A DNA stretch of 64,000 nucleotides from assembly GCF_020386615.1 (NCBI RefSeq), contig NZ_CP077769.1:248001-312000 (forward strand). Direction: 5' to 3'. This DNA is from Chitinophaga pendula. Its GTDB lineage: Bacteria > Bacteroidota > Bacteroidia > Chitinophagales > Chitinophagaceae. This document shows, piece by piece, positions 1 through 64,000 of this stretch (positions within the stretch are counted from its first letter, which is position 1; every line of letters starts with the position of its first letter). Made by a program: the position numbers and the translations under genes. A model generated the notes under the pieces. That model saw only the letters and a list, made by a program, of their open reading frames with translations, did no database searches and was not told where the DNA came from.

Positions 1-1258
1 TCAACGTGATCACCTGACCTACCGGGGCATTGGATGGATTCGATGCCGAAGCAAACCGGATCCAGTTAAGATTGAACCCGCCACTGGCTACATGAATACG
101 TAAGGTCTGCTCACCGGCTGCCAGCGTAGCAGTAGCATTGACCGTCGTCCATACCTGCCATCCTCCGGTAGAGGGTATTGCCGTAGTCGCCAGCACATTA
201 CTGCCCGACCGCAACTGGATACTGCCGCCGCCATTCTGACTGGCCACCCGGTATTGCACATTGTAAGTACCTGCCGCCTGCACCTTCACCTTGTAGTCCA
301 GCCAATCACCAGCGTCAGTATAACCTACGTTCTGACCGCCACCGGCATCAGTAGTCACCTCCGTCTGAATACCAGACATGGTCGTGAAGCTCTCCGCCTG
401 CACCGTACCGGGTATCGGTAGGGCAGGAGCAGGGCCCGTACCTACACCGCCCAGCCATAACAGACCGTCAATGATAAAACGATTCTGGATCTCACTGGCA
501 AAAGTCGACGACTTCGCAGTATTCGTCGTGTAGTTCATATCGTTATGCCCAAAATTGGCATACAACATCTTGTAGTTCCTATTGGTCCAGATGATGGGAT
601 AATAGCCGCTATACCACGACTGATTAGGATCGGTACCCAGCGGAAAACTTACCGGGTCTACAGAACAGAGGATACGGATGTTACCGTTGTTACGCAGGTC
701 ATTACTCCAGCTGTACCACTCACTTACAGCAGAAGTAAAGGTCCCGGGCAAACGCTGCGTGCTGGGATGCGTCTGGTCCTCACATTTTAACACCGCCGTG
801 GTCGGCCCCCAGGTATTACTCCGGAATGAACCCGAACCCAGGAAGGTGTTGTGATACCAGCTCCAGCCAGATGGATTGGTCGTAAAAGCACATACGTGAA
901 AGCCCATCCAACCACCGCCATTCTCCATATACTGCTGGAAAGCAGTTCGCTGGGCCGCATTGAACGGCTGATCATCCAGAAACAGCACCACCTGGTACTG
1001 CGATAGGAAATTCAGATTCAGATTGTTCCAGTTGTTAGTAGCCTCGTACGAAAAATTGTACTGGGCGGCAATCGTCGGAAACCATTGGTTGGCCTCCTTA
1101 ACAAAATTGATGTGGGCGGCGTCAAAAGTACCATTGTAAAAGGCAATGACCTTGAAACGTGGAGCTTGTGCCTGTACATGGAAAGCTGCCGTCAGCAGCA
1201 GGGCTAAAAGTACAAACGTTTGCAGGAAACGTTTGCATAGGGACATGTTGGTTGACAT
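1..1258 (-). CDS. Secreted ThuA-like protein with CBM6 module, truncated by window edge
   Basis: The reading frame runs on the minus strand off the left edge, so the C-terminus is missing. It opens with a signal peptide ending in HVQAQA, followed by a ThuA-like (glutamine amidotransferase-fold) domain that includes FKVIAFYNGTFDAAHINFV and GGWMGFHV. ThuA domains are linked to carbohydrate metabolism in Bacteroidota. From about residue 300 a CBM6-type carbohydrate-binding module follows (VQAESFTTMSG, GDWLDYKV, GGFNLNWIRF). The last visible residues, APVGQVITL, match the start of the fascin-like domain of the GH5 enzyme at 52771, so another such domain probably lies beyond the edge. An alternative start is the in-frame ATG at 1246, which gives a more compact signal peptide. 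Substrate unknown. Confidence 0.8.
   Translation of the reverse strand, partial: MSTNMSLCKRFLQTFVLLALLLTAAFHVQAQAPRFKVIAFYNGTFDAAHINFVKEANQWFPTIAAQYNFSYEATNNWNNLNLNFLSQYQVVLFLDDQPFNAAQRTAFQQYMENGGGWMGFHVCAFTTNPSGWSWYHNTFLGSGSFRSNTWGPTTAVLKCEDQTHPSTQRLPGTFTSAVSEWYSWSNDLRNNGNIRILCSVDPVSFPLGTDPNQSWYSGYYPIIWTNRNYKMLYANFGHNDMNYTTNTAKSSTFASEIQNRFIIDGLLWLGGVGTGPAPALPIPGTVQAESFTTMSGIQTEVTTDAGGGQNVGYTDAGDWLDYKVKVQAAGTYNVQYRVASQNGGGSIQLRSGSNVLATTAIPSTGGWQVWTTVNATATLAAGEQTLRIHVASGGFNLNWIRFASASNPSNAPVGQVITL
1211..1237. promoter_or_regulatory. Two tandem LacI-operator-like half palindromes
   Basis: CAAACGTTTGCA and GAAACGTTTGCA lie 13 bp apart inside codons for the signal peptide of the ThuA gene. Each closely matches TGCAAACGTTTGCA found before the uronate genes. 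The position inside coding sequence weakens the case; a roadblock-type site or chance are both possible. Confidence 0.3.
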
Positions 1259-1365
1259 GGGGCCTGAGTTTTTAAATGGTGATAGACGTGGAAAAGGGTT
1301 ATCAATATCCAATTTAGCTAAATTAGTGCTAAAATACTAGTACCCCCTACCGCCCACCCACAAAT

Positions 1366-1392
1366 AAAAAAACCGCCGGAAATCCCCGGCGG
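1366..1392 (-). terminator. Rho-independent terminator of the 1423-2739 lipoprotein gene
   Basis: On the minus strand CCGCCGG and CCGGCGG form a 7-bp GC stem with a 6-nt loop, followed directly by a run of seven T. It lies 30 bp past the stop codon of the lipoprotein gene. Confidence 0.85.
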
Positions 1393-1422
1393 CCTCATAA
1401 TAACTTAACGTATTTAGTACAC

Positions 1423-2739
1423 TTAGTTCATCTTGATATCCACACTATCCCCCTTCTGGATAATATAGATGTTCTTATTCTCAAAGTAAGAGGGCACCTC
1501 ATCGCCATTCAGGTACACCGGCAGGTAATTAAAACGTGTAAATACCTGCTTGGTAGCATCATTCACCGCCGTATTGAAATAAACCCCGTTAGCCACCAGC
1601 TGACGCACAAAATAATACGTCATCTCAAATCCCTTAAACGCCATATCCGATGGCCTGGCTTTATACACCCGCTTGAAATAATCAAAAATGTACTTGCTGT
1701 ATACACTGTTCTTGTCATTGAAATAAGGACTGGAATAATACACCTGCAAAGTCTTCAACTCCGGCTCCTTGAACTTCATAATATCCCAGGTAGGCATCCC
1801 AAATATCTGCAACGGATAAGCCGCCGACTGTACACTCAGCTTCTTCAGGATAGACTTGGCCCCGGGCTCATCCATCGCCGTAACGATACAGATGTTGGGC
1901 CTGTCGGTCAGCAGGTACTGCGCAAGATCATTGTCACTCGTTCCCTCATTCCAGATCACCTCCCGTATACGCGATTTCTTATTGTTGTCCAGCTTATCAT
2001 ATGCGGCTTTGATATCCGAAGCAATACGTCCCTCAAATGGAGTATTCCTGCGCAGCAACACAATGTTTTTAGTGGCAAAAGCCTGCTGTACATAGTGCTG
2101 TATCGCCTCCGTATGCGTCTTCAACGTACTGTTGGCAATCAGCAAAAAGGGATTGTTGTTGATACCGCCATCGTTCGGATAAGTAGCAGATACAAAGTTA
2201 ACCTGCTTGTCACGGGCAAAATCACTCAACTCCTTCAACTCCGGCGTATTCACCGCCCCGATGATCAGATCCACCTGGTCCAGGTTCTTACTGCGGATCA
2301 GGCTGGAAATAGTCTTCTGCCTGGCTTTGCTGTCATAGACCAATACATTCAACCGGAACCCCTGCTGCTGCAAAGTATCCAGGGCTAGCTGCGCCCCTTC
2401 GTAAAAATCAAGCCCGGGTAACACATACCGCGGCATCGTCCGCCCGGGAATCTCCAACGTATTGTTGAACACAGAATCCAGATACAACGGCGCAAATATG
2501 GCAACATTGTAAACATCTTTTTTCTCCACCTGACCAAAAGCGGGTACATTAAAAGGAGCCTTACCGGCGACCTTCTTCTCTTCCGGGGTCTTCTTTTCCG
2601 GGGTAGATTTGTTAGTCGATGTCGTAGTCGGTTCCGTACGTTTACTCGTACTCTTTTTCGACGTGGAACAGGCGGATAGCAGCAATACTGCCAAAACCAT
2701 CGCTGCTGTTAGTGGTCTCAATATATTCGATTGACTCAT
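1423..2739 (-). CDS. Lipoprotein with type 1 periplasmic-binding (ABC amino-acid receptor) fold
   Basis: This 438-residue protein starts with a lipoprotein signal (LLLSAC, Cys24), then a low-complexity Lys/Thr/Ser/Pro linker to about residue 65, then a periplasmic-binding fold like the branched-chain amino-acid receptors (Peripla_BP_6). Typical signatures are VYNVAIFAPLYLDSVF, GLDFYEGAQLALDTL and DLIIGAVNTPELKEL. No ABC permease or ATPase is nearby, so a role in transport is not supported; relatives near guaA in Bacteroidota often carry LysM domains and may act in the envelope, but no LysM is seen here. The gene lies downstream of guaA on the same strand with a gap of about 175 bp. Ligand unknown. 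Confidence 0.8.
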   Translation of the reverse strand: MSQSNILRPLTAAMVLAVLLLSACSTSKKSTSKRTEPTTTSTNKSTPEKKTPEEKKVAGKAPFNVPAFGQVEKKDVYNVAIFAPLYLDSVFNNTLEIPGRTMPRYVLPGLDFYEGAQLALDTLQQQGFRLNVLVYDSKARQKTISSLIRSKNLDQVDLIIGAVNTPELKELSDFARDKQVNFVSATYPNDGGINNNPFLLIANSTLKTHTEAIQHYVQQAFATKNIVLLRRNTPFEGRIASDIKAAYDKLDNNKKSRIREVIWNEGTSDNDLAQYLLTDRPNICIVTAMDEPGAKSILKKLSVQSAAYPLQIFGMPTWDIMKFKEPELKTLQVYYSSPYFNDKNSVYSKYIFDYFKRVYKARPSDMAFKGFEMTYYFVRQLVANGVYFNTAVNDATKQVFTRFNYLPVYLNGDEVPSYFENKNIYIIQKGDSVDIKMN

Positions 2740-2913
2740 AGCAACAGTAATTTTACAAAAATCATTCCTAATACAGGAGGAAGCCGTAAACCGCCGGTAG
2801 TAAGGCTTTCAGAACACTATAATCACTGTATGTCAACTACTTTGATCACAGCGCCCCTACAGGCTTATTGACGGAAGTTTACGGCTTATCACAAAATGGG
2901 CCTCATTTCCAAC

Positions 2914-4452
2914 CTATTCCCACTCAATAGTAGCAGGCGGCTTGGAACTGATATCGTATACTACACGATTGATACCCTTCACCTTATTGATAATATCATT
3001 GGAAATCTTAGCCAGGAACTCATAGGGAAGATGAGCCCAGTCTGCAGTCATACCGTCCGTAGAGGTGACTGCCCGTAACGCAACGGTAAATTCATAAGTA
3101 CGCTCATCACCCATCACTCCCACACTCTGTACCGGCAACAGGATAGTACCCGCCTGCCATACCTTGTCATAAAGACCGTGCTCACGCAACCCGTCTATAT
3201 ATACCGCATCCGCTTCCTGCAACATCGCTACCTTCTCAGGCGTAATGTCCCCCAGGATCCTGATCGCCAACCCCGGTCCCGGAAAAGGATGACGACCCAG
3301 GAAAATATCACTGATACCGATCTCTCGACCTACTCGGCGTACCTCATCCTTAAAAAGAAAACGCAATGGCTCCACCAACTGCATATTCATCTTCTCAGGC
3401 AACCCGCCTACATTATGATGGGATTTAATAGTCACAGACGGACCATTCACAGATACTGACTCAATCACATCAGGATAAATTGTACCCTGACCCAGGAAAG
3501 AAATATCCTGCAATTGCGTAGACTCCTGCTGGAACACCTCGATAAACAGGCGACCAATGATCTTCCGCTTCTGCTCCGGATCACTCACCCCCTTCAACTC
3601 ATCATAAAACATATCTTTCGCATTCACCCCCTTCACATTCAAACCCATATGTTTGTAAGACTCCAACACACTCTCAAACTCATGCTTACGCAACAAACCG
3701 TTGTCAACAAATACACAATACAGGTTCTGACCAATCGCCTTATGGATCAACTCAGCAGCTACCGTAGAATCCACACCGCCACTCAACGCCATCACCACCT
3801 TCTTATCGCCCACCTGCGCCTTTATCTTCTCCACCGTCTCCTGCACAAATGCCGCCGGCGTCCAGTCCTGGCTGCATTTACAAAGGTGTACCAGGAAATT
3901 GCGTAATATCTGCTTACCCTCCAGGGAATGCGTCACCTCAGGGTGAAACTGCAAACCCAACAACGGATGTGCCGCCAGCGTAGTACTCCTGAAGGCCGCC
4001 ACCGGAATATTCTCCGTACGGGAAATAATATCAAAACCCTCCGGCATTCGTACAATCGTATCCGAATGACTCATCCATACCTGGCTCTTCTCGCAAATGT
4101 CATACAACAACGGCTCCTCACGATCACTGTGCTCCATGAATGCCCTGCCATACTCCCGGATATTGCTCTTCGCTACCTCTCCGCCAAAATTTTTTGCCAT
4201 CAGCTGAGCACCATAGCAAACGCCCAATACCGGCACATGTGCCGCCATCGCCGCTATATCTACACTGGGTGCAGTAGGATCATTCACCGAAAAAGGACTG
4301 CCACTTAATATTATACCTTTGATGGATTCGTCCCAGGCAATGGGCTGTAAGCAAGGTTTGATCTCACAGTAAATGTTCAGCTCCCGGATGCTACGCGCAA
4401 TAAGCTGCGTATACTGAGAACCAAAATCGAGAATAAGTATCTTTTCTGTCAT
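2914..4452 (-). CDS. guaA: GMP synthase (glutamine-hydrolysing)
   Basis: Converts XMP, ATP and glutamine to GMP, the last step of guanine nucleotide synthesis in the cytosol. The 512-residue length is typical. The N-terminal class I glutamine amidotransferase domain has the nucleophile in GVCYGAQ (Cys79) and the His/Glu pair in [10 protein letters not shown]. The ATP pyrophosphatase P-loop is [14 protein letters not shown] near residue 223. The C-terminal dimerisation domain ends with the family signature [10 protein letters not shown]. It is transcribed away from the GIN-domain gene at 4619. Product assignment is very secure. Confidence 0.98.
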
Positions 4453-4618
4453 GGTGGTGCAAAGATAAAGGCCAAATGGGAAACGGCAATTTTTTGATAC
4501 CCGCTGCCCCCCGTTTATCTTGATATATTTTACGTACTTCCCCTTACTGACGATAAAATTTTAATTTGTATCTTCAGGCTTCCAATTTCTAATCGCCATT
4601 TTAAAATCTAAAGTATTT

Positions 4619-5347
4619 ATGAAAAAGATCATGTGCCTTTCCTCCGCCATTATGGTCGGCGCGCTGCTATTATCCAGCTGCCACGTATCCGGACAAAGAG
4701 TAAACGGTAGCGGCAACGTCGCCAAAGAAGAACGCCAGGTAGGAGAATTCGATGGCGTTATACTCCGTGGCAGCATGGACGTATACGTACAACAAGGTAC
4801 CGCCAAAGCCGCTGTCATCGAAGCTGAAGACAACATCATCCCCTACATCCAACTCGATAACAGGGGAGGAATGCTCACCGTAGATGTGCGCAAAGGTGTC
4901 AACCTCCGCACCCACAAAGGAATTAAGATATATCTCACCACCTCCACCATCAACAAGGCAGTACTCTCCGGCTCCGGCGACCTCGCCCTCAAAGGCCCCT
5001 TCTCCAGCAAAGAAAAAGTAGATGTCGACCTCTCCGGCTCCGGCAACATCACCGGCAACCTAAGCGGCCCCAGCGTAGAAGTAGGCATCTCCGGCTCCGG
5101 CAACGTACAACTCAAAGGCTCCACCAAAGACTTCGAACTCCATACCTCCGGTAGCGGCGACTTCGACGGCGGCGACCTCCTCTCCGAAAATGCCTTGGTA
5201 AAAATCAGTGGCAGCGGCAATGCCAAAGTACATGCCTCCGTTAGACTGGAAACCAACATCTCCGGCTCCGGCGACGTGCGCTATAAAGGCAGCCCACAGA
5301 TCGATTCCAGGATCCATGGCTCCGGCTCCGTAAAGAAAGCCGACTGA
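4619..5347 (+). CDS. GIN-domain (DUF2807) putative auto-transporter adhesin lipoprotein
   Basis: 242 residues. The N-terminus is a lipoprotein signal with lipobox LSSC (Cys21). The rest is one head-GIN domain (DUF2807), a right-handed beta-helix fold marked by regularly spaced SGSG(N/D) turns: GSGNV, SGSGDLALKG, SGSGNITGNL, SGSGNVQLKG, SGSGDFDGG, GSGNAKV, SGSGDVRYKG and HGSGSV. Such proteins are common in Bacteroidota and are thought to sit at the outer membrane facing the periplasm or the surface; no reaction is known. The gene stands alone between guaA (divergent) and a methyltransferase and ends at a strong terminator. Confidence 0.88.
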   Translation: MKKIMCLSSAIMVGALLLSSCHVSGQRVNGSGNVAKEERQVGEFDGVILRGSMDVYVQQGTAKAAVIEAEDNIIPYIQLDNRGGMLTVDVRKGVNLRTHKGIKIYLTTSTINKAVLSGSGDLALKGPFSSKEKVDVDLSGSGNITGNLSGPSVEVGISGSGNVQLKGSTKDFELHTSGSGDFDGGDLLSENALVKISGSGNAKVHASVRLETNISGSGDVRYKGSPQIDSRIHGSGSVKKAD

Positions 5348-5380
5348 TAACAACTACCTTTACAAACATACTATCACGAC

Positions 5381-5420
5381 CAACGCTCCGGAGCATACCC
5401 TCCGGAGCGTTGTCAATTTA
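5381..5420 (+). terminator. Strong hairpin terminator after the GIN gene
   Basis: A perfect 13-bp stem, CAACGCTCCGGAG with CTCCGGAGCGTTG, has a 6-nt loop and is followed by TCAATTTATATA. It lies about 35 bp after the GIN stop codon and 25 bp before the next start. Confidence 0.8.
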
Positions 5421-5443
5421 TATATCTATTAATTATAAAAACA

Positions 5444-6115
5444 ATGAAAGAACAACAACCACCAAACATGCAGCAACTGGCCAGCCAACTCAGACAACCC
5501 AGCGGCGAAGATGGCCTGAAACTGGCAGAAAATATGAACCTCGGCAACCGCCTCATCAATGAAAGGACCATCGCTTTCCTCCAACCCGCCGCCCACCAGC
5601 ATATCCTCGAAATAGGATTCGCCAATGGCCACTTCATCCCCCAGGTACTATCCCTCGCTCCCGGTATCCGGTACTGCGGCATCGATATCTCCGATGTAAT
5701 GGTCGCCGAAGCAGGCAAACGTAACGAAGCCGCCATCACCGCAGGCAACGTACAGCTACACCTCACCGGCGCCGATCAGATACCCTACGCCGACAACACC
5801 TTCGACAGGATATTCGGCATCAATGTCCTCTACTTCTGGGACCAGCCACACAAAGAATTACAGGAAATACTACGCGTACTTAAACCCGGCGGCCAGCTCA
5901 TACTGGGCATCCGCAGCCGCAACAGCATGGCCTCCCTGCCATTCACCTCCCACGGCTTTACCTTGTACAACACCGACGAAGCAGTCGCACTCCTCGAACA
6001 AAATAATTTCAATATCACCGAATATCATTTCATAAAAGAACCCGAAAAACTGGCGCCAGACGGCGTTACAAAGGTGCAACTCGATAGCATCTTCCTGCGC
6101 GCAGAAAAAAAGTAA
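5444..6115 (+). CDS. Class I SAM-dependent methyltransferase
   Basis: 223 residues with a Methyltransf_11-type Rossmann fold. The SAM-binding motif I is ILEIGFANGHF (about residue 49), the acidic residue after the second strand is in YCGIDISDVMV, and the post-motif strand is LRVLKPGGQLILGI (about residue 145). The substrate cannot be predicted; ubiquinone/menaquinone-type and small-molecule methyltransferases look alike at this level. It precedes the pigment cluster on the same strand, but a 245-bp gap with no shared signal separates them, so membership is uncertain. Confidence 0.85.
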   Translation: MKEQQPPNMQQLASQLRQPSGEDGLKLAENMNLGNRLINERTIAFLQPAAHQHILEIGFANGHFIPQVLSLAPGIRYCGIDISDVMVAEAGKRNEAAITAGNVQLHLTGADQIPYADNTFDRIFGINVLYFWDQPHKELQEILRVLKPGGQLILGIRSRNSMASLPFTSHGFTLYNTDEAVALLEQNNFNITEYHFIKEPEKLAPDGVTKVQLDSIFLRAEKK

Positions 6116-6360
6116 GAAGGATTTAACATTTCATTTATCATATAAAGTAGCAACTTGCAGTTCTATTAGAAAATAATTCAAAGTCCTTTTGACCAGGTAT
6201 TGTTGTAGATCCGTAACCTTATTGCAACAATACCTGGCGAAGGCACAAGCCCGCCAAAAAGGCCGCTGATGGAAACATAACGACTGTAAAACAAAAATTT
6301 TTTAATATCCACTTTAAGACTTTTTTGTATGTTTACAGTTTCAATTGTTCAACTCCTACT

Positions 6361-7281
6361 ATGAACGAACGGCCTAAAATCCTGGTAATATACTATACGC
6401 AAACCGGTCAGCTCAAAAGCATTATCGATTCGGTGATAGCTCCACTTCAGGACGTTGCAACGATTGTCTATGAAAAAATAGAACCTGTAGCGCCTTTCCC
6501 TTTCCCATGGAATAAACAACAGTTTTATGATACCATGCCCGAAACCGTACAGGGCACACCTCGCGCTGTAAAACCACTACAGGTAGACCCACAGTCCCAT
6601 TTCGACCTGGTCATCCTGGCATACCAGCCCTGGTTCCTGTCTCCCTCACAACCTACCGCCGCTTTCCTCCAAAGCGAAAGCGCCGCCAGGTTACTCAAAG
6701 GCAAAAAGGTCATCACCCTCATGGGATGCCGCAACATGTGGCTCAACGCACAAGAAAAAGTAAAATCTTACCTGCAACATATAGGCGCCCAACTCGTCGG
6801 CAATATCGTACTCGTAGATACCTCCCCCAACCTGGTATCCCTCCTTACCGTACTCCGCTGGCAGTTTAAAGGCAAAAAAGAAGCAACCGCCCTGCTTCCT
6901 CCCGCAGGCGTGCAAAAACAAGACATCATCGCCGCCTCCCGGTTCGCTGCCCCCATCACTAAAGCACTACAGTCCGGCCAATGGGAACATCTCCAACAAG
7001 AACTGCTCTCCCTCCAAGCCGTACAGCTCAAACCAAACCTGGTACTCCTCGAACAAAGAGGCATCAAAGCATTCCGCTATTGGTCCAGATTTATCAGCGC
7101 TAAAGGCGGCCCCGGCGCTCCCGCCCGCCAAATACGCGTCTCCATGTACCGCGGCCTGCTCCTCGTCGGTATATTTGTACTATCCCCTATCGCTAAAATA
7201 TCATCACTGATCACCCTACGCCTTAAACGTGACCAACTCCTCAAAGAAGTCGATTACTATAAAGGCATCCGTTTACGCTGA
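6361..7281 (+). CDS. darA: DarA-like dialkylresorcinol condensing enzyme / aromatase
   Basis: 306 residues from the ATG at 6361; an in-frame TTG at 6325 is less likely. The N-terminus has a flavodoxin-like phosphate loop (ILVIYYTQTGQLKSI). The overall sequence and its place directly before a DarB-like ketosynthase III identify it as DarA. In dialkylresorcinol and flexirubin pathways DarA, a flavin-type enzyme, aromatises the cyclohexanedione made by DarB. A hydrophobic stretch (LLLVGIFVLSPIAKISSLI, about residue 270) suggests membrane association. First gene of a nine-gene one-strand cluster. Family assignment is from recognition, not a search. Confidence 0.8.
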   Translation: MNERPKILVIYYTQTGQLKSIIDSVIAPLQDVATIVYEKIEPVAPFPFPWNKQQFYDTMPETVQGTPRAVKPLQVDPQSHFDLVILAYQPWFLSPSQPTAAFLQSESAARLLKGKKVITLMGCRNMWLNAQEKVKSYLQHIGAQLVGNIVLVDTSPNLVSLLTVLRWQFKGKKEATALLPPAGVQKQDIIAASRFAAPITKALQSGQWEHLQQELLSLQAVQLKPNLVLLEQRGIKAFRYWSRFISAKGGPGAPARQIRVSMYRGLLLVGIFVLSPIAKISSLITLRLKRDQLLKEVDYYKGIRLR

Positions 7282-7364
7282 ATAGTATACATTTACAGTG
7301 CAGCAAACAAACGGCTAAACATAGGCAAACCTGTAATGACCAGGGATATATTAAATTCCTAATA

Positions 7365-7394
7365 TTTGTATATCCATTTATAATTATATATTTA
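7365..7394 (+). promoter_or_regulatory. Bacteroidota-type promoter before the DarB-like gene
   Basis: TTTG at 7365-7368 and TATATTTA at 7387-7394, spaced by 18 nt, resemble the Bacteroidota -33/-7 pattern (TTTG, TAnnTTTG). The start codon follows about 140 bp later, leaving room for a long leader. Confidence 0.4.
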
Positions 7395-7536
7395 CGTTAT
7401 ATAAGCTGGATCGGGAATGCATAAATCGGGGAACGGACAAAGCACTGGCACCATTTTGGCCCAGTCCAATGCTGACATGCCAGCAGCCAAATCCGGCAAA
7501 TCGTAGATAAAACAATATAAAGACGAATATTTGCAA

Positions 7537-8673
7537 ATGAACGAAGTTTATATCACCCGGCTCTCTAAATTTTTACCGAATGAGCCAGTTGGAAATGACG
7601 ATATGGAGAGTATCCTGGGTAAGGTAGATGGTAAACCTTCTCGTGCCCGCCACATCATCCTGGGCAATAATAAGATCAAAACACGCTATTATGCCCTCGA
7701 TAAGGATGGTAACACCACCCACACTAACGCAGAGATGACAGCCCGCGCCGTAGAAAGCCTGTTCGACGAACAGTTGCCCATCAGCCAGCTGCAACTCCTC
7801 GCCTGTGGCACCACCTCACCAGATCAACTACTCCCGGGCCACGCCGCCATGGTACATGGCCTCATCAACGCCCCGGCCGTAGAGATCATCTCCGCCACCG
7901 GCGCCTGCGCCGCCGGTATGCAAGCATTCAAATATGCTTACATGTCCGTAAAATGCGGCAACAGCGAAAACGCCGTTAGCACCGGCTCCGAGAAATTCTC
8001 CAGCTGGCTGCTCTCCCGCAAATTCGAACCGGAAACAGAAAACCTCAAGAACCTGCACGAAAATCCAATCATCGCCTTCGAAAAAGACTTCCTCCGCTGG
8101 ATGCTCTCCGATGGCGCCAGTGCAGCCCTCTTCCAAAACAAACCAAACGATAACGGCCTCTCCCTCAGAGTAGACTGGGTAGAGATCGCTTCATACGCAC
8201 ACCAGCTCGAAACCTGCATGTACGCCGGCGCCATCAAAAATACCGATGGCTCCACCACCGGATGGATCGATATGACCCCAGATGAATGGGCCGCTCATAG
8301 CGTATTCTCCTTCAAACAGGATACCCGCCTCCTGGGCAAAAATATCGTCCCCTCCGGCGCTCGCATGTTCAAATCACTGGTGGAAAAATATAACGTCGAC
8401 CTGGACAAACTCGACTACTTTTTACCACATTTGTCCTCCGAATTCTTCCGCTTTAAAATAGATGAAGAGATCACCGCCCTCGGTGTTCCCATCCCACAGG
8501 AAAAATGGTTCACCAACTTGACCAGCGTAGGTAACGTCGGCACCGCTTCCCCCTACTTAATGCTGGAAGAACTCCTCAATACCGGCAAATTGAAAAAAGG
8601 GCAGACCATCGTCATGATGGTCCCAGAAAGCGCCCGCTTTTCATACGCTTACACGCACATCACCGTCGTGTAA
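7537..8673 (+). CDS. darB: DarB-like 3-oxoacyl-ACP synthase III (dialkylresorcinol ketosynthase)
   Basis: 378 residues from the ATG at 7537; a TTG six bases upstream is in frame. It has the thiolase fold of FabH-type ketosynthases with the full catalytic triad visible: Cys124 in TGACAAG, His298 in FLPHLSSEF and Asn333 in SVGNVGTASPY. DarB joins two acyl chains into a dialkylated cyclohexanedione, which DarA then aromatises; in flexirubins the product is esterified to an aryl polyene acid. It follows darA after a 255-bp gap that contains its own candidate promoter. Confidence 0.85.
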   Translation: MNEVYITRLSKFLPNEPVGNDDMESILGKVDGKPSRARHIILGNNKIKTRYYALDKDGNTTHTNAEMTARAVESLFDEQLPISQLQLLACGTTSPDQLLPGHAAMVHGLINAPAVEIISATGACAAGMQAFKYAYMSVKCGNSENAVSTGSEKFSSWLLSRKFEPETENLKNLHENPIIAFEKDFLRWMLSDGASAALFQNKPNDNGLSLRVDWVEIASYAHQLETCMYAGAIKNTDGSTTGWIDMTPDEWAAHSVFSFKQDTRLLGKNIVPSGARMFKSLVEKYNVDLDKLDYFLPHLSSEFFRFKIDEEITALGVPIPQEKWFTNLTSVGNVGTASPYLMLEELLNTGKLKKGQTIVMMVPESARFSYAYTHITVV

Positions 8674-8781
8674 ACACCACACCGGATCACACTAAAATGG
8701 TTGTAACAAGATAACAAGCCAAAGCATGTTGTCTTCTTACAACCATTTAGCGATATACCACCTGACACCTAATGCTTTCAT

Positions 8782-9180
8782 ATGAAAAAAGAGGAAGTAC
8801 CACAGGATAGTAATAACATGCATGATGGCGCCTTCAAACAACTTATGTATGCCGTCGACCATTCCGGTCAATACGTACCCGTTTCCAGCGCCGGATGGGA
8901 ACCCGAAAACGTAGCCATGCAACAAGCCTGGGACGAAATCAACGACCGCGTCAACATCGCCCACCAAAAGGTAACCGCCGGAGAGATCAGCCCAATCGCC
9001 TACTACATGGAAAAAAATATCATGGACCTACCCATCCTCGCCAGCTACGTCGGTAAATACCAATGGCAGGTGAAAAGACATATGAAACCGGCCGTATTCA
9101 AACGCCTCAGCCCTAAAACGCTGCAGCGGTACGCCGACGCTTTCAAAATCAGTGTGCAGGATTTAAAAGATGTAAAGTAA
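8782..9180 (+). CDS. Small protein with HTH-like C-terminus in the pigment cluster
   Basis: 132 residues, no signal peptide or membrane segment. The first half is polar and unrecognised. The C-terminal 55 residues (LPILASYVGKYQWQVKRHM, then FKRLSPKTLQRYADAF, then KISVQDL) have the spacing of an XRE/Cro-type helix-turn-helix, so a regulatory role is possible but inferred. The stop codon overlaps the next ATG (TAATG), showing translational coupling to the BtrH-like gene. The nature of the gene is secure from context and coding; the function is not. Confidence 0.75.
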   Translation: MKKEEVPQDSNNMHDGAFKQLMYAVDHSGQYVPVSSAGWEPENVAMQQAWDEINDRVNIAHQKVTAGEISPIAYYMEKNIMDLPILASYVGKYQWQVKRHMKPAVFKRLSPKTLQRYADAFKISVQDLKDVK

Positions 9181-10238
9181 TGACCCTCCAGCATAATCTA
9201 TCCGGAATATCAACTGAAGGGCGGAGTGTAAATATGACTGATAAACAATTTAGCCACACGCAAACCGCTCACTGCGAAAGTGGCGTGATCTCAAACCTGT
9301 TCCGCCACAATGGATTGGAGATCAGCGAACCAATGGCGTTCGGCATCGGCGCAGGCATCTTCTTCGCCCACCTGCCCTTCGTAAAAGTAAATGGCGTCCC
9401 AGGTACCACCTACCGCATATGGCCCGGCGCTATCTTCAAACGCGTCTGCAAAAGATTGGGCGTAAAAGTACAGGTAAAACAGTACGCCAACCCCAAACAA
9501 GCCATGGACGACCTCGACGCAGTCGTAGGCGCCGGTATACCCGTAGGACTACTATCCAGCGTATACTACCTGCCCTACTTCCCCCCGTCCTACCGATTCC
9601 ACTTCAACGCCCATAACCTCGTCGTATATGGCAAAAATGGCGAAAACTACCAGGTAAGTGATCCCGTAATGGACACCGTCACCGAAATAGATCCCGAAAG
9701 CCTCATCCAGGCCCGGTTCGCCAAAGGTTTCCCGGAACCCAAAGGCAAAATGTATTATCCCATACATATGCCGCATAAAGTGTCGCTGCAAAAACCCATC
9801 ATCGAGGGTATCAAACAGACCTGCCACTATATGCTCAAGATCCCACTGCCCATGTTCGGCGTAAAAGGAATGCACTTCCTCGCTAACAGACTCCGCAAAT
9901 ACCCGGAAAAAGTAGGCGACAGAAAAGCAACACTATACCTCGGCAATATCATCCGCATGCAGGAAGAAATCGGTACCGGCGGCGCCGGATTCCGGTTCAT
10001 GTACGCCGCTTTCCTCCAGGAAGCCGCCACAATCCTGCAAAAAGAAGAATTAAGTACCTTGGCAACAGAACTGACGCAAATAGGAGACCTCTGGCGCAAC
10101 TTCGCCTTCAACGCAGGCAGAGTCTGCAAAAGCCGCAGCACCGACAACGTTTCTTATACACAACTGAGCGAAATGCTCATCCAATGCGCCGTAGAAGAAG
10201 AAAAATTATTCAAACGCCTGGCTAAAGTACAGCTGTAA
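9180..10238 (+). CDS. BtrH N-terminal domain / DUF4872 protein
   Basis: 352 residues if it starts at 9180, where the ATG overlaps the previous stop; an in-frame ATG at 9234 would give 334 residues. The N-terminal part matches the BtrH family, a cysteine-peptidase-like acyltransferase fold: candidate active residues are Cys in TAHCESGVISNLF, His in FHFNAHNLVVYG and Asp in YQVSDPVMD. BtrH in butirosin synthesis transfers an acyl group from an acyl carrier protein to the product. Here it may release or transfer an ACP-bound polyene, for example in flexirubin ester formation. That role is inference. Confidence 0.75.
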   Translation: MTLQHNLSGISTEGRSVNMTDKQFSHTQTAHCESGVISNLFRHNGLEISEPMAFGIGAGIFFAHLPFVKVNGVPGTTYRIWPGAIFKRVCKRLGVKVQVKQYANPKQAMDDLDAVVGAGIPVGLLSSVYYLPYFPPSYRFHFNAHNLVVYGKNGENYQVSDPVMDTVTEIDPESLIQARFAKGFPEPKGKMYYPIHMPHKVSLQKPIIEGIKQTCHYMLKIPLPMFGVKGMHFLANRLRKYPEKVGDRKATLYLGNIIRMQEEIGTGGAGFRFMYAAFLQEAATILQKEELSTLATELTQIGDLWRNFAFNAGRVCKSRSTDNVSYTQLSEMLIQCAVEEEKLFKRLAKVQL

Positions 10239-10273
10239 ACGCTTCCCGTTACCAGCATTAATCACATCATGTC

Positions 10274-11020
10274 ATGACCAGCGTTCACGTAAAAGAGCTG
10301 CATAAAACATATCACAACGCCTCAGAACCTACATTAAAAGGCTTGTCCTTCTCACTACCAGATGGTAAAATTGTAGGCCTCCTGGGCCCAAATGGTGCAG
10401 GTAAATCTACCACCATCGCCATCCTCTGCGGACTAGTCAAAGCAGATAGCGGCTCCGTGCACATCCAGCAACTACCGCAAGACAACGCTCACCGCGAAGC
10501 CATCAAAAGAAAAATAGGCATCGTACCACAACAAATCGCGCTCTTCCCACAACTCACCGCCATGGAAAACCTTAAATACTTCGGTAACCTCTATGGCATC
10601 AAAGGAAAAGCCCTGCAACAAAAAATTGAAGAATACCTGGCCGCCTTCGGACTCGAAAAAAGCGCCCACAAAGAAATACGCAAATTCTCCGGAGGCATGA
10701 AACGCCGCGCCAATATCATCGCTGCCATCCTCCATCAGCCGGAACTGCTCATCCTCGATGAACCCACCGCCGGCGTAGACGTACAGTCCAGAAGCCTCAT
10801 CCTCCAATTCCTCCGCGAATACAATAACAATGGAGCAGGCGTACTGTACACCTCACACCTCATGGAAGAAGCCCAGCAACTGTGCGAAGAAGTAGTCATC
10901 ATCGACGAAGGTCACCTCATCGTACAAGGCCGGCCCGCCGCACTGATCGCCCAACATCCCGAGTGCAAAAACCTGGAAGATGTATTCCTCCACTACACCG
11001 GAATGGCGCTAAGAGACTAA
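10274..11020 (+). CDS. ABC transporter ATP-binding protein
   Basis: 248 residues with a complete ABC nucleotide-binding domain: Walker A LGPNGAGKS (residues 37-45), signature FSGGMKRR (about 140), Walker B LLILDEPTAGVD (about 160), and the switch His in TSHLMEEAQ. It belongs to the ABC-2 type (CcmA/NodI-like) subfamily. It is followed by its permease after 7 bp. Within this cluster the likely cargo is the pigment or a lipid intermediate moved to the outer membrane; cargo is inferred from position only. Confidence 0.93.
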   Translation: MTSVHVKELHKTYHNASEPTLKGLSFSLPDGKIVGLLGPNGAGKSTTIAILCGLVKADSGSVHIQQLPQDNAHREAIKRKIGIVPQQIALFPQLTAMENLKYFGNLYGIKGKALQQKIEEYLAAFGLEKSAHKEIRKFSGGMKRRANIIAAILHQPELLILDEPTAGVDVQSRSLILQFLREYNNNGAGVLYTSHLMEEAQQLCEEVVIIDEGHLIVQGRPAALIAQHPECKNLEDVFLHYTGMALRD

Positions 11021-11027
11021 TCAAACT

Positions 11028-12314
11028 ATGTTAAGACTACTGGCCACCATAAAGAAAGAATGGATATTACTCCGCCGCGATAAAGCGGGGCTGGCACTAC
11101 TGTTCGCCATGCCGGTAATACTCATCACCGTCATGGCACTCATCCAGGATGCCCCCTTCAAAGACTATCAGGAAATAAAATTCGATATACTCACCGTCGA
11201 CAACGACCACGGTCGCCTCGCACGCTATATCAGAGAAGGCCTCCAATCCAACGGACAATTCAACGTCATCGACTCCGTCAAAGGACAATCCCTGACAGAA
11301 TCCTACGCCCGCAAACTAGTCCAGGAAGGCGACTACAAGATCTGCATCGTCATCCCGCAAGGAGCCACCGGCGCCATCGTCAGCAATGCCAATCGCATCG
11401 TCAACGATATCTCCCGCCGGATGGGAATGCCCGCCGTACAACCCGTAGGCGCCCGCAAAGGAGAACTCAACGTAGCCGTATACTTCGACCCGGCAGCAAA
11501 AAAAGCCTTCAAAAGCGCCATCCACCAAGCCCTCGACAACTTCCTGACACAGGTCGAAACAAACCTCCTCCTCGAAAGGATCAAACAACAACTACGAAAT
11601 AAAGACCTCCCCGCCGACGATACCATGAGCATACAACTCAAAGCCGTCGGCCTCCTCGAAAAAAGCGGATCAGATAATAAACATATCGATGTCATCTCCA
11701 ACTCCGTACAACACAACGTACCGGCCTGGAGCATATTCGCCATGTTCTTTATCGTCATCCCCATCGCCGGCAACATGATCCGCGAAAGAGAAGATGGTAG
11801 CCTCCTCCGTATGAAACTCATACCAGGATCATACCTCGCCATCCTCGCCGGTAAAATGCTGTTCTTCGTAGCAGTATGCGTGTTGCAATTCTACCTCATG
11901 ATGCTCGTTGGTGTTTACCTGCTACCCCTCCTCGATCTCCCAAGACTCGCATTGGGCAACAGCCAGGAAGCTGCCCTCGTCGTCGCCAGCTGCATCGGCC
12001 TCGCCGCCACCGCATATGGCGTCCTCATCGGCACCGTCTTTAAAACTCCCAACCAGGCCCTCAATTTCGGCGCCATCTCCATCGTCATCCTATCCGCCAT
12101 CGGCGGCATCTGGATACCACTCGAGATCATGCCCGCTCGAATGCAGGTCATCGGCCACCTGTCCCCACTCAGCTGGGGCCTCGATGCCATCAACGATATA
12201 TACCTGCGCAACGCCGGCGCTAAAGCCATCTGGACCAACGCCGGCAGACTACTCGCCTGCGCCGTAGCCATGCTCTGGCTCGCCGCTTGGGTGGAAAAAA
12301 GAAGGATCAACTAG
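11028..12314 (+). CDS. ABC-2 type transporter permease
   Basis: 428 residues with the ABC-2 layout: one N-terminal membrane helix (AGLALLFAMPVILITVMALI, about 24-43), a large extracytoplasmic domain to about residue 230, then five C-terminal helices (WSIFAMFFIVIPIAG, MLFFVAVCVLQFYLMMLVGV, ALVVASCIGLAATAYGVLIG, ALNFGAISIVILSAIGGIWI and a last one). The conserved REREDGSLLRMKL loop follows the second helix. Partner of the ATPase at 10274 and part of the same transcription unit. Confidence 0.92.
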   Translation: MLRLLATIKKEWILLRRDKAGLALLFAMPVILITVMALIQDAPFKDYQEIKFDILTVDNDHGRLARYIREGLQSNGQFNVIDSVKGQSLTESYARKLVQEGDYKICIVIPQGATGAIVSNANRIVNDISRRMGMPAVQPVGARKGELNVAVYFDPAAKKAFKSAIHQALDNFLTQVETNLLLERIKQQLRNKDLPADDTMSIQLKAVGLLEKSGSDNKHIDVISNSVQHNVPAWSIFAMFFIVIPIAGNMIREREDGSLLRMKLIPGSYLAILAGKMLFFVAVCVLQFYLMMLVGVYLLPLLDLPRLALGNSQEAALVVASCIGLAATAYGVLIGTVFKTPNQALNFGAISIVILSAIGGIWIPLEIMPARMQVIGHLSPLSWGLDAINDIYLRNAGAKAIWTNAGRLLACAVAMLWLAAWVEKRRIN

Positions 12315-12407
12315 CCCGGATCACAGGGCAAAATTCCGGACAAAAGAAATTGACATCCGGAAAATTGTGATGGAAAACGTGTAAAACTGTATTTTTACCT
12401 ACGACAT

Positions 12408-12671
12408 ATGGAAGATTTAAAACAACAATTGAAAGTTCAGATCATCGAAGCATTAAACCTACAGGATATCAAACCTGAAGATATCGACGATAATGCACCC
12501 TTATTCGGCGAAGGCGAAGGCCTCGGCCTCGATAGCATCGATTCCCTCGAATTGATGGTACTCCTCGAAAGACAATACAAGATCAAAGTGGAAGATCCGC
12601 GCGAAGGCCGTAAGATACTCCAGTCCGTAGCCTCCATGGCCGAGTTCATCCAATCCAAACAACCGGCTTAA
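12408..12671 (+). CDS. Acyl carrier protein
   Basis: 87 residues. The phosphopantetheine attachment serine is Ser43 in LGLDSIDSLELM. The four-helix acidic composition is typical. Placed between the transporter and two ketosynthases, it is probably the carrier on which the aryl polyene or dialkylresorcinol precursor chain grows. The start ATG is the only sensible one. Confidence 0.93.
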   Translation: MEDLKQQLKVQIIEALNLQDIKPEDIDDNAPLFGEGEGLGLDSIDSLELMVLLERQYKIKVEDPREGRKILQSVASMAEFIQSKQPA

Positions 12672-12687
12672 GCCCTCAATCTTTTGC

Positions 12688-13902
12688 ATGGCGGAACGTG
12701 TGTACATAACGGGGATGGGAATGATCACCGCGATCGGTGATAATGTGGCTGGCAACCTGCAAAGCCTGCAACAGCAACGTAGCGGGCTGACACAGACACA
12801 ATACCTCAATACTATCTATAAAGAAGTATTGCCCGTAGCCGAAGTTGGCCATCCATCCTCGTCCCTCGCCACCATGGCCGGAATACAAGATACCGCCGGA
12901 TATACCCGCACCTCCCTGCTAGGTATCATCGCCATGCAGGAAGCCATCACGCAGGCAGGCCTCACCAGCGACGACCTCGCCAATACCGGCCTCGTAAACG
13001 CAACCACCGTAGGCGGCATGTGCGACACAGAACAGGTCTATTTCGATATCATAGATCCCGAAAAAAATGGCGACTTTATCAAATATATCGATACCCTCGA
13101 CTGCGCCGACTGCACACTACGCCTCGCTCAGCATTACGGGATCAATGGACACATCACCACCATCAGCACCGCCTGCTCCTCCTCCGCAAACGCATTGCTG
13201 TTCGGCGCCCGCCTCATCAAACAAGGCCTCGCCAATCGCGTCATCTGCGGCGGCACCGAAGCACTCACCCGCTTCACCCTCAATGGTTTCAACTCCCTCA
13301 AAAATATCGATAAACAACCTTGCCGCCCCTTCGACAACAGCCGCAATGGCCTCAACCTCGGAGAAGGCGCCGCTTTCCTCATACTGGAAAGCGACACCCT
13401 GGCAAAGTCCCGCAACGCTAACATAATAGCAGAACTGGCCGGATACTGTAATACCAACGAAGCCTTTCACCCTACCGCCCCTTCTCCCAACGGAGATGGC
13501 GCCTACCAGGCCATGAAAGGTGCCATCGAAATGGCTGGCAAAACACCGGCAGACATACAATACGTCAATGTCCATGGTACCGCCACCCTCAGTAATGACC
13601 TCTCCGAAGGAAACGCCCTCCAGCGACTTTTCGGAACAACAGTACCGCCATTCAGCTCTACCAAACCATTCACCGGCCATACACTGGCCGCCGCAGGCGC
13701 CATAGAAGCCATATACGCCGTACTGGCCATCCACCAGCACTCCATATGGCCCAACCTGCACTTCACCGCTCAAATGGATGAACTGTCCATCAGCCCCCAA
13801 ACAAAGCTGCTCGAACAGATCACCGTCAATAACGTCATCTCAAACTCATTCGGCTTCGGAGGTAATAACGCCTCCCTGCTCCTCAGCAAATATGAAGGGT
13901 AA
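12688..13902 (+). CDS. Beta-ketoacyl-ACP synthase (KAS I/II type), catalytically complete
   Basis: 404 residues with the Cys-His-His triad of FabB/FabF enzymes: Cys163 in STACSSSANAL, His296 in NVHGTAT and His331 in FTGHTLAAAGA, plus the C-terminal SFGFGGNNASLLLS loop. It elongates acyl-ACP with malonyl units. It begins 17 bp after the ACP and overlaps the next gene by 11 bp, so it is translationally coupled to its inactive partner. Together they look like a KS-chain-length-factor pair as in aryl polyene synthases. Confidence 0.92.
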   Translation: MAERVYITGMGMITAIGDNVAGNLQSLQQQRSGLTQTQYLNTIYKEVLPVAEVGHPSSSLATMAGIQDTAGYTRTSLLGIIAMQEAITQAGLTSDDLANTGLVNATTVGGMCDTEQVYFDIIDPEKNGDFIKYIDTLDCADCTLRLAQHYGINGHITTISTACSSSANALLFGARLIKQGLANRVICGGTEALTRFTLNGFNSLKNIDKQPCRPFDNSRNGLNLGEGAAFLILESDTLAKSRNANIIAELAGYCNTNEAFHPTAPSPNGDGAYQAMKGAIEMAGKTPADIQYVNVHGTATLSNDLSEGNALQRLFGTTVPPFSSTKPFTGHTLAAAGAIEAIYAVLAIHQHSIWPNLHFTAQMDELSISPQTKLLEQITVNNVISNSFGFGGNNASLLLSKYEG

Positions 13903-14962
13903 GTGTTACATACAAGGAATGGCTGCCATCACCCCACAAAATTCCTTTGAAGGGGAGATATTCCAACAGCCAATGCTGACAGCCACCACCACCATGCTCC
14001 AGTGCGTCGAACCCGACTACAAAACATTCATCCCGGGCAACAGCCTGCGCCGCATGAGCCGCCTCCTCAAAATGGGCCTGACCACCGCCATCAAATGCCT
14101 GCAGGATGCCAACACCGGCATCCCCGAAGCCATCGTCACCGGCACCGGCAAAGGAAGCCTGCAAGACACCGAACGTTTCCTGCACGACATCCGCACCTAC
14201 AACGAACAGGCCCTCAACCCAACACCGTTCATTCAATCCACCTATAACGCCATCAACGGCCTCATCGCCCTCCAGCAACAATGCACCACCTATAACAACA
14301 CCTTCGTGCACCGAGGCCTCTCCTTCGAAAGCGCCTTGCTCGATAGCATCATGCTGCTCAACGATGGCGTAACCCAAATACTCACCGGCGCATTCGATGA
14401 GATCACCGCCGAACATAAATTCATCAAAGGAAGGATCAGACATTGGAGAGAACATCCCGTACGCACCTCCAATCTCTACGACAACCCCGCACCTGGCACC
14501 ATCGCCGGCGAAGGCACCGCCTTCTTCTCCCTGGCTAACACCGCCTCACCGTCCAGTTATGCCGCCATCACCGGCATCCGCATGATGAACTGGCCCCCCG
14601 CAGATCGCCTCGGCACTTTACTCACCGACTTCCTCGCACAACATCAACTCACCGTCCCGCAACTTGACCTCGTCATCACCGGCCGCTGCGGAGATAGCAA
14701 CCACGAACACTACTACGCCGCCATGGACCAAGTACTGCATAATACCTGCCAGCTACCGTTCAAACACCTCACCGGCGAATACGAAACCGCCGGCGCCATA
14801 GCCCTCTGGCTGGCCGCTCACATGCTGCGCGCACAAAAAGTGCCGGCCGCATGGTTCCCCATGGCCCGGCAAATGCCTGCCGCACTCAACCACGTGCTGA
14901 TATATAATCACCACTTCGGCGAGCAACATGCCTTCATCCTGCTCGAACGCATAAAAAATTAA
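13892..14962 (+). CDS. Ketosynthase-like chain-length-factor homolog lacking catalytic residues
   Basis: 356 residues from the ATG at 13892, which lies inside the end of the preceding gene; this start fits the thiolase-fold opening CYIQGMAAITP. The fold matches ketosynthases, but the catalytic Cys is absent (HRGLSFESALLDSI where TACSS is expected) and the first His motif is replaced by VITGRCGDSNHEHY. The region equivalent to the second His motif reads FKHLTGEYETAGAIALWL. It is therefore probably not active alone and acts as a chain-length factor with the 12688 enzyme. Convergent with the M14 peptidase: the two frames overlap by 4 bp. Confidence 0.85.
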   Translation: MKGKCYIQGMAAITPQNSFEGEIFQQPMLTATTTMLQCVEPDYKTFIPGNSLRRMSRLLKMGLTTAIKCLQDANTGIPEAIVTGTGKGSLQDTERFLHDIRTYNEQALNPTPFIQSTYNAINGLIALQQQCTTYNNTFVHRGLSFESALLDSIMLLNDGVTQILTGAFDEITAEHKFIKGRIRHWREHPVRTSNLYDNPAPGTIAGEGTAFFSLANTASPSSYAAITGIRMMNWPPADRLGTLLTDFLAQHQLTVPQLDLVITGRCGDSNHEHYYAAMDQVLHNTCQLPFKHLTGEYETAGAIALWLAAHMLRAQKVPAAWFPMARQMPAALNHVLIYNHHFGEQHAFILLERIKN

Positions 14963-16686
14963 GGGATCCGGTACACCGGATAACGCATAAATCCCGGCTC
15001 CGCATAAGGAGACTGCCGGAATACAAATTGCAACTGCGCAGCACCATTGTTGGCAAATGCACTGTCAGCAGCACGCTTATCCACCAACGCCTGGTAGATG
15101 TCCGGATGCGTACGAAGGAATTCCGCACCCGTGTCCTCAAATACATAACTGGAATAACCTTCCTTCTGCGTAAGGATAGGATCAAAGAAATTCCAGGCAA
15201 AGAAGGAATCACCACCCGTAGGCTCCAATGTCTCCATCAGATACCGGTTGGCTACCTGGTTCATAGGTATAAGATAATCACCTTTACGGAAAGAAAGCCG
15301 CTCCACACTACTGCGCACCTTCACCCCCGAATGCAGGTAATGCCCCTCATAAGGCCGCTGCCCCGTCTTGTAATCAGTAATAGTATACAACGTCACAGCA
15401 ATCACCGTATCAGCCGTCAGCCGATTCATTTGCACCTTATTCGCCTCCAGCAACGCCAACACCTTCCACCATCCCTGCGGAATCACATAAGCACTGGGCT
15501 TTTGCACATAATCCCCGGCAACCATACGATCGTAATACTTTACATCCCGCACAAAAGGTTTGGACCGGTCATAATACAACCGCGGCTTACCAGATATCTC
15601 GCTGGGCTTATAACCGGAAGCATATCCCCTGAAAGAAATATAACTGAAATGGCTCGTATCCTCATCCCACCGCAATGGAAACTGCTCCTGCGTCAACACT
15701 CGCCGCTTGGTCTCCGCCCGCAACGCCCGGATCTGCTCACTGTTGGCACTGACAAAACTAATAAACGACTGCATCAGCGCATAGGTCGCCTTCACCCGCT
15801 GTGGATAAGGTTTCAGCATATGCGTCTCCGGCACAAAACCAAAGGTGTGGAATAATGCTGCATAACCACTGGAATATCGGGGCGCATCATTAAATGTCAT
15901 CCACCCGTTCTCCGGCGTGTCCCCGAAATGATTCACATAGGGCACCAGGTAATAGCCCCTGGCTGCCATATCCTTATACAAAGCTGGTTCAAAGGTCTTG
16001 TGCAGATATGCTCCCATACTGCCGCCCAGCTTATTATACTCCGTACTCAGTAACGTCATGACGTGCTGATAGTCCGCCCCGTTACTCACATGGTTGTCAA
16101 TAAACACATCCGGGTCCGTCAACTGGAAGATCTCATAAAAAGATCGCGCATTCTTAGAGTCCGCCTTGATAAAATCCCGGTTCAGATCCAGGTTCTGCGC
16201 ATTACCCCTGGAACCGAACGCCTCCGGACCGTTCTGATCCACCCGGTAAAAACTACTCCGGTTCAACGCCCCGCCAATATTATACAACGGGATCACCGCC
16301 AGCACCACATTGTCCGGCAACGTTGCTTTCCCCGTCGCCAGGTCACGCAACAATAACATACTGGCGTCAATACCGTCCGGCTCGCCGGGATGAATACCGT
16401 TATTGATCAGTATGATCCGCTTGTTCTGCCGCCGCAACTGCGCCAGGTCAAATTGTTTGTTATTGGAATATAACACCAGGTGCAAAGGAAACCCCGCATC
16501 CGTCTGCCCCATCTCCAGTAGCTTGATCTGCGGATAAAGCCGGTCCAGCTGCTTATAATAGGCTATACATTCACCATACGTGACCGTCTCACGGCCTTCT
16601 GTACGCTCATAACGAGTAGTCAGATCCTGGGCGGGAAGGGTAGTGGCCAACATCAAAGCCGCCACCAGCAGTAACAGTGTTTTCAT
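14959..16686 (-). CDS. M14-family zinc carboxypeptidase, secreted
   Basis: 575 residues with a cleavable signal peptide (about residues 1-19). The zinc ligands of M14 peptidases are visible as HPGE (His99, Glu102) and His199 in FIDNHVSNG; the catalytic Glu is probably in FGFVPETHML. Arg-containing substrate segment DLNRDFIK fits the family. The enzyme would cleave C-terminal residues from peptides in the periplasm or outside. Single gene, convergent with the pigment cluster. Confidence 0.9.
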   Translation of the reverse strand: MKTLLLLVAALMLATTLPAQDLTTRYERTEGRETVTYGECIAYYKQLDRLYPQIKLLEMGQTDAGFPLHLVLYSNNKQFDLAQLRRQNKRIILINNGIHPGEPDGIDASMLLLRDLATGKATLPDNVVLAVIPLYNIGGALNRSSFYRVDQNGPEAFGSRGNAQNLDLNRDFIKADSKNARSFYEIFQLTDPDVFIDNHVSNGADYQHVMTLLSTEYNKLGGSMGAYLHKTFEPALYKDMAARGYYLVPYVNHFGDTPENGWMTFNDAPRYSSGYAALFHTFGFVPETHMLKPYPQRVKATYALMQSFISFVSANSEQIRALRAETKRRVLTQEQFPLRWDEDTSHFSYISFRGYASGYKPSEISGKPRLYYDRSKPFVRDVKYYDRMVAGDYVQKPSAYVIPQGWWKVLALLEANKVQMNRLTADTVIAVTLYTITDYKTGQRPYEGHYLHSGVKVRSSVERLSFRKGDYLIPMNQVANRYLMETLEPTGGDSFFAWNFFDPILTQKEGYSSYVFEDTGAEFLRTHPDIYQALVDKRAADSAFANNGAAQLQFVFRQSPYAEPGFMRYPVYRIP

Positions 16687-16725
16687 AACAACTATGACAA
16701 AAGTGATCAGTAAGGGAGAAAAAGC

Positions 16726-16754
16726 AAAAAGCCCTTCCCGATTACAGGAAGAGC
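16726..16754 (-). terminator. Terminator of rpsT
   Basis: On the minus strand AGCTCTTCC pairs with GGGAAGGGCT around a 7-nt loop and is followed by five T. It lies just after the rpsT stop codon. Confidence 0.75.
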
Positions 16755-16785
16755 TGTGAATATCTTAAATAGTGGAGCACTACTC

Positions 16786-17040
16786 TTATGCCAGTGTATT
16801 CACCTTTTTAGCCAGCTTGCTTTTCAGATTAGCAGCTTTGTTTTTGTGAATGACGTTACGCTTAGCCAGCTTGTCAATCATCGCGATTACTGCTGGTAAT
16901 CCTTGGTCAGCAGCAGCCTTCTCGGTCACAGCTTTCAGGTCACGGATGGCATTACGGGTTGTTTTACCGTAGTAACGGTTACGCTCGTTACGCTTTCTGC
17001 TCTGACGTACGTCTTTTTTCGTTGCTTTATGGTTTGCCAT
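16786..17040 (-). CDS. rpsT: 30S ribosomal protein S20
   Basis: 84 residues, highly basic, starting [20 protein letters not shown], the hallmark of S20, with the C-terminal segment [20 protein letters not shown]. It binds 16S rRNA in the body of the small subunit. Monocistronic, with its own terminator. Confidence 0.97.
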
Positions 17041-17380
17041 TTTCTAATTTTCAAGTTTCGGACGGCAAAGGTAAGGATTTCATTTTTACAAAACAAACTA
17101 AATGTACTTTACCGCCCGCTTCACAATAGTTTAAAAAGAACTTGGCAAAGATACCCCCTTTCTTTTAGATCGGGTCATCCTTACCCGCAAATCCATCAAA
17201 AAGACACCGCATCAGCAAATCACCGTTTTTTAGGCCAAAATCACGTAAACTGTCTGTTATTATTCAAGATTTTACACACCATTTTAACAAAAAACAAGCG
17301 ATATTTGCAATCCCATATTAATATATTGGGAATGCATCAGAAAGTATTTTGATCCGAAGACCAAGCAAAAAATGTTGTAA
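17041..17380. other. 340-bp intergenic region between rpsT and sucA
   Basis: Divergent promoter region for rpsT (minus) and sucA (plus). It is AT-rich near 17270-17340. No coding sequence, RNA gene or clear operator was seen. Confidence 0.6.
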
Positions 17381-20179
17381 ATGAAGGACTTCTCATTTGT
17401 CACCAATTCACATCCTGCCTTTATAGAATCTTTATATCAGGATTTTCGCAAAGATCCGCAATCAGTGGACCCTGAATGGGTAAAATTTTTCCAGGGATTT
17501 GACTTCGCAGTAGCCAACAGCAACGGAAAAGCCGCCGCCACACCAGCAGCAGGCGCCACCGCCAACACTGCGACCACCACCGCAACCCCTGCGCCCGCGG
17601 GCACATCCACTTTGCCGGTGACCAATGAGCAGCTGGTAAAAGAGCTGGGCGTTTACAGATTGATCCAGGCCTATCGCAAAAAAGGCCACCTGGTATCCAC
17701 TACCAATCCCATCCGTGAACGTAAAGACCGACATGCCAACCTCGAACTGTCTTACTTCGGACTCGACAATAACGACCTGAAAACAGAATTCTATGCCGGA
17801 CAGGTAGTCGGCCTGGGCAAAACTTCCCTGGAAAATATCGTCAACCACCTCAAACAGGTCTACGCAGGCACCGTAGGGATCGAATTCACCTACATCAACG
17901 ACGCCCGCAAAGTAGAATGGCTCCAGCAGGAAATGGAAAACGCCCTCCGACAACCCGTAAAACCCGAACAGAAAAAACGCATCCTCCAAAAACTCAACCA
18001 GGGCGTTATGTTCGAGAAATTCCTGCATACAAAATATATAGGCCAGAAACGTTTCTCCCTCGAAGGGGGCGAAACAACCATCGCCGCACTCGATGCCATC
18101 ATCAACGCCTCCGCCGACCTCGGCGTACAGGAAGTCGTTTTCGGTATGGCACACCGCGGCCGCCTAAACGTATTAGCCAACATCCTCGGCAAAACATACG
18201 AACAAATATTCAGTGAGTTCGAAGGTACCTCCACCCCCGACACCACCATGGGCAGTGGCGACGTGAAATACCACCTCGGTTTCCGCGCTCAGATCACCAC
18301 CCCGGCAGGTAAAGAAGTGAACCTCCAACTTACCCCCAACCCCTCACACCTCGAAGTAGTAGATCCCATCGTAATCGGATTCGCCAGAAGTAAAGCCGAT
18401 GTGATTTACGAAAGCGACTACGATAAAATACTGCCCATCCTCATCCACGGCGACGCCGCCGTAGCAGGCCAGGGCGTCGTATATGAAGTGGAACAAATGA
18501 GCAAACTGCGTGGCTACTACGTAGGAGGTACCATGCACTTCGTCATCAATAACCAGATCGGCTTCACCACCGACTTCGAAGATGCCCGCTCCTCCGATTA
18601 TTGTACCAGCGTTGCCGCCATCGTACAAGCGCCCGTTTTCCACGTCAACGGCGACGACGCCGAATCCGTAGTGAAAATAGCCGAAATAGCTACCCGCTAC
18701 CGCCAGGAATTCAACTCCGATATATTTATTGACATGGTGTGCTACCGTAAACATGGCCACAACGAAGGAGATGATCCTAAGTTCACCCAACCAAAACTGT
18801 ACGCCGCCATCGATAACCATCCTAACCCGAGAGAAATGTACTCCCGTCAACTCATCGCCAATGGCGACCTCGACGCAGCACTCGCTCAGGAAATGGAAAA
18901 AACATTCTGGGCCGAACTGCAGGAACGCCTCGATGAAGTAAAACAACATCCGCTGCCCTACAGCCACCAGAAACCCGAACAGTGGTGGCACTCCCTGAAA
19001 AAATCTACGCCGGAAGATTTTGTCAAATCCCCCGCCACCGCCATCACCAGAGAACAACTCGACCAGGTCTTCAAAGCCATGATGGCCATCCCCGAAAGCT
19101 TCCACCCATTACGTAAAGTGGAAAAACTCCTCCAGGATAAACAAAAACTGTTCGACGAACAAGGCCTCCTCGATTGGGCCTCCGGCGAATTACTGGCATA
19201 CGGTAGCCTCCTCCTCGAAGGAAAAGATGTTCGCCTCAGCGGACAAGACGTCAAACGTGGTACCTTCTCTCACCGTCACGCCATCCTCCGCGACGAAGAA
19301 ACCGACCAGGAATACGACCGCCTCAGCCGCATCTCCGACAACCAGGGCAAATTCAGGATCTATAACTCTCTCCTGAGCGAATTCGCCGTACTGGGATTCG
19401 AATACGGCTACTCCATCGCAACGCCTAACACACTCACCCTCTGGGAAGCACAATTCGGCGACTTCAGCAATGGCGCACAAACACTGATCGACCAGTTCAT
19501 CACCTCCGCCGAAACCAAATGGCAGAAAATGAGCGGCCTCGTCATGTTGCTCCCCCATGGCTACGAAGGACAGGGCCCAGAACACTCCAGCGCCCGCCTC
19601 GAACGCTTCCTCCAGATGTGTGCCGAATATAACATCGTTATCACTAACTGCACCACCGCCGCCAGCTTCTTCCACGCTCTACGCCGCCAGCTGGCATGGC
19701 CGTTCCGCAAACCAATGATCAACTTCTCACCAAAAGCTAACCTGCGCCACATACGTAGCTACAGCCCGGTAGACGAATTCATCAACGGATCATTCCAGGA
19801 AGTCATCGACGACCCGTACATCGAAGATGCTACCAACGTCAAAAAAGTCCTGCTGTGTAGCGGTAAAATGTACTTCGACCTGAGCGAAAAACAAATGAAA
19901 GAAAATAGGAAAGACGTAGCCGTAGTTCGTATGGAACAACTCTACCCGCTCCCCGTTACACAACTCGAAACACTGAACCAGAAATATAAAGGTGCAACAT
20001 GGTTCTGGGTACAGGAAGAACCGCTCAACATGGGCGCTGCCTCCTTCCTGCAAATGAACCTGAAACAGATCAACTACGGCGTTATCAGCCGCAACCCTAG
20101 CGCCGCAACCGCTACAGGGTACGCCAAAGTACACGCCCGCGAACAACAGGAAATCATCGAAACAGCCTTCAATATCTGA
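17381..20179 (+). CDS. sucA: 2-oxoglutarate dehydrogenase E1 component
   Basis: 932 residues, the normal length. The N-terminal segment HPAFIESLYQDFRKDP is the E1o signature that contacts E2. An Ala/Thr-rich linker spans about residues 46-76. The thiamine diphosphate region includes VFGMAHRGRLNVLANILG (about 257) and HVNGDDAESVVKIAEIA, and the C-terminal transketolase domain has LLPHGYEGQGPEHSSARLER. It decarboxylates 2-oxoglutarate in the TCA cycle. sucB follows after 144 bp. Confidence 0.97.
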   Translation: MKDFSFVTNSHPAFIESLYQDFRKDPQSVDPEWVKFFQGFDFAVANSNGKAAATPAAGATANTATTTATPAPAGTSTLPVTNEQLVKELGVYRLIQAYRKKGHLVSTTNPIRERKDRHANLELSYFGLDNNDLKTEFYAGQVVGLGKTSLENIVNHLKQVYAGTVGIEFTYINDARKVEWLQQEMENALRQPVKPEQKKRILQKLNQGVMFEKFLHTKYIGQKRFSLEGGETTIAALDAIINASADLGVQEVVFGMAHRGRLNVLANILGKTYEQIFSEFEGTSTPDTTMGSGDVKYHLGFRAQITTPAGKEVNLQLTPNPSHLEVVDPIVIGFARSKADVIYESDYDKILPILIHGDAAVAGQGVVYEVEQMSKLRGYYVGGTMHFVINNQIGFTTDFEDARSSDYCTSVAAIVQAPVFHVNGDDAESVVKIAEIATRYRQEFNSDIFIDMVCYRKHGHNEGDDPKFTQPKLYAAIDNHPNPREMYSRQLIANGDLDAALAQEMEKTFWAELQERLDEVKQHPLPYSHQKPEQWWHSLKKSTPEDFVKSPATAITREQLDQVFKAMMAIPESFHPLRKVEKLLQDKQKLFDEQGLLDWASGELLAYGSLLLEGKDVRLSGQDVKRGTFSHRHAILRDEETDQEYDRLSRISDNQGKFRIYNSLLSEFAVLGFEYGYSIATPNTLTLWEAQFGDFSNGAQTLIDQFITSAETKWQKMSGLVMLLPHGYEGQGPEHSSARLERFLQMCAEYNIVITNCTTAASFFHALRRQLAWPFRKPMINFSPKANLRHIRSYSPVDEFINGSFQEVIDDPYIEDATNVKKVLLCSGKMYFDLSEKQMKENRKDVAVVRMEQLYPLPVTQLETLNQKYKGATWFWVQEEPLNMGAASFLQMNLKQINYGVISRNPSAATATGYAKVHAREQQEIIETAFNI

Positions 20180-20323
20180 TAACAGATAATGAATTGCAAG
20201 AATGCATACATCGGCGTTTCGTAATTCCCCCTTAATATTGCATAACAGAAACATTGAAATATTTGCAGCTGATAGCGGGTACAGACAACCCGCTATCAAT
20301 TGCCCACCATCAACTGATTTAAT

Positions 20324-21898
20324 ATGGTAATCGAAATCAAAGTCCCTACGGTAGGAGAATCTATAAGCGAGGTAACAATTGCAAAGTGGTTGAAGAAAGA
20401 TGGAGATTATGTGCAGCAGGATGAGGTGATCTGCGAAATGGAGTCCGAAAAGGCTACATTCGAACTGAATGCAGAAAAAGCAGGTGTACTGAAGATAGCA
20501 GCAGCAGAAGGCGCCACCCTCAAAGTAGGCGACGTTGCTTGCACCATCGACACCGACGCAGCTGCACCAGCAGGAACACCAGCGCCGGCCGCTCCCCAGG
20601 CAGCCCCCGCACCAGCAGCAGCAGCGCCTGCACCTGCACCAGAAGCACCCGCCGCAGCGCCAGCCTCCAACAAAGGCACCATCGAAGTAAAAGTGCCTAC
20701 TGTAGGCGAGTCCATCAGCGAAGTAACCCTGATCAAATGGACCAAAAAAGATGGCGACTACGTAGAACGTGATGAGATCATCTGCGAACTCGAATCAGAA
20801 AAAGCCACCTTCGAACTCAACGCAGAAGAAGCTGGCCTGCTCAAAACCATCGCCAAAGAAGGCGATACCCTCCACATCGGAGACGTTGCCTGCACCATCG
20901 ATACCAGCGCCGCCAGACCAGCCGGCCAGGCAGCACCTGCAGCCCCTAAAGCCGCCGCTGCAACACCCGCACAACCACAAGCACAACAAACACCCGTAAC
21001 TAACATACCTAACGACGTCAAAACTACACCCGTAGCCGCCGCCGTTATCGCCGACAAACATATAGACCCCACTTCCATCAAAGGATCCGGCGCCCATGGC
21101 AAGATCCTGAAAGATGATGTGTTCTCCGCCCTCCAGAATCCAGGCGTAGCCATCGGCACAGATCTGTTCAGCCGCAACGAACGCCGCGAGAAAATGAGCA
21201 ACCTGCGTAAAACAGTTTCCCGCCGCCTCGTCGAAGCCAAAAACACCACCGCTATGCTCACCACTTTCAACGAAGTGGACATGACCAACATCATGGAAAT
21301 ACGTAGCAAATACAAAGAGGTGTTCAAAAAACAACACGAAGTGAACCTGGGCTTCATGAGCTTCTTCACCAAAGCAGCTTGCTTCGCCCTCCAGGAATTC
21401 CCTTCCGTAAACGCCTACATCGATGGCGAAGAACTGGTATTCCACGACTTCTGCGATATCTCTATCGCCGTATCAGCCCCTAAAGGCCTCGTCGTACCAG
21501 TCATCCGAAACGCAGAAAGCCTCGATATGGCCGGTATCGAAAAGAAAGTAGTAGAACTCGCTACCAAAGCCCGCGATAACAAACTGACCATGGACGAAAT
21601 GACCGGCGGTACCTTCACCATCACCAATGGTGGCGTATTCGGCTCCCTCATGAGCACCCCCATCATCAATATCCCGCAGTCAGCCATCCTCGGTATGCAC
21701 AAAATACAGGAACGCCCAATGGCCATCAACGGCCAGGTAGTGATCCGCCCCATGATGTACCTCGCACTCAGCTACGACCACCGCATCATCGACGGCCGCG
21801 AATCCGTTAGCTTCCTCGTAAGAGTAAAAGAAATGCTGGAAAATCCTGAACAACTCCTGTTCGGTAAAGACCCACTGAAAGCATTACTTAAATTGTAA
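20324..21898 (+). CDS. sucB: Dihydrolipoamide succinyltransferase (E2) with two lipoyl domains
   Basis: 524 residues. Two nearly identical lipoyl domains lie at about 1-75 and 123-197, each with the lipoyl lysine in [12 protein letters not shown]. They are separated by Ala/Pro-rich linkers. A peripheral subunit-binding domain follows ([20 protein letters not shown], about 246) and then the catalytic acyltransferase domain ending with [16 protein letters not shown] (His and Asp catalytic). Two lipoyl domains are more than the single one in many sucB products. It transfers succinyl groups to CoA. Confidence 0.96.
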
Positions 21899-21918
21899 TC
21901 ACAACCTGATCATAACAA

Positions 21919-21957
21919 CAAGGGCGGCCCGTCACAAGGCCGCCCTTGCCTATTTTT
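21919..21957 (+). terminator. Terminator after sucB
   Basis: An 11-bp stem (CAAGGGCGGCC with GGCCGCCCTTG) with an 8-nt loop is followed by CCTATTTTT, 20 bp past the sucB stop. Confidence 0.88.
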
Positions 21958-22084
21958 AATACCTCCCGTAACCAATCACATCCGCCTCCGGATGAGCATA
22001 ACTCGTATAGGCGTAACTATAAGTCGTAGCACCCGAACAGCCAGCAACAACTTGAATTACTGGTAGTAGCAGGGTAAGAAGCAA
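21956..22084 (-). CDS. Possible 42-residue lipoprotein with TTG start
   Basis: A short minus-strand frame opens with TTG directly after an in-frame TAA and encodes a hydrophobic segment (LLTLLLPVIQVVAGC) with a good lipobox VAGC (Cys16), then a Tyr-rich tail, SGATTYSYAYTSYAHPEADV. The lipobox and tail look like small Bacteroidota lipoproteins. Against it: no ATG, no basic residues before the hydrophobic segment, and only 42 residues. It may be a real gene, or a decayed remnant that lost its start. Confidence 0.35.
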   Translation of the reverse strand: MLLTLLLPVIQVVAGCSGATTYSYAYTSYAHPEADVIGYGRY

Positions 22085-22115
22085 TTAAAGATGCCAATAA
22101 TTTTATCTTTGCAAA

Positions 22116-23288
22116 ATGACCCGCTGGGAAAATTATTTAACCACTGCAGAAAAGATCATAGATACCTTCGATGGTACACAGCCTTTACATCACTTCCTGA
22201 AGGCTTTTTTTAAACAACATCCCCACATGGGAAGCAGAGACCGCCGCTGGGTATCCCAACTCGTATATGCCTTCTACCGGCTCGGACAGCTGTGGAAAAA
22301 TGCAATGCCCGTCAAAGAACGGATCTTCCTGGCACTGTTCCTCTGCGATCAGCAACCCAATGAATTGCTGACCTTCTTCCGCCCCAATCTGGCTACAGAC
22401 ATCTCCCGCCCGCTCACTGAGAAATGGTCGCTTTATAGCAACAAGGGTTCAACACCAGCCCTCGAAGACATATTCCCCTTTACCGGCGAACTGTCCCCGG
22501 GCGTAGACCCCGCCGCATTCACCGCTTCCTTTCTGTCCCAACCACAACTGTTCATTCGCACTCGCAACAATAAACAACAGGCTATCATCAACCTGCTCCT
22601 GCAGGCAGGTATCAACCATCAGGAGATTGGCAACGATGTACTCTCATTACCCAACAGCACTAAAATAGATACCATCATCACCAACAAAAGTTGGTACGAG
22701 ATCCAGGATGCCTCCTCCCGGCAAACAGGACAACTACTGCATCCTAAAGCAGGAGAACGCTGGTGGGATTGCTGCGCTGCCAGTGGTGGAAAATCCCTGT
22801 TACTGCTCGATAAGGAACCTCGCATACGACTAACGGTCAGCGATATCCGCAAAAGCATCCTGCATAACCTCGAACAACGATTCCGCGATGCTGGCGTCAA
22901 ACAGTACGAGAGTAAAATACTGGACCTGTCCGTCCCACTGCCGCCGGCTACCTTCTCCGGTCAATCATTCGATCACATCCTCCTGGATGCCCCCTGCTCC
23001 GGTGCCGGCACCTGGGCCCGCACACCGGAAAATCTGTACTTCTTCCACCGCGATAAGATCAACGCCTTCCGCCAACTACAACAGCGTATAGCAATTAACG
23101 TAATACCATTCCTCAAACAGGGCGGCACGCTCACATACATCACCTGCTCCGTATTCAGGGAAGAAAACGAAGCCGTTATTCAATATTTGCTGGATAATAC
23201 ATCGTTAGAAAAAGAAACAGGCGGGATCATCACCGGCTACACACGAGGCGCCGATAGCATGTTCGCAGTACAACTCCGCAAAGCATAA
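22116..23288 (+). CDS. RsmB/NOP-family RNA (cytosine-C5) methyltransferase
   Basis: 390 residues. SAM-binding motif DCCAASGGKSLLLLD (about 212), the catalytic Cys motif LLDAPCSGAGTWARTPE (about 291), and the second Cys in TYITCSVFREENEAVI (about 345) define the family. It methylates cytosine at C5 in rRNA or possibly tRNA; the exact target cannot be told. Its stop codon abuts that of the subtilase gene on the other strand (23288/23289). Confidence 0.92.
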   Translation: MTRWENYLTTAEKIIDTFDGTQPLHHFLKAFFKQHPHMGSRDRRWVSQLVYAFYRLGQLWKNAMPVKERIFLALFLCDQQPNELLTFFRPNLATDISRPLTEKWSLYSNKGSTPALEDIFPFTGELSPGVDPAAFTASFLSQPQLFIRTRNNKQQAIINLLLQAGINHQEIGNDVLSLPNSTKIDTIITNKSWYEIQDASSRQTGQLLHPKAGERWWDCCAASGGKSLLLLDKEPRIRLTVSDIRKSILHNLEQRFRDAGVKQYESKILDLSVPLPPATFSGQSFDHILLDAPCSGAGTWARTPENLYFFHRDKINAFRQLQQRIAINVIPFLKQGGTLTYITCSVFREENEAVIQYLLDNTSLEKETGGIITGYTRGADSMFAVQLRKA

Positions 23289-24962
23289 CTACATCTTCAG
23301 CACCTTAATAGCCGTACGCTCACCACCCTGGATAGCTTGTAGATAATAGACACCGGCAGGTAGACCGGACAAGCCCTTGTCCCAGTTGAAATAACCGTAA
23401 ATCACTTCGCTGGCAGGAATAGTTCCGCTACGTACCAGCTTACCGCCCGCATCCGCTAGCTGCAATTGTAGCGGGAGAGAAGAACTGGACTTATAATAGA
23501 TGTTCAGCCGGTTGGTAAATGGGTTAGGGAACGCCTTCAGCAGCTTATCCCCCAGGCTGTTACGGATCGCGATCGTATCCGACAACTCCTGCTGTAATAA
23601 CAGGTCGTAAGCAATACGGAAATTAGGTACACCATAACCGGTACGGTTATCCGGATGCGTATAATGGCTGCTGCTGCGTTTGATCACATCCATGATCTCC
23701 CGGTTACTGCGCTTGGGAAAAGCCTGCCATAGACAGGCCGCCAGCCCCGCAATAACAGGACATGCATAAGAAGTCCCATCCCCGCTAAGCAAACGCCCCT
23801 CCGGATTCACATACTGCGTATTCACCCCCAATGCAGCCACGTCCGGCTTGATCCTGCCGTCAGCCGTAGGACCATAACTACTGAACGCCGCTACCTGCCC
23901 GCTTTCATTTACCGCTGCTACCGCCAGCACACTGTCCACATCAGCAGGAGAGAGCAGGTATTTCCAGGAAGAGAACCCTTCGTTACCCGCACAGTTCACA
24001 ACCAATATACCCTTGCGGGCCGCCCATGCCGCGCCTCGCGCTATCGTAGTACTCCGGCCATCCAATTGCGAATAAGTATGATTGAAAACAGAATCGTCAA
24101 ACTCTGTATAACCCACCGAAGAGGATAACACATCCACACCAATACTATCCGACAGCTCCGCCGCCGCTACCCAGTTATATTCCTCTATAGGCGACTCCGT
24201 AGCCGTCTCCTCCGTACGTAATAACACATAACTCGCATCCGGCGCACTGCCGATCATCTCACCTGGCAAATAAGCTGCCAGTATCGACAACACATGCGCA
24301 CCATGACTGCCATATCCATACACTTCCCCACTGCCGTCGCTGAAATTGCGCGTAGCAAGGATATTACGCCTGCCGTTCAGATAGGTAAAAGCCCTGTTCT
24401 TGTCCACTCCCGGAAAACCAGCATCCAACACAGCAATCACCATACCCTCACCTTTCCACCCCTTCTCATGCAAAAACACTCCTTCATTCAGATGTAACTG
24501 CATAAAGCCCCCGCCGTACTCTCCTGCATTCGCCCCCGCCTGCCGCTCATTACGCCCCACACGGGGCGTTTCCCGCTGTTCACTCGCCTGCCTGCTTTCA
24601 GCAGTAGCGCCGCTCACAAAAGGAAATTGCGAAATACGTTGAATAGCCGCCGCATCCTCCGTCGCAATGATCGCCTGGTTGAACCACCGAAGCGTATACA
24701 ATACCTGCACTTCACCGGCCTTACGTAAACTGTCCACATATGCCGGCGATACCGGCAGGTCACTGCTGTCCACAGCAATCTGCTGATGCTGTCTTCTCAT
24801 CAGCGCCTTCGCAGATAAATACCGTTGCGGATCTGAAAGTGTATAAGGAGACCCCTTTTTGTCACGGAACGTCACAACATAACGTTTCACTTGCGCACAC
24901 AGGGCCAGCGGAAAAAGTAAAAGTATTAACAGGATAATACGGGATTGAACAAATATGTACAT
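23289..24962 (-). CDS. T9SS-exported S8 (subtilisin-like) serine protease
   Basis: 557 residues from the ATG at 24962; an upstream in-frame ATG at 24989 would add nine residues before the signal peptide (ILLILLLFPLALCAQ). The catalytic triad is Asp in VIAVLDAGFPGVD, His in GYGSHGAHVLSI and Ser in GDGTSYACPVIAGL. The C-terminal 80 residues form a type IX secretion sorting domain beginning FPNPFTNRLNIYY and ending GGERTAIKVLKM. It is likely exported to the surface or medium. No partner genes. Confidence 0.92.
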   Translation of the reverse strand: MYIFVQSRIILLILLLFPLALCAQVKRYVVTFRDKKGSPYTLSDPQRYLSAKALMRRQHQQIAVDSSDLPVSPAYVDSLRKAGEVQVLYTLRWFNQAIIATEDAAAIQRISQFPFVSGATAESRQASEQRETPRVGRNERQAGANAGEYGGGFMQLHLNEGVFLHEKGWKGEGMVIAVLDAGFPGVDKNRAFTYLNGRRNILATRNFSDGSGEVYGYGSHGAHVLSILAAYLPGEMIGSAPDASYVLLRTEETATESPIEEYNWVAAAELSDSIGVDVLSSSVGYTEFDDSVFNHTYSQLDGRSTTIARGAAWAARKGILVVNCAGNEGFSSWKYLLSPADVDSVLAVAAVNESGQVAAFSSYGPTADGRIKPDVAALGVNTQYVNPEGRLLSGDGTSYACPVIAGLAACLWQAFPKRSNREIMDVIKRSSSHYTHPDNRTGYGVPNFRIAYDLLLQQELSDTIAIRNSLGDKLLKAFPNPFTNRLNIYYKSSSSLPLQLQLADAGGKLVRSGTIPASEVIYGYFNWDKGLSGLPAGVYYLQAIQGGERTAIKVLKM

Positions 24963-25070
24963 ACGGAACGATTCTCTACGAATGTACAAAAAGTTATATA
25001 TAGTGCCCGCCTACTGCAGCGACAGCGCAGACTAAAACCATGATTTAATACAGCGCCCACGGCCTACCAC

Positions 25071-25102
25071 AAAAAAGGGCCGCCTCAACAAAGAGACAGC
25101 CC
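25071..25102 (-). terminator. Terminator of mnmA
   Basis: On the minus strand GGGCTGTCTC pairs with GAGGCGGCCC (two G-U pairs) around a 6-nt loop and is followed by six T. Confidence 0.7.
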
Positions 25103-25126
25103 CTGACAATATCCTCAGGAATAAAT

Positions 25127-26233
25127 TTATCCCGCTATATTACTACGTTGTATAATACCTCCGGCAACGACATCGTCCCCTTCGTAGAATACCGCCGACT
25201 GGCCAGGAGCAATACCCTTCACCTGCTCGTAAAAACGAACCTTTACCTGCCCGTTTTCATTATACAGGTTGCTGAGCGCCCCCTTGTCCTTATACCGGAT
25301 CTTCGTCAACGATTCCATCCCCTCCGGAATATGATCATACTTGATCAGGTTAATACCACTTACCAACATCTCATCCCGCTGCAGATCAGCCTCATCCCCA
25401 AGCACAACCGTATTGGTCTCAGGAATGATCTCCGTTACATACACAGGTCGCCCGAGCGCAATATCAAGTCCTTTACGCTGACCAATCGTATAAAAAGGAT
25501 ACCCTTTATGTTTTCCCAGCACAGTGCCGTCCTTCAACGTAAAATTACCGTCCTTTACCTGCTCTTCCAGCCCGTCTACCTTCCGCTTTAAAAAGCCCCG
25601 GTAGTCATTATCCGGTACAAAACAGATCTCATAGCTCTCCGCCTTCTTAGCCAGCTCCGGATAACCAAAATCAAAAGCCATCTGCCGGATCTCCGTCTTA
25701 CGATACTGACCTAATGGCAACAAAGTACGCTGCAGCACATCCTGCTGCAATCCCCACAGCACATAACTCTGGTCCTTCAGCTCGTCAACACCCTTACTGA
25801 TCACATGACGGCCACTTTCCAATGCACGCACCTGACCGTAATGTCCCGTAGCAATAAACGCACAGTCCATCGCATCCGCACGCTTCATCAACGCCCGCCA
25901 TTTAATATGCGTATTACACAACACACAGGGATTAGGCGTACGACCCGCTATATATTCCTCCACAAAATTGTTGATCACAAAATCACCAAACTCATCCCGT
26001 ATATCCAGGATAAAATGCGGAAATCCGTGGTGTACGGCCGCTGCACGGGCGTCATTGAAAGAGTCCAGGTTGCAGCAGCCGGTCTCCTTCTTACTGGCCC
26101 CGGCAGATGCATAATCCCAGGTCTTCATGGTGATGCCCACCACTTCGTAACCTTGCTCATGAAGCATCAGCGCCGTAACCGTACTATCTATGCCGCCGCT
26201 CATCGCAACCAGCACCTTACCGTGTCTGCTCAT
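25127..26233 (-). CDS. mnmA: tRNA-specific 2-thiouridylase MnmA
   Basis: 368 residues from the ATG at 26233; a longer frame to 26281 adds 16 residues before the conserved start KVLVAMSGGIDS. The PP-loop SGGIDSTVTALML, the first catalytic Cys in NPCVLCNTHIKW and the second in ESYEICFVPDND are all present. It puts sulfur on the wobble uridine of Lys, Glu and Gln tRNAs. Single gene. Confidence 0.96.
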   Translation of the reverse strand: MSRHGKVLVAMSGGIDSTVTALMLHEQGYEVVGITMKTWDYASAGASKKETGCCNLDSFNDARAAAVHHGFPHFILDIRDEFGDFVINNFVEEYIAGRTPNPCVLCNTHIKWRALMKRADAMDCAFIATGHYGQVRALESGRHVISKGVDELKDQSYVLWGLQQDVLQRTLLPLGQYRKTEIRQMAFDFGYPELAKKAESYEICFVPDNDYRGFLKRKVDGLEEQVKDGNFTLKDGTVLGKHKGYPFYTIGQRKGLDIALGRPVYVTEIIPETNTVVLGDEADLQRDEMLVSGINLIKYDHIPEGMESLTKIRYKDKGALSNLYNENGQVKVRFYEQVKGIAPGQSAVFYEGDDVVAGGIIQRSNIAG

Positions 26234-26511
26234 CTTATTATGAATTAAAGGAGCAAAATTACTGAATTTACTGCCAAGCACATACCCCGGGTTATCAATC
26301 CTGACTATATCCCCATAGTTTACAGCTATAGTATAACAAAACTTGCTAAAATGACCGTTCCTAATAAAGTGTTCCCCCTGTTGAAATTTTTCCAGCAGGA
26401 AAGCTGCCGTTTTAATGGTTTTTATAAATAATTTGCATTAGAAGTGTAAAATGTTAAAAGTGGGTCATATATTTATTGGCTAAAGGCCCATTTTACTCTA
26501 AATTTATTAGC

Positions 26512-28035
26512 ATGTTACCAATGTTAAATAAAGACTATATCACGAGCCACCCGCAAACCGGTATCAGCGCCGATACCTTCCAACTTCCCGAACGTATCCT
26601 CCAGTTCGGAACCGGCGTCCTATTGCGCGGATTGGTAGACTACCTCGTCGATAAAGCCAATAAACAACAAATATTTAATGGCCGCATCGTTATCATCAAA
26701 TCCACCGATGGCGATACCAAAGACTTCTCCGGCCAGGATAACCTCTTCACCACCCACATCAAAGGCGTCGCCCAGGGAGAACTGGTGAATAAGGTCCTTA
26801 TTAACACTGCAATTAGCCGTGTTTTGCAATCGAATGCAGAATGGCAGGAGGTGCTCAAAACCGCACAGCAGCCCACTTTACAAACTATCATCTCCAACAC
26901 CACCGAAGTAGGTATACAGTATGTCGAAGAAGATATCACAAGTGGCGTACCAACCTCATTCCCGGGCAAACTATTGGCCATCCTCTGGACTCGCTTCCAG
27001 ACATTCCAGGGCAGATCAAATACCGGGTTCGTCATCGTACCCACAGAACTGGTCGTAAACAATGGCGACCTCCTCTTCGAGATCGTCCTCAAATTGGCGG
27101 CCTTCAATAAACTACCCGAAACATTCGTCTCCTGGATCACAAAAGATAACCACTTCTGCAACTCCCTCGTCGATCGCATCGTCCCGGGTAAACCCAAAGA
27201 CCTCGATCAGCTCCAGCAGGATGCAGGATACAAGGACCAACTTTGGATAGAGGTAGAACCATTCCTGCTATGGGCCATCCAGGGTAATGAACATATCCGC
27301 GAAATCATGAGCTTCCACCAGGCCGACGAACGAATGCTCATCACCCCGGATATAACCCCCTACAGAGAACAAAAACTGCGTATACTCAACGGCAGCCATA
27401 CCATCGCCGTACCACTGGCATACCTCAGCGGCCTTAATACCGTATACGAATGCCTGGAAGATCCCTTCATGAAACGATTCTTCCATACCGTCGTACTGCA
27501 GGAAATATTGCCGACCATCCGCGAAATATGCCCCCAGGCAAATACCTTCGCCCAAGATGTACTGGACCGGTTCGCCAACCCCTACATCGCCCACAAACTC
27601 ATCAGCATCACCTTCCAGGAAAGCGCTAAAATGAACGCCCGGAACGTACGCACACTGGTTCGCTACTACGAACAACACCAGCTGCTGCCTCCCATGATGT
27701 GCCTGGGATTCGCCGCCATGCTCCTGTTCCTTAAACCGGTAAAACAAGAAAGTGGCCAGTATTTCGGATTACGCGAGGCGGGCGAATATCTCATCACAGA
27801 CGACAACGTGGCCATCTTCGCTGCCTACTGGCAACATGCCGCCGAAGCAAACTATAACGATACCGCCATCAATACCCTCGTACAGGAAGTCTGCACCAAC
27901 ATCCAGCTATGGGAAACCAATCTTGCCACACTGCCTGGCTTCACAGACCTGGTCGCCACACACCTGCAAGGCATGATACGCGAAGGCGCTATGAAGTATG
28001 CACAACAGATAAGCATAGCAACACCTCAGCTATAA
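26512..28035 (+). CDS. uxaB: Tagaturonate reductase (altronate oxidoreductase)
   Basis: 507 residues from the ATG at 26512 (a second ATG is at 26521; a TTG at 26476 is unlikely). The N-terminal NAD-binding segment is ILQFGTGVLLRGLVDYLVDKAN, and the mannitol-dehydrogenase-like C-terminal domain includes LRILNGSHTIAVPLAYLSG and AHKLISITFQESAKMNARNV. It reduces D-tagaturonate to D-altronate in galacturonate catabolism. It opens the uxaB-uxaC-kdgK-kdgA operon, with a 51-bp gap to uxaC. Confidence 0.94.
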   Translation: MLPMLNKDYITSHPQTGISADTFQLPERILQFGTGVLLRGLVDYLVDKANKQQIFNGRIVIIKSTDGDTKDFSGQDNLFTTHIKGVAQGELVNKVLINTAISRVLQSNAEWQEVLKTAQQPTLQTIISNTTEVGIQYVEEDITSGVPTSFPGKLLAILWTRFQTFQGRSNTGFVIVPTELVVNNGDLLFEIVLKLAAFNKLPETFVSWITKDNHFCNSLVDRIVPGKPKDLDQLQQDAGYKDQLWIEVEPFLLWAIQGNEHIREIMSFHQADERMLITPDITPYREQKLRILNGSHTIAVPLAYLSGLNTVYECLEDPFMKRFFHTVVLQEILPTIREICPQANTFAQDVLDRFANPYIAHKLISITFQESAKMNARNVRTLVRYYEQHQLLPPMMCLGFAAMLLFLKPVKQESGQYFGLREAGEYLITDDNVAIFAAYWQHAAEANYNDTAINTLVQEVCTNIQLWETNLATLPGFTDLVATHLQGMIREGAMKYAQQISIATPQL

Positions 28036-28086
28036 AAGGAATATTATCACATCATCGTAATGCTGCTTTAGTAATAACCACGATTT

Positions 28087-29481
28087 ATGAAACAGTTTTT
28101 GTCAGAAGACTTTTTACTGCAAACAGAAACAAGCCGGACTCTGTACTTCGACTACGCAAAAGAAATGCCGGTCATCGACTATCACAACCACCTCCCGCCA
28201 GATGAGATCGCACAGGATAAACAGTTCGAAAACCTCACCGCCATCTGGCTGAAAGGAGATCACTATAAATGGCGGGCCATGCGTGCCAACGGTATCGCCG
28301 AAGAGAATATCACCGGCACCGCCGACGACTACACCAAGTTCCTGAAATGGGCAGAAACAGTACCCTATACCATGCGCAATCCACTCTACCACTGGACGCA
28401 TATGGAACTGCTCAACCCATTCGGCATACATGATCTGCTCAACGCAGACAGCGCCGCCAGCATATATGAACAGTGCAATGCACAACTACCGCAATGGTCC
28501 ACACAAAGCCTGCTGAAACACTTCCGCGTAGATACCTTGTGCACCACAGATGATCCCTGCGACAACCTGGAATATCATCAGCAGATAAAACAACAACCAT
28601 TTGGCGTCAATGTATTACCAACCTTCCGGCCCGATAAAGCAATCGCCGTAGAAGAACCAGTAACCTTTAATCAATACCTGGATAAACTGGAGGGCGTTAC
28701 CAATACGACCATCAACACATACAATGCCTTGCTCAGCGCGCTCCGGCAACGACACGATTACTTCCATGCAATGGGAGGTAGACTATCCGATCATGGCCTC
28801 AATACATTCTTCTATACGCCTTTTACCGCTGCCGAACTAGATACTATATTCATTACACTGCGTGCAGGCAAAACCGTGAGCGAAACCGATGCCGCCAGGT
28901 TTAAAACAGCTACCTTGCAGTGCATCTGCGAATGGAACCATGAAAAAGGATGGACACAACAATTCCATGTAGGCGCCATTCGTAATAATAACAGCCGCCT
29001 GTTACGCAAACTGGGCGCAGATGCCGGCGTAGACTCCATAGGCGATTGGCAGAACGCCAGCGCAATGGCTGCCTTCTTTGATCAACTCGATCAGCGCGAC
29101 AAACTGGCCAAAACAATCGTCTATAATCTCAACCCTACACAAAACGAAGTATTCGCCACCATGATAGGCAACTTCCAGGATGGCACCGTCCCGGGCAAAA
29201 TGCAGTTCGGTTCAGGTTGGTGGTTCCTCGATCAGAAAGATGGAATGGAAAAACAAATGAATACGCTTAGTAACATGGGCCTCCTGAGCCGCTTCGTAGG
29301 CATGCTCACCGATTCCCGGAGCTTCCTCTCATACTCCCGCCATGACTACTTCCGCCGCATACTCTGTAACCTCATCGGCAACGATGTGGAAAACGGAGAA
29401 CTGCCGGCCGACACAAAATGGCTGGGAAAGATGGTACAGGATATTTGCTATCACAACGCAAAAGCGTATTTTAACTTCTAA
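28087..29481 (+). CDS. uxaC: Uronate isomerase
   Basis: 464 residues, typical length. The amidohydrolase-like metal site begins with DYHNHL (His33, His35), followed by conserved NPLYHWTHMELLNPFGI and the C-terminal SYSRHDYFRRILCNLIG. It interconverts galacturonate with tagaturonate and glucuronate with fructuronate. Second gene of the operon; the next start follows 18 bp later. Confidence 0.96.
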   Translation: MKQFLSEDFLLQTETSRTLYFDYAKEMPVIDYHNHLPPDEIAQDKQFENLTAIWLKGDHYKWRAMRANGIAEENITGTADDYTKFLKWAETVPYTMRNPLYHWTHMELLNPFGIHDLLNADSAASIYEQCNAQLPQWSTQSLLKHFRVDTLCTTDDPCDNLEYHQQIKQQPFGVNVLPTFRPDKAIAVEEPVTFNQYLDKLEGVTNTTINTYNALLSALRQRHDYFHAMGGRLSDHGLNTFFYTPFTAAELDTIFITLRAGKTVSETDAARFKTATLQCICEWNHEKGWTQQFHVGAIRNNNSRLLRKLGADAGVDSIGDWQNASAMAAFFDQLDQRDKLAKTIVYNLNPTQNEVFATMIGNFQDGTVPGKMQFGSGWWFLDQKDGMEKQMNTLSNMGLLSRFVGMLTDSRSFLSYSRHDYFRRILCNLIGNDVENGELPADTKWLGKMVQDICYHNAKAYFNF

Positions 29482-29499
29482 GATTTTTCGATAGATATC

Positions 29500-30498
29500 A
29501 TGCAGCCAGTAAAAGTCATCACATTCGGAGAAATATTATTACGCTTATCGCCTTCCTGGAATGAGCACAATGCTGCACTATACGTAGGTGGGGCAGAGGC
29601 AAACGTAGCCGCAGCCCTCGGGCACTGGGGCGTCCCCGTCGCCTATATCAGCAAAGTCCCCGACAACGGCTTGTCCAGACAAGTGCTCGATCAACTGCAG
29701 CAACTGGGCGTATCCACCGATCGCATGCTCTGGGGCGGCGACCGCATAGGTGCCTACTACCTGGCACAAGGCGCCGATCTGAAACATGCAGAAGTAGTAT
29801 ACGATCGCAAATACTCCTCCTTCAGCACCATCACCCCCGGATCCGTCGATTGGGACGCCTGGCTCGGCGATGCCGGATGGTTCCACTGGAGCGCCATCTC
29901 ACCAGCACTCAACGCCGATGCCGCAATAGTCTGCAAAGAAATATTGGAAGCCGCTTCCCGCAAAGGACTGATCATCTCAACAGATCTCAACTACCGCAGC
30001 AAACTGTGGCAATATGGTAAACAACCAGGAGACATCATGCCCGAACTGGCCACATACTGCGATGTGATAATGGGAAATATCTGGGCTGCACACCAAATGC
30101 TCGGTACACCACTCGATACCGAAGCACTGGCCGCCGATAATAAACAGGTATACCTCGACAACGCAGAAAAAGTAGCCCGCACCATCATCAACCGCTACCC
30201 GCGCTGCAAACAGGTCGCCTTCACCTTCCGATTCTCCGCCGCACCCGCCCACAACCGCTACTATGCCTCCTATTTCGATGGTACAGCACAGACCGTATCC
30301 CGGGAATATGAAACCAACGAAGTAGTAGATAGAGTAGGGAGCGGAGACAGCTTTATGGCTGGCCTAATATATGCACAACTCAATAAGATGGATGCACAAC
30401 AAACCATCAACTACGCTGCTGCTGCAGCATACGCGAAACTATTCTATAAAGGTGACTTTAACCTCACCGGCAAAGACAACATCCTAAAACTGATCTGA
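29500..30498 (+). CDS. kdgK: 2-keto-3-deoxygluconate kinase (PfkB family)
   Basis: 332 residues. PfkB signatures are GGAEANVAAALGHWG near the start and DRVGSGDSFMAGLIYAQ near the end, with the catalytic Asp in GSGDSF. It phosphorylates KDG to KDPG. Sugar choice is inferred from the operon: uronate enzymes upstream and KDPG aldolase starting one base after its stop codon. Confidence 0.93.
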   Translation: MQPVKVITFGEILLRLSPSWNEHNAALYVGGAEANVAAALGHWGVPVAYISKVPDNGLSRQVLDQLQQLGVSTDRMLWGGDRIGAYYLAQGADLKHAEVVYDRKYSSFSTITPGSVDWDAWLGDAGWFHWSAISPALNADAAIVCKEILEAASRKGLIISTDLNYRSKLWQYGKQPGDIMPELATYCDVIMGNIWAAHQMLGTPLDTEALAADNKQVYLDNAEKVARTIINRYPRCKQVAFTFRFSAAPAHNRYYASYFDGTAQTVSREYETNEVVDRVGSGDSFMAGLIYAQLNKMDAQQTINYAAAAAYAKLFYKGDFNLTGKDNILKLI

Positions 30499-30499
30499 C

Positions 30500-31165
30500 A
30501 TGGCACCAGCAACCGGCACTATCATCAACGCATTTTCACAGAGCGGCATCATACCAGTATTCTATCATGATGACGAAACCGTCTGCTGCGAAGTACTACA
30601 GGCTTGTTACGAAGCAGGTATAAGAGTATTTGAATTCACTAACCGGGGCGACAACGCCCGCCGGAACTTCGCCGCCATGCGGGATAAAAAACTGGTCTCC
30701 ATGCCCGATATGTACCTGGGTATCGGCACCATCAAACAAGCCGCCGACGCAGAAGCATTCGCAGGTGCCGGCGCCGACTTCATCGTCAGCCCTATCATCG
30801 ATAGCGCCACTGCCACCTACTGCCGCAACGCAGGCATCTGCTGGATACCTGGCTGCATGACTCCTACCGAGATCGCCCAGGCAGAACAACAACAAGCCAC
30901 ATTGGTAAAATTATTCCCGGGCAATGTCCTCGGACCCGGATTCGTCAAAGCCATCAAACCACTGTTCCCTGGCCTTAAATTTATGCCAACAGGTGGCGTA
31001 GAACCCAGCTCCGCCAGCATCAACGCCTGGTTCGAAGCAGGGGTCGTATGCGTAGGAATGGGATCCAACTTGCTCGATAAACGCCTCATAGATAAACAAG
31101 ACTATCAGGCGCTCAAAATCGCTATCAGCCAGGCACTCTCGCTAATAAACGCCTTACGGGGATAA
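30500..31165 (+). CDS. kdgA: KDPG / 4-hydroxy-2-oxoglutarate aldolase
   Basis: 221 residues with the class I aldolase barrel: catalytic Glu45 in FEFTNRG, Schiff-base Lys137 in LVKLFPGN, and the phosphate-binding KFMPTGGVEP and CVGMGSNLL. It splits KDPG into pyruvate and glyceraldehyde-3-phosphate, ending the uronate route. Last gene of the operon. The equivalent symbol eda is also used. Confidence 0.95.
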   Translation: MAPATGTIINAFSQSGIIPVFYHDDETVCCEVLQACYEAGIRVFEFTNRGDNARRNFAAMRDKKLVSMPDMYLGIGTIKQAADAEAFAGAGADFIVSPIIDSATATYCRNAGICWIPGCMTPTEIAQAEQQQATLVKLFPGNVLGPGFVKAIKPLFPGLKFMPTGGVEPSSASINAWFEAGVVCVGMGSNLLDKRLIDKQDYQALKIAISQALSLINALRG

Positions 31166-31203
31166 TACCCGCATACGTATCAACATGAATAGAAGTAAGT
31201 TAA

Positions 31204-31243
31204 TGCAATCGTTTGCATTTTTAGGAACAATAGCTTAATTTAA
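31204..31243 (+). promoter_or_regulatory. LacI-type operator overlapping promoter of the hexuronate transporter
   Basis: TGCAATCGTTTGCA (31204-31217) differs by one base from the perfect palindrome at 34531. Its TTTG (31212-31215) doubles as a candidate -33 element, with a weak -7 (TAATTTAA) 20 nt further at 31236. The transporter ATG follows at 31272. Confidence 0.65.
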
Positions 31244-31271
31244 GCACTTTATAAATTCCAAAATCGTTCTA

Positions 31272-32564
31272 ATGAATGCCACAATAGTCGGAAAATACCG
31301 CTGGCGCATATGTGCACTACTGTTCCTCGCCACCACCATTAATTATCTCGACCGGCAGGTGATCGGTCTCCTGAAACCTATACTGGAAAAGGAATTCAAC
31401 TGGACAGAAACTGACTATGGCAATATCGTCATGGCCTTCTCTGCCTGCTATGCCATCGGCCTCCTCTTCTTCGGACGAATCGTCGATCGTATCGGTACAA
31501 AAATGGGATACACCGTATCCATCATCATCTGGAGCGTCGCCGCAATGGTACATGCCCTGGCTAAAACAACCCTCGGTTTCGGTTTCGCCCGTGCCTTGCT
31601 GGGACTGGGCGAAGCGGGTAACTTCCCGGCCGCCATCAAATCAGTAGCAGAATGGTTCCCTAAAAAGGAAAGAGCACTCGCCACAGGTATCTTCAACTCC
31701 GGCGCCAATATAGGTGCCGTAGTAGCTCCCGCAGTAGTACCCTGGCTGGCAGGTAACTACGGCTGGCAGGAAGCTTTCATCTGGACAGGTATCGTCGGCT
31801 TTATCTGGCTCGTATTCTGGTTGGTAATGTACGAGATCCCCGCCCGACATAAAAAGTTGTCAAAAGAAGAATACGACTTCATTCACAGCGATAACGAATT
31901 GGAATTAAAACCCGAAGAACCCAAACAAAAAGTATCCTGGGGTAAACTGCTTTCTATCCGCCAAACCTGGGCCTTCGTATTCGGCAAAATGCTCACCGAT
32001 CCCATATGGTGGTTCTTCCTCTTCTGGTTACCTTCCTACTTCTCCACCACATTTCACCTCGACCTGAAGAAACCAAACCCTCAGCTCATCATCGTATATA
32101 CCGCCACCACCATAGGTAGCATCGGCGGGGGATACCTCTCCTCCTGGTTGATAGAAAGAGGATGGCCCGTATTCCGCTCCCGTAAGATATCCATGCTCAT
32201 ATTCGCTATCTGCGTAATCCCCATCATGGCCGCACAGTATGCTACCAACGTATGGGGAGTAGTTGCATTGATCAGCCTCGCAGCAGCAGCACACCAGGCA
32301 TGGTCCGCTAATATCTTCACCACCGCCTCAGACATGTTCCCGAAATATGCAGTAAGCTCTGTAGTAGGTATCGGCGGTATGGCAGGCTCTGTCGGTGGTA
32401 TCCTGTTCCCATTACTGGTAGGCGCCCTCCTGGATCACTACAAAGGTCTCGGCAACATCGGCACTGGTTATAACATCCTCTTTACCATCTGCGGATGCAT
32501 GTATATCCTAGCCTGGTTCGTCATGCACCTCTTCGCTCCCAAGATGGAACAGGTGAAAATATAA
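31272..32564 (+). CDS. MFS hexuronate transporter (ExuT-like)
   Basis: 430 residues with about 12 membrane helices. The first helix is followed by INYLDRQVIGLLKPIL, the signature of the anion:cation symporter family that includes ExuT, and the inter-helix motif GRIVDRIGTKMGYTVSI is the MFS loop 2-3. Proton-driven uptake of galacturonate or glucuronate fits its place between the uxaBC operon and uxaA. It has its own operator, so it is probably co-regulated but separately transcribed from kdgA (107-bp gap). Confidence 0.9.
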   Translation: MNATIVGKYRWRICALLFLATTINYLDRQVIGLLKPILEKEFNWTETDYGNIVMAFSACYAIGLLFFGRIVDRIGTKMGYTVSIIIWSVAAMVHALAKTTLGFGFARALLGLGEAGNFPAAIKSVAEWFPKKERALATGIFNSGANIGAVVAPAVVPWLAGNYGWQEAFIWTGIVGFIWLVFWLVMYEIPARHKKLSKEEYDFIHSDNELELKPEEPKQKVSWGKLLSIRQTWAFVFGKMLTDPIWWFFLFWLPSYFSTTFHLDLKKPNPQLIIVYTATTIGSIGGGYLSSWLIERGWPVFRSRKISMLIFAICVIPIMAAQYATNVWGVVALISLAAAAHQAWSANIFTTASDMFPKYAVSSVVGIGGMAGSVGGILFPLLVGALLDHYKGLGNIGTGYNILFTICGCMYILAWFVMHLFAPKMEQVKI

Positions 32565-32586
32565 AACAATACCTGACATAAATATC

Positions 32587-32622
32587 AAAGGGCCGGCTTC
32601 TTACAAATGAAGCCGGCCCTTT
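32587..32622. terminator. Bidirectional terminator between transporter and uxaA
   Basis: A perfect 14-bp stem, AAAGGGCCGGCTTC with GAAGCCGGCCCTTT, and an 8-nt loop sit between two convergent genes (stops at 32564 and 32645). Confidence 0.88.
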
Positions 32623-32644
32623 ACCGTATAACAAATGAAATAAA

Positions 32645-34291
32645 CTATAGACTTACACCTCGCTTCCACGGAATGAAATCATCCTGGCGCAACTGCTCCG
32701 CTTTTGTCAACATTTCACCGCTGGCAGTTTTGATCACCATCTCAAGGATGTGTTCCCCCATCTCCGCAATACTGTGTTCCCCACTGATGATCGTACCCGT
32801 GTTAATATCGATAATATCCGGCATGCGCTGCGCCAGACGCGTATTAGTGGACAACTTCAGCACAGGAGCAATAGGATTGCCCGTAGGGGTACCCAAACCC
32901 GTGGTAAAAAGAACAATATTAGCACCAGAACCTACCTCCGCAGAAGTAGACTCCACATCATTACCAGGCGTACAAAGCAAGTTGAGACCGGGTTTAGTCG
33001 CATATTCCGTATAGTCAAGCACGTCAGTAACAGGAGATGTACCTCCCTTCTTGGCCGCACCGGCAGATTTGATCGCATCAGTGATCAGCCCATCCTTGAT
33101 ATTTCCGGGAGAAGGATTCATATAAAAACCACTACCCACAGACCGTGCCTGTGTCTCATATGCCCGCATGATCCGGATAAATTTGTCAGATATCTCCGTG
33201 CTCGTACATCGGTTGATCAGCTCCTGCTCCACACCGCACAACTCCGGAAATTCAGATAGGATAGATGTACCTCCCAATGCCACCAGCAAATCAGAAGTAT
33301 GTCCTACCGCCGGATTCGCAGAAATACCCGAAAATCCATCAGATCCCCCGCACTCCAGACCAATCACCAGTTTAGACAAGGGACTCGGCTGACGGGTCTG
33401 CTTGTTCACCTCTACCAATGAAAGGAACGTCTCCTTAATAGCATTACTTAACATCGCAAACTCAGATGCACTCTTCTGTTGCTCAAATACCAATACCGGT
33501 TTATTAAACGTGGGATTAAGACGCTTCACCGATTGCATTAATATGGAAACCTGTGCGTGCTGACAACCCAAACTAAGTACCGTCGCCCCCGCCACATTCG
33601 GATGATGTATATACCCGGCCAGCAACGCGCATAGAGCATCAGAATCCTGGCGCGTACCGCCACAACCACCTTCATGTGTCAGAAATTTTATACCGTCAAT
33701 ATTAGGAAAGATCGTATGCCGCTTACTAGCTGCACTCGCCCGGCTGGCCTCATAACCTCGCAGCGCCTCCATATCCCCGCGCTTATACAACGCAACCAGG
33801 TCTTCCACCTGCTCGTTATATACCTCCGTAGGCGCAAATCCAAGCCCCTTCTCAAAAGCCGTCTTGATCACCGTCACATTCCGGTTCTCACAAAATACCA
33901 AGGGTATCACTAACCAGAAATTACGGGTGCCGACCTGCCCGTCCTCCCGCTGGTATCCCATAAATGTACGATCCCGCCACTGGCTCACGTCCGGTGCCTG
34001 CCACTGAATATTACTGTCCTTCTCATGAAAGGAATTCGCCTCGTGCTGTATATTGGTCGTCGTGATTTTTTCCCCGCTCGCTATCGCCTGCGTCGCCTTA
34101 CCCACCAATACACCATACATCACAACAGGATCACCCGTGCGCAATGCCGATATGGGAAATTTATGTTTCGCTGGAATATCTGTCGTAAGTTCAATCGATG
34201 AGCCATTAAATGGTATGATAGCACCTGCCCGAAGATCCTGTAATGCTACCAACACATTATCATCCGGATGTATCTGTAAATACGTATTCAT
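32645..34291 (-). CDS. uxaA: Altronate dehydratase
   Basis: 548 residues, joining an N-terminal SAF domain (NVLVALQDLRAGAIIPF) to the UxaA/GarD catalytic region (GYQREDGQVGTRNFWLVIP, EGGCGGTRQDS, LECGGSDGFSGISANPA, GLGTPTGNPIAPVLKLSTN). It dehydrates D-altronate to KDG, joining the output of UxaB to KdgK. It is single and read toward the transporter; its promoter lies in the 320-bp region shared with kduI. Confidence 0.95.
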   Translation of the reverse strand: MNTYLQIHPDDNVLVALQDLRAGAIIPFNGSSIELTTDIPAKHKFPISALRTGDPVVMYGVLVGKATQAIASGEKITTTNIQHEANSFHEKDSNIQWQAPDVSQWRDRTFMGYQREDGQVGTRNFWLVIPLVFCENRNVTVIKTAFEKGLGFAPTEVYNEQVEDLVALYKRGDMEALRGYEASRASAASKRHTIFPNIDGIKFLTHEGGCGGTRQDSDALCALLAGYIHHPNVAGATVLSLGCQHAQVSILMQSVKRLNPTFNKPVLVFEQQKSASEFAMLSNAIKETFLSLVEVNKQTRQPSPLSKLVIGLECGGSDGFSGISANPAVGHTSDLLVALGGTSILSEFPELCGVEQELINRCTSTEISDKFIRIMRAYETQARSVGSGFYMNPSPGNIKDGLITDAIKSAGAAKKGGTSPVTDVLDYTEYATKPGLNLLCTPGNDVESTSAEVGSGANIVLFTTGLGTPTGNPIAPVLKLSTNTRLAQRMPDIIDINTGTIISGEHSIAEMGEHILEMVIKTASGEMLTKAEQLRQDDFIPWKRGVSL

Positions 34292-34611
34292 AATTGATAA
34301 AAGTAGATAATTAGCCCTAGCTCAATTAATACTAAAATCTTAATCCATAATGTGATTTTGACTATTTAAAATCTTCCTAAAACTACCACTATTATAAGGA
34401 TTGTACAAGTCCTGAAATGCAATGCCATACAGGAAAAATGAACCTTTTGGATTCTTGGGCTATTTGCTAAAACATACATAATAATTTTTAGCATACTATG
34501 TATAGATAGTATCAGCGTCATCATAAAAAATGCAAACGTTTGCAAGATTCAGTATTTAGCTATATCTTTCCGTATCTCCGCAGTTGATAATCATTTAATG
34601 TAAAATTAGGC
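34292..34611. promoter_or_regulatory. 320-bp divergent regulatory region uxaA / kduI
   Basis: No gene is present. The region holds the perfect LacI-type palindrome at 34531-34544 and the kduI promoter. The uxaA side (34292-34500) is AT-rich with no distinct operator, so whether uxaA shares the same control is open. Confidence 0.7.
34531..34570 (+). promoter_or_regulatory. Perfect LacI-family operator overlapping the kduI promoter
   Basis: TGCAAACGTTTGCA (34531-34544) is a perfect 14-bp palindrome. Its TTTG (34539-34542) is the -33 element and TATCTTTC (34563-34570) the -7 element, 20 nt apart. A repressor bound here would occlude the polymerase. Confidence 0.75.
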
Positions 34612-35454
34612 ATGAGTATGAAAGCAGAAACCAGATACGCCAGCAGTCCCGAAGAAGTAAAAAGATGGTCCACAGAAGAATCTAGGAAAGCACTACTGAT
34701 CGACAGCTTGTTTGAAAAAGATACCGTACAGCTGGTATATAGCCACTATGACCGGTTTATCACCGGTGGCGTAATGCCTGTAGATCAGGAAATAATACTC
34801 ACTCCTGTCGAGCAACTGAAAGCATCCTACTTCCTCGAAAGAAGAGAACTCGGCATTATCAATGTCGGTGGCCACGGCTCCGTATCAGTAGATGGAGAAG
34901 TATTCGAATTGGAATATAAAGAAGCCTTGTACATCGGCAGGGGTAAACAAGAGATCATCTTCCGCAGCAAAGAAAAGAACGCGCCGGCAAAGTTCTACCT
35001 GAATTCCACCCCCGCGCACCGCGAATATCCAACCCGGCACATCACCCGTAAAGAGGCCGAAATTGTAACACTGGGCGCACAGGAAACCGCCAACCATCGT
35101 ACGATCAATAAATTACTGGTCAGCTCCGTATTGCCAACCTGCCAACTGCAAATGGGAATGACCGAACTGCATACCGGCAATATATGGAATACCATGCCCG
35201 CTCATACCCACGACCGTAGGATGGAAGTCTATTTCTATTTCGAAATACCACAAGGCCAGTCTGTCTGCCACTTCTGGGGGCAGCCACAGGAAACACGCCA
35301 TATATGGATGCAGAATGAACAAGCCGTGATATCCCCACCCTGGTCCATCCACTCAGGCGCCGGTACCAGCAATTATACCTTCATCTGGGGAATGGCTGGC
35401 GAAAACCTCGACTACGGAGATATGGACGTATGTGCCATCAACGAACTCAGATAA
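34612..35454 (+). CDS. kduI: 5-dehydro-4-deoxy-D-glucuronate isomerase
   Basis: 280 residues, full length. The cupin metal site is in MPAHTHDRRMEVYFYFE (His, His, Glu), with another His in PPWSIHSGAGTSNYTFIWGM. It isomerises 4-deoxy-5-ketouronate, released by GH88-type enzymes from unsaturated uronides, to the substrate of KduD. Starts ATG at 34612; a second ATG at 34618 is in frame. Confidence 0.96.
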   Translation: MSMKAETRYASSPEEVKRWSTEESRKALLIDSLFEKDTVQLVYSHYDRFITGGVMPVDQEIILTPVEQLKASYFLERRELGIINVGGHGSVSVDGEVFELEYKEALYIGRGKQEIIFRSKEKNAPAKFYLNSTPAHREYPTRHITRKEAEIVTLGAQETANHRTINKLLVSSVLPTCQLQMGMTELHTGNIWNTMPAHTHDRRMEVYFYFEIPQGQSVCHFWGQPQETRHIWMQNEQAVISPPWSIHSGAGTSNYTFIWGMAGENLDYGDMDVCAINELR

Positions 35455-35508
35455 TCAGATCAGTACCTTCAAGGGGCCGTCTATTACATGAATCCAATAA
35501 ATTCCGTC

Positions 35509-36678
35509 ATGAAAAAGATTATCCTGGCATTTGCTTGCTGCAGCATCACCTGGCTGACCTCACAACAGCTAGTACAAGCGGCGCCAAATAAACAACAGAT
35601 TTTAAGTGTTGAAAAGACAGCTATCAGTATCAGCAACCCGGCCGACGTCGCCCGCGAAGAAGAAGTGGTAGAAATACCAGCGGCAGCATTCGGCAACAAA
35701 TGGGAGCCCCTCGCTAAAGCACCCTTCCGTATCATTAATAAACAAACAGGGAAAGAGATACCATATCAACTGATCACCCTGGGACAACCAGCGCCGGTAG
35801 CACTGCTGGTACAGGTATCCCTGCCCGCAAAGAGCGCCATTACCCTGAGCATCCAACCCGGACAACCGGCCAAAGTCAAATCCCGTACTTTCGGCCGTTT
35901 CGTACCCGAACGCAAAGACGACTTCGCCTGGGAAAACGATCGCGTAGTATTCCGCATGTACGGCCCGGCCCTCGAAAACTTCCCTAAAGAAAATGCCCAT
36001 GGCATCGACTTCTGGAGCAAACGTACCAGCGACCTTGTAGTAGACAACTGGTACAAATTGGACAATTATCACCACGATAATGGACAAGGCCTCGATTATT
36101 ATAAAGTAGGATTCACCCTCGGAGCTGGTGATAATGCGCCTTTCGTAGGAGACTCCATCAACTTCTCCAGGAAATATAAAACCTACAAGGTACTGGATAA
36201 TGGCCCCCTGCGCACCACCTTTCAATTGATATACGATACCTGGAAGGCGGGTAATACCACCGTATCAGCGACGAAGACCATCTCACTGGATGCCGGCTCC
36301 CAACTCAACAAAATGTCCGTACAGTATGTATTCAATGGCGATAAATTGCCGGTAGTGGCAGGTATCGTTAAAAGAGAAGAACCTGGGGCCGTCCTGCTCG
36401 ACGAAAAACAAGGCGTACTGGGATATTGGGAACCCCAACATGGAGAAGATGGTACCTCAGGTATAGGCTGCGTATTCCCTGCTGCTGTACCAGGCATGTT
36501 AGTGACCTCCCAACACCTGCTGGCAAAAGCAAAAGCAACCGCCGGCGAACCTTTCGTATATTACTTCGGAGCAGCCTGGGACAAAGCCGGTCGCATCAAA
36601 AATGAACAGCAGTGGTTTACCTACCTGCAACAGTTCGCCCGGAAAATACAACAGCCGCTTACCGTGAAAGTGCAATAA
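35509..36678 (+). CDS. Secreted DUF4861 protein
   Basis: 389 residues from the ATG at 35509 (21 bp after an in-frame ATG at 35488), which puts basic residues right before the signal peptide (IILAFACCSITWLTSQQLVQA). It matches the DUF4861 family: PFRIINKQTGKEIPYQL early, and DFWSKRTSDLVVDNWYKL, NYHHDNGQGLDYYKVG mid-protein. Members occur in pectin and other polysaccharide loci of Bacteroidota; activity is not established from sequence. Between kduI and kduD, so a role in periplasmic processing of unsaturated uronides is likely. Confidence 0.8.
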   Translation: MKKIILAFACCSITWLTSQQLVQAAPNKQQILSVEKTAISISNPADVAREEEVVEIPAAAFGNKWEPLAKAPFRIINKQTGKEIPYQLITLGQPAPVALLVQVSLPAKSAITLSIQPGQPAKVKSRTFGRFVPERKDDFAWENDRVVFRMYGPALENFPKENAHGIDFWSKRTSDLVVDNWYKLDNYHHDNGQGLDYYKVGFTLGAGDNAPFVGDSINFSRKYKTYKVLDNGPLRTTFQLIYDTWKAGNTTVSATKTISLDAGSQLNKMSVQYVFNGDKLPVVAGIVKREEPGAVLLDEKQGVLGYWEPQHGEDGTSGIGCVFPAAVPGMLVTSQHLLAKAKATAGEPFVYYFGAAWDKAGRIKNEQQWFTYLQQFARKIQQPLTVKVQ

Positions 36679-36715
36679 CACGCACTACCTTACATTACTT
36701 AACCAGCAATACTAT

Positions 36716-37480
36716 ATGATCAATATGTTCAGCCTCGAGGGAAAGACCGCGGTCGTTACCGGATGCAAACGGGGAATAGGCAAAGCAATGGCAGTCGCCC
36801 TCGCAGAAGCAGGCGCCAATATAATAGGAGTCTCCGCTTCCCTCGAAAAAGAAGGGAGCGAGGTGGAAAAAGAAGTCATCGCCGCCGGAAGAAAATTCTA
36901 TGGCTTTCAATGCGACTTTGGAAATCGGGATGCTTTGTATAAATTTATCAAGGAGATAAATGACGGATTCCCGGTCATAGATATCCTGGTAAACAATGCC
37001 GGCACCATTCTTCGTAAGCCTGCCGCAGAACATCCGGATGAATATTGGGACGAAGTGATCAATATCAACCTCAACGCCCAATTTATCCTGACAAGAGAAA
37101 TTGGCAAAACAATGATTGCACATGGAAAGGGAAAGATTATTTTTACAGCATCACTGCTTACCTTCCAGGGTGGGATCAACGTACCGGGATATGCTGCCAG
37201 CAAAGGAGCAGTAGGATCCCTGGTAAAAGCTTTCGCAAATGAATGGGCCGCTAAAGGTATTAATGTCAATGCTATCGCACCTGGCTACATAGCCACCGAC
37301 AATACCTCGGCGTTGCGGGCAGACGAAAAAAGAAGCAGCAGCATTCTCGAACGTATACCCGCCGGCCGCTGGGGGCAACCCGAAGATTTCAAAGGCCCGG
37401 TAGTATTCCTGGCTTCTGATGCCGCAGATTATGTCCATGGCACTATATTAACCGTAGATGGAGGATGGATGGGAAGATAA
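36716..37480 (+). CDS. kduD: 2-dehydro-3-deoxy-D-gluconate 5-dehydrogenase (SDR)
   Basis: 254 residues of a classical short-chain dehydrogenase: cofactor loop VTGCKRGIGKAMA, NNAGTI, catalytic Tyr/Lys in YAASKGAVG, and C-terminal GTILTVDGGWMGR typical of KduD. It reduces DKII to KDG with NAD(P)H. A second in-frame ATG at 36725 is also possible. The gap of about 37 bp from the DUF4861 gene suggests one transcript. Confidence 0.94.
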   Translation: MINMFSLEGKTAVVTGCKRGIGKAMAVALAEAGANIIGVSASLEKEGSEVEKEVIAAGRKFYGFQCDFGNRDALYKFIKEINDGFPVIDILVNNAGTILRKPAAEHPDEYWDEVININLNAQFILTREIGKTMIAHGKGKIIFTASLLTFQGGINVPGYAASKGAVGSLVKAFANEWAAKGINVNAIAPGYIATDNTSALRADEKRSSSILERIPAGRWGQPEDFKGPVVFLASDAADYVHGTILTVDGGWMGR

Positions 37481-37590
37481 ACCACATCCCCCGGGAGGAC
37501 AGACAATTCCACGATGGCAGGTAAACAGTGAACAGTGGACGGCAAAAGGCATAATACCACCTCCACGCTTTAACAGCTAATTGCTGACAT

Positions 37591-38655
37591 ATGAACAAAA
37601 AATCAGAAAAAACGATCGTAGACATCGCACAAGAACTGCAACTATCAGTATCTACCGTATCAAGAGCGTTGAACGATCATCCCAACATCAGTGCCCGAAC
37701 GAAAGAGAAAGTAAAAAAAATGGCACGCAAACTGGGATATCGCCCAAATGCATTGGCAGCCGGCCTGCGTAGCAATAAAAGCAAAACAATAGGCCTGGTA
37801 GTACCTCGCATTTCCATGTTCTTCCCCGCAGCAATCAGTACCATCATACAAAACAAACTGCAGGAGCATGGCTATAACCTGATCATCTGCCAGTCCAACG
37901 ACTCTTACGAACAGGAAGTAGCATTGGTCAACACCCTCTACTCCGCTCGTGTAGATGCTGTCGCTGTCTCCACCACCTTGCATACCACCGACTTTTCCCA
38001 TTTTGACGTGTTCACACAACACAATATCCCCCTCGTGTTCTTCGATCGCGTACCTAAAGACTATAATGTAAAGGTTATAAAAGGCGACGACTACCTCGGT
38101 GGATATACCGCTACCGAACACCTCATCGATAAAGGATGCAAAGATATCGTACATATCTCCGGTCCCCTGTCCTGTAACCTCTATGTCGAACGCGTGGCCG
38201 GATACAAGGCCGCCCTCCAGAAACATAAATTACCCTTCAAAAAATCCAGGGTATTTTATCAGGAATTAACAAGGGACAACGCCTGGCAGGTATGTGAAAA
38301 AATATTCGCACAACCGCCATACCCGGATGGCGTCTTCGCTGCCAACGATACCACCGCTATCACGATACTGGAGTATTGCCGTACCATAGATATCAAAGTA
38401 CCGGAACAATTAAAGATCGTAGGATACTCCAATGACCCGCGTACTGAGATCGTAACACCCCCCATCACGTCCGTAGATCAACATCCATCACTGATGGGAG
38501 AAAGAGTCGTTGCTGCACTCATAGAACTGATCCAGTCACCAGCCTCCGGCCCGTCTAAGTATACACAGGAAATTATTCCTACACAGCTGATCGAACGATT
38601 ATCTTCCGCCGCCGCCACACCCGTGAAACAACCGGCTAAGAAGAAAGCCAAATAG
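37591..38655 (+). CDS. LacI-family transcriptional regulator of uronate use
   Basis: 354 residues. The N-terminal helix-turn-helix reads IVDIAQELQLSVSTVSRALN (about 8-27), with the hinge helix region PNALAAGLRSNKSKTIGLV. The remainder is a periplasmic-binding-like effector domain with dimer-like repeats (FAANDTTAITILEYCRT). The hinge residues fit a TGNAANCGNTTNCA-type operator, and such palindromes precede kduI, the transporter and the GH88 gene. Effector probably KDG or a related uronate intermediate (inference). 110 bp after kduD. Confidence 0.93.
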   Translation: MNKKSEKTIVDIAQELQLSVSTVSRALNDHPNISARTKEKVKKMARKLGYRPNALAAGLRSNKSKTIGLVVPRISMFFPAAISTIIQNKLQEHGYNLIICQSNDSYEQEVALVNTLYSARVDAVAVSTTLHTTDFSHFDVFTQHNIPLVFFDRVPKDYNVKVIKGDDYLGGYTATEHLIDKGCKDIVHISGPLSCNLYVERVAGYKAALQKHKLPFKKSRVFYQELTRDNAWQVCEKIFAQPPYPDGVFAANDTTAITILEYCRTIDIKVPEQLKIVGYSNDPRTEIVTPPITSVDQHPSLMGERVVAALIELIQSPASGPSKYTQEIIPTQLIERLSSAAATPVKQPAKKKAK

Positions 38656-38663
38656 AATGACAT

Positions 38664-38692
38664 TAAAAGCAGGTAGCCAATACCTGCTTTTA
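38664..38692 (+). terminator. Terminator after the LacI gene
   Basis: A 12-bp stem, TAAAAGCAGGTA with TACCTGCTTTTA, has a 5-nt loop and lies just past the stop codon. Confidence 0.75.
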
Positions 38693-38704
38693 ATACACTA
38701 ATAT

Positions 38705-38718
38705 TTCAAACGTTTGCA
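38705..38718 (+). promoter_or_regulatory. LacI-type operator before the GH88 gene
   Basis: TTCAAACGTTTGCA differs by one base from the perfect palindrome. It lies 73 bp before the GH88 start. No convincing -7 element at the usual 20-nt spacing was found. Confidence 0.6.
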
Positions 38719-38790
38719 GTACGCTATTCGTCAACCTGATGCAGGTCTGCACCCTTGTCAGACGCACACTAAATATTACTTGTACTCGAT

Positions 38791-39990
38791 ATGAAAAAAC
38801 TAACACTGATCGCATGCCACCTCCTGCTAGCAGGAATGATCACACAGTCGCAGGCACAACAGAAAATGAGCCGCCGGGAAATCATAAAACTGGCAGATAA
38901 AACATTGTCCTTCGCCGGAGAACAATACAAACGCATGGCCACCACCGTACCAGATAGCCTGTTACCCAGAACGACCAATCCCAAAGATGGTAGCCTGGTA
39001 ACCGCCAAATCCAACTGGTGGACGTGTGGCTTCTACCCAGGTACCCTCTGGCTGCTCTATGAATTCTCCAAAGATGAAGCGTTGAAAAAAGAAGCACTCA
39101 AACGCCTGGCCGTTGTGGAAAAAGAACAGTATAATAAAGGAACACACGACCTGGGCTTTATGATGTATTGCAGCTTTGGCAATGCCCTCCGCATCACCAA
39201 AGACCAGCGATATAAAGACGTCCTGGTTACCAGCGCCCGCACACTGTCAACCCGCTTTAACCCAACGGTCGGATGTATCAAATCCTGGGACCATGGACAA
39301 TTCACATTCCCTGTTATCATCGATAACATGATGAACCTCGAATTGCTCACCTGGGCCACCCGCACCACCGGCGATACTTCGTTTAAACATATCGCCACCA
39401 CCCACGCCAATACAACGATCAAAAACCACTTCCGCAAAGATTACAGCTCCTATCACGTCATCGATTATGATCCGAAAACAGGTGCCGTACTCCAGAAAAA
39501 AACTCACCAGGGAGCAGCAGATAGCTCCGCCTGGTCAAGAGGACAAGCCTGGGGCCTATATGGATACACCATGATGTACCGGGAAACCAAAGACAAGGCC
39601 TACCTGGAGCAAGCCCGCCATATCGCCGACTATATGCTCAATCATCCCAGGATGCCTAAAGACCTCATACCTTACTACGATTATGATGCACCTGGCATCC
39701 CTAATGTTCCCCGCGATGCATCCGCTGCCGCTGTAATGGCCTCCGCATTGCTCGAATTGAGCCGCTATACCAGCGGTACAGACACCAAACGCTATTGGAA
39801 CGCCGCCGAACAGGTACTGATCAACCTCGCCAGCCCCGCTTATCTCGCAAAGGCCGGAGAAAATAATAACTTTATACTAATGCATAGCACCGGTTCCTTC
39901 CCCCACAATTCAGAGGTAGACGTACCGCTGACCTATGCCGATTACTATTTTGTAGAAGCGCTCCTGCGATATAAGCAATGGGCGAAATAA
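38791..39990 (+). CDS. GH88 unsaturated glucuronyl hydrolase
   Basis: 399 residues with a signal peptide (about 1-22). The alpha/alpha-barrel family signatures are a probable catalytic Asp120 in NKGTHDLGFMMYCSFGN, plus SAWSRGQAWGLYGYTMMY and PNVPRDASAAAVMASALL. It hydrates the double bond of terminal unsaturated uronic acids made by polysaccharide lyases, releasing 4-deoxy-5-ketouronate for KduI. No lyase is encoded here, so the polysaccharide source is open. The next gene starts 9 bp later. Confidence 0.92.
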   Translation: MKKLTLIACHLLLAGMITQSQAQQKMSRREIIKLADKTLSFAGEQYKRMATTVPDSLLPRTTNPKDGSLVTAKSNWWTCGFYPGTLWLLYEFSKDEALKKEALKRLAVVEKEQYNKGTHDLGFMMYCSFGNALRITKDQRYKDVLVTSARTLSTRFNPTVGCIKSWDHGQFTFPVIIDNMMNLELLTWATRTTGDTSFKHIATTHANTTIKNHFRKDYSSYHVIDYDPKTGAVLQKKTHQGAADSSAWSRGQAWGLYGYTMMYRETKDKAYLEQARHIADYMLNHPRMPKDLIPYYDYDAPGIPNVPRDASAAAVMASALLELSRYTSGTDTKRYWNAAEQVLINLASPAYLAKAGENNNFILMHSTGSFPHNSEVDVPLTYADYYFVEALLRYKQWAK

Positions 39991-39999
39991 TATAAAGCC

Positions 40000-41265
40000 T
40001 TGGATAGAAGGAACTTTTTAAAAGCAATACCAGTGGCCGGCGTGGTGAGTACCATACCGGCCACTGCCGATTGGTGGAGTACACCGCCCACAATTACAGC
40101 AGATCCAGCATCCGCCGCCGGGAAAGATCGATCCTACTGGGCAGCCTTACTGCAGCAGATCGCAACTCCAGTCCTCGAACACCTGGCCAAAGGACAGCTC
40201 AAGCAATGGATGCCAACGGAAAAAGCTCCCCAATACGCAAAAACGGTAGAGAAAGTGACCTACCTGGAAGCATTCGGACGCACCATGGCGGGTATCGCTC
40301 CCTGGCTGGAACTAGGCCCTGACAATACTGCCGAAGGAAACGTAAGGGCGCAACTGATCAAATACGCATTGGCAGCCACTACACAAGCTACCAATCCCGC
40401 TTCCCCCGATTATATGGATTGGTCCGGCCAACATGACGCACAACCGCTGGTAGATGCAGCCTTCCTCGCCCATGCCTTCATTCGCGCACCCCAACAACTA
40501 TGGCAACCACTGCCACCAGAAGTGAAATCAAGCGTGATCAATGCCTTTAAAACACTTCGGCAGATAAAACCAGGCTACAACAATTGGTTGCTGTTTGCCG
40601 CCATGATAGAAATCGCACTACTCAATTTCGGTGAAGCCTGGGACCCTATGAGAGTAGATTTTGCTGTCAAAAAACACCAGGAATGGTACAAAGGAGATGG
40701 CGTGTACGGCGATGGACAGGATTTTCATTTCGACTACTATAACGGTTTTGTCATACAGCCAATGCTGGTAGATATCCTACGTATCCTGGCAGAAAAAGGA
40801 AAAGGAACAAAAGCAGGGTACGACGAAGCCGTCCGTCGCATGCAACGATACAGCGTTATACAGGAACGTCTCATATCCCCAGAAGGTACCTTCCCCGTGG
40901 TCGGCCGCTCAATGACCTACAGAAACGCAGCCTTTCAACCACTGGTACAACTGGCATTGCAGGAGCAGCTACCGCCGGAAATCACACCGGGACAAGTGCG
41001 TGCCGCACTCACCGCAGTCATAAAAAGGATATTCGAAACACCGGGCACCTTCGATAAAAAAGGCTGGCTCCAATTAGGCTTCTGCGGACACCAACCCGAA
41101 ATAGCCGATATATATACTTCTACCGGTAGCTTATACCTCTGTACCACCGGCTTTCTGGCCTTGGGATTACCTCCGGCTCACAACTTCTGGACCTCACCCG
41201 CAAAACCCTGGACAGCCCAGTTAGCCTGGTCAGGCAAAACAATACAGAAAGATCATGCCCTGTAA
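40000..41265 (+). CDS. DUF2264 protein with Tat-like signal and TTG start
   Basis: 421 residues beginning at a TTG; the first residues MDRRNFLKAIPVAGVVST form a twin-arginine signal (RRNFLK), and no upstream ATG is in frame, which supports the rare start. The mature part is a DUF2264 domain of (alpha/alpha)-barrel type (WSGQHDAQPLVDAAFLAHAF, NNWLLFAAMIEIALL, FHFDYYNGFVIQPML). Members sit in uronate and rhamnogalacturonan loci; activity is unproven here. It is probably cotranscribed with GH88. Confidence 0.85.
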   Translation: MDRRNFLKAIPVAGVVSTIPATADWWSTPPTITADPASAAGKDRSYWAALLQQIATPVLEHLAKGQLKQWMPTEKAPQYAKTVEKVTYLEAFGRTMAGIAPWLELGPDNTAEGNVRAQLIKYALAATTQATNPASPDYMDWSGQHDAQPLVDAAFLAHAFIRAPQQLWQPLPPEVKSSVINAFKTLRQIKPGYNNWLLFAAMIEIALLNFGEAWDPMRVDFAVKKHQEWYKGDGVYGDGQDFHFDYYNGFVIQPMLVDILRILAEKGKGTKAGYDEAVRRMQRYSVIQERLISPEGTFPVVGRSMTYRNAAFQPLVQLALQEQLPPEITPGQVRAALTAVIKRIFETPGTFDKKGWLQLGFCGHQPEIADIYTSTGSLYLCTTGFLALGLPPAHNFWTSPAKPWTAQLAWSGKTIQKDHAL

Positions 41266-41310
41266 ATACTAACAGGTAGTACCGCATAAAGCAATACTAC
41301 CTGTTAGTAT
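41266..41310. terminator. 16-bp hairpin between convergent genes
   Basis: A perfect 16-bp stem with a 13-nt loop separates the DUF2264 gene and the response regulator gene. The T tracts on either side are short, so termination efficiency is uncertain. Confidence 0.65.
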
Positions 41311-41325
41311 CTGTCAGAAATAAGG

Positions 41326-42003
41326 TTAACCCTGACTGCTAAGGTCTACCAACCCGTATTTAATACCAAAAATAACCAGTCCCACTCTCGTTTTTACCTT
41401 CAACTTCTCACAAAGACTGCTCTTATAATCGTCAATAGTACGCGGACTTACAAACATCTTCTGCGCTATCTCCTTATACGATAACTCAGAACACAACAAC
41501 TGCAGGAAATATTTCTCCTTCGTGGTCAGCTCGATCTTCTCACTCAACGATAATACATCTTTCTGCAAACCAGAGATCAGCTTACCAGATATATAGTCAG
41601 GAAGGTAAAAATCCTTTTTGATCAGGGAATCAAAGGCCTCTTTCAGATCTTCCGGCTCCACATTCTTCATAATATAGCCTTTAGCACCGGATTTCAACAT
41701 CTTGATAATCACAGATTCATCGTTAAGCATAGACAATGCCATGATACGGATCTGCGGATAATGCTCATTGATCCAGACCGCGGTATCATATCCATTCATG
41801 CCTGGCATGTTTACATCCAGGATAAGGATATCGGGCAACTGCATCTCACGGCTGTTAATGATCTTGATTACTTCTTCTCCGTTATTGGCTTCAAATAGGA
41901 TGAAATAGTCATTGAATGTATTAATTAATCTGCTTAGGGCCTTTCTTACTAGGACGTGGTCGTCTGCTATGGCTATGCTATATTTCGTTTTCCGGGTGCT
42001 CAT
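41326..42003 (-). CDS. LuxR/NarL-family response regulator
   Basis: 225 residues. The receiver domain has the phospho-acceptor Asp63 in DILILDVNMPGMNGYD, the acidic pair ADDH and the switch Lys in KSGAKGYIMK. The C-terminal HTH reads LSYKEIAQKMFVSPRTIDDY. It is last in the operon with its membrane protein and histidine kinase, 43 bp after the kinase gene. Confidence 0.93.
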   Translation of the reverse strand: MSTRKTKYSIAIADDHVLVRKALSRLINTFNDYFILFEANNGEEVIKIINSREMQLPDILILDVNMPGMNGYDTAVWINEHYPQIRIMALSMLNDESVIIKMLKSGAKGYIMKNVEPEDLKEAFDSLIKKDFYLPDYISGKLISGLQKDVLSLSEKIELTTKEKYFLQLLCSELSYKEIAQKMFVSPRTIDDYKSSLCEKLKVKTRVGLVIFGIKYGLVDLSSQG

Positions 42004-42046
42004 GGAACGATTGTTTAATTACTGGAATGCAAATGCGGATGGTTGT

Positions 42047-42811
42047 TCAGCCATTCGTCACACTGTTTATATAAAAAGAACCGCCAATCATCATGGCCCT
42101 TTTTTTCATGTTTCGCAATCCCAGCCCTTTGTGTTGATCAGTAGATGCCAACTGGCTGGTGGGGTCGAACCCGATTCCATCATCGGTGATCTGCAGGTAA
42201 ATCTTGTCCTGCTCTCTGAAGATCTTAACCTCCAGTATCTTGGCTCTTGCGTGCTTCAGTATGTTGTTAAAAACTTCCTGTACAATACGAAAGATGATAA
42301 TCTCACTCTTGGCGTCGATCAGGTTGCGAATGTCCGTAAAAATAAAGGAAGTTTTGAACAAATTGAACCTCTCTAGCTTATTCAGCTCAAATTGAATAGC
42401 TTTCACAAGACCAATTTCTGCAATACGATCGGTATGTAATCCCTTGGACAAGTCAGCTAGCTCCGTAATAGCCTTATTAAGCATCTTACGGCAATCATCC
42501 AGGTAAGAAGCCGCTTCCGTATCAGCAGTAATAGGCGCCGTAGCGAGTGAAATGGATACAAAGGTCAGCGACTGACCTATATTATCATGGATCTCTTGCG
42601 CAATATCTCCAAAAGTAGCTTCCTGTATCTCCAGCTGAGAACGCAATAACTCCTGCTCATACCGCTCCTTCAACAGGTTCAGCTCCTGGTTCTGGGCAAG
42701 CTGCTTCTTCTGATTGAGTACCACCATAATAACAATGAAACCGGCCAGCACCAGCAAAAGCATAGTACTCGTTACTATTGCGATATAGATTTCCGGAAAC
42801 TCAGATTGCAT
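42047..42811 (-). CDS. Sensor histidine kinase (HisKA_3 type)
   Basis: 254 residues with one N-terminal helix (IYIAIVTSTMLLLVLAGFIV, about 8-27), a coiled coil, the phospho-acceptor His75 in FGDIAQEIHDNIGQSLTF, and an ATP-binding domain with ADDGIGFDPTS-like motif (TDDGIGFDP) near the C-terminus. It has no extracellular sensor, so sensing may depend on the upstream membrane protein, whose gene overlaps this one by 37 bp. Confidence 0.92.
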   Translation of the reverse strand: MQSEFPEIYIAIVTSTMLLLVLAGFIVIMVVLNQKKQLAQNQELNLLKERYEQELLRSQLEIQEATFGDIAQEIHDNIGQSLTFVSISLATAPITADTEAASYLDDCRKMLNKAITELADLSKGLHTDRIAEIGLVKAIQFELNKLERFNLFKTSFIFTDIRNLIDAKSEIIIFRIVQEVFNNILKHARAKILEVKIFREQDKIYLQITDDGIGFDPTSQLASTDQHKGLGLRNMKKRAMMIGGSFYINSVTNG

Positions 42812-43458
42812 AAGAAAGAGATGCTGAATAACAAGTATAAAAGAACGTTCAGTACCGTATGGAAAATGTAAATGCTATTATATAAATAGTCAGGCAGATT
42901 ACGCAAAAAATTTAACAAACCGTACACGGGTATTGTACACGTATAAAAGAATAATACCGCCGTAGTAATCCAAAACGCAGGATCATTCAGCAAACTCTGT
43001 TGCTTGGGACTCCTGATATTCTCCTTGAAATAAAAGATACTGATCAGCCCCAGGATAATACAACCCGGAATATAGGTATTGGTGTTAAAGATGTCCGGCC
43101 CCTGGATAAACTGGATGTTGATCAACGCCAATATAGGATAAACAATCATAGCCACCACCAACACCCGCTGCATCTTTTTACTAACCAGGAAGCCTCTTAA
43201 GAGATAAATGAAGAAGGGAATGTTAATAACACTGTAGAAGTTATACAGCTTGAGATTCTGCTGACCACTTTGCATCAAACGCCAGCTGGTAATCTCTACC
43301 CCAAGTGTGAAGAATAAATAAACAGAAAGTATTCTCAGATATACAGGCGATCTGCCATTAATAAAACTAGAAGTACTTAAAAACGTGCATAGTATACAAA
43401 AGACCACATGGACTGGGAGGGATGGCATATCAGATGAATCAGGTTTATTATATGTCAC
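42775..43458 (-). CDS. Multi-pass membrane protein in a two-component operon
   Basis: 227 residues, with about seven hydrophobic helices (e.g. VHVVFCILCTFLSTSS, LSVYLFFTLGVEIT, VLVVAMIVYPILALINI, FWITTAVLFFYTCTIPV, HTVLNVLLYLLFSISFL). Not assigned to a named family. Its 37-bp overlap with the histidine kinase gene shows coupled translation, so it is probably the sensor component. An in-frame ATG at 43428 is also possible. Confidence 0.8.
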   Translation of the reverse strand: MTYNKPDSSDMPSLPVHVVFCILCTFLSTSSFINGRSPVYLRILSVYLFFTLGVEITSWRLMQSGQQNLKLYNFYSVINIPFFIYLLRGFLVSKKMQRVLVVAMIVYPILALINIQFIQGPDIFNTNTYIPGCIILGLISIFYFKENIRSPKQQSLLNDPAFWITTAVLFFYTCTIPVYGLLNFLRNLPDYLYNSIYIFHTVLNVLLYLLFSISFLCNLSFRKSISQ

Positions 43459-43546
43459 GATTAGCTAGGTCAGATAATAACATTGTCCAGGCTAAGTTAA
43501 TAAAGTGCAGGTAATAATAAGGAACCCCCGGATCATACTAATAAAA

Positions 43547-43578
43547 GAATTGCCAGATAGGGTCTTATCTGGCAATTC
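43547..43578 (-). terminator. Terminator of the 156-residue gene
   Basis: A perfect 13-bp stem, GAATTGCCAGATA with TATCTGGCAATTC, a 6-nt loop, and TTTTATT on the minus strand. It separates that gene from the two-component operon. Confidence 0.85.
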
Positions 43579-43613
43579 CTGTTATATGACTTTGTCGGCA
43601 AGCAACCACATCA

Positions 43614-44084
43614 TTAACGTGCTTCTACCGGTACATCTTTCATAAACACTTCCGGCGGAAGGCCAAATGTTTCAGTAGGCCTGCAGAAGGGAGGACAAGC
43701 AGAACCAAGGTTGTAAGCAACAATCTCAGGCCCCTGTTTCGTGGAAACATACAGGTCCTTGTTTTCGCTTTTACCGGATTCACTGGTTTTCTGCTGCGTG
43801 GCGACAAATACAACTGTCTGCCGATCTTGTAAAAGTACATTTTCTTTATAGTCAGAAGGATATACCCCGAAGTATACTTTTATGCCATCCGCACCAGCCG
43901 CTGAGGCTGTATCCAGGAAGTGACGAAGTTCGTTCAGGCTGTACCATACGCTAAGAGAGTCGCTTTTACCTATGATCCTTGAGTTTTGTACCCACCTGGA
44001 ATCACGATAGTTCTGACGAAGGGTATTTACGTGTTCGGCGTTTACAAATTGGCCAGCTTTTGAAGTTAATTTAACGGCACTCAT
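43614..44084 (-). CDS. Hypothetical protein, 156 residues
   Basis: No family recognised. Soluble, no signal peptide, with the core ADGIKVYFGVYPSDYKE and QTVVFVATQQKT and a Cys-containing C-terminal stretch (GSACPPFCRPTETFGLPPE). Such proteins commonly sit beside a similar two-component set in Bacteroidota, but here it has its own terminator and its promoter lies in the large gap to its right. Confidence 0.75.
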   Translation of the reverse strand: MSAVKLTSKAGQFVNAEHVNTLRQNYRDSRWVQNSRIIGKSDSLSVWYSLNELRHFLDTASAAGADGIKVYFGVYPSDYKENVLLQDRQTVVFVATQQKTSESGKSENKDLYVSTKQGPEIVAYNLGSACPPFCRPTETFGLPPEVFMKDVPVEAR

Positions 44085-44959
44085 AGAAGGAATTTTAGGT
44101 GATTGATCTAATTGACAAATTAAAACTAGGCCGGATTTAGGACAATAATGTAGCGTAAATTTATAATAATCATTAGATAATGAGTATTGTAAATTTATAA
44201 TATCAACTCAATCAGTAAATAGCGAGATTTGCGAATGCGAATATCCGATAAATTCAGATTATTTTATGTGGTATTATGCAATTTAATCTGCGTGAATAAC
44301 GGTATTTTTCTGCCGTATAAATACGGTCCTGTCTCCAATCAAGCCATTAGCCAATATTTCTTTACACACACGTTGGTCATAGAATGAGTACCCTAAAGAT
44401 CGTAAAAACGCCTACACAAAACACTGAATAAATATCGGGGTAAATGATACCGGTGTTTACGCAGTTGATATGTGTATAAACATCCACTTAAACTAAGAAA
44501 ATAGCCGGATTTTTTTTATGTAATAGGCGTAGAATATTCGTCATGAAACGAAAATTCATATACCATAACTATATGAAATTTAACTGTATATAACGATTTT
44601 TGCGCTGCGTGAAATTTGGGGGCGTTTTATGATATTACATTTTGTTTGAATCCATTCACCGGGGCCTTCCTTCGCAAATTGCTTTTCAGAATCGTGTTTT
44701 GACTAATTTTCCATTCAGATTAAGAGCCTGTTTGTTAATAACCCCATAAATATTATTTGTACCCTTGTGAAAACCCTCTATTGTATTGTCCCCCCCCAAA
44801 GTACCATATGGCCTGTTTTATAACAGGCCTTTCTTTTTGCCCTAACCCCAACAAGAAGTACAGGGCCAATCCTTGCCCTATGGCACATGACGCTTCCGGA
44901 AAAGCACAAGCGGCAGCCGGAACCCCGGCTACCGCCAATACATACTGTCATTGCCCTGT
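44085..44959. other. 875-bp AT-rich intergenic region
   Basis: No supportable protein gene on either strand. It contains a 14-bp palindrome, CCGTATAAATACGG (44313-44326), which could be an operator for the gene at 43614, and an isolated promoter-terminator pair at 44731-44838. The 76-codon plus frame here has no family features and a TTG start. Confidence 0.6.
44731..44838 (+). ncRNA. Possible orphan small transcript with promoter and terminator
   Basis: A promoter-like TTTG (44731-44734) and TATTATTTG (44751-44759) are followed about 50 bp later by a terminator hairpin: GGCCTGTT and AACAGGCC with loop TTAT (44810-44829), then TTTCTTTTT. A tract of eight or more C lies between. No reading frame fits, so a small RNA of about 70 nt is possible. 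Nothing resembles a known RNA family. Confidence 0.3.
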
Positions 44960-47260
44960 TTATTTCCTGGGTTTGCTGCCCATGTAAAATGTCAGCGTAC
45001 CTCCATTCAGAATATCTGCATGATTGATAAACGGATGTTGCAACGCCTGCCCGTTCAATAACACTCGCTGTACATACACATTACGATCACCCTGGTTTTT
45101 TACATCCACCGTGAAAGACTTCCCATTCTCCAACCGTATCGTAGCATGCTCCACCGCCGGACTACCCAACGCATACTTCACATCCCCCGGGCACACCGGA
45201 TAAAATCCGAGCGAACTGAAAAGATACCACGCACTCATCTGCCCACAATCATCATTACCCCCCAAGCCGTCAGGAGTAGGACCATACATTTTCTTAAGGA
45301 TCATACGTACCCGCTCCTGGGTCTTCCACGATGCATTACACCAGTTGTACAAGTAGGCTATATGATGAGAGGGCTCATTACCATGCACATAATTGCCGAT
45401 GATACCGTCCCGGGTAATATCCTCCGTATCAGCAAAAAACTCATCAGGCAAATGCATCGTAAACAGGGAATCCAGGTGCTTCACAAATCGTTTAGGCCCT
45501 CCTCCCATAGCAATCAGCTCCTCGGGGTACTGCGGCACATAAAGACTGTAGTTCCAGGCATTTCCTTCTATGTACCCCTGGTTATGCGTCTTTAATGGAT
45601 CAAACTCCTTCCGGAAGTTACCGTCACTCATCTTCGGACGCATAAATCCAGTCTGATTGTCATATACATTGCGGTAATACCGGGAACGCTTGCTGAAATC
45701 CTCATAAATATCCTGCTTGCCTAGTTTCTTTGCCACCTGCGCAATACACCAGTCATCATAGGCGTATTCCAGCGTTTTGGATACAGAAGACCCGTTCTTG
45801 TCCTCAGGGATATAGCCTAACTGCATATAATATTGTAATCCGTCAAAACGTTGGTTCCTGGCTGTATTTACGCAGGCCTCCAATGCTTTCTCCTCGTCAA
45901 ATGGAGCATTACCTTTCATAATGGCATCAGCTATTACAGACACACTATGGTAGCCGATCATACACCAGTTCTCATTCGCATAATGCGACCATATCGGAAG
46001 CATACGTTGTACACTCTGGTCATAATGCGCCATCATAGACTGTATCATATGCGCATTGCGCGTAGGTTGCACCACATTGAAGAAAGGATGTAGCGCACGA
46101 TAGGTATCCCAGAGAGAAAAAGAAGTATAATTTGTGAATCCTTCTGCCTTATAATTATTCTGATCCAGTCCCCGGTACCCGCCGTCTATATCCATATAGG
46201 TCGTAGGCCCCAGGAAAGTATGGTACAACGCCGTATAGAAGTTTACCATATCTTCCGCATGGGTCGTCTTCACATCTACTTTGTGCAGCTCCTTGTTCCA
46301 CAACGCCACACCCTCCTGCCGGGTCTTGTAAAAATCCCAGTGCGGTATCTCTGCACGTAGGTTCTGTAAAGCTCCTTGCGTACTTACCGGTGATAACGCA
46401 AATTTTATTTTGACCTTTTCTCCGTCCGTAGTTTTGAAATCAAAATAAAGCCTCATCTGCCGGCCCGCCATCTCCGGGAAGTTCCGCGTCTGATCAAATT
46501 TCCGCCAAAAACCCTTGTACACATTATTATCTTTCGTCTGCTGACCATACTGGTAAAATGGCTTCGAAAACGTCATGGCGAAATAAACCGTTCGGGTACG
46601 TGCCCAGCCATTCGTCTGCCGGTAACCGGTGATCAGCGTATCATTCTCAACACGGATAAACGTCCAGACATTTTTGTTATCATAATTATACAGGTTAGCC
46701 ATCAGGTCCAGGATAATATGCGCCTGGTCCGTTTGAGGAAACGTATATTGATGAAAACCTACCCGGTTAGAGGCCGTCAGTTCCGCCTGTATATTATACT
46801 CATCCAGCTTTACCTTATAATAAGCAGGGGAGGCTTCCTCCTGCTCATGAGAAAAAGTGGAGCGATACCCGCTTTCGGGATGCGTCGCCGTACCCGGGTT
46901 CAATTGCAAAGGACCAGTAGTAGGCATGATCAGAAAATCTCCCAAATCCGAATGCCCCGTTCCACTAAAGTGCGTATGACTAAAACCAGTGATCGTTTTA
47001 TCGTCATACTGATAACCAGCACAATACTTATACACATCCGGATTATACTTGCCATTCATTTCATAAGGAATCGTATCCGTCTCAGGACTGAGCTGCACCA
47101 TCCCGAAAGGAACAGTCGCACCAGGATAAGTATGTCCCATACGTTGGGTGCCGATGATGGGTTTAACATATTGTGTCAGATCATCTGTGGCTGATTTTTG
47201 TTGCGCCAGCGCTGGCAACGAAGTGCAAAGCCATGCGGTGGCAAGCAGGATCTTATTCAT
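44960..47260 (-). CDS. GH92 alpha-mannosidase
   Basis: 766 residues from the ATG at 47260, where a signal peptide begins (ILLATAWLCTSLPALAQ); a longer frame to 47341 adds 27 unneeded residues. GH92 signatures are TYPGATVPFGMVQLSPE, GYQYDDKTITGFSHTHFSG, SLWDTYRALHPFF and GNDDCGQMSAWYLFSSLGFYP. These Ca-dependent exo-mannosidases cleave alpha-mannosides, often in host or fungal glycans. Stand-alone gene; no SusCD nearby. Confidence 0.95.
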   Translation of the reverse strand: MNKILLATAWLCTSLPALAQQKSATDDLTQYVKPIIGTQRMGHTYPGATVPFGMVQLSPETDTIPYEMNGKYNPDVYKYCAGYQYDDKTITGFSHTHFSGTGHSDLGDFLIMPTTGPLQLNPGTATHPESGYRSTFSHEQEEASPAYYKVKLDEYNIQAELTASNRVGFHQYTFPQTDQAHIILDLMANLYNYDNKNVWTFIRVENDTLITGYRQTNGWARTRTVYFAMTFSKPFYQYGQQTKDNNVYKGFWRKFDQTRNFPEMAGRQMRLYFDFKTTDGEKVKIKFALSPVSTQGALQNLRAEIPHWDFYKTRQEGVALWNKELHKVDVKTTHAEDMVNFYTALYHTFLGPTTYMDIDGGYRGLDQNNYKAEGFTNYTSFSLWDTYRALHPFFNVVQPTRNAHMIQSMMAHYDQSVQRMLPIWSHYANENWCMIGYHSVSVIADAIMKGNAPFDEEKALEACVNTARNQRFDGLQYYMQLGYIPEDKNGSSVSKTLEYAYDDWCIAQVAKKLGKQDIYEDFSKRSRYYRNVYDNQTGFMRPKMSDGNFRKEFDPLKTHNQGYIEGNAWNYSLYVPQYPEELIAMGGGPKRFVKHLDSLFTMHLPDEFFADTEDITRDGIIGNYVHGNEPSHHIAYLYNWCNASWKTQERVRMILKKMYGPTPDGLGGNDDCGQMSAWYLFSSLGFYPVCPGDVKYALGSPAVEHATIRLENGKSFTVDVKNQGDRNVYVQRVLLNGQALQHPFINHADILNGGTLTFYMGSKPRK

Positions 47261-47486
47261 TTGCGGGTAATTACAATTTATTGGCTGATGAAGATAAAAA
47301 CTTCTATATCCGGTATCCGTAAAGATAAATCGGTTTAGCAATTATTTCAGCATAAATTAAACCGCCAGGACCAACTGATTTGTGGTTTGATCTTTTCTTT
47401 CTAAATCCACTTTGTTTTGAATAATATTTAACTGTAGTGTAATTTCTATAGTTTTTGAATAATTTAGCAGGAAATAATTATACGTT

Positions 47487-48518
47487 GTGAAACCAGTTTT
47501 AGTTATAAAGTTTGGTACCGCCTCCATCACCAATCCGGCAGGGGAGCTGGACGAGGCCGTGCTGGCAGAAATTGCCCGGCAGGTAGCCACCTTACATACC
47601 ACCTATAATATTGTATTGGTATCATCCGGCGCCGTAGCGGCAGGAAAACGTTACCTGAAAAGTTATAATGCCAGTATAAGTGAGCGAAAAGCGGCAGCAG
47701 CCATCGGCAACCCGCTTTTATTACATAAATACGCAGCCTATTTCGAACCTTATGGCATCGCCATCGCTCAAAGCTTATGCGAACGGCAGCATTTTTCTAA
47801 CCGGGACCAGTTCTTGCAGCTGAAAAAAACCTACGAAGAACTGTGGGCCAGCAACATCATACCCATCGCCAATGAAAACGACGTAGTCAGTAGCCTGGAA
47901 TTGAAATTCTCCGACAATGACGAACTAGCTACCCTGATAGCAGTCGGCTTCGGCGCTTCCTCCTTATTATTCAGTACCTCTGTAGCGGGAGTACTGGATG
48001 GAAATGGACAGGTCGTACGCGAGATACCTCTGATCGATAAGACAGCCCTGGCACTGGCCGATGGGAAAAAATCCTCCCTAGGACTGGGTGGTATGGTTTC
48101 AAAACTCACCTTTGCCCGCCTGGCTACCCGTATGGGGATACAGGTAGTGATATTTGGTGTCCATACCCCCGATGGCATTCTGAAAGCAATGACAGGAGAA
48201 ACCGGCACCTTGTGCCTCCCACAACCTTGCAGTATGCCGGCCCGGAAAAAATGGCTGGCCAGCGGTAGCCTGGTCACAGGCCGCCTCCGGGTAGATGCTG
48301 GGGCCGAAGAGGCATTGAAGAACAGGCACAGCCTGCTGGCAGTAGGAGTGTTGGCCGTACAGGAACGTTTCGAGTGTGGAGAAGTATTTGAGATCGTTGG
48401 CGAAGCTTCCCAGGTAATCGCTGTAGCCAGAGCCAAAGTTTCTTCCGATGCAATTGCCGGAAAAGGTAAAGTGCAGAATGTAGCCATCGCTCATGTAGAC
48501 GATATCGTATTGCTATAA
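47487..48518 (+). CDS. proB: Glutamate 5-kinase
   Basis: 343 residues. The amino acid kinase domain has IKFGTASITNP and VSSGAVAAGKRYL at the start and IPIANENDVVSSLELKFSDND mid-domain. A C-terminal PUA-like domain follows (KKWLASGSLVTGRLRVDAGA). First step of proline synthesis. The proA gene starts 40 bp downstream. Confidence 0.95.
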   Translation: MKPVLVIKFGTASITNPAGELDEAVLAEIARQVATLHTTYNIVLVSSGAVAAGKRYLKSYNASISERKAAAAIGNPLLLHKYAAYFEPYGIAIAQSLCERQHFSNRDQFLQLKKTYEELWASNIIPIANENDVVSSLELKFSDNDELATLIAVGFGASSLLFSTSVAGVLDGNGQVVREIPLIDKTALALADGKKSSLGLGGMVSKLTFARLATRMGIQVVIFGVHTPDGILKAMTGETGTLCLPQPCSMPARKKWLASGSLVTGRLRVDAGAEEALKNRHSLLAVGVLAVQERFECGEVFEIVGEASQVIAVARAKVSSDAIAGKGKVQNVAIAHVDDIVLL

Positions 48519-48558
48519 TCTAACTACTCCCTTCATCTAACAACCACCTTATTATAAT

Positions 48559-49806
48559 ATGGACGCTTTATTACCACTGTTGGAACGGGCGCAGCAGGCT
48601 ACCCTCTCTGTACGGACACTCTCAGACCACCGGCAGCAATCCCTGTTGCGATCCCTGGCTGCAAGACTGGTAAGATCTGCGCCTGCTATTCTCGCTGCCA
48701 ATCAGCTGGACCTGGAACGCATGGCAGATACTGATCCCAAAAAAGACAGGTTGCTGCTGAACGATGCCCGTATACAGTCGCTGGCAGATAGCCTCCTGGA
48801 TATAGCAGCATTACCAAACCCCGTAGGTGCCGTAATACTGCAACGCACATTGGACAATGGCCTGACTGTGGAAAAGATCAGCGTACCGTTAGGGGTCGTT
48901 GGGGTCATCTACGAATCCCGCCCCAATGTAACAGTAGATGTAGCCGCCCTTTGCCTGCGTTCCGGTAATGTATGTGTACTACGGGGTGGTTCCGATGCCA
49001 TACATACCAACACTTGCCTGGTCGGATTGATACAGGAAGAACTGACCGCTCACCAGGTGGACACGGCAGCTGTACAGCTTTTACCGGTAGAAAGAAGCCT
49101 GGTAGAAGAGATGCTGAAGGCAGTACGATTTATAGATATTATCATCCCCCGGGGCTCGCAGCAACTGATTGAATATGTCAGACAACACTCCAGTGTACCT
49201 GTCATCGAAACAGGGGCCGGCGTATGCCATACCTATGTCGAGCAGACTGCCCGGCTGGAGAACGCCGCCCGGATCGTCACAAATGCAAAAGTATCGCGAC
49301 CTTCTGTATGTAATGCACTGGATACCATATTGGTGGACAAAGCAATCGCGCAGGAGTTATTACAGCTCCTTTCAGCTTCACTGGTTGCCTATAACGTGGA
49401 AATATTTGCAGATGTAGCTGCCTATGAAATATTGACCGCCGCTGCCTATCCCTATTTACAGCAAGCAACCCTTGCCGACTTTGGACGAGAATACCTGGAC
49501 TATAAATGCTCAGTGAAGGTTGTGGCTGATGCCGAAGAAGCCCTGGAACATATCCGCCGCTATTCTTCCAGGCACTCGGAAGCCATCATTACAGAAAACG
49601 TCGTGTTGGGCGAACGATTCCTGCAGGAGGTAGATGCCGCTGCCGTATATGTCAACGCATCCACTCGTTTTACAGATGGAGGAGTATTCGGCCTGGGAGC
49701 CGAGATCGGCATATCTACCCAGAAACTACATGCCCGTGGGCCTTTTGCCTTAGAAAAACTGGTGACAGAAAAGTGGATCGTGAGAGGAAATGGGCAAATA
49801 AGATGA
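48559..49806 (+). CDS. proA: Glutamate-5-semialdehyde dehydrogenase
   Basis: 415 residues; aldehyde dehydrogenase fold with VIYESRPNVTVDVAALCLRS, the catalytic Cys in RPSVCNALDTILV, and the C-terminal TDGGVFGLGAEIGISTQKLH. It reduces gamma-glutamyl phosphate to the semialdehyde. Operon with proB. Confidence 0.96.
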   Translation: MDALLPLLERAQQATLSVRTLSDHRQQSLLRSLAARLVRSAPAILAANQLDLERMADTDPKKDRLLLNDARIQSLADSLLDIAALPNPVGAVILQRTLDNGLTVEKISVPLGVVGVIYESRPNVTVDVAALCLRSGNVCVLRGGSDAIHTNTCLVGLIQEELTAHQVDTAAVQLLPVERSLVEEMLKAVRFIDIIIPRGSQQLIEYVRQHSSVPVIETGAGVCHTYVEQTARLENAARIVTNAKVSRPSVCNALDTILVDKAIAQELLQLLSASLVAYNVEIFADVAAYEILTAAAYPYLQQATLADFGREYLDYKCSVKVVADAEEALEHIRRYSSRHSEAIITENVVLGERFLQEVDAAAVYVNASTRFTDGGVFGLGAEIGISTQKLHARGPFALEKLVTEKWIVRGNGQIR

Positions 49807-49812
49807 TCACGG

Positions 49813-49895
49813 GATAAAAAAGGAGAGTAACTGGCAAGATAAGGGGCGCTTAGACACATGAAACCATAATAACCTATCTTACCGGATTACTCTCC
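49813..49895 (-). terminator. Long imperfect hairpin ending the YceI gene
   Basis: Two 23-nt arms (49822-49844 and 49873-49895) pair with a few mismatches around a 28-nt loop. On the minus strand they are followed by TTTTTTATCCC. The position, 36 bp past the YceI stop, fits a terminator; it also lies between two convergent genes. Confidence 0.65.
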
Positions 49896-49930
49896 CGCTA
49901 ACACTATCTATTATTAAAAACTAGCTATTG

Positions 49931-50464
49931 TTAATTTTCGGCGGCCTTGGTCAACTGAATGTTCATATGCAATTTGATCTCATCGCTTAATACAAGACCA
50001 CCTGCTTCTGTAGTCGAGTTCCAACGCAATCCATAATCCGAACGATGCAGCCGCCCCTTAAGTTCAAACCCTGCCTTTGTTTGTCCCCAGGGATCCACCT
50101 GTATACCTGCATATTCCACATCCAGCTCTATCGGATGCGTCTCATTGCGGATAGTCAGATGTCCCAGGAGCTTATATTCATCCTGGCTGATCTTTTTTAC
50201 CTGCTTGGACGTAAACTGGATCTTGGGAAATTGTGCTGCGTCAAAAAATTCTCCGTTCTTAAGGTGCTCGTCCCGTTGTTCGTTTTTAGTGTCCACACTG
50301 GCTACATGTGCCTCAAAAGTGATGTTGGCGTCATGAAAATCATCACTGTTTGTCAATACAGTACCTTCAAAATCCCTGAAGTTTCCACTCACATTAGTGA
50401 TCATAAGGTGTTTTACCTTGAAGCCTATCTCGCTGTGCGTTGTGTCTATTTTCCAGGTTGCCAT
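49931..50464 (-). CDS. YceI-family lipocalin-like protein
   Basis: 177 residues from the ATG at 50464; the frame extends 26 codons upstream but the domain starts at WKIDTTHSEIGFKVKHLM. The rest is the conserved YceI beta-barrel (GHLTIRNETHPIELDVEY, YGLRWNSTTEAGGLVLSDEI). Members bind isoprenoid-like lipids. No signal peptide is present, unlike E. coli YceI, so it is probably cytosolic. Confidence 0.92.
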   Translation of the reverse strand: MATWKIDTTHSEIGFKVKHLMITNVSGNFRDFEGTVLTNSDDFHDANITFEAHVASVDTKNEQRDEHLKNGEFFDAAQFPKIQFTSKQVKKISQDEYKLLGHLTIRNETHPIELDVEYAGIQVDPWGQTKAGFELKGRLHRSDYGLRWNSTTEAGGLVLSDEIKLHMNIQLTKAAEN

Positions 50465-50605
50465 TGTCGTTCGGTTTTTTAAATTGGTAACTTTAAGTGT
50501 ACGTCTGTCATAAAGACAATGTAAAATTAATTGTTGCAACAATAATCGGCGTGGACAATTTGCCGGAAGAAGTGGACAATTTTACCTTATCACGTTAAAG
50601 TTGTG

Positions 50606-51040
50606 TTAAAGGGACTTACGTATAACCGAAGCAGTATCATCGAGCGTCTTCCTGGATGGTGGAAAAAAGTAATTGTCCCCGAAACGGAGCCCGAAACCAT
50701 CCTGCCGGAAACGAGGAATTACATGCAAATGAATATGGAAAACTTCCTGCATCGCCGCTTCTCCGTCCGCCATAAGAAAGTTAACGCCTTCACAGCGCAG
50801 TGGACTTTTGCGAAGGGCAGCATTGATCCTCATACCTATCTGGAATAGATGCCCCCCGACTACAGGATCAAGATCCTGTACATATGGAGCGTGTACCCGG
50901 GGAATGACCAGCACATGGCCGGCATTGACAGGCTGGATATCCATAAATGCTATGCAGTGCTCATCTTCATGTACCAGGCTTACAGGCAGCGTACCTTTCA
51001 ATATCTTACAAAAGACACAATGGTCAGGATGTTCTTTCAT
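50606..51040 (-). CDS. HIT-family nucleotide hydrolase/transferase
   Basis: 144 residues from the ATG at 51040, where CVFCKILKGTLPVSLVHEDE begins the domain. The HIT motif is HIHLHVIPR. It hydrolyses nucleotide-phosphoramidates or dinucleotides; the exact substrate is unknown. Monocistronic. Confidence 0.93.
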   Translation of the reverse strand: MKEHPDHCVFCKILKGTLPVSLVHEDEHCIAFMDIQPVNAGHVLVIPRVHAPYVQDLDPVVGGHLFQIGMRINAALRKSPLRCEGVNFLMADGEAAMQEVFHIHLHVIPRFRQDGFGLRFGDNYFFPPSRKTLDDTASVIRKSL

Positions 51041-51550
51041 GATGACTAAATATAGGCAAAATGACAACCTTTCTGTTCCCGGTTAAAAATAATAACAGGC
51101 ATTTTCCCAATAGTAAAATTGTCCCCTTTTCGACCAAGGTAGGGGCAATCTAATAACCAGATGTACCATTGATGTAGTACGAAACAGCGATTTGTGGCTG
51201 ATCTTCGATGTTGTGATGTAGTAATGACGTAGTAGGAAAGAAGGTAATTAGCAAACGCTATCCTATTTTTGAGCACCATCGTACAGAACTAAATTCCCGT
51301 TATGGCGCAGCAGGTCTGTACCGCGTAAAAGCTCGACAGAATAATTCCAACGATTGTGAACCCAGTAGTTCTCTTTATCAACCAGATCACATTAACAACG
51401 CGGTATTGTCACATTAGCAAGCTCCTACACAAATAACTCGCAGACTGGCACTATTATCACTCGGACAGGGATGCTAAATACCCATATCCGGCATGGCGCA
51501 GAAATATAGCACGGAGCAGTTATTCTTTCTTCTATTAAAACCCAAAACAC
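51041..51550. other. 510-bp intergenic region before the GH16 gene
   Basis: No gene seen. It has three near copies of GA(T/C)GTAGTA at 51171, 51215 and 51226, of unknown role, and presumably the promoters of the HIT gene (minus) and the GH16 gene (plus). Confidence 0.5.
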
Positions 51551-52651
51551 ATGAAACATTCTACAAAACGTAAGTTTTCCTTTTTTCCTTTTCTCCTTGC
51601 CGCACTGCTAAGCAGCAGCAGTAGCTATGCACAATTGTGGTGGGGAGACGAATTTGATGGTAACACACTCAATACCAGTAACTGGAACATCGACCAGGGC
51701 AATGGTGGATTTGGTAATAACGAGCTGCAATATTATCGTGCACAAAACATAAGCGTTAGCGGTGGACAATTAGTAATCACCGCCAGAAGAGAAAACTTCG
51801 GTGGTAATGCCTACACCTCCGGTAAGATCACCTCATCTGGAAAACGCCATTGGGGAAGTGGCTGGATAGAAGCTCGTATGTCTATCCCAATGGGACAAGG
51901 ACTATGGCCTGCATTCTGGATGCTAGGCACCAACATAGGTAGCATCGGCTGGCCTAAATGTGGGGAGATCGACATCATGGAACACATCAATAATGAGAAC
52001 CAGACACATGGTACCATCCACTGGGACTCCAACAACCAGCACGTATCCTACGGCGGATCCGTAGCCACTACACCCGCTGGCTGGCACAACTACCAGATCA
52101 ACTGGAATAGTACCTCTATCAGCTGGTATGTGGATGGTGTAAAATTCTGGGAAGCAAACATTGCCAACAATATCAACAGCACAGAAGAATTTCACCGCGA
52201 TTTCTTCCTGATCCTCAATCTGGCAGTAGGTGGCAACTGGCCGGGTAGCCCCAATAGTAGCACCCCTTTCCCTTCCGCTTTAAGAGTAGACTATGTACGC
52301 GTATACCAACCGGCAGCTTCGCGTGAAACCAACACGAAGGAAGGCCGCACTTTTAGCACAGAGTTGACACCGCAGGAGAAACTGGCGCCTATCTCAGAAG
52401 AAGGCAAAGGCGTGAATGTATTCCCCAATCCGGTGGTGAAAGGGAACTCGCTGACCATAAAAGTAAAAGATTATGATCCGACCGCTTTAGTACATGCTTC
52501 CCTGGTAAACATGGAAGGAAACGTGATTACCAATAGCACGGAACATAGTCAGACCGTAAGCCTGAATACAGGTGCAGTACCTAATGGTTACTATATCGTA
52601 AAAGTGGCCAACGGTAATAATACATACAGTCAAAAAGTGCTGGTACAATAG
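51551..52651 (+). CDS. T9SS-exported GH16 beta-glucanase
   Basis: 366 residues with a signal peptide ending SSYAQ. The GH16 catalytic motif is CGEIDIMEHI (Glu139 nucleophile, Asp141, Glu144 acid/base), with LWPAFWMLGTNIG preceding it. This resembles laminarinases (beta-1,3-glucanases). A type IX sorting domain starts at VFPNPVVKGNSLTIKV. The GH5 gene follows after 119 bp, so the pair probably degrades beta-1,3-glucan together. Confidence 0.93.
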   Translation: MKHSTKRKFSFFPFLLAALLSSSSSYAQLWWGDEFDGNTLNTSNWNIDQGNGGFGNNELQYYRAQNISVSGGQLVITARRENFGGNAYTSGKITSSGKRHWGSGWIEARMSIPMGQGLWPAFWMLGTNIGSIGWPKCGEIDIMEHINNENQTHGTIHWDSNNQHVSYGGSVATTPAGWHNYQINWNSTSISWYVDGVKFWEANIANNINSTEEFHRDFFLILNLAVGGNWPGSPNSSTPFPSALRVDYVRVYQPAASRETNTKEGRTFSTELTPQEKLAPISEEGKGVNVFPNPVVKGNSLTIKVKDYDPTALVHASLVNMEGNVITNSTEHSQTVSLNTGAVPNGYYIVKVANGNNTYSQKVLVQ

Positions 52652-52770
52652 CCGGTTCAGCGCCCGGTCAGCTACTTCCGCAGCAACAGGTTAGCTACCG
52701 GGCGTCCGGCACATTTTAAAAAGACCATTCAGATTCCATAAATGAAAAAACAACTACAAACACAACATCT

Positions 52771-54738
52771 ATGAAATTCATCTATTCACTACTGTTCTTA
52801 TGTCTTATTGGTATTACCAGCCAGCCAGCCAGCGCCCAGCTTACCCGCCTGCGGGCCGATGGGCCACGTGTAGTTAATGCAGCCAACCAGGAAGTACTGC
52901 TGAAAGGAGTCGGTCTGGGAGGCTGGTTGCTGCAGGAAGGTTATATGGTCAAACCTTCCTTTTCCGGTGGTGGTACCCAATGGTCTATTAAAAAACGCCT
53001 GTACGACCAGGGGCAAACCGATGCACAGGTAGAAACTTTCTACCAGGAATGGCGTAATAATTTTATCACGAAAGCAGACATCGATTTTATCGCGTCCAAA
53101 GGATTCAACTGTGTCCGCATACCCTTGCACTACGAACTGTTCCTCACCGCGGCACAACGGGCCGTTCGTAACAGCGTAGCACGTAACTCCGGTAATTATA
53201 ATAACTATGTGAACTCGATGACCACTTGGTACAACAACAACCAGCTGTTCACCGACGCTAACCTCGAAGGATTCCGGGTAATAGATAACCTGCTCAGCTG
53301 GGCTGGCGCCAACAACCTGTATGTGATCATTGACCTGCATGCAGCCCCCGGAGCGCAGGGTACAGATGCCAATATCTCCGATGCTTTGGTGGGTAATGAC
53401 CTCTGGAATAAAAGCATATTCCAGGATATCACCGTACGCCTATGGACCCGAATCGCCAGCCGTTACATCAACGATAACCGCGTAGCTTTCTATGACCTCA
53501 TCAACGAACCTAACAATGTGCCGGATAACCGCTGGATTCATGATATTCATGAGCGGATTATCAATGCCATCCGCGCACTGGGCGATACACACCTGATCAT
53601 GGTAGAGGGTAATGGATTCGGTAATAATTATAATTACATGGAACCATTCACCTTTACTAACCGTACTAACCTCATCTATAACTCTCATCGCTATTGGAAC
53701 TCTACTTCTGTTACTGCTACCGATAACGATCCTAACCAAATCAGCCTGATCGGCAATATTGTGAACTTCCGCAGAACACATAATGTACCTGTATGGGTAG
53801 GTGAAACCGGCGAAAACAATAACACCTGGTTAAGAGATAATATCAACGCACTGAATAGCCAGGGTATCGGGTGGTGCCACTGGACCTACAAGCGGTTTGA
53901 TGGCCAGGAGAATGCCGCATTGATGCGTATCAATCCTCCCTATCTGATGGATGGAGCCGGCAATATGAGCGCGGTACTCAATAATATTCGCTTTGCAAAC
54001 TGTATTGCTAACAATAACACTATTGCTGCAGTGGCACCAGGTATCAGCACACCCGCCAATCTGCCTATCGGTCAGGTGATCACCTTACGTGGCTTCAATA
54101 ACCAGTTTGTAAGTGGTGAGAACGGTACGCAGGCCATGCGTTGTGATCGCCCCACTGCCGGCACCTGGGAACAATTCACCGTAGTAGATGCCGGGGGCGG
54201 AAAGATCGCACTTCGTAGCATGAATAAGTATGTATCTTCTGAAAATGGGGCGGCCGCTATTACCTGCAGCCGCGCTACGATCGGCGATTGGGAACGTTTT
54301 GATGCAATAGCCTTACCGGATGGTAAAGTAGCTTTCCGTGGCAATAATGGTGCATTTATCTCCTCAGAAAACGGGACACAGGCAATGACCTGTACTCGTC
54401 CAAGTGCCAGCGGCTGGGAAGCCTTCGGTTGGGCCACAGTAGGCGGCGCACGCGAGTTCGGCGCAAAACCGTCTGAAACATTCACTGACAACAGCGTTAC
54501 ACGTGCCTACCCCAATCCCGTAAAACGGGGAGGTAATATCCAAATAGAAGCTGGCGATTATAAAGCCGGTGGCACAGTAACAGTAGTGATATCCGATATG
54601 CAGGGCAAAACCGTGGCCACCTATAAAGAAAATAGACGCAATTTCAGCATCCCCACTGCAGGATTGAATAGCGGTATATATATCGCTCATATCAACAGCG
54701 GCGCGGTGCGCAATAGCATAAAGATCGTGGTAGAATAA
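52771..54738 (+). CDS. T9SS-exported GH5 glucanase with fascin-like domain
   Basis: 655 residues. A signal peptide ends near ASAQ. The GH5 catalytic domain (about 25-400) has [12 protein letters not shown] near the start, acid/base Glu246 in YDLINEPNN and nucleophile Glu345 in [10 protein letters not shown], resembling exo-beta-1,3-glucanases. A fascin-like/ricin-type domain of three repeats (about 430-555) begins [20 protein letters not shown], with FVSGENG, YVSSENG and FISSENG. A type IX sorting domain begins [14 protein letters not shown]. The fascin-like part may bind polysaccharide. Confidence 0.92.
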
Positions 54739-54807
54739 GGAAGAAACTGTGTGATCGGACCAACTCACAGCGTATACCTCGTTCTATTTAACGGAGGAAT
54801 GGAGCAT

Positions 54808-54840
54808 AATATAGCGGACGTATAGTCCGCTATATTTTTT
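54808..54840 (+). terminator. Terminator after GH5
   Basis: A 12-bp stem, AATATAGCGGAC with GTCCGCTATATT, has a 5-nt loop and is followed by a T run. It is the last host feature before the AT-rich prophage. Confidence 0.88.
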
Positions 54841-54954
54841 TATATAATTATGTTGAAAATCAATGTGTATATTAAATACTTGATTCTGTTTCGATTTGTT
54901 TAAATTGAAAATATTGATATAATTTAGACATGAAATTAGACACAATATTTTCAT
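54841..54954. other. Putative left prophage junction
   Basis: Composition drops to AT-rich here. An inverted repeat GAAAATATTG / CAATATTTTC (54907-54916, 54943-54952) and a near direct repeat (AATTTAGACA / AAATTAGACA) lie directly before the integrase ATG. They could be integrase arm or core sites. An att core cannot be fixed without the other end. Confidence 0.35.
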
Positions 54955-56205
54955 ATGGCAATGTTAGTGATTTCCAACTCGTATATATATGGTACGTGGT
55001 ATTGTAATGATGGTAGGGCTAGAGCCTCAACAGGAATCAAAGGGCGATCAATAAAAAAGGAGCAAGTAGATGGAAGAGATCAAGACTGGGGGCTTGTTGA
55101 TATTGGAGCTTTGAAGCGATCTGAGAAAATGATACTTAACAAAGTAATAGATGCTATCACCAAATATAAGGAGAGTTGCGCAAGGCTAGGCGAACCACTT
55201 AAAAAAGTAGACTGCGAGGAAGCTATAATAATTGCGTCTGGCCGGCTGCCAAAAGATAAGAATAGATTTATCACAGATTATGAAAGTATGATTAAAGACA
55301 TGAGAAGTGGGAAATTACTTGTTCCCCGATCTCAAAAGCGGTATGCGTCTGCCTCAATTGACAATTATCAATGGGCATTAAATAGGATTTTATTGTTTGT
55401 GGAAGAACAAGGGATGAAATTAGAATACAAGAGAATAGATAAAAAATGGGTTGAAAAATACATACAATGGTTGACTGAGAGACAATTGTCAAAAAATAGT
55501 TTGGCGTTCTCACTACAGTATCTTGCAGCCTTTCTCCGTAGAACATACGATGATGACAAGCACAAAAATCCTATCGGGTTTGACAAGGTTTTTAACGTTT
55601 CTTCTGAGGAATCTGACACGGTTGCGGTCAGCATACCAGAGCTTGAAACAGTTTATAGGCTCACGACTTCACTATCTAGGGAGCGGGCACGAGATGTATT
55701 TGTCTTTGGATGTTTTGTTGGTCTAAGGGCTGACGATCTTCGGAAGATAAATCACTATATTCTGGTTGGTGATTATTTTGAGTTTCATACTGGGAAAAGT
55801 GACGAAAGGGTTATTATTCCGGCACATCCAGTAGCGAAGGAGATTTGGAAAAAGTATAACGGGAATATGCCGGTATATAAATACAATAGTGGCCTAGCTA
55901 GGGGAATTTGTTCAGTGTTTAAACAGGCAGGTATCGATACTCCTATATTAGTAGCAATTACAAAAGGTGGAGTAAAAGGTTGGCGTTATTACCCTAAATA
56001 TGATCTAGTATCACCACATACGATGCGACGTACATTTGCCACTAACGCTATAAAGGCTGGTATACCGACTAGAAAGGTAATGCAGTTTACAGGACATACT
56101 ACAGAGGATTCATTTAAGAGATACGTTAAGTTAGATAAGAAAGAGAATGCCGAAGACCTGGCATCACACCCCTTTTTTACTACTCCCCTGTCTCAAAGTC
56201 ACTAA
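54955..56205 (+). CDS. Tyrosine-type site-specific integrase
   Basis: 416 residues. An N-terminal SAM-like core-binding domain (about 110-220) precedes the catalytic domain with Arg in FVGLRADDL, the HxxR box HTMRR, GHTT, and nucleophile Tyr390 in RYVK. It is transcribed into the element. Catalyses integration and excision. Codon use and GC content differ from the host genes upstream. Confidence 0.93.
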   Translation: MAMLVISNSYIYGTWYCNDGRARASTGIKGRSIKKEQVDGRDQDWGLVDIGALKRSEKMILNKVIDAITKYKESCARLGEPLKKVDCEEAIIIASGRLPKDKNRFITDYESMIKDMRSGKLLVPRSQKRYASASIDNYQWALNRILLFVEEQGMKLEYKRIDKKWVEKYIQWLTERQLSKNSLAFSLQYLAAFLRRTYDDDKHKNPIGFDKVFNVSSEESDTVAVSIPELETVYRLTTSLSRERARDVFVFGCFVGLRADDLRKINHYILVGDYFEFHTGKSDERVIIPAHPVAKEIWKKYNGNMPVYKYNSGLARGICSVFKQAGIDTPILVAITKGGVKGWRYYPKYDLVSPHTMRRTFATNAIKAGIPTRKVMQFTGHTTEDSFKRYVKLDKKENAEDLASHPFFTTPLSQSH

Positions 56206-56208
56206 AAA

Positions 56209-56435
56209 ATAGTTAGGATTTGTATTAATAATACACAACTATTTGCTTAGTAATTGGTTATTAACGATTTTTTAAGGATTTTTTTGCTAAATTAGTATAG
56301 GCTATAACGTTATGTGAATGCGTCCTATCGACGTGTAGCCAACTGTGTATATATAATTTTACTAATATTCTGTACTATACTGCACAAATCAGATTCAGCC
56401 ACATGCTGTTTGTTGTAGTACAAAATCCTAACTAT
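56209..56435. repeat. Long-spaced inverted repeat beside the integrase
   Basis: ATAGTTAGGATTTGTA (56209-56224) and TACAAAATCCTAACTAT (56419-56435) are inverted copies apart from one extra T, 195 bp apart. They fill the noncoding region between the convergent integrase and repressor genes. They could be integrase arm sites or attachment remnants. Confidence 0.5.
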
Positions 56436-56470
56436 GCGAGTCAGCAAAAAGTGCAAGCGCCAACGAATCT

Positions 56471-56854
56471 CTAGAACCATGAATCAAAATCGTCTAAAAT
56501 TAGACGCGATTTGGCTTTTATTCGAGACTTTACCGTCTCTTCAGAAACACCCTCTAATAGAGCCATCCTCTCCGTATAGTCGTGAACCAAAGCAAGTAAT
56601 AGGGCCCGTTCTCGGCTAATTTTATCATTACTTTCAATACCAGCGGCTAACAGAAGTTCCTGTTTAAAATGTGACCTAAAGTCCAGTACGTGTTTTTTTG
56701 TAACTTCTTTGCTCCCTCCCAAGAGGCCGGACAAGTAAGTCCTAGTTATATGCATCCTACCTGCGATGTCATCTACAGTCAAACGTTGCCCTTGGCTTTT
56801 TGCCCAAGCCTTTACAGTATTGACAAGTTCGTTAAGTGTATCTTTGTTATTCAT
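56471..56854 (-). CDS. Phage repressor-like HTH protein
   Basis: 127 residues, with an N-terminal XRE-like helix-turn-helix (LTVDDIAGRMHITRTYLSGLL, about 26-46) and a helical C-terminal part. Divergent from the early genes at 57007 with two operator palindromes in between, as in a lysogeny switch. It lacks the protease domain of CI-type repressors, so how it would be induced is unknown. Confidence 0.75.
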   Translation of the reverse strand: MNNKDTLNELVNTVKAWAKSQGQRLTVDDIAGRMHITRTYLSGLLGGSKEVTKKHVLDFRSHFKQELLLAAGIESNDKISRERALLLALVHDYTERMALLEGVSEETVKSRIKAKSRLILDDFDSWF

Positions 56855-56889
56855 TTATTAATAATTATATATAAATAACTAAATAAAAA

Positions 56890-56927
56890 ATGTATATAAT
56901 TTATACATTTATACACTAAATGTATAA
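56890..56927. promoter_or_regulatory. Two adjacent 19-bp operator palindromes
   Basis: ATGTATA-N5-TATACAT (56890-56908) and TTATACA-N5-TGTATAA (56909-56927) lie back to back in the divergent region. Both use the TGTATA half-site with 5-nt spacers but in opposite arrangement. They are the likely binding sites for the repressor at 56471. Confidence 0.7.
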
Positions 56928-57006
56928 TAATTCTACATACCTTAGCGGAGGTGATGCAAATGTAAGATGTATCAACAAACGAAACAACCGGAAAAATCCC
57001 CTTTTC

Positions 57007-57255
57007 ATGAAAGACATAGTTGTATCAGCGCTTACAGGAACAACAGTACAAGATGTAGAATTGTTGTTTAAAAGTATAAGATTGGAACCAATACTAAAAT
57101 CCTTCGAAATTTCACGTAGCAAAGTGAAACGTATTTTGCTTACAGGCAAGGCTTCTAGTCCTGAAGAATACATAAAAGCTGCACAGGTTTACAAAACAGC
57201 GAAGGAACACTTAGAGATTAAAGAGAAGGCAAAGGAGATTGCATCTTCTATTTAA
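57007..57255 (+). CDS. Small phage early protein
   Basis: 82 residues from the ATG at 57007 (a frame extends up to 56920). Helical, with a possible DNA-binding segment LKSFEISRSKVKRILLTGKA (about 30-49). It occupies the Cro-like position next to the repressor, but the family is not recognised. Confidence 0.55.
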   Translation: MKDIVVSALTGTTVQDVELLFKSIRLEPILKSFEISRSKVKRILLTGKASSPEEYIKAAQVYKTAKEHLEIKEKAKEIASSI

Positions 57256-57328
57256 TATTTTATAAAGATTACAACGTAGATTTTATGCCCGCCACGGGTA
57301 CGAATTCCTATTGCCAAAAAAGAATAAA

Positions 57329-57619
57329 ATGCAAGCTATACAAATCATGAGTATTACCGCAGATCAGTTTGTAAAAATCGTTTCGGACGCGGCACGCGTA
57401 GCGGCGGATGAGGCGGTAGCAGCTGTATTACACCGAAAGACGGATCTTAATGAGGACGTGACGGTAAGTTTGATCGCCAAAGAATGGGGCGTAAGCAAGC
57501 AGACCGTGAAAAATAGAATCGATGCTCACAAGGTGCCATATTGTAAGTTGGGCCGAGAAGTCGCTATAAAAAGGAAATGGTTAGACACCATCAAAACTAT
57601 GCCCAGGAAAGATATTTAA
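57329..57619 (+). CDS. HTH excisionase-like protein
   Basis: 96 residues from the ATG at 57329. The C-terminal part is a MerR/Xis-type winged HTH (VSLIAKEWGVSKQTVKNRID, then VPYCKLGREVAIKRKWLD). Likely a DNA-binding excisionase or regulator of the element. Confidence 0.8.
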   Translation: MQAIQIMSITADQFVKIVSDAARVAADEAVAAVLHRKTDLNEDVTVSLIAKEWGVSKQTVKNRIDAHKVPYCKLGREVAIKRKWLDTIKTMPRKDI

Positions 57620-57640
57620 TACTATACAAACCGTGTGTAC

Positions 57641-57898
57641 ATGTCATCTCTAAGTCCGAACAAGAATAGGTATATCATTGTATCTCCTTTTATGACAGGG
57701 CTTGAATTTCTCGTATTTGATTCGTATACCGCTCGTTTTCTGATAGATTCGACGCCGGGGGCGAAGGTGCCGACATATACAAAGAAAGTAGCAAAGTTGT
57801 TGATCGAAGCACATAATGCAACATGCATATCATTAGGACGAATCATGCCTGTAAATATGTTACCTATTTACCTTCCTTCTGAATATTTGAATTATTAA
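57641..57898 (+). CDS. Hypothetical phage protein
   Basis: 85 residues from the ATG at 57641 (GTG at 57635 also in frame). No family recognised. Follows the HTH gene on the same strand by 21 bp. Confidence 0.5.
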   Translation: MSSLSPNKNRYIIVSPFMTGLEFLVFDSYTARFLIDSTPGAKVPTYTKKVAKLLIEAHNATCISLGRIMPVNMLPIYLPSEYLNY

Positions 57899-58028
57899 AC
57901 TTGGAGGGTTAGAATAATGTAAGCCTGTTTTAAGCCTACTAACTCAATTTCCATTAACTATAGGCCATGCTTAAAGATTACTAAACATTTCGTTAATCAG
58001 CGCGAGGCGCAATAATAAATAAACAAGT

Positions 58029-58160
58029 ATGGAACAATACTTTTTAGCCGCCCAGGTTGGGCTGTATACCCTTGCTATGCCCGTAGGTATCGCATTGGCC
58101 TTCGTTTTTGTCTACGATTTCTTTATCCAGAACTGTCACAGTAATGAACACACAGCGTAG
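58029..58160 (+). CDS. Small membrane protein
   Basis: 43 residues: one hydrophobic helix (LYTLAMPVGIALAFVFVYDF, about 12-31) with a short polar tail. Spaced and oriented like the rest of the early genes; overlaps the next frame by 17 bp. Confidence 0.45.
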   Translation: MEQYFLAAQVGLYTLAMPVGIALAFVFVYDFFIQNCHSNEHTA

Positions 58161-58299
58161 GTGGTGTTACAATTCACCACATCATAATAATCGCCTTCAG
58201 GGTATAAGAAGACGCGATATGGCAATGTCCATGATAGGACTACTGTGCTTCATTATCATTGTTCTCATCCCTTGGCTACTGGCAGTTATACGCCGATAA
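58144..58299 (+). CDS. Small membrane protein
   Basis: 51 residues from the ATG at 58144. Basic N-terminus and a C-terminal helix (SMIGLLCFIIIVLIPWLLAV). Overlap with the preceding frame suggests coupled expression. Function unknown. Confidence 0.4.
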   Translation: MNTQRRWCYNSPHHNNRLQGIRRRDMAMSMIGLLCFIIIVLIPWLLAVIRR

Positions 58300-58327
58300 A
58301 ATCAAAGCAAATAAAAGACTGAAAAAT

Positions 58328-59071
58328 ATGGAAGTTGTACACAAAGGCTTTACATCCGAGCAGGTTAGCCTTATTAAATCCCAGGTAGCAGATGGCGCGA
58401 CTGATGATCAGCTTCGGCTGTTTCTGTACCAATGCCACCGCACCGGACTGGACCCATTGGCAAAGCAGATATACTGCCTTTTTCGTAACGCTAAGGATAA
58501 GGATACAAACAGGTATGTGAAGAAGATGGTAATTCAGACGTCTATTGATGGATTTCGGGTAGTGGCCGAGAGAACGGGTAACTACGCGGGGCAGGACGAA
58601 CCAGTTTTTATTGAGGATAGTACCGGGGGCCTCGTATGTGCAAAAGTTCCGGTTTACCGGTTTCGGGGAGATCAAAGATATAAGGCTGCTGTAGGGGTTG
58701 CGTACTGGGCTGAATATGTACCCCAACCAGGCCAAGATACAATGTGGCGGAAAATGCCTCACGCTATGCTTAGCAAAGTTGCTGAAGCTATCGCATTAAG
58801 AAAGGCTTACCCGCAAGACCTTTCAGGTTTGTATACGAATGATGAAATGGCGCAGTCTGCTGACCAAACAACAGAAGTGGTAGACGTAGTAGCAATGGAA
58901 GTAAAAGACACCGAGGGCCTCGATATGCTAATAGACAGCTGTGAAACGATACCCGAGCTAGTTGCACTCTATCACAAACATGCCCAGTCCTTTGAGCAGA
59001 ACCAGGAAATTAAGCAACGATTATCTAACCGTAAAGAAGAACTAAGAAATGCAAAACCTGCCACTGCCTGA
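58328..59071 (+). CDS. Bet/RecT-family single-strand annealing protein
   Basis: 247 residues from the ATG at 58328. The RecT/Bet core runs from about residue 5 to 170: DPLAKQIYCLFRNAKD, QTSIDGFRVVAERTGNYAGQ, PVYRFRGDQRYKAAVGVAYW and MLSKVAEAIALRKAYPQDLSG. It anneals complementary single strands in phage recombination. No exonuclease partner is visible in the window. Confidence 0.93.
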   Translation: MEVVHKGFTSEQVSLIKSQVADGATDDQLRLFLYQCHRTGLDPLAKQIYCLFRNAKDKDTNRYVKKMVIQTSIDGFRVVAERTGNYAGQDEPVFIEDSTGGLVCAKVPVYRFRGDQRYKAAVGVAYWAEYVPQPGQDTMWRKMPHAMLSKVAEAIALRKAYPQDLSGLYTNDEMAQSADQTTEVVDVVAMEVKDTEGLDMLIDSCETIPELVALYHKHAQSFEQNQEIKQRLSNRKEELRNAKPATA

Positions 59072-59525
59072 CGTAGTCAGTATGAAGATACTACCCACTA
59101 AGGGTAATATAGCCACCATCGCCCAAAACATAGCGCAGGACGTTATTGATGGGTTTAGCGATCCTTTCGATACGATAGTAAGAGTTGAGGCGATAAAAAA
59201 GGTCTGCGAAGAGGTCCGGGAAAATTTGGAGAAGCATGTACGTGATGAATTGGACAAGTACCAAGGTAAGCCGGTCGGTAAGTTAGATGCGAAGATAGAA
59301 GCGGCGGAAACTGGTGTGAAATATGACTTCACTGGTGATCCAATATGGAGATCGATCACGGCAGAAATAGAGCCTTTGGTTGAGAAGAGAAAGGCCCGTG
59401 AATCTCTTCTAAAGACATTAACAAAGACAATGGTTGAAACAGACCCGGAGACAGGAGAAACATTTGATGTGCCACCACCTGTTAAGACTTCTAAATCCAC
59501 ATTCAAAATATCATTGGGGAAATGA
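59049..59525 (+). CDS. Hypothetical phage protein
   Basis: 158 residues overlapping the Bet gene by 23 bp; an alternative ATG at 59082 would start after the Bet stop. Charged and helical, with no recognised family. Its place after Bet suggests a recombination or nucleotide role, unproven. Confidence 0.7.
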   Translation: MQNLPLPDVVSMKILPTKGNIATIAQNIAQDVIDGFSDPFDTIVRVEAIKKVCEEVRENLEKHVRDELDKYQGKPVGKLDAKIEAAETGVKYDFTGDPIWRSITAEIEPLVEKRKARESLLKTLTKTMVETDPETGETFDVPPPVKTSKSTFKISLGK

Positions 59526-59920
59526 CAGTACAAACACCGCAATTGTCAGCGATACTGACAGAAATAGAATCCGCCAACTATACAGAGGTACAAAATATAC
59601 CCCTGCTGAATGATTGGCTTTTTAAGCTAATGGGCTGGAATGCCTTCGCTGGTCAGCAAATGGCAACAGCTAAGAAACTCCTAAATGAGGCAAAAGTTAA
59701 AGCATACGATACATACGTATTTAGCCGCGCTGCTTCCGGACTACAAATTTCACCCAGCATGGCAAAGGACTATGCTGCTGCTCGGTGCTCTGAACAAGAA
59801 TACAACTACGATCTGTCAGAACGATGTAGTAGGAGCTGTGTACACGCTATAGACGGAGTAAGAACAGTTATATCAGCGCTCAAAACAGAATTATCTACCA
59901 TAACATACGGAGGCATATGA
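59522..59920 (+). CDS. Hypothetical phage protein
   Basis: 132 residues; helical, with three Cys in the C-terminal half. Overlaps the previous stop by 4 bp (ATGA), and its own end overlaps the next start, so the three genes are coupled. Unrecognised. Confidence 0.7.
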   Translation: MTVQTPQLSAILTEIESANYTEVQNIPLLNDWLFKLMGWNAFAGQQMATAKKLLNEAKVKAYDTYVFSRAASGLQISPSMAKDYAAARCSEQEYNYDLSERCSRSCVHAIDGVRTVISALKTELSTITYGGI

Positions 59921-60156
59921 TAGGAGAAACCGTCGCCATACGTGGCAAAACAGGCATTACCCGGATAGTGAGGGTGCTAGACCGAACGGTTAAAGATGGA
60001 TTACCTTATTACATTATCCGGGATGAGACGACTCTAAAGCAGTCAGAGGCAGAAGTAAAGCCATTCGAAGCAACATTTAAAGTATTCCGCGGTTTGGTTA
60101 AACCGAGGCACTACAAAGGATCAGGGCCTAAGAGACAAAAACGAGGTAAAAGATAG
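59917..60156 (+). CDS. Small basic phage protein
   Basis: 79 residues, rich in Lys/Arg at the C-terminus (KPRHYKGSGPKRQKRGKR). Possibly nucleic-acid binding; family unknown. Its ATG overlaps the preceding stop. Confidence 0.65.
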   Translation: MIGETVAIRGKTGITRIVRVLDRTVKDGLPYYIIRDETTLKQSEAEVKPFEATFKVFRGLVKPRHYKGSGPKRQKRGKR

Positions 60157-60161
60157 TAAAC

Positions 60162-60434
60162 ATGCAGCAGCTCACATTTGATTTGACGTCGCCCAGTCCG
60201 ATTAATGCAGCAAAATTCACCAGGCAAAACAGGTTGATTTATCAGCATTTGGCTTGTGGCCTCACCATTAATGTATTTCAGGCCATATCGCGCTACCAAA
60301 TATATCATTTGCATAGTCGCTTATCGGACATCCGTAACAAACACGGCGTCCTGGTCTATGATCGCATGATACGGGTTAAAGATTCATCGGGCAATATGGT
60401 TAGTTGCAAGGAATATTCATTAAAAGAGTTCTGA
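60162..60434 (+). CDS. Winged-helix domain protein
   Basis: 90 residues resembling the HTH_39-type winged helix: NRLIYQHLACGLTINVFQAI, then YHLHSRLSDIRNKHGVLVYD. Such small proteins occur in phage early operons and probably regulate transcription. Confidence 0.7.
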   Translation: MQQLTFDLTSPSPINAAKFTRQNRLIYQHLACGLTINVFQAISRYQIYHLHSRLSDIRNKHGVLVYDRMIRVKDSSGNMVSCKEYSLKEF

Positions 60435-60436
60435 AA

Positions 60437-61498
60437 ATGATAACAATAAAAACGACTGATTTAAAGGAGTTTATCCGACTTGCTAAGGGGGTTACAAGAA
60501 ATAGTATAATACCTGTTCTTCAGTATGTGATGTGTCGGTGTGTCGGCGACACTATGACTTTATGCAAAAGCAACCAGGAGACTGTAGTCTCGCATGATAT
60601 AAGTGCTGAATTTGATGAGAATATATCTTTCCTGGTGGATGACAAGACTTTGACAGCCTTTGTAGCTACCGCTGAGGACGAAGTATCAATACGTTTAAAC
60701 GGAAACAAAGTTACATTGATATCTGGTAGTGTAACGATAGATACGTTCTATCCTAATGGGGGTGAAAAGGATTATCCCGATCCTCCTACCGCCGTGTCTG
60801 ATACTTCTTACCTGTTAAACAGGCATGTGTTAAAATCTATCGCTGTGGCTGGGACATACTTGTCAGCATTGGATAATAACCCTCTTTCTTTTTGTTATAT
60901 ACTCCCGGCTGAAGATAGGTCTGTTATAGTGGGTACTGACGCGCACATCTTGTATTTAACAGAAATCGCTATTTCGCTTCCCAATATAGTGTTGTCTAAG
61001 GAGGCAACGGTTCTAGTGGGTGCATTCGATAAGCTGCAATATTTCAGCTATCAAAACTACAATGTCTTCAACGCGGGAAAGACTACATATGCTTTCATCA
61101 AACCAACGTATACAGCTCTCCCTTACAAACGGGTATTAGATTCAGCCACAAGCCCCGGACGGATGACCGTTAACCGGAAAGATATAATAAGGTTCTGCGA
61201 GGCAGCGCTGGGGGTAAGTACCTGCAAGTGGACGATAGGCACTCTTTCAAATTCGGATGATGGGTTAACGCTAGGATACTACGAAGAGAGCGTATCTCTG
61301 TCCAACGTCATCACAGCGGAAAAAAATTTTGTTCCTGCGGTCTTCAACTTTAATACTCGCCTGCTATTACATGTTTTTAAATCCCTTCCTGGCGAGTATC
61401 TGAGCCTGCAACCAGGAGAACGAGCCAATGGTACTATGTACTTCGTTCGGAGCGAGCAGGAGGCTTCAACCGTCGCGCTAATTAACGGTTTGGTTTAA
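60437..61498 (+). CDS. Phage sliding clamp (DnaN-like beta subunit)
   Basis: 353 residues from the ATG at 60437. The beta-clamp fold shows as MITIKTTDLKEFIRLAKGVT at the N-terminus and two later repeats, ending with a clamp-like C-terminal segment VRSEQEASTVALINGLV. It would tether a DNA polymerase. A phage-encoded clamp beside Bet suggests the phage partly replicates with its own factor. Divergent from host DnaN; product call is moderate to high. Confidence 0.85.
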   Translation: MITIKTTDLKEFIRLAKGVTRNSIIPVLQYVMCRCVGDTMTLCKSNQETVVSHDISAEFDENISFLVDDKTLTAFVATAEDEVSIRLNGNKVTLISGSVTIDTFYPNGGEKDYPDPPTAVSDTSYLLNRHVLKSIAVAGTYLSALDNNPLSFCYILPAEDRSVIVGTDAHILYLTEIAISLPNIVLSKEATVLVGAFDKLQYFSYQNYNVFNAGKTTYAFIKPTYTALPYKRVLDSATSPGRMTVNRKDIIRFCEAALGVSTCKWTIGTLSNSDDGLTLGYYEESVSLSNVITAEKNFVPAVFNFNTRLLLHVFKSLPGEYLSLQPGERANGTMYFVRSEQEASTVALINGLV

Positions 61499-61519
61499 TC
61501 ACTTTAAACATTAAATACT

Positions 61520-61747
61520 ATGGCAAGGAAAGACAGACTTTTTGTAGAAGAATTTGAAGAGGTGGACGATATGGTGGAGATCACATATGATAGCAAGGTA
61601 GATACCGGCAGGGACACCGGTATACTCTTTCAGGCTGATAACCTATTGGATTATCAACTAATGGAAGCCTTGACGGAGCTTATAAAGCACAAGAATAACA
61701 TCCGGTTGTTGCATCGCCTTCAGGAAATGCAACATGAAGAATTCTAA
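61520..61747 (+). CDS. Hypothetical phage protein
   Basis: 75 residues, very acidic N-terminus (FVEEFEEVDDMVEI) and a helical C-terminus. Starts 21 bp after the clamp gene. Unrecognised. Confidence 0.65.
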   Translation: MARKDRLFVEEFEEVDDMVEITYDSKVDTGRDTGILFQADNLLDYQLMEALTELIKHKNNIRLLHRLQEMQHEEF

Positions 61748-61771
61748 CAAATGCATCAGGAGGATCATACA

Positions 61772-62527
61772 ATGGCTATGCGATTTTCCGATACAAACGA
61801 ATGGGAAGAGGATTGGTTTATAACTATGTCGGGGGAATACCAGCACTTGTGGAAGTACATAAAAGACAAGTGCGATGTTGCCGGGGTGTGGAAACCAAAT
61901 GTAGCAATGTTTCAAGCTATTACAAAATTCAATGTAAGCCTGGATTCATTTTTAAAGAAAGTGAATGGGGGCAAACTAAGAATCATAGTACTGGAAAATG
62001 GGCGGTGGTTTATTCCGGGGTTCATAAAGTTTCAGTATTTCAATAAACAGCAGGAGTTTGAACTATTACTAAATAATCCTCTTCATAAATCATTGTATCA
62101 GAGCTTAAATACTAATTCTGTCGATTTGGGGGCTGTTAGGGGGCTAATAGCGGTCTGCCAGCCCTCCAAGGATAAGGATAAGGTAAAGGATAAAAAAAAA
62201 GAGTTAGTAATCTCTTATTGTTTTAATGAAGAAGAATTTAAAAAAGTATTTAATGAATGGATATGCTTTCGGAAAGAAAAAAAGAAGCCACTAACGCAAC
62301 TTTCAGTTGACAAGCAAATGGACTTTTTAGCTGGCTATACAGTACAGGAGGCATGCCAGATCATCGAAGAAAGCATTAGAAACGGTTGGCAGGGCTTGTT
62401 CCCGCTCAAAAAAATAAACAATGGAATCTCGCGAAAGCAGACAGTTACAGACAGTGCAGCAGCAGTTAACGCCGCTTTCGATGACCTCATCGGAAGTCTG
62501 GATGCAGAAATGCGCGGCAGGGGATAG
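61772..62527 (+). CDS. Replisome-organizer-like phage protein
   Basis: 251 residues from the ATG at 61772, which has AGGAGG 8 nt upstream; an ATG at 61751 is in frame but without such a site. The N-terminal part (EWEEDWFITMSGEYQHLWKY) and the C-terminal module (WICFRKEKKKPLTQLSVDKQ, then IRNGWQGLFPLK) look like DnaD-type phage replication initiators. Probably loads the replication machinery at the phage origin. Confidence 0.75.
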   Translation: MAMRFSDTNEWEEDWFITMSGEYQHLWKYIKDKCDVAGVWKPNVAMFQAITKFNVSLDSFLKKVNGGKLRIIVLENGRWFIPGFIKFQYFNKQQEFELLLNNPLHKSLYQSLNTNSVDLGAVRGLIAVCQPSKDKDKVKDKKKELVISYCFNEEEFKKVFNEWICFRKEKKKPLTQLSVDKQMDFLAGYTVQEACQIIEESIRNGWQGLFPLKKINNGISRKQTVTDSAAAVNAAFDDLIGSLDAEMRGRG

Positions 62528-63368
62528 GTTACAAGAAATGAGCACTGAGGTACTATTTAAGGGCCTTCCCCGGGCTTTAAACCAGATCGGCGTTATTACA
62601 GGCTTAAAGGTGGAATCAAGCCCGGAGTTCGCCAGGGCATTCGCTCAGGAGGTAAGTATCTTCCTCTATAATCACTACGGTATACTCACCCTCGACGAAA
62701 TAGTTTTAGCGTTTCGGCTGAATGCCTCCGGGGAATATGGCGACATTATCTCTCATTATGGCCAAAATTTAACGATCGAGCACATAGGTAGGGTCTTGGT
62801 CCAGTATAAACAAAGGCGGGCAAAATTGGCGGTTAAAATCCAAAATCAGGAAAAGCTGCCCGAGGCACCAAGGCCAACATCTTCCGCGATTGACGAAGAG
62901 GCAAGGCAATTCGCAAACGAGTATTACCGGAAATATCTAACCGGGGAGATGACCGAGATCACAATTTCGTATGCCCATTTGGTGTATAATGACCTCGATA
63001 GGTTTGGAGTGCTTAACCTGGATAAGGAAAAGAAAATAGGATACTACAAGGAGGCACTGCTATTTAGGAAAAAGGAATTAGGATTACCAGCGGCAACGAA
63101 AGATGAAAGAAAGGCGATTAATAAGTTGGTACAGTCGTATTTGGAAAAGCAGGTTCCTGTGGCAGAAAAGGAGTTGGTGCGGAATTACGCACGGCGACTG
63201 GCACTGCTAGATTATTTCAAAGCCTTAAAAGGTAAGGATATAAAAAAAATATTTGAAGATGAGCGAATACATGAAGGAACGCCTACAAATGAAGCTGGAA
63301 GGCAAGAAACAGGGAAAGGAGAAGCCAAAAAGAATTCGACCAGTCAGCAAGAAGAGGCAGCAAATTAA
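62421..63368 (+). CDS. Hypothetical phage protein overlapping the replication gene
   Basis: 315 residues if it starts at 62421, overlapping the previous gene by 107 bp in another frame. An ATG at 62538 would avoid overlap and keep the conserved-looking region ALNQIGVITGLKVESSPEFA onward. Helical and charged, no P-loop; family unknown. Position suggests a helicase-loader-like role, but that is not supported by motif. Confidence 0.7.
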   Translation: MESRESRQLQTVQQQLTPLSMTSSEVWMQKCAAGDRLQEMSTEVLFKGLPRALNQIGVITGLKVESSPEFARAFAQEVSIFLYNHYGILTLDEIVLAFRLNASGEYGDIISHYGQNLTIEHIGRVLVQYKQRRAKLAVKIQNQEKLPEAPRPTSSAIDEEARQFANEYYRKYLTGEMTEITISYAHLVYNDLDRFGVLNLDKEKKIGYYKEALLFRKKELGLPAATKDERKAINKLVQSYLEKQVPVAEKELVRNYARRLALLDYFKALKGKDIKKIFEDERIHEGTPTNEAGRQETGKGEAKKNSTSQQEEAAN

Positions 63369-63615
63369 CCGGGAGTATTCGGAAATCTCCCGCCCGATTT
63401 GGCAGGATAAGCCGTGTATGATCCGTGCGCCTGGTTGTTGGGGCCGCGCCCAGGGTATCCACCATCCGGGCGGCAAAACAAGTGTAGAGGCTCTATTGGA
63501 TGAAAGAAATATGATTGCCTCCTGTAACTATTGTAATGCCTTCGTAGAGCAGCATGACGCCTGGGCCCGGATAAGAAAGTTTAAGGTGTCCCGCTTGAAT
63601 AAGTTGAATGATTAA
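63259..63615 (+). CDS. HNH-type zinc-binding phage protein
   Basis: 118 residues from the ATG at 63259. Zinc-like motif PCMIRAPGCWGRAQGIHHPG, then CNYCNAFVEQHDAWAR gives paired Cys and the His-His of an HNH fold. May cut or process phage DNA. It overlaps the preceding gene by 110 bp, and its stop overlaps that of the peptide on the other strand by 4 bp. Confidence 0.75.
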   Translation: MSEYMKERLQMKLEGKKQGKEKPKRIRPVSKKRQQINREYSEISRPIWQDKPCMIRAPGCWGRAQGIHHPGGKTSVEALLDERNMIASCNYCNAFVEQHDAWARIRKFKVSRLNKLND

Positions 63616-63791
63616 ACGGTTTGGCAAACACCTTCTATACATTCGCACCTACTTTCCCAATCTCCGCATTCGTCCCAATTGAAACAAAGTTTTATTTGGC
63701 AAATAGGTCTCATTTCTATGGAAGCGCCTCCGCCCAAAATGTCCTTCATTTCAGCGCGTGATATTACAGGATATTTGTTAAGGAATTTCAT
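63612..63791 (-). CDS. Double-glycine leader peptide with six-cysteine core
   Basis: 59 residues on the minus strand, opposite to the phage genes. The leader MKFLNKYPVISRAEMKDI ends with LGGG, matching the Bacteroidota natural-product leader pattern (SRxEMK..xGG). After the Gly-Gly the 37-38 residue core holds Cys31, 36, 42, 49, 51 and 56 in an acidic setting. Such leaders direct cleavage and export by a peptidase-containing ABC transporter. No modification or export gene is visible; they may lie beyond the edge. It is absent from standard calls because of its size. The plus-strand frame across the same DNA has no features. Confidence 0.7.
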   Translation of the reverse strand: MKFLNKYPVISRAEMKDILGGGASIEMRPICQIKLCFNWDECGDWESRCECIEGVCQTV

Positions 63792-63806
63792 AATAGGGGT
63801 TTTGAA

Positions 63807-63835
63807 TAAAGTTAAGTTTAGCTACGGAGTTCAAA
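63807..63835 (-). promoter_or_regulatory. Candidate promoter of the leader peptide
   Basis: On the minus strand TTTG (63832-63835) and TAACTTTA (63807-63814) are 17 nt apart, close to the Bacteroidota pattern. The start codon follows about 15 nt later, giving a short leader. Confidence 0.3.
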
Positions 63836-63902
63836 ACGCAGTACGTGATAAATACACTATGCAACGAAAAATAGGCAGTCGTAAATGAAGTGCTAGCAAT
63901 TA

Positions 63903-64000
63903 TTAACCGTTCATAGTCTGTAATCTATGGAGTATCAATAACGCTTCGTTTCTGTGGTGGGGAATAACCCCGTCGGAGGTGGCATTAGTTGATATCCCAG
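63903..64000 (-). CDS. Possible C-terminal end of a minus-strand gene cut by the window edge
   Basis: A frame of about 32 codons stays open from the right edge to a TAA at 63903, with a natural composition (e.g. ALLILHRLQTMNG). It would lie upstream of the leader peptide on the same strand. Too short to be sure; a hairpin GGGGAATAACCCC nearby is an alternative explanation. Confidence 0.2.
   Translation of the reverse strand, partial: GISTNATSDGVIPHHRNEALLILHRLQTMNG

What the first reader, a model, noticed from the sequence alone, without database searches (positions are those of the whole stretch)
63612..63791. Uncalled prophage-borne double-glycine peptide with six-cysteine core
Direct reading shows a 59-codon minus-strand frame whose first 22 residues match the Bacteroidota GG-leader pattern (SRAEMKDILGG) and whose core has six Cys spread over 26 residues. 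It sits against the phage reading direction, right after the HNH gene, the usual place for cargo genes. It may be a secreted disulfide-rich bacteriocin or signalling peptide, or a modified natural product, carried by a prophage. The core does not resemble any family I recognise.
Basis: partly seen in the sequence, partly recalled or inferred. Interest (0 to 1): 0.9.

Follow-up and report, generated by a model that had tools for sequence, protein, structure and literature searches.

The report
Prophage-borne knot-like secreted mini-protein gene
A soil bacterium appears to encode a large set of tiny, sulphur-bridged secreted proteins whose cysteine pattern resembles the knotted miniproteins of plants and animal venoms, and its resident virus carries some of them.

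Summary
The ORF is real: window 63612-63791(-), 59 aa, GG leader, six Cys in 26 residues. It is one of at least 80 family members at 39 loci of this 7.66-Mb genome, whose genus is inferred to be Chitinophaga. Cys spacing C-x3-6-C-x3-9-C-x2-9-C-x1-C-x4-12-C (49 members) is knottin-like; fold predictions agree only weakly. Selection is purifying (dN 0.135, dS 0.80). Nine members stand in one operon between a C39-like/VKOR/thioredoxin oxidase and a C39-peptidase ABC exporter. In 68 of 79 oxidase loci across Bacteroidota a GG-leader Cys-rich ORF lies within 2.5 kb. A promoter-like motif precedes part of the family, and half of it recurs in a second species. Two other Chitinophaga genomes have 36 and 13 matches. 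Best reading: a dispersed arsenal of secreted, disulphide-rich, probably knottin-like miniproteins, matured much as bacteroidetocins are thought to be, partly carried by prophages. Expression, activity and disulphide connectivity are untested.

The parts
63612..63791 (-). GG-leader six-cysteine peptide gene, 59 aa (leader 1-21, core 22-59)
   Evidence: in the 49-member alignment M1, R12, G20 and six Cys are invariant
63729..63791 (-). double-glycine leader, residues 1-21 (cleavage after GG predicted, not shown)
   Evidence: (leader models below cut-off); among 49 paralogues at E<=0.1: ComC 13, Bacteriocin_IIc 10
63615..63728 (-). core, C-x4-C-x5-C-x6-C-x1-C-x4-C, knottin-like spacing
63809..63841 (-). 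promoter-like motif copy CTGC-N23-TAACTT, 17 bases before the ATG (2 of 12 specified positions differ from CTGC-N9-GCAG-N10-TAnnTT)
   Evidence: 4 of 63968 + strand 33-mers of the window match as well; function inferred
   Evidence: phrog_7108, unknown function; homologues in 10 other genus genomes
54955..56205 (+). prophage integrase, left part of the carrying prophage
   Evidence: phrog_1, 4.5e-21
58259..59071 (+). RecT-like annealing protein of the prophage
   Evidence: phrog_2780, 1.6e-46
60404..61498 (+). DNA polymerase processivity factor of the prophage
   Evidence: phrog_947, 4.2e-22

Best explanation
The gene encodes a secreted disulphide-rich miniprotein. Its 21-residue GG leader is recognised, cut and exported by a host C39-peptidase ABC transporter with a HlyD-type adaptor. 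Its six Cys are oxidised by a membrane VKOR-thioredoxin enzyme whose N-terminal C39-like domain has no conserved Cys and may bind the leader. The core then forms a knottin-like (1-4, 2-5, 3-6) three-disulphide scaffold with variable loops. One machine at 4.21 Mb serves at least 80 precursors scattered over the chromosome, many as single promoter-plus-gene cassettes. Prophages carry some of them, so lysogeny adds peptides to the arsenal. The most likely role is contact-independent antagonism of neighbouring microbes, as for bacteroidetocins. Shown here by sequence: gene reality, family, purifying selection, operon, oxidase-peptide linkage, an upstream motif in part of the family, prophage carriage. 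Inferred: export in trans, disulphides and their connectivity, fold, target.
For: Family and leader. Purifying selection: P0001 pair dN 0.135/dS 0.80, leader 0.041/0.70, core 0.19/0.87; cross-species pairs 0.19/1.01 and 0.27/1.16. Core Cys count even in 80 of 80. Operon: VKOR fusion, nine peptides, C39 exporter, HlyD-like ORF, gaps 13-181 bp. One VKOR fusion in this genome at E<=1e-20. Cys of the VKOR and thioredoxin parts invariant in 8 of 8 fusions. Of 14 other genus genomes with a peptide match I compared positions with VKOR-fusion homologues in 11: within 0.6 kb in 9, 4.5 kb in 1, other contigs in 1. Across 79 loci, 102 GG-leader frames with at least 4 Cys in 362 kb near the oxidase against 9 in 601 kb far from it; 94 of 102 have an even Cys count. 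Motif. Fold: hits of both models include squash trypsin inhibitor MCTI-A, rmsd 1.0-2.1; core profile hits include trypsin inhibitor 2, MCoCC-1 and leginsulin, none significant.
Against: Fold evidence is weak: mean pLDDT 70.8 and 70.0, pTM 0.36 and 0.39; best Foldseek E-values 1.6 and 4.1, and the first hit of the core model is an unrelated D-peptide chain; best PDB profile E 0.056. EGF modules, scorpion toxins and, crotoxin chain B rank beside the knottins. No exporter or oxidase lies near the prophage copy in L021, so export in trans is assumed; six other C39 matches exist in the genome, one of them the VKOR fusion. The motif is seen before only part of the family, not before the VKOR operon (best 5 of 12 mismatches); of four cross-validation splits only one gave back the CTGC element, and one failed outright (p 0.47). 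No specific neighbour or small partner gene recurs, so nothing points to a target. No expression or mass data exist here.
Confidence: 0.6

Rival explanations
1. Same secretion route, but the cores are protease inhibitors or effectors aimed at eukaryotes (fungi, amoebae, nematodes, roots) rather than antibacterial peptides.
For: Among the weak fold hits are squash trypsin inhibitors, ToPI1 and a carboxypeptidase inhibitor. No immunity-like partner recurs. A Chitinophaga lanthipeptide, pinensin, is antifungal (passage in PMC12715929).
Against: Fold hits are not significant and the loops vary, so no inhibitory loop is conserved. Bacteroidetocins also lack immunity proteins and are antibacterial (PMC6671954 passages).
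Confidence: 0.25
2. The cores are disulphide-rich but not cystine knots: EGF-like or CS-alpha-beta connectivity.
For: EGF modules and alpha-KTx chains appear in the profile searches. Five of 80 members fit a CS-alpha-beta spacing. Model confidence is moderate.
Against: Short loop 3 (most often 4 residues) and alignments to squash inhibitors over 24-30 columns at rmsd 1.0-2.1 favour the knottin spacing.
Confidence: 0.3
3. The peptides are pheromones that signal between cells, like ComC/BlpC leader peptides.
For: Leader resembles ComC (13 of 49 members at E<=0.1, Pfam), and response-regulator-like ORFs lie within 7 kb at 13 loci (read by eye).
Against: About 80 diverse cores, no dedicated receptor gene directly beside them that recurs, and large numbers in only a few of 79 genus genomes.
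Confidence: 0.1
4. The peptide is a radical-SAM- or lanthionine-modified RiPP.
For: Leader is weakly like TIGR04149, whose members are annotated as rSAM-modified (14.7 bits).
Against: Below the cut-off of 25; 9 of 49 paralogues match at E<=0.1; the linked enzyme is a VKOR-thioredoxin fusion; even Cys counts. rSAM and LanM genes were not searched for.
Confidence: 0.04
5. Chance ORF without function.
For: Short; ORFs also exist on the other strand.
Against: Paralogues, dN/dS, A-rich start region as in 199 control genes, conserved Cys.
Confidence: 0.01

Closest known systems
Bacteroidetocins (class IIf; PMC6671954, passages seen)
   Same: GG leader, small Cys-containing core, thiol oxidoreductase and C39-peptidase ABC exporter in the locus; Bacteroidota; no immunity gene.
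   Different: Bacteroidetocins A and B have four Cys (others at least two), a 15-aa leader and 42-aa core, and a five-TM partner. Here six Cys in knottin-like spacing, at least 80 dispersed members, a C39-like/VKOR/thioredoxin fusion, prophage carriage. The passages do not say whether their oxidoreductase is a VKOR ('VKOR' 0 occurrences). Their synthetic peptides were active without a disulphide-forming step.
Knottins / inhibitor cystine knots (squash inhibitors, cyclotides, PA1b/leginsulin)
   Same: Six Cys, single residue between Cys4 and Cys5, short loops; among the weak fold and profile matches.
   Different: Bacterial, GG leader; connectivity not shown; no significant sequence or fold match.
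Bacterial defensins of actinobacteria and myxobacteria (PMC8819291, passages seen)
   Same: Small six-Cys bacterial peptides; several genes clustered in a species.
   Different: Defensin scaffold, other precursor organisation, other phyla. Five of 80 members here have a CS-alpha-beta-like spacing, but with a GG leader.
TIGR04149 GG peptides / NF047798 leader (NCBIfam)
   Same: GG-type leader models close to this leader.
   Different: P0001 scores below both cut-offs; the six-Cys core is outside both models' description.
Prochlorosins (recalled, not tested)
   Same: Many precursor genes thought to be served by one maturation enzyme.
   Different: Lanthionine chemistry in cyanobacteria; here disulphides and an oxidase are predicted.

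Membership tests
Bacteroidetocin-type system | GG leader on a small Cys-containing peptide | tested here: met
Bacteroidetocin-type system | thiol oxidoreductase and C39 ABC exporter in the same locus | tested here: inconclusive
   met for the nine-peptide operon at 4.21 Mb; no such ORF seen in the 20 kb around the prophage copy (read by eye)
Bacteroidetocin-type system | five-TM partner protein | tested here: inconclusive
   no further gene between the VKOR fusion and the HlyD-like ORF besides the peptides and exporter; no TM prediction was run
Bacteroidetocin-type system | kills Bacteroidales | not testable with these tools
   needs purified peptide or overlay assay
Knottin / inhibitor cystine knot | six Cys with knottin loop lengths | tested here: met
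   49 of 49 aligned members (picked by a six-Cys pattern), loop 4 always 1; 65 of 80 by regex
Knottin / inhibitor cystine knot | 1-4, 2-5, 3-6 connectivity and knotted fold | tested here: inconclusive
   AF2 pLDDT 70-71; knottins among the hits but best E 1.6 and 4.1
TIGR04149 rSAM-modified RiPP | score over the curated cut-off | tested here: not met
   14.7 against 25 bits
NF047798 bacteriocin-like leader | score over the curated cut-off | tested here: not met
   14.4 against 23.5 bits
Known phage or defence protein | match in PHROGs or PADLOC | tested here: not met
   none at E<=1 in PHROGs, none at E<=1e-3 in PADLOC
CS-alpha-beta defensin | CxxxC ... CxC spacing | tested here: not met
   not in P0001; 5 of 80 members have it

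The most novel reading that the evidence does not exclude
Some Chitinophaga species run a venom-like or plant-NCR-like strategy. A single VKOR oxidase and C39 exporter mature a partly co-regulated set of 80 or more cystine-knot miniproteins (with some defensin-like ones), born and lost as promoter-plus-gene cassettes. Prophages carry such cassettes, so a phage can extend the host's secreted arsenal in trans: a bacterial counterpart of eukaryotic knottin radiations.
Probability: 0.5. Interest if true: 0.93.

Novelty: new variant of a known kind. Interest (0 to 1): 0.82.

Why it matters
Knottins are known mainly from plants, fungi and animals, where they radiated as toxins, inhibitors and defence peptides (general knowledge). 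A bacterial family with the same Cys spacing, its own leader, oxidase and exporter would allow direct tests of whether this scaffold evolved repeatedly for antagonism, and would be a genetically simple source of stable miniproteins. Prophage carriage without the maturation genes suggests that lysogens can use host machinery in trans. The oxidase is a search handle: 68 of 79 such loci examined have GG-leader Cys-rich frames beside them.

Tried and rejected
Close relatives in public collections: none for P0001 in viral contigs or phages, none for one paralogue in viral contigs and another in plasmids; genome contigs with a four-row alignment gave 57 pattern stretches and no relative by tblastn.

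Shared neighbours as immunity or partner genes: of 484 ORFs of 90 aa or more within 7 kb, the recurring groups read by eye as general Bacteroidota families; 445 ORFs of 40-130 aa within 1.5 kb gave one weak two-locus pair.

HNH slot as a general cargo site: in 10 other genus genomes with a homologue of that ORF, 0 of 10 shows a small GG/Cys-rich ATG frame (45 aa or more) in about 1.5 kb downstream; the one flagged frame there is 279 aa long.

TAnnTTTG promoters are rarer, not commoner, before family genes (3 of 80 against 29 of 197). The inverted-repeat arms alone hardly separate the sets: [AG]CTGC-N7-12-CAG in 8 of 80 against 9 of 242. My first guess of an N24 spacing was wrong; the peak is at N23.

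Rows dropped: 2 of 82 HMM rows (frames of 4 and 32 aa) before counting 80; matches outside the fetched loci were not counted. Of the members of other genomes, frames under 45 aa or with fewer than six Cys were dropped before the counts. The regex was too strict and was replaced.

Full report
The observation. Window 63612-63791(-) encodes exactly the peptide described: 59 codons, ATG to stop, GG leader, six Cys at residues 31-56. The carrier is a prophage: integrase, RecT and clamp lie to the left, a terminase-like ORF and a tape measure to the right. Named leader models match only below their cut-offs, and Pfam finds nothing for this member.

It is one of a large family. tblastn in the same genome gives 39 matches at E<=10, itself included; the best other one is 75% identical over the whole length. 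In a 49-member alignment Met1, Arg12, Gly20 and six Cys are invariant. The members were picked by a six-Cys pattern, and a G-G/A/S pair helped to choose their starts; Arg12 played no part in the choice. The profile finds 84 matches at E<=1e-3 in this genome. In the 40 loci fetched by place, HMM rows gave 82 frames; the 80 of 50 aa or more, P0001 included, fall into 39 clusters with gaps of 6 kb or more. Core Cys counts are 6 in 75, 4 in 4 and 8 in 1 (a few cut points are approximate). 65 of 80 fit a knottin-like spacing and 5 of 80 a CS-alpha-beta-like one. Three further GG/six-Cys ORFs lie 0.9-1.7 kb from P0001 in the same prophage (L021:4704-4910, 5046-5219, and 5250-5498 with an uncertain start).

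It is under selection. Against the paralogue at 7.389 Mb, dN is 0.135 and dS 0.80; leader 0.041/0.70, core 0.19/0.87. The 544-column DNA match there (72%) also covers most of the HNH ORF. At 7.389 Mb that ORF is broken by stops, while the neighbouring peptide frames are intact. Cross-species pairs with a second Chitinophaga give 0.19/1.01 and 0.27/1.16. In these pairs and a third one the match covers the gene and about 60-85 bp upstream, with no flank match among the best eight tblastx rows of each comparison against 4-6 kb, so the unit that moves looks like promoter plus gene. Starts carry an A-rich stretch: 68-72% A at -13 to -11 in 80 family genes, 47-57% in 199 control genes.

The machine. 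Nine family members at 4.21 Mb stand in one run of same-strand genes with gaps of 13-181 bp. First comes a 548-aa protein with C39-like, VKOR and thioredoxin domains, then the nine peptides, then a 733-aa C39-peptidase ABC exporter and a HlyD-like ORF. The genome holds one such VKOR fusion at E<=1e-20 and seven C39 matches, this fusion among them. In eight aligned fusions the Cys of the VKOR and thioredoxin motifs are invariant, and no Cys of the C39-like part is; that the former are catalytic is general knowledge, and leader binding by the latter is my inference.

The link is general. The peptide profile was built only from this genome. Of 14 other genus genomes with a match, I compared match positions with VKOR-fusion positions in 11: within 0.6 kb in nine (G013, G017, G028, G031, G033, G767, G810, G811, G820), 4.5 kb in G009, other contigs in G026. 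G806, G812 and G832 were not compared. A scan of named genomes with the fusion found 220 relatives; the best 80 were kept as 79 loci. In 68 of the 79 loci, across Chitinophaga, Mucilaginibacter, Sediminibacterium, Pedobacter, Dyadobacter and others, a GG-leader frame with at least four Cys lies within 2.5 kb: 102 frames in 362 kb near, 9 in 601 kb far (5 kb or more away), 94 of 102 with an even Cys count; 57 of 79 also hold the exporter in the DNA held. The frames come from a regex and a few look spurious. Eight frames in those loci have the knottin-like spacing. Related sequences make the P values too small; the contrast itself is large.

Expansion. In the genus sample of 79 genomes, 15 have a match at E<=0.01: this one 81 (limit of 81 scored candidates, which also left candidates unscored in G811 and some others), G811 36, G820 13, the other 12 have 1-4. 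In the stretches I fetched, 35 frames of G811 and 27 of G820 were kept, 22 and 26 of them with the spacing; by the same wider regex it is 68 of 80 here; G820 has tandem arrays. Best hits among these sets stay within the genome for 69 of the 80 members here. Wider samples, in which only up to 16 candidates per genome were scored: 5 of 395 phylum genomes at E<=1e-4 and 7 of 396 order genomes at E<=1e-3, own included in both.

Fold. Two AlphaFold2 models (full length, core only) have mean pLDDT 70.8 and 70.0, pTM 0.36 and 0.39, with a C-terminal hairpin around the CxC and last Cys. Foldseek's best E-values are 1.6 and 4.1. Most of the 21 and 12 listed chains are small cystine-rich peptides: squash inhibitors (rmsd 1.0-2.1), cyclotides, scorpion toxins, a carboxypeptidase inhibitor; the first hit of the core model is an unrelated D-peptide chain. 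The core profile's PDB sequence hits are trypsin inhibitor 2 (E 0.056), a factor X EGF module (0.076), MCoCC-1 (0.16), many alpha-KTx 5.4 chains and leginsulin (1.4). The full-length profile's first hits are crotoxin chain B (0.29) and carnobacteriocin B2 (0.41). I take knottin-like as the best guess, not as shown.

Upstream motif. Motif discovery on 80 upstream regions suggested CTGC-N9-GCAG-N10-TAnnTT. CTGC-N23-TAnnTT occurs in 15 of 80, against 0-3 at every other spacing from 14 to 35. CTGC-N20-26-TAnnTT: 19 of 80 family genes against 3 of 242 controls; this pattern was drawn from the same genes. Other species: in G811 GCAG-N10-TAnnTT in 10 of 33 upstream regions, 0 of 33 reverse strands, 0 of 33 downstream, and CTGC-N23-TAnnTT in 3 of 33; in G820 1 of 27 and 2 of 27, so weak there; in 7 VKOR-linked peptides 0 of 7. 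Genome-wide, 91 sites with up to one mismatch against 14 for the reversed pattern, whose base order may lower it; 13 of 91 lie within 300 bp upstream of a family gene, 0.14 expected (not independent of how the motif was found). P0001 has a copy with 2 of 12 mismatches, 17 bases before its ATG; the VKOR operon has none. Cross-validation by locus: p 0.0016, 0.013, 0.0017 and 0.47; only the first of these splits gave back a clear CTGC element, the second gave a T-rich and A-rich start-region pattern, the third a partial one. I read the motif as likely real for part of the family.

Mechanism and comparison. The system looks like that of bacteroidetocins. There, deletion of the thiol oxidoreductase attenuates activity, the leader is predicted to be cut after GG, no immunity protein was found and producers inhibit themselves, and synthetic peptides made without a disulphide-forming step were active (PMC6671954, passages; the outcome of their cleavage test was not in the passages seen). 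So the missing immunity gene here is no argument against antagonism. I do not file this as a bacteroidetocin: six Cys in another spacing, no five-TM partner seen, activity untested. Targets are unknown; antagonism is my first choice, protease inhibition or anti-eukaryote action the main rival.

What is in print. Searches of the held open-access library listed no paper whose title or abstract start describes GG-leader knottins in bacteria; I saw listings, and passages of five papers (in PMC10352776 the terms had no occurrence). Subscription papers and preprints are not held. Bacterial defensins (PMC8819291, passages) are the nearest described bacterial six-Cys group that I saw.

Noticed in passing
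L021:3903-4430 (-), i.e. G000:C1:311903-312430: 175-aa ORF between P0001 and the next peptide cluster, same strand as P0001; no match in PHROGs, NCBIfam or PADLOC, nor in Pfam as a slightly longer frame; possible second cargo gene.
   Followed up: partly
L022:8974-10052 (G000 7.389 Mb): Apparent relic of a related prophage: HNH frame decayed, two peptide genes homologous to the prophage ones intact.
   Followed up: yes
L149:1715-5505, L148, L150 (G820): Tandem runs of GG-leader peptides (15, 5 and 6 frames listed, a few with an extra leader Cys) mostly with C-x6/7-C-x2-4-C-x3/4-C-x1-C-x4-10-C spacing, close to that of squash inhibitors as I recall it.
   Followed up: partly
L029:6123-6338, L063:11961-12143, L071:2844-3032, L076:8653-8835, L078:8860-9039: Five members with the same kind of leader but CS-alpha-beta (defensin/scorpion-toxin) spacing: one leader family, two scaffolds.
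   Followed up: partly
L137:1506-2279 (G811): Two members with a loop 5 of 40 and 43 residues, rich in Pro and Thr.
   Followed up: no
G000:C1:5300784, 2956972, 5425067/5425083: Copies of the CTGC-N9-GCAG-N10-TAnnTT motif with 0 or 1 mismatch that are not in front of family members counted here; possible other regulon genes.
   Followed up: no
G000:C1:2361044, 3526187: Apparently broken copies of family genes (in-frame stops), consistent with birth and death.
   Followed up: no
79 VKOR loci L157-L235: A broad class of GG-leader frames with mostly 6 or 8 Cys next to C39-like/VKOR/thioredoxin fusions in Bacteroidota, mostly with other spacings than the knottin-like one.
   Followed up: partly
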